From: Desulfobulbus sp.
GTDB taxonomy: Bacteria > Desulfobacterota > Desulfobulbia > Desulfobulbales > Desulfobulbaceae
Direction: 5' to 3'
Assembly (NCBI GenBank): GCA_003978695.1
Contig: QNYF01000056.1
Span: 1 to 34,528 of the forward strand
Length of the DNA stretch: 34,528 bases
Of the stretch, positions 1 through 34,528 are shown piece after piece (within the stretch, counting starts at the first letter, position 1; the number at the start of each line of letters is the position of its first letter). A program made the translations under genes and the position numbers. Below the pieces are notes generated by a model. That model was not told where the DNA came from, searched no databases, and saw only the letters and a program-made list of their open reading frames with translations.

Positions 1-956
1 CGTCTCATGTCGTCACGGTCAAGCTCTGAAGGGATATCAACTGGCAGATCATAGCTTTTGATGAGCTGTCGAATTGCTGAGGATTCCTCGAGTGAAAGAA
101 AGCCATTTTTCAGAGCAAGGCTTGCTGCCGCACACATACCGATTGCCACTGCAAATCCGTGAATCAGTGTAAAACTGGATGCTGCTTCAACAGCATGACC
201 AATGGTGTGACCATAGTTAAGGATGCGGCGCAGGCCTCCTTCCCGTTCATCGAGTTCAACAACTTCTGCTTTTATCTCACAGCAACGGGCTATAAGGGTT
301 GCGATGGTATTCTTATCAAGAGAAAGTATGGCTTTTCGATGGGTATCAAGAAAAGCAAAAAAATCAGCATCTTTAATTACGCCATATTTAATAACTTCGG
401 CCAGACCACCCTTGAGTTCCTCTAGAGGTAATGTCTGCAAAACATCTGTATCAATATACACAACCTGAGGCTGATAAAAAGTTCCTGCAAGATTTTTTCC
501 CTCAGGTATATCAACACCGGTTTTGCCACCTACAGAGCTGTCTACCTGTGCAAGGAGTGTTGTCGGAATCTGAGCAAAGGGGATACCCCGCATGTAAATT
601 GAGGCCAGAAAACCCGTAATATCTCCTGTCACTCCACCACCAAGAGCAATCAAACCATCCTTTCGATCAAAACCTTGTTGGGCAAGTGTGCTGGCCAGGC
701 TGGCAATTGTCTGGAAATTTTTGCTCATTTCCCCTTGTGGAAAGGTAATGATCTGCGCATCGATCCTGGCTGCGTTCAGGGATTTTATAAGTTGAGAACC
801 ATACAGAGATGCAACATTATCATCACTTATTACACAATAACGATGTGCAAAGGGATGCGCCTGTAAATCATTGGCAATTTTCCCTAGAAGCCCGGATTGA
901 ATATGAATGGGATAACTACGGTCTCCAAGTCCAACAGTAACCAGTGTCTCTGTCAT
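1..956 (-). CDS. aroB: 3-dehydroquinate synthase, C-terminus truncated by window edge
   Basis: Manual reverse translation gives MTETLVTVGLGDRSYPIHIQSGLL...GGGVTGDITGFLASIYMRGIPFAQIPTTLLAQVDSSVGGKTGVD...NYGHTIGHAVE, with AroB signature motifs. It is missing from the ORF track because it runs off the edge. Confidence 0.93.
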   Translation of the reverse strand, partial: MTETLVTVGLGDRSYPIHIQSGLLGKIANDLQAHPFAHRYCVISDDNVASLYGSQLIKSLNAARIDAQIITFPQGEMSKNFQTIASLASTLAQQGFDRKDGLIALGGGVTGDITGFLASIYMRGIPFAQIPTTLLAQVDSSVGGKTGVDIPEGKNLAGTFYQPQVVYIDTDVLQTLPLEELKGGLAEVIKYGVIKDADFFAFLDTHRKAILSLDKNTIATLIARCCEIKAEVVELDEREGGLRRILNYGHTIGHAVEAASSFTLIHGFAVAIGMCAAASLALKNGFLSLEESSAIRQLIKSYDLPVDIPSELDRDDMR

Positions 957-1024
957 GGTAAACATCTCCTGAAGGAGGGGCAAAAACGGATCGAACAGGA
1001 AAAAGAATGCACGCTACAAATAAA

Positions 1025-1052
1025 AAAAGGATCGGCAAACGCCGATCCTTTT
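1025..1052 (-). terminator. Rho-independent terminator downstream of ppaC
   Basis: Perfect 12-bp stem AAAAGGATCGGC/GCCGATCCTTTT with AAAC loop. Followed by a T-run on the minus strand. Confidence 0.8.
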
Positions 1053-1075
1053 GTACATACATTGTACACAAAAAC

Positions 1076-1999
1076 TTAGCAGCCAAATGCTTTCTGCATA
1101 TTGGGTACAGTCTGTTTTTTACGGCTCATCATGCCGGGGATCCACATGGAGTTACCGTCAAGCTTAGAGTCAAATGCACCTTCAACAACTGAAGGATCAT
1201 CAGAAAGAACAACAAGCTGTGTTCCCTCTTTAACAACATCTGTGAGCATGAGAAGAATGGTATGATGTCCGCCTTCTGCTTTCTGCTCTTCCATTGCCTT
1301 ATACAGGTCATCACGGATAGCAGCAACCTGATCAAGGGTAGCAAGCTCAAGCTGACCACAACCTACTTTATTACCGTTCATATCAAAGTCTTTATAATCC
1401 CGGTTGAGCAGATCACGTGCAGGTACACCATCTACAGAGCTTTTTGCTTTCAGCATCGCCATGAACAGCTCATCTGTATCTGTTACACCAGCAATTTCTT
1501 TCAACTCTGCAACTGCTTTTTTGTCCTCGTCTGTACAGGTGGGAGACTTGAAGTTTACGGTATCACTTAAGATAGCGGAAAGCATGAGACCGGCAACTTT
1601 AGGATCAACAGAAGCACCCTGAGTGTCATAAAGTTGTTTAAGAACTGTACCGGTACAACCAACAGGTTTTACACAGCAGAAAATAGGATTGTTGGTGGTT
1701 ACATCACCAATTTTATGATGATCCACAATACCTACAACGTTGTTGGCATCAAGATTATCCGGAGCCTGATTCAAGTCACTGTGATCAACAAGGGCTATGG
1801 TTTTTCCGGTTGCATCCGTCATGATCTCTGGTGCCGCAACACCAAAACGCTCAAGAACAGTTACGGTCTCCGGGTTCATCTCACCCTGCATTACCGGGAT
1901 AGCTTCTTCACCACCAGCTTTGAGTAATTCTGCATAACCAATTGCTGCGGTCACTGAATCGGTATCAGGATTTTTGTGACCTGAAACATAAATAGCCAT
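1076..1999 (-). CDS. ppaC: Manganese-dependent inorganic pyrophosphatase (DHH family)
   Basis: MAIYVSGHKNPDTDSVTAAIGYAELL...DHSDLNQ...GIVDHHKIGD...; DHH/DHHA2 family II PPase motifs. Confidence 0.93.
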   Translation of the reverse strand: MAIYVSGHKNPDTDSVTAAIGYAELLKAGGEEAIPVMQGEMNPETVTVLERFGVAAPEIMTDATGKTIALVDHSDLNQAPDNLDANNVVGIVDHHKIGDVTTNNPIFCCVKPVGCTGTVLKQLYDTQGASVDPKVAGLMLSAILSDTVNFKSPTCTDEDKKAVAELKEIAGVTDTDELFMAMLKAKSSVDGVPARDLLNRDYKDFDMNGNKVGCGQLELATLDQVAAIRDDLYKAMEEQKAEGGHHTILLMLTDVVKEGTQLVVLSDDPSVVEGAFDSKLDGNSMWIPGMMSRKKQTVPNMQKAFGC

Positions 2000-2259
2000 A
2001 ATTCTTTTCCTCCTTGAACGGGGTTAACAATATTAAGACAACCAGTTGTTAGACAATGCACCTTTTCTCCGTACCCAAACAAAAGGCAAACAGAGACAGT
2101 ACAAACGATAAAAACTTAGCTCTTTAAGCAGTAAGCGTCAAGGAGAAAAGGGGTAGAATTTTGTCAGGATAGCAGAATAAGGAATACTGGTTACAGATAT
2201 AAGGAGTGTTTATTAATTAAAAGTAAAAAGTTATAAAAACTTGCAGATTTACATAAAAA

Positions 2260-2290
2260 AAAGGAGATACCCCAGAGGGGTATCTCCTTT
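2260..2290 (-). terminator. Rho-independent terminator downstream of sat
   Basis: Perfect 14-bp stem AAAGGAGATACCCC/GGGGTATCTCCTTT with AGA loop and a T-tract on the minus strand. A second short hairpin (ATTTCTCA/TGAGAAAT, 2294-2316) lies between it and the stop codon. Confidence 0.8.
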
Positions 2291-2317
2291 GAGATTTCTC
2301 AAAAATTCTGAGAAATA

Positions 2318-3595
2318 TTACATGGAGTCACCAGAGGCAGCACCCTGCATTTTAACCTCAACTTTCTCGGTAAGACCTGCATAGTATTTCTTAAGGTGGT
2401 CCAAAACCTCGTCGCGACCGAAATGGTCCACGATTTCAGCACCTTCAGAAAGTGCTTTCCGCAGCTTGGTACCGGAAAGAATAACACGGGACTCTTTATC
2501 ATGGCAGCATGTACGAAGAGAAGCCATACCATCACATTTATGACAGTAGAAGGTCCAGTCAATCTTCATTGGCTGACAGAGAAGATCTTTAGCATCGTCG
2601 CCTGTTTTAGGAATACGATCAAAGATTTCCTGAGCCTCAAACAGACCGTAGAAGTCACCAACACCAGCATGGTCACGACCAATCAGCATGTTGTTAACGC
2701 CGTAGTTCTGACGGAAAGTAGCATGGAGCAGACCTTCACGAGGACCGGCATAACGCATATCAAGAGGATAACCAGCGTTGATAACGTTGTCTTTTACAAA
2801 GTAGTTGTCGATCAGAATCTCAATGGCTTTAACACGGGTGTCGGCTGGGATATCACCGGCCTTCAGGTTACCGATAAGAGAATGAATAAGGCAACCGTCA
2901 CATACTTCGATGGCAATCTTGGCAAGGAACTCATGTGAACGATGCATCGGGTTACGAAGCTGAAGTGCTGCAACTTTAGACCAGCCACGCTCTTCAAACA
3001 TTGCACGAGTCTCAGCAGGTGTAAGGTAAACACCAGGATACTCGGTAGGATACTCACCCTGAGAAAGGACTTTTACAGGACCTGCGATATTGACGTCTTT
3101 CTGGTTCATAACCATGATTACGCCTGGATGATCATCAGGAGCGATCTTCCAAAAGTTGCCGTCTACAGACTCTTCACCTTCGCCCATGAAAACTTTTTCA
3201 CATTCCCATTTTTTATCAGCTTCGGTCATTTCGTACTTCTCGGTTACCTTCATGGTAGCCATGATTTCACCGTCTGCCTCAAGCGCGACCTCGTCACCGA
3301 TATTGATTGCATCGGCATCGTCTTTGGTCACATCCAAAGTGATGGGTACAGGCCAGAAGGTTCCATCAGCCATCTGAAAGTTCTCACAAACGCCCTTCCA
3401 GTCAGCTTTTGTCATGAAGCCATCGAGCGGAGAAAAACCACCGATACCAAGCATGATCAAGTCACCTTTTGCACGAGCACTTACCTGAATTTTTTTCAGA
3501 CCTGCTGCTTTTGCCTTCTCAGCCTCAAGCTCACTACCTTCAAGCAGAGCACAGACAAGACCTTTACCACCATGGGGGGCTACCAACTTTGACAT
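2318..3595 (-). CDS. sat: Sulfate adenylyltransferase (ATP sulfurylase)
   Basis: [20 protein letters not shown]...[13 protein letters not shown]...[12 protein letters not shown]. The ORF track extends to 3643, but the start at 3595 follows a GAGGAAAAA ribosome-binding site. Confidence 0.95.
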
Positions 3596-3713
3596 AATTT
3601 TTTCCTCTCTTGTTAGGGTTCCGTTAGAATAACGAAATGACAAACTTACTTAACGTGGACTTCTTAAATCCGCCATGATTCAACGAGTGAACCATCATTC
3701 ATAAAAGCATTAA

Positions 3714-3743
3714 TATATAAAGACCAGAGCTGCAATAAGTCAA
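3714..3743 (-). promoter_or_regulatory. Candidate sigma70-type promoter for sat
   Basis: On the minus strand TTGACT (3743-3738), 18-nt spacer, TATATA (3719-3714). Confidence 0.45.
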
Positions 3744-3903
3744 GCAAAAAAACCTTTTACATGTTCCTGAACAAATCAATCAATACGCCTGATAAGCATT
3801 CTGTGTTATCGATACTCAAGGGACAAAACGAGCAATATTTTTCGATTATCTGCAAGCAATACGCTCAGCTCATATACATCATGAGATACGGATACAGTTC
3901 AGA

Positions 3904-5163
3904 CTAATGAATGGTCTTTGCGTATTCTCCTTTTTTCATCTGCTTAAGTATGGTTCCTCTGGTGTTTCGTGCTTGATTGAGCATAATGACGTAGGCTTTA
4001 CCGTTGGGGAGATACCCCGCATAGTTATAAATCCCCTTCATGCTGCCGGATTTGGTTAAACAGCCAAAATGCTTCCGCAGGAGAGAAGCCCGGGGCTTAA
4101 AGACTTTAAGCACAGAGAGCATGGCCCTTGCGGTAAGACGATTATTTCGTGACAGTCCGGCACCTTCTTCCTGAACAATAGCTCCGGCCGTTTTTTTACC
4201 GAGTTTACGGATCAGAACCTGTCGCATTGCTTTATGGGCCTTTTGCCAGGTTGCCGGATAACCGAATTCTTCTGCTCCACAGGCAAGGTAAACCAGATTT
4301 GCGATAAAATTCGATGAATACTTGAGCATCGAAGAGACAAGATATTGCAGATTTTTACTGCTGTAATGGACATATACGAGAACAGCATCAGCAGGAATTT
4401 TTTTTATACCTGTGTCTCCCTGCCCGGGAATACCAGCTTTATGCTGCATGGCTCTAAACAGCTGGGTTGTGTATCGGGCCATTTGCTGATCCGCATTACA
4501 AAAATCCCGGCAGATATTTATCCTGTAACTGCCAGGCAAAAAATTATCCGCCACTTCAGCCATGAGTTCAATATATGGAGTTTGCTGTTCCCCGGAAACA
4601 ACACGACGTTTTTTTGTCACTCTCACTGGTATGCTGTTAAAATTAACAGCAATCGGGCCTACAGGGGCATCATAAGGGTTGTCAGAAAATTCACTGCCGG
4701 GTACCTGGTGCTCAAGTGCAAACGAAGAGTTGTCAACAAATATTGAATTGATCTCCCCTACTCCACGGTGTTTAAGCTCAGCAAAAATATCTTTGATCTC
4801 CTCAGAAATCAGTAACGGATCACCAAATCCTTGAATATACAGATCGTTTTGCTCATCTAAATAAAAATTCGTTTTAAACCTGAAATCAGGACCGAGAATT
4901 GAAAAAGCGGTTAGAGCTGTTGGGATTTTGAGAATACTTGCCGGAACAAAAGCTTTATCAGCATTACAGGAAGAAATAATTTTTCCGTTGTTATCGCTGA
5001 CCCCGTAGGATCCGTTTTGGATAAGCCTGGAAAAAGAAGGGCAGGCTGCAAGCGCAACCTGCCCCATTACCGTAAAAAAATTCAAGACAAAAAATGCAAC
5101 AAATACGGCAGAAAATACAAACCATTCTTCCCGTTGTCTCATTGACCCTGTTGTACTAATCAA
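3904..5163 (-). CDS. D-alanyl-D-alanine carboxypeptidase/endopeptidase, PBP4 (peptidase S13) family
   Basis: N-terminal signal segment, ASILKI (SxxK), YSSNFIAN (SxN), TKSGSM (KTG-like). Confidence 0.82.
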
Positions 5164-6509
5164 CCGATTTTTGGCAGCTTGGCAAGACTTTCTGCAATGG
5201 CCTCAGTCGGGTAAGCATAATCATGCAACTCTCCGTTAAAATAGGCATCATAGGCTGCCATATCAATTAAGCCATGGCCTGAAAAGTTAAAGAGAATGGT
5301 CTTGGGATCATCAGGGTCTTTCATGGCCTCAATGATTGCACCACGGATGGCATGGGTAGTTTCCGGAGCAGGAATAATGCCTTCTGTACGGGCAAACAGG
5401 ACACCGGCTTCAAAACACTCTAACTGGTGTACGCTCTTTGGCTCAATAATATTGTCACGGATAAGCGCTGAAATAATCGGAGCCATTCCATGATAACGCA
5501 GGCCTCCGGCATGGATACCAGGTGGCATGAAATCGTGTCCCAGGGTATGCATGTAGAGAAGCGGGGTACGCATAGCCACATCTCCTGAGTCATAGGCAAG
5601 TTTGCCAGAAGTCATCGACGGGCAGGAAGCTGGCTCATAGCCGACAAACTTAATTTTTTTACCGTCAAGATAATCGGGAACAAACGGCCCCATAAGCCCT
5701 GCAAAGTTTGAACCACCACCGCAGCAGCCCACAACCACATCCGGATATTCACCAGCAATTTCCATCTGTTTTTTGGCCTCAAGGCCAATAATTGACTGAT
5801 GAAGAATGACATGGTTCAAAACCGAACCAAGTGCATAGTTTGTGTCCTCACGGCTGGCAGCATCTTCCAGAGCTTCAGAAATAGCAATACCAAGTGAGCC
5901 CGGGGTATTGGGATCTTTTGCAAGGACTTCCCTGCCGATTTCAGTATCCTCGCTGGGACTGGCAACAATATCAGCACCAAAGGTGTGCATTATTGATTTA
6001 CGGTAAGGTTTTTGATCATACGAACAGCGAACCATGAACACCTTGCATTCAAGGCCGAATTTGGATGTTGCCAACGACAAAGCTGATCCCCACTGACCGG
6101 CCCCGGTCTCTGTTGCAAGACGTTTTACTCCCTCGATCTTATTATAATATGCCTGAGGAACTGCGGAATTCGGCTTATGGCTGCCCACCGGAGAGACCCC
6201 TTCATTCTTGAAGAAAATTTTGGCTTTGGTGCCAAGTGCTTGTTCAAGCTTATATGCCCTTACCAGGGGGGATGGCCGCCATATTTTATAGACCTCCATT
6301 ACCTCGTCGGGAATCTTGATAAATCGTTCCGGACTCATCTCCTGCTCAAGAAGCCCCATGGGGAAAACCTGGGCAAGTTTCTCCGGAGCCATAGGTTCTG
6401 TAGTTTCCGGGTCAAGAGGAGGCTGCAGTCCGCCTGGAATATCCGGGCCAACATTATACCAGCTGGTAGGCATCTCATCTTCGCGCAGGACAATCTTCTT
6501 CATGATCAC
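5160..6509 (-). CDS. TrpB2-type PLP-dependent tryptophan synthase beta chain-like protein
   Basis: [22 protein letters not shown]...GSHKPNSA...[11 protein letters not shown]...[10 protein letters not shown]; the extended N-terminus and motifs are those of TrpB2. Overlaps the next gene by 4 bp. Confidence 0.88.
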
Positions 6510-6630
6510 TCCTTAAGAATTATGTTTGTACTAGAATTGGCTCACATTCACGTTAAAAAGGATACCCCTGTCTTGATCCACACAGTCTCCTTTTCAATTC
6601 TGTAGTGTTTAACGCATAGATAAATTTTTC

Positions 6631-9168
6631 TCAACTCTTTGCCGCAACTTCCCGGGAACTGATTTTGACTATTCGTGTAAGCAGAGCCTCAGTATTACTG
6701 AGCCCCAGTACCTTTTCCAGAATTTCACGGGGATTTGTCCCCGCAGCATTATGGGGATGGAGGAGGTCAACAAACAATGTTTCTTCCTTAAGATTGATGC
6801 CGTGTACAAGGGGTTTTACATCGAGTTCCCGTTTTTTTCTTTTTCGGATTCTCTCAACAATAAACTCATCCTTCTCAGAAAAAACAGCTAGTTTTTCTTT
6901 GACATAATCTGTTTTGACTGAGTCCGGAAAACGCATTTCATAATGAATCAGGCATGAGACCGGTGATTTTTTAACAACAGGGGCTACATCTGTAACTCGA
7001 ATAAAACCAGGCAGCTGCTGATTGAGTTTTTTCACAACCTCATCGGGTTTGTTGAGAGGAACGGCAAGATCCATGTCAAAATATTCCACATGACTCTCAA
7101 CACCAACCGGCAGGGCCTGGCTGAAAGAAACCCGTGGGGAAGGATTATATCCCTGTGAAAAAAGAAGCGGCAAGCCCGCCCGTTGTAAAACCCGAAAAAT
7201 GAGTTGCAGCACTTCAAGGTGGCCAAGGAACCTGGCGTCACCTGTTCTTGAATAATGTACCCTGTAACTGAATACAGTACGTTCCTGCTGCTTATTGTCT
7301 TTACGATTACTTGACTTGAGAGCGGGAGAATGCCGTGAAGTCTCCGGCGGATTGACCTTTGGCTTAAGTGTCTTAAAATCGCAAAGACCACATTGCTGAC
7401 ATTTATGATTTCGACAATCCGGCGTATAGGTCTGTTGCAGCGATTTTTCATATTCCTTTTGTAAATAGCTCCTATCAACCCCGCAATGCAGATGATCCCA
7501 GGGCAGGAGTTCATCCATGTCTCTTGCCCGTAAATACCAGTCTAAATCAAGCTTCGCATTTTCCGCTGCTTTTTGCCAGCGCGTGAGATTAAAATGTTCA
7601 GACCAGCCGTCAAGACGGGCACCTGCCCGCCAGGCTGTCTCAAGCAGAACAGAAAGTTTGCGGTCACCCCTGGAAAAAACTCCTTCCAGGTATGACTGGT
7701 ATGGATCGTGCCATTTAAGCTTAAATCCCTTGCGCGGTAATGTATTTTTTAAACGGTCAATTCGTTCTTTTGATTCTTCAAGAGTCAACTGAGCTGCCCA
7801 TTGAAACGGTGTGTGAGGTTTAGGGACAAAGGTGGCAACAGATACATTAATCTGGGCCCGCTTTCCCTGGGCCTCCTTTCTGGCCCGGACTGCAAGCTCA
7901 ACTATACCATCAACGTCTTCCATTGTCTCCGTGGGAAGACCAATCATAAAATAGAATTTAATCAGGTTCCAACCTGCCCCGAAGGCATCCTGGCAGCTCT
8001 TCATTAAATCCTGTTCTGTGATGCCCTTATTAATCACCTCACGCAAGCGGTCTGTTCCTGCCTCGGGAGCCACGGTAAATCCTGTTTTTCGTACCCGTTT
8101 AATCTGATTAATAACTTCCGGGGTAAGCGTGCCGACCCGCATTGACGGCAGTGACACAGAAACGTATTCATGAACATACCTGTCCATGAGTTTTACAAGC
8201 AGATCAGGAAGACAGGAAAAATCGCCGCTTGACAGAGAAAGAAGAGCCAGCTCATCAAACCCTGAGCTTTTTATTCCCTCTTCCGCGAGCCGCAGGATAT
8301 CTTCAACAGAACGCTCCCGCACTGGTCGATAAATCATTCCGGCCTGACAAAATCTGCAGCCCCTGGTGCAGCCACGTGCGATCTCAACTCCAAGCCTGTC
8401 GTGTACAGCTTTTACCAGAGGAACCAATGGTTGAACCAGGATATCAACAGGAGGCAGTTCAGAAAGAACTCTTCTTGTTACCCTGTCATAGTCTTCCACA
8501 AGAGGGGTGACTTCCACAAGCTCCTGTCCTTTATATCGTGGTTCAAAGAATTGTGGCACATAGACACCATCAATCTTAGCAAGCATGTGCAGTATTTCGA
8601 TCCGGGAATGCCCCTGCGCTTTGCCTGTTCGCACAGTCTCAATAATCTCCAGCACAACTTCCTCTCCATCGCCAAGAACTACTGCATCAAAAAAATCAGC
8701 TACAGGTTCCGGGTTAAGCGCACAAGATCCCCCGGCAATGACAAAAGGATCACTTTTTTGCCGCTGCTCTGCCCGAAGCGATATTCCGCTCAAATCGATA
8801 ATGGTGAGGATATTGGTGTAGCAGAGTTCATAGGGCAGAGTAATGCCTATAATATCAAAATCAGACAGTGCGTGGCGCTGTTCTATGGAAAACAGAGGAA
8901 GGTTATTAAGCCGTAACTGCTCCTCCATATCTACATCAGGGGCATAACATCGATCTGCTGCTAATCCTGTCTGTTGATTAATGATATGGTAAAGAATCTG
9001 TAACCCCTGATGTGACATGCCGATTTCGTACAAATCAGGAAAAACGAGAACAATGGAACACTCGGCGGAAGAAAGGTCACAGCACACACTGTTGAGTTCT
9101 CCTCCAATATATCTTCCTGGTTTTTTGACAAGAGGAAGGACTTGGTCAATATTTGGTATTTTACTCAT
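6631..9168 (-). CDS. B12-binding/radical SAM protein (TIGR03960-like) fused to a TIGR03936/DUF2344 domain
   Basis: Radical SAM CxxxCxxC as ARGCTRGCRFCQAG; C-terminal YRVHYSRTGDARFLGHLEVLQLIFRVLQRAGLPLLFSQGYNPSPRVSFSQALPVGVES typical of DUF2344. Start trimmed to MSKIPNIDQ. Confidence 0.87.
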   Translation of the reverse strand: MSKIPNIDQVLPLVKKPGRYIGGELNSVCCDLSSAECSIVLVFPDLYEIGMSHQGLQILYHIINQQTGLAADRCYAPDVDMEEQLRLNNLPLFSIEQRHALSDFDIIGITLPYELCYTNILTIIDLSGISLRAEQRQKSDPFVIAGGSCALNPEPVADFFDAVVLGDGEEVVLEIIETVRTGKAQGHSRIEILHMLAKIDGVYVPQFFEPRYKGQELVEVTPLVEDYDRVTRRVLSELPPVDILVQPLVPLVKAVHDRLGVEIARGCTRGCRFCQAGMIYRPVRERSVEDILRLAEEGIKSSGFDELALLSLSSGDFSCLPDLLVKLMDRYVHEYVSVSLPSMRVGTLTPEVINQIKRVRKTGFTVAPEAGTDRLREVINKGITEQDLMKSCQDAFGAGWNLIKFYFMIGLPTETMEDVDGIVELAVRARKEAQGKRAQINVSVATFVPKPHTPFQWAAQLTLEESKERIDRLKNTLPRKGFKLKWHDPYQSYLEGVFSRGDRKLSVLLETAWRAGARLDGWSEHFNLTRWQKAAENAKLDLDWYLRARDMDELLPWDHLHCGVDRSYLQKEYEKSLQQTYTPDCRNHKCQQCGLCDFKTLKPKVNPPETSRHSPALKSSNRKDNKQQERTVFSYRVHYSRTGDARFLGHLEVLQLIFRVLQRAGLPLLFSQGYNPSPRVSFSQALPVGVESHVEYFDMDLAVPLNKPDEVVKKLNQQLPGFIRVTDVAPVVKKSPVSCLIHYEMRFPDSVKTDYVKEKLAVFSEKDEFIVERIRKRKKRELDVKPLVHGINLKEETLFVDLLHPHNAAGTNPREILEKVLGLSNTEALLTRIVKISSREVAAKS

Positions 9169-9444
9169 ATTTTTCAGGGGATAGTTAATGTTGAGGAAAA
9201 AACATCCTGTGGAAAAGGGAACAAAAAAGGGTATTGATACGGTTAGCGGCGACAATGTAATTTTACAAAAAGCTGCTTTTTTGATAAAGAAGAGTATCTT
9301 AATAATGTGCTATGCACCTCTTCATAAATTGTAGTAGAATATAAGCATAATAAAAATAATTGTTCACTGATCACGGGGTTGAAGACTCGCTTTTCACAAC
9401 CTCAGAGTTGTTAATTATCGCCAATTGAAAATAAAAGAGGACAA

Positions 9445-10650
9445 ATGTTTAAGAACATTCTCACAGTCCCTGCACTGGTTATATTCGTTTTTCTCAGCAC
9501 AGGTACTGCTTATACAGCACAGCAGAAGGTGTTGGAAAGCATATTTTTTGAAAACCCCACAGCTGCGGTAGACAAAATCACTTTTAAGCTGAACGGGCCT
9601 CACATCCCAAAGATTTTTGCCATAAAAGGTGAACGCCCCCGGGTGGTTTTTGATTTTGTTGATACAAAGCCTGCAAGACTACTCAAAAACACTATCAATA
9701 CCAACGGAAAATTTGTCCAGCGCATTCGCATGGGGATACATTATGAGCCTGTTCCTAAAACACGCATCGTTTTTGATCTCCTGCTCGATAAAAAAATCGA
9801 TTTCAGGCAAAACTTTGATAAAATAAACAACCTGTTGACAATCTCAGTTTTTGAAGCAGGCAAGGAACCTGCTAAACCAGTGATTCTCAACGCTGCCGCC
9901 AAAACTTCTCCAGCACCTGATTCAGCCGCAAAGGCTAAAAGCATTCAAAAAAAGACACCGCCAAAGAAGCAAAAACCGGCTGCCAAAAAAACGCCACACC
10001 AGAAAAAGAACAAAAAAACAGCCCGGCCACAAAAGGGAGAGCCTGTTTTACCGAAGAAGGCTTCAGCACCAGCCAAAGCTGAAGTACAACCTGTAACACC
10101 ACTGACCGTTCCCGCTCCAGCACCAAAGCCGGTTAAGATTGTAAAAGAGAAGAAGAAAAAAGAAAGCACGAAAAAAGCCGGTAAACTCCCTGATAATAAA
10201 AAAGGTTCAGAGAAAAAACAAAACACAACACCAAAACCGCAACAAAAAGCCGTTACGGCTGCAATCCCTGCCTCTCCAATGCTCAAGTCTGTGAGTTTTG
10301 ATAAAAAAAGCAACAGAGGAGAGATGGTTTTATTCAGGTTAAATACTTTTCAGGCACCGATTGTTTTTGGCGTTGAAGAGGGGCAGCCAAGAGTAGTTTG
10401 TGATTTCAAGGGAACTGAGGCGGGAAAGAATTTACCCGAAAATATTACTGTCAATGGAAAGTATATTCATAATATCCATATCAGCAATGAATCAAGCCCT
10501 CAAAAGATTCGTGTCATCCTGAATCTGGCCTCCAACATGAGCTTTGATTTACAGCAGGTCTTCTTTAAAAAAGAAAACCTCTTTGTGCTCATTATAAACC
10601 CCCAGGGGAAAATCACACCCCGGGAGCAATTAAAGATTCCGGGAAAATAG
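9445..10650 (+). CDS. Exported protein with two AMIN-like domains joined by a Lys/Pro/Ala-rich linker
   Basis: Signal peptide. Two similar segments: ITFKLNGPHIPKIFAIKGERPRVVFDF...TNGKFVQRIRMG and VLFRLNTFQAPIVFGVEEGQPRVVCDF...VNGKYIHNIHIS. Confidence 0.75.
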   Translation: MFKNILTVPALVIFVFLSTGTAYTAQQKVLESIFFENPTAAVDKITFKLNGPHIPKIFAIKGERPRVVFDFVDTKPARLLKNTINTNGKFVQRIRMGIHYEPVPKTRIVFDLLLDKKIDFRQNFDKINNLLTISVFEAGKEPAKPVILNAAAKTSPAPDSAAKAKSIQKKTPPKKQKPAAKKTPHQKKNKKTARPQKGEPVLPKKASAPAKAEVQPVTPLTVPAPAPKPVKIVKEKKKKESTKKAGKLPDNKKGSEKKQNTTPKPQQKAVTAAIPASPMLKSVSFDKKSNRGEMVLFRLNTFQAPIVFGVEEGQPRVVCDFKGTEAGKNLPENITVNGKYIHNIHISNESSPQKIRVILNLASNMSFDLQQVFFKKENLFVLIINPQGKITPREQLKIPGK

Positions 10651-10669
10651 ACACTATACCGGCAGAAGT

Positions 10670-11467
10670 CTATCGCATCTCGTGAACAGTGTAATGTGCG
10701 GGTAATTGAAGATGAAAAATTTGTTCATCGGGCCTTGCATAACTGTACACCTTCTTCACTTCAAGTGAAAGAGATGCCTCCATAGCCTCGCCATCAACCT
10801 TCATGGTTCCCGGCCAGTCGCAATCCCTGGGAGTTGCGTTATACCCGGCATACTGCACATCGAGTACAACTCTATTGGCTTTGTCAACAACCAGATGTCT
10901 CCGCAGGTGCTTCAAGTCAAGGCCGAGTAAATGCTTAAGTGAGTCATCATATCTGACTTCATACCAAAAGAGCGGTCCCTCTTCTGCTTTACTAACAGAC
11001 AAAAGACGCAGCCCTTCTTCCTTTACCCGGCCACTCAACCAGAGAAACAATTCATCAGCCAAAATTCCTTGCGGCAGGAATCTTTTAAAATACTCTGCTT
11101 CTCCTGTGCCCGTGAACCCTTCGCCATGAATATTATCAGCAAAAGTAAAATCTTTACCGGTGGATACCAGTAGATAAAGAGGCCGGTTTAGAGGATCAAC
11201 AGCTGCAAAACGAATAAAGGAAGGGGAAGCGGCTTGAAGAGTGGCAGTATAAAAGACCTTTCTGCCATACGCCTGCCAGCTGACCCGGACATCACTGTCC
11301 ATGGCCTCTACACAGGACTCATGCACAAAGTCATCCAGCCGTTTAACAGCCAGATTCTCAACGGATTTTTCAAGCGATACAGTTCGTGGCAGCCTGGATG
11401 CGCAACCTGACACCATAAAGCAACAGGTAAATCCGAGAAAAAGAGTTGATTTAACGAGATATTTCAA
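10670..11467 (-). CDS. LolB/DUF4292-like outer membrane lipoprotein
   Basis: Lipobox FMVSGCAS. The body (VSWQAYGRKVFYTATLQAASPSFIRFAAVDPLNRPLYLL...) resembles LolB-like lipoproteins. Confidence 0.6.
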   Translation of the reverse strand: MKYLVKSTLFLGFTCCFMVSGCASRLPRTVSLEKSVENLAVKRLDDFVHESCVEAMDSDVRVSWQAYGRKVFYTATLQAASPSFIRFAAVDPLNRPLYLLVSTGKDFTFADNIHGEGFTGTGEAEYFKRFLPQGILADELFLWLSGRVKEEGLRLLSVSKAEEGPLFWYEVRYDDSLKHLLGLDLKHLRRHLVVDKANRVVLDVQYAGYNATPRDCDWPGTMKVDGEAMEASLSLEVKKVYSYARPDEQIFHLQLPAHYTVHEMR

Positions 11468-13212
11468 TCCTCTTCCTGCTTCAAAAATATCTTTATTTTT
11501 TCCTGAAGGCGCTGACGATCCTTTTTTTTGTCAAAAAGCTGAAATGCGCGTTTATACATTTCCAGCGCATCATCACTGCGTCCGATTTCCAAATAGACAT
11601 CCCCCAGGTGATCAAGGATAGAGGGGTCATCAGGAGAGAGTTTTATTGCCTGCTCCAGTGCTTTTACGGCCTCTTTAAGCCTGCCCTGCCTGTAGTAGAC
11701 CCAACCAAGGCTGTCACGGATATAACCATTTTCAGGTTTGAGTTCAACAGCCCTTCTGATATACGACAGGGCGTTGTCCAGATGAATTTTTTTATCCGCC
11801 CAACTGTATCCCACATAGTTAAGAGCTGCAGCATGTTCAGGCGACAACTGAATAACCTTTTGCATAATATCTAGAGCCTGTTGCTGCTCACCACTGTAAT
11901 CAAGAAACAGGCCATATTCGTACAACAGCTGGTCGTCTTCGGGATATTCTTGTATTCCCCTGACAAAAGTAGTTTTGCCCAGTTCATCCTGATTATTCAA
12001 TTGATAAAGCGAGGCAAGAAGAACAAACATGTCAGGATTACGAATTTTTTCTTCAGCAATGACTGATTCGAGCAGCGCAATAGCCTGTTCATTCTGGTGT
12101 AATTCACGCAGAGCCCTCACCTGGAGAAAAATTCCGTCCTCATACTCTTCAGCGTCACGGCTGATTCCCTGCAAATCAATCAACGTTTTTTTATACTGCT
12201 TTGTCTGGTAATGAAGAATGGCCAGCATATATCTGATTTCTCCATTATCACTCTTTTTTAATAAATCCGTGAGAATTGAAACTGCCTTGTCATAATCCTT
12301 TTTCCGGGCATACAATCTGGCAATTGTCATGTCGACCCGGCCTGGTCGACTCGTTATGCTTTTAAGGGTATTGAGTTCATTTAAGGCTAGCTGCTCCTTG
12401 TTCTGAAGGAGATATACATGGACAAGGGCTACACGGGCTTCCTCATTAAACTCATCCCGGGTCAAAAGATCCCGGTAGAGGCGAATTGCCTGGTCATACT
12501 TCTTTTGCTGCAGATAAACCTCAGCAAGTTCAAGCTGAAGAGAAGCAGACCAGTTAATCGTCAGCGCCTCTCTATAATGAGCCCTGGCCTTATCAAACTC
12601 TTTTTCAGCAGTGAGCAGACGGGCCAGTAATACCCGGGCAGAATAAGATTGGCTGTCAACCTCCAGAGCATCTTCAAGCGCATACCGAGCTAACTCCGGC
12701 TTACCATCTGCCTGATAGAGTTCACTGAGCAAGAGCAGGGAGGAGATATCACGAGGATCAATGGTGTGGATTTTACGATACTGTGCCGCTGCTTTTTGCA
12801 ACTGTTTGTTGCGGATGAAAACTTTGGCCAGAACCATTCTCGGTTCAATATCTTCAGGATGGTCGACCAGGTATGCTTCAAGTCGGGAAATAGCCTCATT
12901 TGAACGTTCTAATCGGGCAAGAAGCAATGGAATTTTTCGGATTGCCAGAGATGCGGAAGGATCACAGATTAATGCTTTTTCATACGCCTCAAGGGCTTCT
13001 TCATTTTTTCCGGACAATTCAGCGTACCGGGCCCAGAGAAAATAAAAATAACTGCAACCGTGATCGGCTTCATCAATGCTTTCTGGAGCGCTCACATTTT
13101 CTGGGGCAGGTGCAACTGCAGTTTGTTGATTGCCTGCACATCCAAGCATCACTACATCAGTTAGCAGCAGAAAAGCAATGGTTATCCCCTTAATCCTGTT
13201 CATTCTGAGCAC
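11464..13212 (-). CDS. TPR-repeat lipoprotein
   Basis: Lipobox-like VVMLGCAG. Many TPR motifs, e.g. ALSYIRRAVELKPENGYIRDSLGWVYYRQGRLKEAVKALEQAIKLSPDDPSILDHLGDVYLEIGRSDDALEMYKRA. Confidence 0.88.
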   Translation of the reverse strand: MLRMNRIKGITIAFLLLTDVVMLGCAGNQQTAVAPAPENVSAPESIDEADHGCSYFYFLWARYAELSGKNEEALEAYEKALICDPSASLAIRKIPLLLARLERSNEAISRLEAYLVDHPEDIEPRMVLAKVFIRNKQLQKAAAQYRKIHTIDPRDISSLLLLSELYQADGKPELARYALEDALEVDSQSYSARVLLARLLTAEKEFDKARAHYREALTINWSASLQLELAEVYLQQKKYDQAIRLYRDLLTRDEFNEEARVALVHVYLLQNKEQLALNELNTLKSITSRPGRVDMTIARLYARKKDYDKAVSILTDLLKKSDNGEIRYMLAILHYQTKQYKKTLIDLQGISRDAEEYEDGIFLQVRALRELHQNEQAIALLESVIAEEKIRNPDMFVLLASLYQLNNQDELGKTTFVRGIQEYPEDDQLLYEYGLFLDYSGEQQQALDIMQKVIQLSPEHAAALNYVGYSWADKKIHLDNALSYIRRAVELKPENGYIRDSLGWVYYRQGRLKEAVKALEQAIKLSPDDPSILDHLGDVYLEIGRSDDALEMYKRAFQLFDKKKDRQRLQEKIKIFLKQEED

Positions 13213-13847
13213 AAGTATTCTTTATTAATAAATGCTTCCATAACAATTCGTCTTATCTCAGCCTGCACTTGCAATATTTCCCGGGAGGCACTTACCCGTT
13301 GAATACAGCTCTCAGTAAATGAGGCAAAATTAGCAGCCACGAAGCGAAGCTGGTCAAGCTGTTCAAAATCGTTAAGATCCTCCCCTCTTCCCTCTTGAAT
13401 GCGGGCAATTGATACTTCCGGTGCCATTGTCAACAACACAACAAGGTCTGGAGTTGGAGCAAAACTATTCTTTTTAAAAATCTCTTGTATATCCTTTTCG
13501 GTAACTCCCTGATAGGCTGCAGTCGAGTAATAATAACGATCAGTTATAACAACATTGCCTTCATTAAGCTGAGGAATAATGACGTTTTTGACATGCTCTT
13601 TCCGGTCAAGTATAAAGAGTTCAAGTTCTTCTTCAGGTGTGCATCGGCTTCGATCTGTATAGAGTTTTCGAATGCGTTGTCCATATACACCGTCTGTGGG
13701 CTCACGGGTAACCATGACTTCACATCCCCTGGCTGTTAAAAAATCTGCAAGCAGCTGAAGTTGAGTTGACTTCCCTGTTCCGTCTATCCCTTCAAAGGCA
13801 ATGAGAAAACCTTTATTCACGAGCATGCTTTCCTGTCCGATTCTCAA
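13200..13847 (-). CDS. tmk: Thymidylate kinase (start possibly at 13826)
   Basis: FIAFEGIDGTGKSTQLQLLADFL...TREPTDG...DRYYYSTAAYQG. Confidence 0.93.
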   Translation of the reverse strand: MRIGQESMLVNKGFLIAFEGIDGTGKSTQLQLLADFLTARGCEVMVTREPTDGVYGQRIRKLYTDRSRCTPEEELELFILDRKEHVKNVIIPQLNEGNVVITDRYYYSTAAYQGVTEKDIQEIFKKNSFAPTPDLVVLLTMAPEVSIARIQEGRGEDLNDFEQLDQLRFVAANFASFTESCIQRVSASREILQVQAEIRRIVMEAFINKEYLCSE

Positions 13848-14820
13848 CTATTTTCCCAGCCATACTCACTGCGGCCTGAAGGCTTGCAGCATCCGCACAC
13901 CCCTTTCCTGCGATGTCATAAGCTGTGCCATGATCAACTGAAGTCCGTACGATGGGAAGCCCAAGGGTTACGTTTACTCCATCCTGAAAATGGAGAAGCT
14001 TAAACGGTATAAGCCCCTGGTCATGATACATTGCAATAACTGCATCAAAATCACCTGAGGAGGCTTTATAAAAAACCGTGTCCGGCGGCCAGGGACCGCT
14101 GACTCGTCCTGCCCCTGAATACTTATGAATTACAGGTTCAATAATATCGAGTTCTTCCCTGCCAAACATCCCCTGTTCACCGCTATGTGGGTTGAGTCCT
14201 GCTACAGCAACCTGAGGTTGAGGGATGGCAAAATCATGCTGCAAAGATTCCACGGTCATCTGGATGCAGTCATTTAATTCATCTGAAGTCAGCAGATTGC
14301 CGACTTCGGTCAACGGTTCATGGATAGTGACAAGCACTACGCGTAGGCGGGTGCCGGCCATCATCATACGATAGCGTTTGGTACCGGTTAAATCAGCAAG
14401 CATCTCAGTGTGACCGGGAAAACTCACACCTGCCTCCTGCAGTGATTTTTTTGAAATGGGACAAGTCACCATGGCAGCAAAAAGAGCATCAAGACACCCC
14501 AGGGCTGCCGTACGGATGTAATCCGCCATGGCAAGAGCCGTTGTTGCGTCCGGCTGTCCCCAGATTAACCGGGTTACATCGAGTTGAGATATCTCGAAGA
14601 CTGGTATTGTGCCTGGTAAAATTTTACTGCCAGGCTGCCAGGAAACGAGTTGAACAGGAATGTTTAACAAAGAAGCAGCCCGTGAAAGAACTCCCAAATC
14701 GCCAAGAACCACCACAGATGAATTCATGCGGCACTGTTCTTCCCTGGCAAAAAATTTGAGAATTATCTCAGGCCCGATACCAACAGGACAGCCCATGGTT
14801 ATGGCTAGAGGTGTGTTCAT
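13813..14820 (-). CDS. pdxA: 4-hydroxythreonine-4-phosphate dehydrogenase
   Basis: MNTPLAITMGCPVGIGPEIILK...FPGHTEMLADLTG...AGLNPHSGEQGMFGREE...MYHDQGLIPFKLL. Confidence 0.94.
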   Translation of the reverse strand: MNTPLAITMGCPVGIGPEIILKFFAREEQCRMNSSVVVLGDLGVLSRAASLLNIPVQLVSWQPGSKILPGTIPVFEISQLDVTRLIWGQPDATTALAMADYIRTAALGCLDALFAAMVTCPISKKSLQEAGVSFPGHTEMLADLTGTKRYRMMMAGTRLRVVLVTIHEPLTEVGNLLTSDELNDCIQMTVESLQHDFAIPQPQVAVAGLNPHSGEQGMFGREELDIIEPVIHKYSGAGRVSGPWPPDTVFYKASSGDFDAVIAMYHDQGLIPFKLLHFQDGVNVTLGLPIVRTSVDHGTAYDIAGKGCADAASLQAAVSMAGKIVENRTGKHARE

Positions 14821-14823
14821 TGA

Positions 14824-15225
14824 TCAGCCACAATATTCAAAGGCATTTTTTAGTAATTCGACATGTGCCTTTTTTCCTTCTACAGAGATGGCAATCACAT
14901 CAAAACGAATAGGCTGGTCATGGAAATTATGTTCTGTAAGATAAACTAAAGCAACTTTTGAGATTTGTCGCTGCTTTTTTAAGCTAACTGCTTCAAAAGG
15001 AGTTCCGAAAGAATGGGAACGGCGTGTTTTGACCTCAACAAAAACCAGATCAAGACCATCTTTGACAACTATATCGATTTCACCGGATCGCCTCCGATAA
15101 TTTCGCTGCAGAATTACACATTTTTTTTTCAGGAGATATTGAACTGCCAGATCTTCTCCTGTTTTCCCTGCCTTGACAGTGGATCCGGAAAAATCATGTT
15201 TAAGCGTTCGAGTAAAGGAAAGCAT
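14824..15225 (-). CDS. YraN family (UPF0102) endonuclease-like protein
   Basis: GEDLAVQYLLKKKCVILQRNYRRRSGEIDIVVKDGLDLVFVEVKTRRSHSFGTPFEAV. Confidence 0.9.
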   Translation of the reverse strand: MLSFTRTLKHDFSGSTVKAGKTGEDLAVQYLLKKKCVILQRNYRRRSGEIDIVVKDGLDLVFVEVKTRRSHSFGTPFEAVSLKKQRQISKVALVYLTEHNFHDQPIRFDVIAISVEGKKAHVELLKNAFEYCG

Positions 15226-15234
15226 GAAAGGTCT

Positions 15235-15588
15235 CTAGCGGAGTTGCCTTCCCTTGTAGACGTTAAAAAGCAAAAACCACTCGAGAGGTTTGATAAATTG
15301 AATAGCAAGACATTTCGACTCGATTCTGACCACTTTGGCATGTAAATCTTCTATAACGAGCCTGCTCCCCTTTCCTGTAAAAACGACTTTTGCGGTACAG
15401 TCTTCTTTTAACATCACAGAATCACATGACTTTTCATCTAACATTTCAATAAGCATTCCATGGACGCTTACGTTCACCATAACACCGTTGATAAGAATGT
15501 CCGATCCATGACAAAACAAGTCAACAGGAAGTTTAAAATCAAGTCTTATGCCAGACCTGTTGTCGTTTACATCAAGTTTAAATTGCAT
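15235..15588 (-). CDS. PilZ domain protein
   Basis: Short protein with RSGIR (RxxxR) and NVSVHG (NxSxxG), the canonical PilZ c-di-GMP binding motifs. Confidence 0.72.
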   Translation of the reverse strand: MQFKLDVNDNRSGIRLDFKLPVDLFCHGSDILINGVMVNVSVHGMLIEMLDEKSCDSVMLKEDCTAKVVFTGKGSRLVIEDLHAKVVRIESKCLAIQFIKPLEWFLLFNVYKGRQLR

Positions 15589-15691
15589 GACCAGCCTCGA
15601 GTTGCTGCAGTTGTGTATTACCTGTTACTTTAGTAGTATAGCAAAATATTTACTGATTACCATTGAAACTCTACTCGAATAAAAAAAAGAC

Positions 15692-15711
15692 GATAATCCT
15701 GCAAGATTACC
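15692..15711 (-). terminator. Weak intrinsic terminator at the end of rnhB
   Basis: 7-bp imperfect stem GGTAATC/GATTATC followed by a T-run on the minus strand. It overlaps the rnhB stop codon. Confidence 0.45.
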
Positions 15712-16420
15712 AGAGTTCAACCTGATGTATATTTGTACCGGAATCTTTGCCCTGCAGGAACTCTTTCACCCCTTTGAACGTCTTCCGGTGAAGAGGAGAC
15801 GGACCAAAATCTGCAATAGCCTGCCGATGAGCCTTGGTCGGGTACCCCTGATGCTGTACAAAATTATATACAGGGTATTCTTCGTGATATTCTGCCATCA
15901 TTTTATCACGGGTTACTTTTGCAATAATAGATGCCGCTGCAATGGAGGCACTCTTTGATTCACCCTTAATCAAGGGCTTTTGAGGCAACTCCATGGGAAC
16001 AGTAAATTTACCGTCTACAAGTAAAAAATCAAGGTTTATGCCGGCCATGTCTGTACACTCTCTTACGGCACGTTTCATAGCCAGTAATGAAGCCTGAAGA
16101 ATATTTATCTCATCAATTTCGCTGGCCGTAGCTATTCCGACTCCTATTGCAGCATCTGAATCATAAAGCGTCCTGAAGAGTTGAGACCGCTTACGTGCTG
16201 TTAATTTTTTGGAATCCTTATAGAGAGTATAATCGCAATCATCTGGCAGGACAACACAGCCGGCAACAACCGGACCTGCTAATGGGCCCCGGCCTGCTTC
16301 ATCGACACCACCAACAACGAAGTAGCCATGCTTAAACAGATTACGTTCATATGAAAAGGTATCCCCGGTAGGATGAAGCGAGGATAAAAAAGCAAAAGAG
16401 GCACTCGCCTTTTTGTTCAT
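15707..16420 (-). CDS. rnhB: Ribonuclease HII
   Basis: VVGGVDEAGRGPLAGPVVAGCVVLP...KDSKKLTARKR...SASIAAASIIAKVTRD. Confidence 0.95.
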   Translation of the reverse strand: MNKKASASFAFLSSLHPTGDTFSYERNLFKHGYFVVGGVDEAGRGPLAGPVVAGCVVLPDDCDYTLYKDSKKLTARKRSQLFRTLYDSDAAIGVGIATASEIDEINILQASLLAMKRAVRECTDMAGINLDFLLVDGKFTVPMELPQKPLIKGESKSASIAAASIIAKVTRDKMMAEYHEEYPVYNFVQHQGYPTKAHRQAIADFGPSPLHRKTFKGVKEFLQGKDSGTNIHQVELW

Positions 16421-16464
16421 AATGCAAAAAAGAAGTGCCTCTTCATTTACTTGTGCAAAACGGC

Positions 16465-16821
16465 TTAAACGCGAGCGCGATCTTTAATTCGAGCAGCCTT
16501 GCCACTTCGTTCCCGGAGGTAAAAGAGCCGTGAACGACGTACTTTACCTCTGGATACTACTTCAATCTTCTCAAGACGGGGAGAATGAGTGGCAAAGGTC
16601 TTTTCCACACCAATACCACCATGAGAAATTTTGCGAACAGTAAAAGTCGCATTCATTTTGCCGCGTTTTCGTTTAATGACAACACCCTGAAAAATCTGTA
16701 CACGTTCCTTGCTGCCTTCAATAATACGGATGTGTACTTTTACGGTATCACCCGGACGAAAATCCGGAAGGTCAAAACGCATCTGTTCCTGATCAATTTT
16801 ATCAATTATGTTCATAGCCAT
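16465..16821 (-). CDS. rplS: 50S ribosomal protein L19
   Basis: [85 protein letters not shown]. Confidence 0.96.
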
Positions 16822-16961
16822 ACTCTGTATTTACGGGTTAAACCCCGAAGGATGCCTCCACTCAATCCCTGGTTATATCACTACGTTTGGTTACGTACTC
16901 ACTTTTATGTAATTCTAACTGTCAACGCCCATTGTTTTTTTGCATTACCAGCTAATTATCT

Positions 16962-17531
16962 TTACGTCCTTTTTCCGAGCAGACGGTCTAAAACAATAGA
17001 TGCCGCCGAACGAACCGAGAGATGATTATACTTCCCCGGCCCTCCCAGAGGCGGAAGGAAAACATCTACCAGTTCTATAATTTCAGGTGCCAGCCCCCAG
17101 GCAGTCCCAAACAAGATAACGACTCCCCTGCCCTTATCAAGTCTTTTTTTGAGACGTTCATGGGTTATGGTTTTTTCACGGGTAATTGCGCTGGTTGCAA
17201 CAACCAACGGTCGATCACCATATTTTATCTCTATGGCCGATATTACTTCTGCAATATCAGAACAGATTTTTATAATGGACAGAGCAGAGGCCCTGTCCAC
17301 ATTTACAGTTCCACCATACCCCTTTGTCCAGTGGCCTACAATCTCTGAGGCCAATTCCTGCTGCTGCCTGTCCGGAGTTACCACCCAATAAGTGCCGATT
17401 CCGTAAGTTCTGGCAGCCCGGGCAATATCGTGTAAATCAAGATTAGTAACTGCAGAACCAATAATTTCATCATTACGGTTAACGACCGGATAATGAATCA
17501 GCGCAACATCAAGATGTAAATCAGTTTGCAT
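16962..17531 (-). CDS. SPOUT-type RNA methyltransferase (PF09936-like)
   Basis: LDVALIHYPVVNRNDEIIGSAVTNLDLHDIARAARTYGI...VVILFGTAWGLAPEIIELVDVFLPPLGGPGKYNHLSVRSAASIVLDRLL. Sits in a trmD operon between trmD and rplS. Confidence 0.82.
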   Translation of the reverse strand: MQTDLHLDVALIHYPVVNRNDEIIGSAVTNLDLHDIARAARTYGIGTYWVVTPDRQQQELASEIVGHWTKGYGGTVNVDRASALSIIKICSDIAEVISAIEIKYGDRPLVVATSAITREKTITHERLKKRLDKGRGVVILFGTAWGLAPEIIELVDVFLPPLGGPGKYNHLSVRSAASIVLDRLLGKRT

Positions 17532-18282
17532 GATTTTTCATCATCTGCTGCACTTTCTGGTATAAGCCTTCTCTTTTTAACAGTTTTCTTTCAGAAGAAG
17601 TAAACTCAACCCTGCTCAACAAAGCCGGCCTTCTTGCCAAGGTTTCACGTACTGACTCAAGAAAGCGATATTCGCGTACTTTAGCATGATCCCCGCAAAG
17701 AAGAACGTCGGGGACATTCAACCCTTCAAACTCACGCGGTCTGGTATACTGACCATGCTTGAGAAGCCCTCTGCTGAAGGTGTCATTTGCGGCAGAATCA
17801 GCACAGCCAAGCACACCGGGCAGCATCCTGGTTACAGAATCAACAATAACCATTGCCGCAAGTTCACCGCCCGTGAGGATGTAATCACCAATCGATATCT
17901 CCTCATCAACATACTGAAGACGGAAACGCTCGTCTACGCCCTCATATCGGCCACAGACAAGGACTAATTTTTCAAGAGTGGCCAGCCGTTCAACATGTGC
18001 CTGATCAAGCTGCCGACCTTTAGGCGAGAGCAAAACGACATGGCCCTTTCCTCCAGTCTGCACATCTTTCAAACATGCTGCCAGAGGTTCCGGCTTCATA
18101 ACCATTCCTTCGCCGCCACCAAAGGGGCGATCATCAGTCATCGAATGTTTATCAAGTGTCCAGTCCCGGATATTATGAAGTTTGACCGAAATCAACTCAG
18201 CCTGCAATGCCCTCCTAAGTATACCTTCCTGCAGAGGAGAAGCAAACAACTCGGGAAAAATTGTCAGAATGTCAAAACGCAT
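17521..18282 (-). CDS. trmD: tRNA (guanine-N1)-methyltransferase
   Basis: MRFDILTIFPELFASPLQEGILRRA...DDRPFGGGEGMVMKPEPL...SIGDYILTGGELAAMVIVDSVTR. Confidence 0.96.
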   Translation of the reverse strand: MRFDILTIFPELFASPLQEGILRRALQAELISVKLHNIRDWTLDKHSMTDDRPFGGGEGMVMKPEPLAACLKDVQTGGKGHVVLLSPKGRQLDQAHVERLATLEKLVLVCGRYEGVDERFRLQYVDEEISIGDYILTGGELAAMVIVDSVTRMLPGVLGCADSAANDTFSRGLLKHGQYTRPREFEGLNVPDVLLCGDHAKVREYRFLESVRETLARRPALLSRVEFTSSERKLLKREGLYQKVQQMMKNHAN

Positions 18283-18284
18283 GC

Positions 18285-18809
18285 TTACATGTTAATTTCA
18301 AGCAGACCAGGCGGTAATGCGACCGTAACCACATCCCTGTCAATTGACACCAAAAAATCTGGAACCAGTGGAACCATATACTCTCTGCTGCCATCAACTA
18401 CCCGGGCAATATCCTGATCATTGACGGTTAACACTCCGTCAATGCGCCCGATTATCCTCCCTTCCTCGCTGACCATCTGGCGACCTTTAAGATCACGAAG
18501 ATAATACTCGTTTTCACCAAGTTTGGGTAACGCCTTCGATTCTACAAAAACCAATGAATCAACAAGGGATTCTGAATCATTGCGAGTTGTACAATTTTTC
18601 AATTGCAAAAGAACACAGTTTTTTTGAACCCGTGCTCGTTCAACGGTATACTCGACAGGTTCTGTATGCTCATCTGGAGCAAGCATAATCCTTGAGTACT
18701 GTAAGACATTTTCCGGTACCCCTGAATATGGGTACACCTTAACCTCACCACGAATTCCATGTGGCTTGGTTACCTTGCCGAGCAAAACAAGGTCCTGAAG
18801 CTCTTTCAT
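18285..18809 (-). CDS. rimM: Ribosome maturation factor RimM
   Basis: LGKVTKPHGIRGEVKVYPYSG...EYYLRDLKGRQMVSEEGRIIGRIDGVL; between trmD and khpA. Confidence 0.94.
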   Translation of the reverse strand: MKELQDLVLLGKVTKPHGIRGEVKVYPYSGVPENVLQYSRIMLAPDEHTEPVEYTVERARVQKNCVLLQLKNCTTRNDSESLVDSLVFVESKALPKLGENEYYLRDLKGRQMVSEEGRIIGRIDGVLTVNDQDIARVVDGSREYMVPLVPDFLVSIDRDVVTVALPPGLLEINM

Positions 18810-18811
18810 GG

Positions 18812-19042
18812 TTACTCTAAAATCTCTAGGCGGGAACGTTTATCCTCTTTTGCAGATACAGCCGCTAGAACGGCTCGCATAGCTCTTGCTGTACGCCCCT
18901 GTTTACCGATGACCTTGCCAAGATCTTCTTTGGCTACACGCAATTCTACAGTGACTGTTCCATCTTCCTCACGTTCCAGAGTGTCGACAGCATCTGGTTC
19001 GTCCACTAGATGAGTGGCAATGAAAGCTATAAGATCCTTCAT
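18812..19042 (-). CDS. khpA: KH-domain RNA-binding protein (KhpA/UPF0109)
   Basis: VELRVAKEDLGKVIGKQGRTARAMRAVLAAVSAKEDKRSRLEILE; canonical position between rpsP and rimM. Confidence 0.92.
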   Translation of the reverse strand: MKDLIAFIATHLVDEPDAVDTLEREEDGTVTVELRVAKEDLGKVIGKQGRTARAMRAVLAAVSAKEDKRSRLEILE

Positions 19043-19300
19043 TTAGGCCGTTTCCACCGCCGCATTATTATGTTTTTTAATAAGACTGCTCACGGTAGTG
19101 CTTGGCAATGCCCCTTGCTCCATCCACTTTGCGAGTTTCTCATTGTCAAGTGTAATGACAACCGGATCCTGCAAAGGATCATACGTGCCGATAATGTCGA
19201 GAAATTTGCCGTCACGGGGAGCATGAGAATCTGCTACAACAATGCGGTAAAATGGTTGTTTTTTCCGACCTTTTCTTGTTAAACGAATTCGTACAGCCAT
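19043..19300 (-). CDS. rpsP: 30S ribosomal protein S16
   Basis: MAVRIRLTRKGRKKQPFYRIVVADSHAPRDGKFLDIIGTYDP. Confidence 0.97.
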   Translation of the reverse strand: MAVRIRLTRKGRKKQPFYRIVVADSHAPRDGKFLDIIGTYDPLQDPVVITLDNEKLAKWMEQGALPSTTVSSLIKKHNNAAVETA

Positions 19301-19378
19301 TGTTCTGGTATCCTCCTGTGGATATCGAATACACCCTGATAACGGGCAGATAATATATTTGCAATCTTGTCTTTTGTA

Positions 19379-20728
19379 TCAGCGCCTGAGCCCTTTTGGC
19401 AGTTTACGTCGTTTACCGCCTTTAATAACAGACTTGCCCCGAAATTTTTTCATCATTTTGAGCATCATTGTATAGCTCTTTAAAACCCGGTTTACTTCCT
19501 GTACAGATGTGCCGGAGCCTTTGGCAATACGCTGCCTTCGGCTGGCGTTGATAATCTTATGATTGTTCCGTTCCTTTTTAGTCATGGAACGAATAATTGC
19601 CTCGGTCTTAAACAACTCTTTTTCGTCTGGTTTTGGCGCATTCTTCAACTGTTTGAGCTTATTAATGCCCGGCACCATCCCCATAAGCTGCTCAAGATTA
19701 CCCATTTTTTTGATTTGCTGAATCTGCTCGAGAAAATCTTCAAGGGTAAAAGCATTTTTCTGTATCTTTCTGGCAAGCTTTTTTGCCTTTTTCTCATCTA
19801 CAACCTTTTCGGCTTTTTCAATAAGCGACATCACATCGCCCATACCGAGAATACGAGAAGCTGTACGATCCGGATGAAAAACTTCCAAAGCGTCCAAAGC
19901 TTCACCAACACCGACAAACTTGATAGGTTTACCGGTTATTGTTTTGACAGAAAGTGCAGCACCGCCTCGTGCGTCGCCTTCCATTTTGGTCAAGACGACA
20001 CCGGAAATCTCTAAATCTGTGTTAAACTTGTCAGCTACAGTAACAGCATCCTGACCTGTCATGGCATCTGCCACAAACAGAATTTCCGACAGGGCAACAG
20101 TTCGAGCTATTTCCTGCAGTTCTCCCATGAGTTCTTCATCAACATGCAGCCGCCCGGCTGTATCTATAAGAACAGTGTCATATGATTTTTGCTCAGCTTC
20201 TGCAACAGCCAGTCGGGCAATATCCACCGGGCTCTGAGAAGTCGTGGAATCAAAAACAGGAACACCAATCTGTTCCCCCAAAACATGAAGCTGCTCAATA
20301 GCTGCCGGCCGGTAGACATCAGCTGGCACCAGAAAAGGCTTACGGCCTTTTTCTTTGAGCATTTTGGCAATTTTTGCAGATGTGGTTGTTTTACCAGAGC
20401 CCTGCAGCCCAGCCATCATAATTGTTACAGGTTGACGACCGTCAAGCCGCAGAGGTTCTGCAACTTTCCCCAGTAATTCAACCAGCTCATCATGAACGAC
20501 CCTGACAACCTGCTGGCCGGGAGCCAGACTTGACAAGACCTCCTTACCAACAGCTTTTCTGGTAACAGAGGCAACAAATTCCTTGACGACCTGAAAGTTG
20601 ACATCAGCTTCAAGTAAGGCTGTACGCACTTCACGCATGGCCTCGGCAATGTTCTCTTCGGTCAGCGTGCCATGGCCACGCAGCTTTTTAAATACACCCT
20701 CAAGGCGATCTGTTAAATTTTCAAACAT
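19379..20728 (-). CDS. ffh: Signal recognition particle protein Ffh
   Basis: MFENLTDRLEGVFKKLRGHGTLTEENI...GLQGSGKTTTSAKIAKML...DTAGRLHVDEELM; methionine-rich M domain. Confidence 0.97.
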   Translation of the reverse strand: MFENLTDRLEGVFKKLRGHGTLTEENIAEAMREVRTALLEADVNFQVVKEFVASVTRKAVGKEVLSSLAPGQQVVRVVHDELVELLGKVAEPLRLDGRQPVTIMMAGLQGSGKTTTSAKIAKMLKEKGRKPFLVPADVYRPAAIEQLHVLGEQIGVPVFDSTTSQSPVDIARLAVAEAEQKSYDTVLIDTAGRLHVDEELMGELQEIARTVALSEILFVADAMTGQDAVTVADKFNTDLEISGVVLTKMEGDARGGAALSVKTITGKPIKFVGVGEALDALEVFHPDRTASRILGMGDVMSLIEKAEKVVDEKKAKKLARKIQKNAFTLEDFLEQIQQIKKMGNLEQLMGMVPGINKLKQLKNAPKPDEKELFKTEAIIRSMTKKERNNHKIINASRRQRIAKGSGTSVQEVNRVLKSYTMMLKMMKKFRGKSVIKGGKRRKLPKGLRR

Positions 20729-20916
20729 GATCCAATATATATAAAAACGATTAACGACATGATAACATCTGCTCCATGTAAATTAATTCTTCAACGGAGC
20801 AAAGGCAAATAGATTTATTTACCCCATGTTACAATGGATGTCAAGCAGGAAGCAAAAAGAGGCCAAATGACCCCGCAATTCTTGCCAATGCCGCATTTAT
20901 GGCCACTTGGCGTGTT

Positions 20917-21864
20917 TTATCCCTGAATTGCCGAAACCACCTTTTCAAGAGTTTCAGGAGTGTCTGCCTGCAAACATTTGACATGACTCTTTCGGGGGAG
21001 AATCTTGCGCATAAGGCCGGAGAGAACTTTTTTGGGTCCCAGCTCAACAAAGAGTTCAACCCCATCATCGACCATCAGGGTAACTGACTCAAACCAGCGG
21101 ACCGGAGAGGCTATCTGGCGGGCCATTATACTGCGAATTGCTGCCGGATCTTTCTCGCGAGCTGCTGTGGCGTTAAACAACAGGGGAATCCGGGGAGCTG
21201 TAAAGGAAACCGTTTCCATAAACGCAGCAAAATCATCAACTGCTCCGGCAACCAGCGGACTGTGATTGGCTACTGCAACAGGAAGAGCAATGACCTTTGC
21301 GCCCTTTTCTTCACAGAGTGTGGAAAGAGCATCAAGGCCCTGTTGATCTCCGGAAATAATAATCTGCTGCTCGCTGTTATGATTGGCAACTACTACAGTC
21401 CCAGCCCCTGCAGAGGCTGCAAGCAGACTCTTGACATCTTCTATGGTCAGCCCCAGGACTGCCCTCATGCCTCCTGGATGCGCAGCCCCCTCCCGCTCCA
21501 TAAACTCCCCGCGTTTCGTGACAAGCGCCAGGGTGTCACGCGCTGAAAGAACCCCGGAGGCGTGCAGGGCAGAATATTCCCCCAGAGAATGACCGCCAAC
21601 CCAGGCCGGGGTAAACCCGGGCAAATTTTTTACCAGCTGCTGCCAGCAGATAAGGTTCGCAACGGTCATGGCCGGCTGTAAATGCAGGACACGGGTCAGG
21701 TCTTCAATTGGTCCGTCAAAGCACAATTTTCTGAGAGGAAAACCAGAGACGTCCTCTGCCATATTCATCAGCCCCGCAGCGTCTGGATCACTCTCTATAA
21801 ACTGCTGCCCCATGCCGATAAACTGTGACCCCTGACCGGGAAAAATGATTGCTGTTTTTTTCAT
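20917..21864 (-). CDS. fabD: Malonyl-CoA-ACP transacylase
   Basis: AIIFPGQGSQFIGMGQ...VGGHSLGEYSALHASGVLS. Confidence 0.94.
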   Translation of the reverse strand: MKKTAIIFPGQGSQFIGMGQQFIESDPDAAGLMNMAEDVSGFPLRKLCFDGPIEDLTRVLHLQPAMTVANLICWQQLVKNLPGFTPAWVGGHSLGEYSALHASGVLSARDTLALVTKRGEFMEREGAAHPGGMRAVLGLTIEDVKSLLAASAGAGTVVVANHNSEQQIIISGDQQGLDALSTLCEEKGAKVIALPVAVANHSPLVAGAVDDFAAFMETVSFTAPRIPLLFNATAAREKDPAAIRSIMARQIASPVRWFESVTLMVDDGVELFVELGPKKVLSGLMRKILPRKSHVKCLQADTPETLEKVVSAIQG

Positions 21865-21873
21865 TAAAGTTTT

Positions 21874-22341
21874 TTATCCGTCGTTATCAGTCAACTGAGT
21901 AAATAAAAAGAAACACACACCAACAGTAATAGCGGAATCTGCCACGTTAAAAGCAGGCCAATGGTGTCTGCCTATATATATATCAAGAAAATCTACTACA
22001 GAGCCGTAGGCAAGACGATCAATAAGGTTGCCTAAGGCGCCCCCGGCAATCAGCCCAAGACTTGTCGTGTACATGGGATTCTGTCGTCCAAGCTTGCGCT
22101 GCACTAAAAAAAGCACCAGCAGAGCTATAATGGCTATGCCCACAAATAAAGACTGCCGCCACCAGACAGGATGACCGGCAAGCATGCTAAAGGCCGCTCC
22201 GGTATTACGCAAAAACGTTAAACTCAAATATCCGGGAATGATTACCAGCGAGTCGTAAAGATGAAAGTTGTTGATGATCCATATCTTACTTAACTGGTCC
22301 CCCAGCACGACCAGAAAAATAAGTGTAAAAAATCGTACCAC
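21874..22341 (-). CDS. lspA: Lipoprotein signal peptidase (signal peptidase II)
   Basis: LGDQLSKIW...FLRNTGAAFSML...GGALGNLIDRLAYGSVVDFLDIY...WPAFNVADSAI. The ORF track extends to 22386, overlapping ileS; a GTG at 22341, 2 nt after the ileS stop, is a more likely start. Confidence 0.92.
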   Translation of the reverse strand: MVRFFTLIFLVVLGDQLSKIWIINNFHLYDSLVIIPGYLSLTFLRNTGAAFSMLAGHPVWWRQSLFVGIAIIALLVLFLVQRKLGRQNPMYTTSLGLIAGGALGNLIDRLAYGSVVDFLDIYIGRHHWPAFNVADSAITVGVCFFLFTQLTDNDG

Positions 22342-22343
22342 AA

Positions 22344-25148
22344 TCAGTCCGTGAGTTCTCTTACAACCAACGCGCACCGGTTGCAAAGGGTCGGATGCTC
22401 AGTGTCTTCACCTACAGTTGACGAAATAATCCAGCATCGTTCGCATTTTTTTCCGTCAGCCGGACGGACAGCGACACGCATCCCCTCAACTTCTTCACAT
22501 TCTGTGAACTCACCATCAGCGGCAGAATCAACCACTGTTAAACCGGAAACAATGCACAACTCCTGAAGCAGTTCACGTTTATCATCTAGAAAATCGGCAA
22601 TTTCGCCTTCAAGCTGGAGCAGGACTTCAGCATCCAGCGACAGTCCTATAATCTTTTCTCGACGGGCATGTTCCAGCACCCGTGTTATTTCACTGCGCAC
22701 ACTGAGCATTTTTTCCCAGCGAAGATCAAGCGTCTCATCAACAGTAATATCAGAAACATCAGGAAAATCAGCAAAGAAAACCGACTCTTCAAGGGGAGAT
22801 TTTTGATCCATTGCGTAAAGATGCTCCCAGGCCTCAGCAGCTGTTACACTGAGAATAGGTGCCATAAGCCTGAGTAAGCCATCAAGAATACGGTGGATAA
22901 CACCCTGGGCCGCCCGGCGGGCAGGGTCATCAGGCGTAGAGCAGTAGAGGCGGTCTTTAAGGACATCCATATACAGGCTGGAAATAACAGTACCGCAAAA
23001 GTTATGCAGTGCGTGATAAATGGTGTGAAATTCGTAATCCGCATAGGCCTGTACAACTTTGCGAACCAGCTCGGCGTATCTGGCAAGGGCCCATTTATCA
23101 AGTTCTGTCAGATGTTCGCTGCCCACACTGTCTGTTGCAGAATCAAAATCATTAAGATTTGAGAGCAGAAAACGCATGGTGTTGCGAATCTTCCGGTAGG
23201 CATCAGAGACGTGCCGAAGAATTTCATCAGAAACTTTTATATCGTCACGGTAATCCTCACTCGCAACCCAGAGCCGCAGAATTTCCGCACCGTTTTTATC
23301 AATGACTTCCTGCGGAGCGACCACATTCCCGATAGACTTGGACATTTTCTTGCCCTGACCATCCACAACATAACCATGGGTCAGAACACCTTTATAGGGA
23401 GCGCGTCCCCGGGTACCCACACAAGTCAGCAGCGATGACTGAAACCAGCCACGATGCTGATCACTCCCTTCAAGATAGAGATCAGCCGGAGAACGCAGCT
23501 CAGAACGGGCCTCCAGCACAGCGGCATGGCTGGTGCCGGAGTCAAACCATACATCAAGGATGTCGGTTTCTTTAACAAAATTCTCAGCGCCGCAGGTGCA
23601 GGTTACACCCTCGGGTATAAAATCGCTGGCTTCATAGCTAAACCATGCGTCAGCCCCTTCTTTCTCAAACAAGGCTTCAATCCTTTCACAGACAGAAGCA
23701 TCTTTCAACACTTCTCCGCATTCTTTGCAGGTCAGTACCGTCAGAGGTACTCCCCAGGAACGCTGACGTGACAAGCACCAGTCCGGGCGGGACTCAACCA
23801 TACCCAGGATGCGCTGCTGCCCCCATGAAGGTGTCCATGTTGTTTCATTTATTGCCTTAAGTGCTTTCTCGCGAAGACCGTTAATCTCCATTGAGATAAA
23901 CCACTGTTCCGTTGCCCGGTAAATGACAGGTTCTTTACAGCGCCAGCAATGGGGATAAGAATGGACAATCTTTTCCTCCTGGACCAGGATACCCTGGGCA
24001 GCCATATCATCATTGATCTCACGGTTTACTTCAGGAATCTTCCTGCCGGAATATTTTCCGGCCTCATCAGTGTAATGGCCGGTATCATCAAGAGGAGAAA
24101 GAACATCCAGACCATAACGCAGACCAGTTATATAATCGTCAGCACCATGACCGGGTGCTGTATGTACACAACCTGTTCCTGATTCAGTGGTTACGTAGTT
24201 TGCCAGAACCATCAATGAGTTCCGATCAAGGAAAGGGTGACGACAATTCTTTCCTTCAAGTGCCTTGGCCGAAAAAGTCGTAAGGACTGTGTAGTCCTGG
24301 ATACCAAATTGCTGAAAACAGGTATCAACAAGTTCCTGGGCAATTATCCAGACTTCTCCAGCCACTTCGACTGCCGCATAAACAAAATCAGGGTGAAACG
24401 CTACACCCATGTTGGCAGGGAGCGTCCAGGGGGTTGTTGTCCAGATAAGAGCAAATACCTTACGACCGGTAAACTCGGCTGCCACATCTGAAAGATCATC
24501 CGCAACAGGAAATTTCACATAAATTGAAGGAGAAGTGTGGTCATAATACTCTACTTCAGCCTCAGCCAGAGCTGTTCCACATGTAGAACACCAGTAGACA
24601 GGTTTTTTGGAACGAACAACACCGCCGGACAGGAGAAACCGATTGAATTCCCGGGCAATAGCAGCTTCGTAAGCAAAATTTATGGTCAGATAGGGATTAT
24701 CCCAGTCACCAAGCACGCCAAGGCGACGGAACTGTTCTTTCTGCGTCTTTATCCATTTCTTTGCATACTTTCGACAGGCGTTCCGTTTGCCCAGAATGGA
24801 AATAGTTTCTTTTTTTCTGCCCAGTTCTTTGTCAACATTATGCTCGATAGGCAGACCATGGCAATCCCAGCCAGGAACATAAGGAGCGCAGAAACCATCC
24901 ATACGACGGGACTTTAAGATGATATCCTTAAGTACTTTATTAAAGGCTGTCCCTAGATGGATATTACCATTTGCATAGGGAGGGCCGTCATGAAGAATAA
25001 ACAGCGGTTTTCCCTCTGCAGCCTGCTGTAACTTCTCGTACAATCCTTCTTTATCCCAGCGCTTAAGATACTGTGGTTCTTTCTGGGTCAGATTAGCTTT
25101 CATTTTAAACCTGGTTTTAGGCAGGTTCAGGGTGTCCCGGTAGTCCAT
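22344..25148 (-). CDS. ileS: Isoleucyl-tRNA synthetase
   Basis: MDYRDTLNLPKTRFKMKANLTQKEPQYLKRW...HDGPPYANGNIHLGTAFNKVLKD...KMSKSIGNVV; C-terminal Zn motif CERCW...CNRC. Confidence 0.97.
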   Translation of the reverse strand: MDYRDTLNLPKTRFKMKANLTQKEPQYLKRWDKEGLYEKLQQAAEGKPLFILHDGPPYANGNIHLGTAFNKVLKDIILKSRRMDGFCAPYVPGWDCHGLPIEHNVDKELGRKKETISILGKRNACRKYAKKWIKTQKEQFRRLGVLGDWDNPYLTINFAYEAAIAREFNRFLLSGGVVRSKKPVYWCSTCGTALAEAEVEYYDHTSPSIYVKFPVADDLSDVAAEFTGRKVFALIWTTTPWTLPANMGVAFHPDFVYAAVEVAGEVWIIAQELVDTCFQQFGIQDYTVLTTFSAKALEGKNCRHPFLDRNSLMVLANYVTTESGTGCVHTAPGHGADDYITGLRYGLDVLSPLDDTGHYTDEAGKYSGRKIPEVNREINDDMAAQGILVQEEKIVHSYPHCWRCKEPVIYRATEQWFISMEINGLREKALKAINETTWTPSWGQQRILGMVESRPDWCLSRQRSWGVPLTVLTCKECGEVLKDASVCERIEALFEKEGADAWFSYEASDFIPEGVTCTCGAENFVKETDILDVWFDSGTSHAAVLEARSELRSPADLYLEGSDQHRGWFQSSLLTCVGTRGRAPYKGVLTHGYVVDGQGKKMSKSIGNVVAPQEVIDKNGAEILRLWVASEDYRDDIKVSDEILRHVSDAYRKIRNTMRFLLSNLNDFDSATDSVGSEHLTELDKWALARYAELVRKVVQAYADYEFHTIYHALHNFCGTVISSLYMDVLKDRLYCSTPDDPARRAAQGVIHRILDGLLRLMAPILSVTAAEAWEHLYAMDQKSPLEESVFFADFPDVSDITVDETLDLRWEKMLSVRSEITRVLEHARREKIIGLSLDAEVLLQLEGEIADFLDDKRELLQELCIVSGLTVVDSAADGEFTECEEVEGMRVAVRPADGKKCERCWIISSTVGEDTEHPTLCNRCALVVRELTD

Positions 25149-25244
25149 TATTTCTCTCTAGGTACAATAGTTATCGATACAAAAATAAACTCAAAGATTT
25201 TAATCAGAACAGAAGAAGATGCAAGGGAAAACAAACGCGAAAAA

Positions 25245-25272
25245 GCCGGGAAGCTGACAGTTTCACCCCGGC
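25245..25272 (-). terminator. Intrinsic terminator downstream of the corrinoid adenosyltransferase gene
   Basis: GCCGGG/CCCGGC stem followed by TTTTT on the minus strand. Confidence 0.6.
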
Positions 25273-25297
25273 CGAAAAGTGAATAAAGAGAAAAAAA

Positions 25298-25828
25298 CTA
25301 AAACTCGATCCCTTTTTGTGCCTTTATTCCACTTGCATAAGGATGTTTAATTTCTCTCATTTCAGTAACCAGATCAGCAGCCTCAACAAGTTTACCGTCA
25401 GCATCTCTGCCGGTAATTACAATATGTTGTCTCTTGTCACGGGCAGATAAAACTTCAAGTATTTCCGTCACCTCAATCATCTTATAGGTGACAAGATATG
25501 TCAGCTCATCAAGCACCACCAAGTGATGGCGATTTTCAGCAATTATTTTTTTTGCAAACTCCCACCCATCTCTGGCAACGGCAATATCCTTATCAATATC
25601 ATCAGATTTCCATGTAAAACCACGCCCCATGACATGAAAATCAAGTTGTCCGGAAAACTTCTTTGCGGTTTCTAGTTCGCCATACTTCCAGCTTCCCTTG
25701 ATAAACTGAATAAAACAGACCCGGTGACCATGACCAAGTGCTCTGAATGTGAGCCCCAACGCAGCCGTCGTTTTTCCTTTACCGTTGCCCGTAAAGACCA
25801 TCAGTAAACCTTTTTGTTTATCAGCCAT
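25298..25828 (-). CDS. cobO: Cob(I)yrinic acid a,c-diamide adenosyltransferase (CobO/BtuR family)
   Basis: GLLMVFTGNGKGKTTAALGLTFRALGHGHRVCFIQFIKGSWKYGE...VVLDELTYLVTYKMI...ITGRDADGKLVEAADLVTEMREIKHPYASGIKAQKGIEF. Confidence 0.94.
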   Translation of the reverse strand: MADKQKGLLMVFTGNGKGKTTAALGLTFRALGHGHRVCFIQFIKGSWKYGELETAKKFSGQLDFHVMGRGFTWKSDDIDKDIAVARDGWEFAKKIIAENRHHLVVLDELTYLVTYKMIEVTEILEVLSARDKRQHIVITGRDADGKLVEAADLVTEMREIKHPYASGIKAQKGIEF

Positions 25829-26423
25829 GGGAGCTTTTTCTATATCTTGTAGTTACAGATGACGCCTTCTGAGGTAAACCATGCGAAAGTGGCCTGCCAT
25901 GCTGCCGTACGTACTCATAAACAACAATTGCCCCGGCAATACTCACATTCAGACTCTGTACATGTCCCCACTGGGGAATGGAGAGGCTTGTAATGTCTGG
26001 ATACTGGTGGCGATCAAAGCTTAAGCCAAATTCTTCATGACCGAGAACAAATGCTGTTTTCGGCATAAACTCCACTTTACCCAGGACCTGATCAGAACCA
26101 GGCTCAAGCGTAATAATGGAGTACTCTTTTTCCTTGAGTGCCAGATAACAGGACGCAAAATCATCATGCATCTGGTATTTGACCCAACGAACCGACCCCT
26201 TGGCAGGATCCGGGTCAAAGGCCGGTACTCCGATCACATGAATTTCACGGACACCAAAAGCATCGGCAGAGCGAAAAATTTTACCTATGTTAAAATCCGG
26301 TTTCAGACCGTCAAGCACAAGTATGCACTTATGCAGACCATAAGAGGCACTGGACATGTTTCGTCTTCGTGCCCGCTCATACCTGATCTCCATATCAAAT
26401 CGTTTATGTACTCTCCTGCGCAT
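25821..26423 (-). CDS. TrmH/SpoU family RNA methyltransferase (start could be 26393 or 26357)
   Basis: LDGLKPDFNIGKIFRSADAFGVREIHVIGV...FVLGHEEFGLS...SIPQWGHVQSLNVSIAGAIVVYEYVRQ; SpoU motifs 1-3. Confidence 0.88.
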   Translation of the reverse strand: MRRRVHKRFDMEIRYERARRRNMSSASYGLHKCILVLDGLKPDFNIGKIFRSADAFGVREIHVIGVPAFDPDPAKGSVRWVKYQMHDDFASCYLALKEKEYSIITLEPGSDQVLGKVEFMPKTAFVLGHEEFGLSFDRHQYPDITSLSIPQWGHVQSLNVSIAGAIVVYEYVRQHGRPLSHGLPQKASSVTTRYRKSSHG

Positions 26424-26452
26424 ATTTCTATTTTATCACGGGTTGTTCTTTT

Positions 26453-26622
26453 GTAACTATTCAGGTAGCATCATGACTTTGGCATAACGTATGGTCTGTA
26501 ACTGTTCAGATGTGCTCCATATTGTGGCAAGCAGGCCAACGAACTATAGGCCGCCTATGTGAGGCGGCCTGATTGTCGCAGGTAAGACGCGACTCCGAGA
26601 TGGGGTACAGCTGAACAGTTAC
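26453..26622. mobile_element. 170-bp IS66-type non-autonomous element (MITE-like), copy A
   Basis: Ends GTAACTATTCAG...CTGAACAGTTAC (12-bp TIR, 1 mismatch, starting GTAA). Flanked by the exact 8-bp direct duplication GTTCTTTT at 26445-26452 and 26623-26630. Internal perfect hairpin AGGCCGCC-TATGTGA-GGCGGCCT at 26548-26570. The first 57 bp recur at 27258 and in inverted form at 32300-32356. Confidence 0.8.
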
Positions 26623-26692
26623 GTTCTTTTTTACCCCACGTTGTACTCTGTGGAATAAAAAAAAACAACTCTGATGCCTGAGGAGGCCCATT

Positions 26693-27241
26693 GTGACGAC
26701 ATCCGGGACAACCTGCTGTGAAATATGCGGAGCAGAGAAGAAAATAGCAAAAAGTGGAGGATATAATGCCTGTCCAACCTGCCGCGTTATCATCAGCAAC
26801 ATAAAGAACCATCCACAAACAATAAAAAAGCTTTGGCCGGAACTCCAGGACGAGCCGATTTTGCCCAAGCGTGACCTGAAAAAAATACAGGAGGAACTGG
26901 AATTACCTGAAGTCCTGGACGGCAAACGCTACATGACAGTAGACCGTGAGAACAACAAATGGTACCTCTCGGTAAGTGAAGTCGATGGACAACCGGTAGA
27001 AGTGTTTGCTTCAACCGCCTTTGACCGTGACCATGAACTGCAGTCTCGCATCTCCAACCTGACAACAATTACCCGGCTTATTTCTCTCATGCTGCGTCAT
27101 ATCTTTCTCAACGAACCTCTGACATTGCAAAAATGTCTTAAACAGATAAAACGAAGTTCACGACAAAGAAACGATTTACCAGACATGCTCTACGGCGTTC
27201 TAAACCGCTATACTGACATGCAAGGAAAGACAAAAAAATAA
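26693..27241 (+). CDS. Orphan protein with N-terminal zinc-ribbon-like CxxC pairs and a TSCPD-like domain (as at the C-terminus of B12-dependent ribonucleotide reductase)
   Basis: GTG start behind a strong AGGAGG site. CEICG...CPTC, then RYMTVDRENNKWYLSVSEVDGQPVEVFASTAF...TTITRLISLMLRHIF...LTLQKCLKQIKRSSRQRNDLPDMLYGVLNRY, recalling NrdJ TSCPD domains (LYVTVNE.DG.PFEVF...RLISLALR...PDAIAKAL). Recognised from memory, no search. Confidence 0.6.
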   Translation: MTTSGTTCCEICGAEKKIAKSGGYNACPTCRVIISNIKNHPQTIKKLWPELQDEPILPKRDLKKIQEELELPEVLDGKRYMTVDRENNKWYLSVSEVDGQPVEVFASTAFDRDHELQSRISNLTTITRLISLMLRHIFLNEPLTLQKCLKQIKRSSRQRNDLPDMLYGVLNRYTDMQGKTKK

Positions 27242-27257
27242 GCACATAATGGCAAAG

Positions 27258-27318
27258 GTAACTATTCAGGCAGCACCGCGACTTTGGCATAACGTGTGGT
27301 CTGTAACTGAATAGTTAC
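27258..27318. mobile_element. 61-bp truncated or minimal copy B of the same repeat family
   Basis: GTAACTATTCAG (27258-27269) ... CTGAATAGTTAC (27307-27318) is a perfect 12-bp inverted repeat. The interior GGCAGCACCGCGACTTTGGCATAACGTGTGGTCTGTAACT matches copy A. Flanking octamers TGGCAAAG/GGGTAAAG match 6/8. Confidence 0.7.
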
Positions 27319-27474
27319 GGGTAAAGCACAGCAGATGTTTCACAGGTGATCATGCAAAAAAGAAATGAATTTTCAAAGATAATTTCACAAAGCGGTTTGA
27401 AAACAGTAAAATAACGGTAACTATTTACAGATACTTTTGTTCCCTGATAGATACTTGCTCAAATATTTTACTCC

Positions 27475-29439
27475 ATGTCTGACACAGCCCAAACAAAACA
27501 AACAACAAATCAAGCTGATACAGAGCAACAGGTGTCAAATACTGTAGCTCACTCAGCACAGGAAATTGATTTGTCCGATGTAGGCCAGGGCGAAACACCG
27601 GAAGAATCTCTTGAAGAAATCCTCCTTCAGGAATTGCTTCAGAAGACAACAGAACTACAGCAGTCGACAAAAAAACTTTCCAAACTGCAGCATGAGCTTT
27701 CGATTACCCGCCACATAGTTGCCTGCCAGGATAAAGGGATTATCTTTATCAATCCCTCAAGAAAAATTCTGTATACCAATACTGTTTTTTGTGATATGGC
27801 GGGTCTTGACCTGCGAGAACTGCAGAAAGAAACACTTGATGCATTGATCGAACTGCGGGATACCGATCAACCCCTGAGTTCAATCCTGCAAAAGACTTCA
27901 GGGCTGGAGAAGTGGCAGGGAAAGATACTGTTGAAAACAGACCAGGCCAACCAGACTCTCTATTTACTCTCTATAGATTACTGCAAGAAAAACGTCAAAA
28001 AGAGTATTCCCGAGGGCTTTGTCTGTCAATTTTCCCAAGTTGAAGAACATGCCCCCTCCCCTTCAAGTATCGGTTCTTCAGCTCTATTTACCCACGATTC
28101 CTTAACTGGCTTACCGGATCGATCATCTTTCCAGCACCATCTTGCTCTTTGTGTCAATCAGGCGCGACTGGCGGGCTCCCGGGTGGGATTACTCTATATT
28201 GACCTTGATAACTTTAAGCGAATAAATCAGATGATGGGGCCGGCATGTGGTGACGATGTACTCTGCCAGGTCACTCAACTGCTCCAGCAGAATGCCAATG
28301 CTGAAGGAATAAATTTTATTGCCCGGCTCAGTAGTGATGAGTTTGCCATAATTCTCCCGCCCCCAAGCGGACCAGAACAGACAGCGAAACTTGCTGAACG
28401 AATAATTAGTAATTTTCAGCTCCCGCTTAACGTCAACTCCCGTGATATGTTCATCACTCCAAGCATAGGTATTACTCTTTTTCCCGAAGATGGCGACAAC
28501 CCGTCAGAACTGCTGAGAAATGCCGACGCAGCAATGGAAATAATCAAGGCAAAGGGAGGCAATAACAGCTGTCGCTGGCAAAACGATATTGACGACACGG
28601 CCATTGAAAACCTGCATCTGGAAAATGACCTGCGCCACGCAGTCGCAAATCATGAGATTTTCAACTATTACCAGCCGCAAATAGATCTTATAAATGGAAA
28701 AATAATAGGCATGGAAGCCCTTGCCCGCTGGGAACATCCCGAACATGGTTTCGTTTCTCCCGAGGTGTTTATTCCTCTTGCCGTCAATGCCGGTCTCATA
28801 GACGAACTGGGCATTGAGCTTGTCAGACAGGCCTGTGAAGACGGACGGCAATGGATGCAGCTTGGTTTCAGAAATTTTGTCATGGCCGTTAATCTCTCCG
28901 GCAGACTTCTCAGACGCCTTGATCTGTTTGACCATATCATTGACTGCCTGGAGAGCACTGGTTTCCCGGCTGACCATCTGGAAGTGGAATTTACAGAAAG
29001 TGTTCTTATCGAAAATATTGACAACACAATAGATCTTATCAACAAATGTCGTGAGAAGGGCATTAAAATGGCCATTGACGACTTTGGCACCGGCTACTCA
29101 TCACTGAGCTATCTGCAGCGCTTTGCAGTTGATAAAATAAAGATTGACCGATCATTTATCATGGATGTTACCACTAACCCGGGCGATGCCGCAATTACCA
29201 TGGCAATTATAGCTATTGCAAAAAAATTGCATTTTGAGGTGCTGGCGGAAGGGGTGGAGACCGAAGAACAACTCTTTTTTCTGCAGGACAATCAATGCGA
29301 TTCCTGCCAGGGGTTCCTGTTCAGTAAACCTATTTCCGGACAACGTATGAAAAATCTGCTCATGCGGGATGCAAGCGTTGCCCTCAAGCATCGCCGTATT
29401 CTTGATAAATTCTATTCCATTAAGGCAGGGAACGACTAA
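27475..29439 (+). CDS. PAS-GGDEF(degenerate)-EAL cyclic-di-GMP signalling protein
   Basis: PAS-like segment, then GGDEF domain with [12 protein letters not shown] (SSDEF), then EAL domain with [47 protein letters not shown]. Confidence 0.92.
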
Positions 29440-30542
29440 AAAATCTGCTCACTCTTTTTTTCTGTAAAAAGGCGTAAATACTTCCCATATCCCTGTTCAG
29501 CCATCTGTTCTTTAGCGACAAAACGAAGTGCTGCAGAATTAATACAGTAGCGCAATCCCGTAGGTTTCGGCCCATCAGCAAAGACATGGCCCAGATGTGA
29601 ATCACCATATCTGCTCCGCACCTCGGTACGGCTGGTAAATAAACCTCTGTCCTCCCGTTCAACAATACTCTCTTTGTCAACTGGTCGGGTAAAACTTGGC
29701 CAACCGGTTCCGGATTCGAATTTATCAGTAGAGAGAAAAAGAGGCTCTCCTGTAACAACATCCACATAAAGCCCCTGCTTTTTATTATTCCAATACGCAT
29801 TGTCAAAGGGAGGCTCGGTACCTTCATTTTGCGTTACCTTGTACTGTAGCGGAGACAGCCTGCTCTTGAGTTCTTTGTCAGAAGGTCGGATATATTCTTT
29901 ACTGTCAACCGAAACAGATGGTTTATCTTTCCAGACGTTTTTAATAAAACCGGCCCGACCAGAACCCATTTTATACATTGAATACTGCAGGACATTTTTC
30001 TTATAATACTGCTGATGATACTCCTCTGCCCTGAAAAACTTCCCGGCAGGCAGGATGGCAGTGACAATCGGTTTATCAAACATTCCGGATGATTCCAGGG
30101 CATTTTTGGATTTTTCAGCCGTTTTCTGTTGTTCTTTATCATGAAAGAACACAGCAGTAAAATATTGAGTTCCCCGGTCAGCAAACTGACCGCCATCATC
30201 AGTGGGATCGATTTGACGCCAAAAAATATACAGGAGCTGGCTGTAGGAAATTTCAGCCGGATCATAGACAACCTGCACAGCTTCATAATGGCCGGTTGTG
30301 CCGCTTGTCACCTGCTCATATGTTGGGTTTTCCACATGACCGCCAGTATAACCAACCGTCACATCAATAACACCATCAATGTTCTCAAAAGGAGGTTCCA
30401 TGCACCAGAAACAGCCTCCTGCAAATATAGCTGTTTCAGTATTTGCTGCAGCCTGAATCGGAGTAGAAGAAAAAATCAGAAAAACAAACAGAAATATAAA
30501 TATAGTGGAAGTCATACCTGCTCCATGAGTAGTATAGCGCAT
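29436..30542 (-). CDS. msrAB: Exported bifunctional peptide methionine sulfoxide reductase MsrA-MsrB (start may be 30515)
   Basis: Signal segment, [19 protein letters not shown] (MsrA), [10 protein letters not shown]...[27 protein letters not shown] (MsrB). Confidence 0.92.
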
Positions 30543-30589
30543 TTCAGTTTACCACAATGTAGTGTTTATTTGCATTTGCACAAGTCTAT

Positions 30590-31894
30590 TTATACATCTT
30601 TACCAGAAACTTTTTTCACAAAAAAAGTAAGGTACGAAAACCATGCGGTTCCAGGAAGAAGAAACAGAAGGGCGAGAATGATGACAATGCGTTGGGGGGC
30701 AAAGCCCATATCAAGCGCCAGTCCCGTGCACCATGTGGACATACTGAGCACCAGGGTAAGCATACCCATTTCAGCAGCAAACACTCTGCCCCGAAACCTG
30801 TCTTCAACACTTCTGTGCAAAAGAGTTGTACTGAATACCCACTGTATTGAGCCGCCAATATGGCCTGCAAAAACGCACAGGGCGGCAAGGGCAATACCAG
30901 GTGCCTGACTGAACAGGAGATACGATACTGAAGAAATAAAAAAAGAGGCCCCGATGGCCTGCCGCATGGAAACAACGCCCTCGCCAAAAAATTTCCAGGC
31001 AAGAAGAGGACCCACTGCCGCTCCAAGACCGCGCATGGAATATAACACACCGCTTAATCCACCCTGCCCGTTTTCTGAAAATACCTGCTCTCCGAACACG
31101 GTAAGCATGACCAGAATTCCACCGGACAATGCCCAACCACTTTTCACCATGAGGAGCGCGGCTACCCGTGGATGGCGTTTAACATAAACAAGACCTTCTA
31201 CAAGTTCATGCCATCCTGTAATCCGGGCAAAGGAAAAATACGTAACTTTTTTTCTGTTATGCTCAGGAAAAATTACCGTGGCCAAAAAGGCTGCTGAAGC
31301 GAGGAAGGTCAGGCTGTCAACGATGATTGCTGTCTGCCAGCCAAATGCTGCGGAAACAAAACCTCCAAGAGCAGCTCCAACAGCGAGCATTACAGACCAT
31401 GACGCCCCGGACAGGCCATTGGCAACATTCAACTCTTCTTTGCTGCAGAGATTGGGAATACTGGCCTGACGAGCCGGATGAGCAAATGTCCATACAGATT
31501 CCTGAAGAACCGCCAGTACATATATGAGCCAGACCTGCGAAACATCGTGGACAAAAAGATAACACAAGACGACTATCGTGCGCAGGATATCGCAACAGAT
31601 GAGAATACTCTTGCGGCTGAATCTGTCGGCAATTACACCGGCCACAGGTCCCAACACAGTGGTCGGCAGAAACTTGGCTATCAGGAACCAGCTTACAGCC
31701 TGTCCCGAGCCGGTGAGTGAGTTTAAGAGAACAAACAACCCTATGTAGTTAAACCAGTCGCCAGCCTGACTTATAATGCCGGAAAACCAGAATCTCCGGT
31801 AATTCCTGTTTGATCTGAGCAGATAAAGATAAGAAAAAAGATTCCCTGCGGTATGTTTTTTTGTCTTACTTTTTTCTGTGGTGCAGGTTGTCAT
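30590..31894 (-). CDS. Major facilitator superfamily transporter (EntS/MFS_3-like)
   Basis: Multiple hydrophobic helices; NYRRFWFSGIISQAGDWFNYIGLFVLL...VLGPVAGVIADRFSRKSILICCDILR typical of MFS_3. Confidence 0.85.
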   Translation of the reverse strand: MTTCTTEKSKTKKHTAGNLFSYLYLLRSNRNYRRFWFSGIISQAGDWFNYIGLFVLLNSLTGSGQAVSWFLIAKFLPTTVLGPVAGVIADRFSRKSILICCDILRTIVVLCYLFVHDVSQVWLIYVLAVLQESVWTFAHPARQASIPNLCSKEELNVANGLSGASWSVMLAVGAALGGFVSAAFGWQTAIIVDSLTFLASAAFLATVIFPEHNRKKVTYFSFARITGWHELVEGLVYVKRHPRVAALLMVKSGWALSGGILVMLTVFGEQVFSENGQGGLSGVLYSMRGLGAAVGPLLAWKFFGEGVVSMRQAIGASFFISSVSYLLFSQAPGIALAALCVFAGHIGGSIQWVFSTTLLHRSVEDRFRGRVFAAEMGMLTLVLSMSTWCTGLALDMGFAPQRIVIILALLFLLPGTAWFSYLTFFVKKVSGKDV

Positions 31895-31960
31895 TGAGGC
31901 GGCTCAAGAAAAATTGTGAATCTTCAGGTGAGTGCGAAAAACGTCCAGAACCACTGTAGT

Positions 31961-31975
31961 GTAACTGTTCAGGAG
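31961..31975. repeat. Isolated terminal motif GTAACTGTTCAGGAG
   Basis: Exact 12-mer GTAACTGTTCAG as in copies A and C. With CTGAACAGTTAC at 32345-32356 it forms an outer perfect 12-bp inverted repeat spanning 396 bp. Confidence 0.5.
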
Positions 31976-32279
31976 TGCCTTAGATTCGTTCATTTAAGGC
32001 TGCTTAAGTAGCATAAGTACGCTTCATTCTCAGCTTTTAATAAACAGGTAAGCATAGACTCCGGACCTGCGGCACTTCTGGACTATAAGTACAGGTCAGT
32101 GGTTTTGCAAGTTTTCAACACCCACCTGAAGAGTGACACTTAACTTAAAGATGGTTTTTCTTTGGGCTTTACCCCGGTTGTTGTTTTACGTTGTCCTGTA
32201 CCCTGTTATCAGGGATGATGATCTCGGGCTTCCGGTATTATTATGAGCTTTAAACTCTGCAAGCTGGTATTTGAGTAAC

Positions 32280-32356
32280 GTAACTCTTCAGGAGCACATC
32301 TGAACAGTTACAGACAACACGACATGCCAAAGTCGTGGTGCTACCTGAACAGTTAC
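32280..32356. mobile_element. 77-bp copy C of the GTAACTRTTCAG repeat family, inverted relative to A and B
   Basis: Reverse complement of 32300-32356 is GTAACTGTTCAGGTAGCACCACGACTTTGGCATGTCGTGTTGTCTGTAACTGTTCAG, 50/57 identical to 26453-26509. Homology continues ATGTGCTCC and ends in CTGAAGAGTTAC. Confidence 0.68.
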
Positions 32357-32546
32357 GCTTTAACTTTATGTCAATTTCGTTGTCTTTATCAAAAAAGAGA
32401 AAATTGATACACATGCTGCGGGATGAAATAAATTGACTCCCAGGTGCTTGCTGTGTAAAAAAGCCCTACTTTTGATAATTCGTGCTGCCGTATTAATGAA
32501 TGGAATTTCGGCAGATTTTATTCTTACATGCCCATGGAGAATGATT

Positions 32547-33836
32547 ATGGGACAGACAATAACAGAAAAGATTTTTGCAGCGCATGTGCGCGACACTCCA
32601 ACACCTGACAACATGGTCATTGATATTGATGTAATCATGTGTCATGAAATCACAACGCCGATTGCCATTATGGATCTTGTGGACAAGGGGATGGACAGGG
32701 TAATTGACCCTGATCGCATTAAAGCAGTCATTGATCATGTGACCCCTCCCAAAGACTCCAAAACAGCGACCCAGGCCAAAATTATGCGCGACTGGGCCCG
32801 ACGGCACAAGATCAAGGATTTTTTCGATATTGGCCAAAACGGCGTCTGCCATGCACTGTTTCCGGAAAAAGGGTTTATCCGCCCCGGAAACACTGTCATC
32901 ATGGGCGACTCTCATACCTGCACCCACGGAGCCTTTGGCGCTTTTGCAGCAGGAGTCGGCACAACTGACCTTGAGGTAGGTATCCTTAAAGGGGTTTGCG
33001 CTTTCAGAAAACCTGAATCCATGAAGATTGAGGTCACAGGCAACCTGCCATCCGGTGTATATGCCAAGGATATTATTTTACACATCATCAAGACGCTTAC
33101 TGTCAACGGGGCAACTGATCTGGTTATAGAGTTCTGCGGCCCGGTTGTGGACGGTATGAACATGTCTTCACGCATGACACTCTGCAATATGTCTGTTGAG
33201 GCAGGAGCAACATCCGGGCTGTGTCTGCCGGATAGAGTAACAGCCGAGTATTTATGGCCGTTTATTCAGGAAGATTATGATTCGGTAGACCAAGCCGCTG
33301 AAGACTATAAAAAATGGCATTCTGATCCCGATGCAACCTATGCCAAGACCCTGACAATTGATGTATCAGATCTTGAGCCGCAGGTAACCCATCAGTACAA
33401 GCCTGACCAGGTCAAAGACATAACCGAGCTTGCCGGCACAACAATTGACCAGGTATATATCGGCTCCTGCACCAATGGCCGCATTGAGGATATCCGGGAA
33501 GCAGCGTCTATTCTCAAGGGTCGCAAGGTAGCTGGCACTGTCCGGGGTATTTTAACACCGGCAACACCGGCAATTTATTCCCAGGCGCTTGAAGAGGGAT
33601 TAATAAAAATTTTTATGGATGCCGGGTTCTGTGTGCTCAACCCCACCTGCGGTGCCTGTCTTGGCATGAGTAGCGGTGTGCTGGCAGAGGGGGAATCCTG
33701 TGCCTCCACAACCAACAGAAACTTTAACGGTCGTATGGGCAAAGGCGGCATGGTGCATCTGATGAGCCCGCTTTCAGCAGCAGCTGCTGCCGTAACCGGT
33801 GAAATAACTGATCCCCGGCCAATGATGAACGCGTAA
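32547..33836 (+). CDS. leuC: 3-isopropylmalate dehydratase large subunit (LeuC/HacA-type aconitase family)
   Basis: MGQTITEKIFAAHVRDTPTPDNMVIDIDVIMCHEITTPIAIMDL...GDSHTCTHGAFGAFAAGVGTTD...GSCTNGRIEDIR...NPTCGACLGMSSGVLAEGE. The ORF track starts at 32433, but 32547 follows GGAGA. Confidence 0.92.
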   Translation: MGQTITEKIFAAHVRDTPTPDNMVIDIDVIMCHEITTPIAIMDLVDKGMDRVIDPDRIKAVIDHVTPPKDSKTATQAKIMRDWARRHKIKDFFDIGQNGVCHALFPEKGFIRPGNTVIMGDSHTCTHGAFGAFAAGVGTTDLEVGILKGVCAFRKPESMKIEVTGNLPSGVYAKDIILHIIKTLTVNGATDLVIEFCGPVVDGMNMSSRMTLCNMSVEAGATSGLCLPDRVTAEYLWPFIQEDYDSVDQAAEDYKKWHSDPDATYAKTLTIDVSDLEPQVTHQYKPDQVKDITELAGTTIDQVYIGSCTNGRIEDIREAASILKGRKVAGTVRGILTPATPAIYSQALEEGLIKIFMDAGFCVLNPTCGACLGMSSGVLAEGESCASTTNRNFNGRMGKGGMVHLMSPLSAAAAAVTGEITDPRPMMNA

Positions 33837-33865
33837 GCCTGTATTATTTTTTAAGGAGTAGACAA

Positions 33866-34393
33866 ATGAAAGAATTTGGCGGATCCGCCTTTTTTATAGA
33901 CAGAGACGATATTAACACCGATGAAATTATCCCGGCAAAATATCTCACCGAAATAACCAAACGGGCATTACAGCCGCACCTGCTTGAAGATCTCATCCTG
34001 AACGACAAAGGGTTTGATACTTCAGCCCCTGATTTTCAACAGGCACAGGTGCTGGTCACCCGCTCAAACTTTGGCTGCGGTTCTTCACGCGAACATGCCG
34101 TCTGGGCTCTTGAGGTCAATGACATCAACGTAGTTATTGGCACCAGCTTTGCCCGTATCTTTCGACAAAACATGTTCAACTGCGGCATCCTGGCCATTGA
34201 AGTCGCTCCGGAAGATGTTGAGCAGCTCTTTGCTCTTAACGGTGAAGTAATCATAGACATTGATCTGGAAAACGATACAGTCATTGCAAAGAGTGACACG
34301 AAAACTGTTAAATGCTCTTTTTCCCTTAACCCTTTTGACAAGGAACTGGTTGGCGCCGGTGGCTGGCTGGCCTATGCGGATCAAAAGTATTAA
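33866..34393 (+). CDS. leuD: 3-isopropylmalate dehydratase small subunit (LeuD/HacB-type)
   Basis: FIDRDDINTDEIIPAKYLTEITKR...VTRSNFGCGSSREHAVWALEVNDINVVIGTSFARIFRQNMFNCGILAIE; AAGGAG ribosome-binding site upstream. Confidence 0.92.
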   Translation: MKEFGGSAFFIDRDDINTDEIIPAKYLTEITKRALQPHLLEDLILNDKGFDTSAPDFQQAQVLVTRSNFGCGSSREHAVWALEVNDINVVIGTSFARIFRQNMFNCGILAIEVAPEDVEQLFALNGEVIIDIDLENDTVIAKSDTKTVKCSFSLNPFDKELVGAGGWLAYADQKY

Positions 34394-34444
34394 CGCCTAT
34401 AAAACCAAGACATACTGGTAAGAAATTCACAAACTGCCAATACA

Positions 34445-34494
34445 AAACGACAAAAGCCCTGAGCATGATTTGATGCTCAGGGCTTTTGTCGTTT
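34445..34494 (+). terminator. Strong intrinsic terminator after leuD, possibly bidirectional
   Basis: Perfect 22-bp stem AAACGACAAAAGCCCTGAGCAT/ATGCTCAGGGCTTTTGTCGTTT, 6-nt loop GATTTG. Confidence 0.8.
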
Positions 34495-34528
34495 ACTGTT
34501 TACTCTTGAACTGTTTTACGTTTTTTAC

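Follow-up and report, generated by a model that had tools for sequence, protein, structure and literature searches.

In this study we examined a 34,528-nt stretch of a Desulfobulbus sp. genome (contig QNYF01000056.1, hereafter the window), in which a SpoU-family RNA methyltransferase gene on the minus strand (25821-26423; Pfam SpoU_methylase) and a TSCPD-domain gene on the plus strand (26693-27241; Pfam TSCPD) diverge from an intergenic region carrying a MITE. The MITE is 170 bp long (26453-26622), is assigned to the plus strand by its tandem left end and its folded strand, and lies between two exact copies of the octamer GTTCTTTT, an 8-bp target duplication to which no strand is assigned (left copy 26445-26452, right copy 26623-26630). 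Both the outer left terminus GTAACTATTCAG (26453-26464, plus strand) and the right terminus CTGAACAGTTAC (26611-26622) abut the duplication directly; they are inverted repeats starting with GTAA, with one mismatch between their 12-nt arms (92% complementary), and a transposase gene is absent from the element. An earlier note on this sequence had described the duplication, the termini, the nature of both neighbours and the distances of 29 bp to the SpoU start (26423) and 62 bp to the TSCPD start (26693), all of which proved right, but it missed a third copy of the end and the hairpin body.

The third copy (26498-26509) lies 45 bp inward of the left terminus. The outer left end and the spacer that leads to the inner one (26465-26497, plus strand) together form a 45-bp module, the length of which is near-constant (43-47 bp) in other genera. 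From the inner left end to the right end extends a structured core (26498-26622, plus strand) that matches our covariance model with E = 3.2e-19. Within it, the inner left end GTAACTGTTCAG with the 5' arm of the outer helix (26498-26520, plus strand) and the right end with the 3' arm (26600-26622, plus strand) make up the longest inverted repeat, 23 nt at 87%. A 17-bp insert, GGTAAGACGCGACTCCG (26581-26597, plus strand), is optional and is missing from cores of about 108 nt. The motif GGTAAGC..GACTCCG seen there is mostly 17 bp long and occurs at 52 genomic places, against 1 for the reversed pattern; variably present between otherwise similar copies and once found in tandem (G000 C25:436-469), it resembles a very small insert that has arisen repeatedly.

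The family as a whole conserves the divergent SpoU-TSCPD pair, and an empty site with the same divergent genes and a single GTTCTTTT was found in the congeners G001, G003, G004 and G002 as well as in further genera. The insertion is thus younger than the split from these four congeners, and only in this sense does the earlier description of it as fairly recent stand. All four congeners carry a single GTTGTTCTTTT at the equivalent place, and the junction region, less the element and one octamer, measures 182 bp, compared with 181 bp in G001 and 180 bp in G004. The landing place of the element is a conserved 50-nt intergenic motif, GTTGTTCTTTTTN8GTTGTACTCTN8AAAAAAAACAAC, which is constant in length and was found as a single copy in each of 13 genomes of the family. 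In the window this motif occupies 26442-26452 and 26623-26669 between SpoU and TSCPD, the second piece (plus strand) holding 47 of its 50 nt, and the duplication of GTTCTTTT restores it except for the first 3 nt. A terminator-like function of the element was looked for and none was found, and the left junction has a single promoter-like match, GTTACA-16-TAAAAT pointing towards SpoU, which is no more than chance would give (1 vs 0.6). In two relatives (L172 and L177), the SpoU-TSCPD intergenic region carries a different palindromic repeat of about 100-200 bp (CAGGGTGCCTTGAAA..TTTCAAGGT).

The genome to which the window belongs (1.91 Mb in 236 contigs, 75% complete) contains at least 40 near-full copies, a count reached with 40 out of the 40 best-scored of 187 candidates, and the 12-mer GTAACTRTTCAG occurs 257 times in this sequence, where the reversed pattern never does. 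The 125 end-pairs whose loci were read split into two groups, most having flanks that match at chance level and 24 having exact 8-bp duplications, with octamers that differ from site to site; about 0.002 exact duplications would be expected at uniform base composition, and somewhat more for AT-rich flanks. It is hardly conceivable that unrelated short inverted repeats merely stand beside a coincidental octamer repeat, since this reading has nothing in its favour beyond the single site as first described and is opposed by the near-full copies, the 257 matches against none in the control, the 24 exact duplications and the existence of empty sites. The exactly duplicated elements range in size from 53 to 188 bp, thus internally deleted forms have been inserted too, and in such forms the duplication adjoins the outer, not the inner, left end. 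Two deletion forms lie in the window itself, one of 61 bp from the same family that consists of the 45-bp left module and an inverted end (27258-27318, plus strand; flanks matching at 6/8) and one of 77 bp with three end copies (32280-32356, minus strand). At 31916-32137 (plus strand) lies a member of a second, related repeat family (B), which shares the tandem 45-bp left end with the family of the MITE (A) and has termini of the GTAAC type; a clear duplication was not found there. Elsewhere in the genome, the element at L222 416-574 is a composite, with a left part from family A and a right part from family B.

The earlier note had read the element as an IS66-type MITE and had proposed looking for further copies of 150-200 bp flanked by other duplicated octamers, for an empty site with a single GTTCTTTT and for a full IS66 element sharing the ends; all of these were found and the reading holds. 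The full element (L164, same order) is 2414 bp long, has GTAACTGTTCAG at both ends (12/12) and its own 8-bp duplication ATTTTATT, and encodes a TnpC (PF03050). Beside the TnpC gene, this complete IS66 element holds an ORF with a DruA domain (PF14236; L164 2689-3576), and no description of a DruA-carrying IS66 was found in the literature, mostly freely accessible papers. The only PF03050 match in the genome of the window is a truncated TnpC (L031) with the terminus GTAACCATTCAG (11/12 to the element end), which shares 45% identity over 186 residues with the TnpC of L164; an intact partner transposase was not found in this 75% complete assembly of 236 contigs. ISDge4, an actively transposing element of the ISBst12 group, likewise generates an 8-bp direct repeat and has the end GTAACTGCTCAGCA, 11/12 to GTAACTGTTCAG (PMC12898284). 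The single TnpC-type transposase gene in L031, and the TnpC with one extra ORF in L164, are a further likeness to that group, and the termini of the other complete IS66 elements in the order are GTAAGCG or sequences like it. Taken together, the ends of L164, of the TnpC remnant and of ISDge4, with the 8-bp repeats of L164 and ISDge4, place the element with ISBst12-like IS66, so that the assignment to IS66 stands and is refined to the branch with one transposase, as distinct from the GTAAGCG-ended IS66. On these sequence grounds we infer that a TnpC-type IS66 transposase mobilises the element in trans. Unlike the ISBst12 group, the MITE carries no gene, and its tandem left end and conserved hairpin were sought in the complete IS66 elements read and were not found there. 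An origin by internal deletion of a sampled IS66 element was rejected because no internal sequence is shared.

The same plan, namely outer left end, 43-47 bp, inner left end, core and right end, recurs in other genera, and in most intact cases among relatives and other genera the duplication adjoins the outer end, in a few the inner end. With a covariance model built from 17 cores of 15 genomes, the core was found in 166 of the 243 genomes of the class and in 56 of its 69 genera, within one order only among the matches listed. In a sample of the phylum, 9 of 297 genomes had matches, and 2 of these 9 lie outside the order. These two (G311 and G373) have weaker core matches, for which horizontal transfer is possible. 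The family is thus order-wide and numbers from dozens to well over a hundred copies in a genome, copy number varying widely and many genomes of the family having none. G039, a complete genome of 3.10 Mb, has at least 150 scored matches to the core model; because the core is palindromic, some match counts in other genomes include both strands. Among the copies of G039, the two left ends are spaced by 43 bp in 41 of 48 cases, and 32 of 79 show an outer duplication that matches at 7 or 8 of 8 positions. No Rfam family reached the cut-off against the core at gathering or relaxed thresholds, the weak matches being generic hairpins, and no description of the family, or of MITEs in this group, was found in the literature (mostly freely accessible papers).

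The core folds into a hairpin of about 108 nt that spans the inner left end to the right end, with conserved internal loops and an MFE z of -5.57. In an alignment of 17 cores from 15 genomes (A1), a single hairpin accounts for the sequences with 95% of cells paired, and both sides have changed in 18 of 40 pairs. Compensatory changes exceed the control: 55 double-changed cells were counted vs 16.1 in shuffled alignments, a value reached in 0 of 500 shuffles, and the signal remains when the terminal repeats are left out (34 cells vs 10.3). On the plus strand, G-U pairs outnumber A-C combinations by 93 to 14. Conservation is highest in or next to the internal loops, where CGAA(U)C faces UGAG, and in the apical TATAG/CTATG stem. 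In 25 further genomes outside the training set, 97.3% of cells were paired (26-41% in slid controls), G-U stood at 125 vs A-C at 7, and double changes occurred in 32 of 40 pairs; here the model served both to align the sequences and to pick the best match of each genome, a procedure that favours pairing. The 79 distinct copies of G039, with pair counts subject to the same favouring of pairing, contain 135 double-compensated cells, in which both sides have changed and the pair is kept, and their single-change deviations are G-U in 56 cases vs A-C in 2. The position-5 pair of these copies (UA 29, AU 19, GC 22, CG 9, with zero mispairs) lies in an ungapped stretch and is independent of model fitting. 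Since G-U is tolerated and A-C is not, and on one strand, the selected molecule would be the plus strand, most simply as RNA, and the core has apparently been kept foldable as RNA in dozens of bacterial genera. This one-strand signature is present between genera and within G039 but absent among the copies of the genome of the window, the differences of which are G-U in 21 and A-C in 28 cases, about 14 of the A-C coming from an insert variant. These copies look like ordinary decaying insertions, and without a strand bias among them the copy in the window is best regarded as an ordinary insertion like others of this family; evidence of a function of this copy at the SpoU-TSCPD site was not found.

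We consider it likely that the element belongs to a MITE family of ISBst12-group IS66 with a structured core, probably RNA, and that its insertion duplicated GTTCTTTT after the split from the congeners. Counted against this reading are that an intact partner transposase was not found in the incomplete genome of the window, that no complete IS66 element read has the tandem left end or the hairpin, and that the copies in the genome of the window look like decaying insertions. Cut-and-join insertion would have duplicated the octamer in this lineage after its separation from the sampled congeners, with a TnpC-type IS66 transposase, supplied in trans, working on the outer left end and the right end. 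The conserved passenger would be the body, a long hairpin closed at its base by the inner left end and the right end, the helices being maintained by compensatory changes and the internal loops in sequence, putatively by selection on the plus strand as RNA. As a conjecture, we favour a fold that acts in cis for the propagation of the element itself and might, for instance, present the two ends or bind a transposition protein, with any effects on the host being secondary. More tentatively, this may be a non-autonomous IS66-type family that needs a folded RNA, encoded in the element, in order to transpose or persist, the tandem left end keeping apart an outer copy that serves as DNA terminus and an inner copy at the base of the RNA hairpin; we hold this to be less probable than its opposite.

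Long imperfect palindromes are common in MITEs and template-switching repair can make their arms match, thus the element could be an ordinary IS66 MITE with a palindrome kept at the DNA level, through quasi-palindrome repair or matched terminal repeats, and with no role as RNA, as the lack of strand asymmetry among the copies of the genome of the window would also suggest. However, matching at the DNA level should treat G-U and A-C alike, and the ratios between genera (93:14), in G039 (56:2) and in the 25 further genomes (125:7) are strongly skewed. In addition, in the G039 copies read, position 5 of the outer end, which is the end at the duplication, is often unlike that of the inner and right ends, which pair with each other there without a mispair, and some of the highest conservation is seen in loop columns that have no pairing partner; we therefore regard a purely DNA-level palindrome as unlikely. 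Host selection at each site has reportedly been proposed for some intergenic repeat families, and the core might accordingly be a structured RNA or mRNA-processing element useful to the host, spread by the transposon and kept site by site. In G039, copies without a recognisable outer end or duplication are more divergent and yet keep their pairs equally well (0.22 mispairs of 40, vs 0.47 in copies that have them), and the right neighbour is on the opposite strand for 44 of 61 intergenic copies (p = 0.0007), both of which would fit such a use. A general rule of gene orientation failed, though, as the bias appears in G039 only and is absent in the genome of the window (8 vs 14), a consistent gene association was not found, and copy number is widely variable with many genomes of the family having no copy at all, so that upkeep by the host seems more doubtful still than a palindrome kept in DNA.

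REPINs and ERIC/NEMIS-type palindromes are high-copy intergenic hairpins with coordinated changes between their arms, a REPIN being a REP doublet that is moved by RAYT and lacks a target duplication. The present family is like them in copy number, intergenic hairpin and coordinated arm changes, but its 8-bp duplications and IS66 ends show DDE-type insertion, and identity with REPINs was rejected on account of these target duplications. Bacterial MITEs of the MITEPsy1 type, described in a paper that also names REPINs (PMC3189936), are likewise non-coding elements of 100-200 bp with inverted ends shared with an IS, target duplications and many sizes through internal deletion, while the family described here differs from them in being order-wide with a covarying core and in not being explained as an internal deletion of an IS. 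With Rfam structured RNA families the core shares covarying helices, conserved loops and confinement to one strand, and it differs in that none of them scores at cut-off against it.

Bacterial MITEs are usually treated as passive leftovers of deletion, and here a covarying fold on one strand is preserved by an order-wide MITE family across large numbers of copies. For genome annotation the family represents a gap, with as many as well over a hundred copies in a genome left unannotated, and its tandem ends can break assemblies and promoters. The mechanism of IS66-type transposition is poorly known, and this family lets one ask whether a structured RNA takes part in it.
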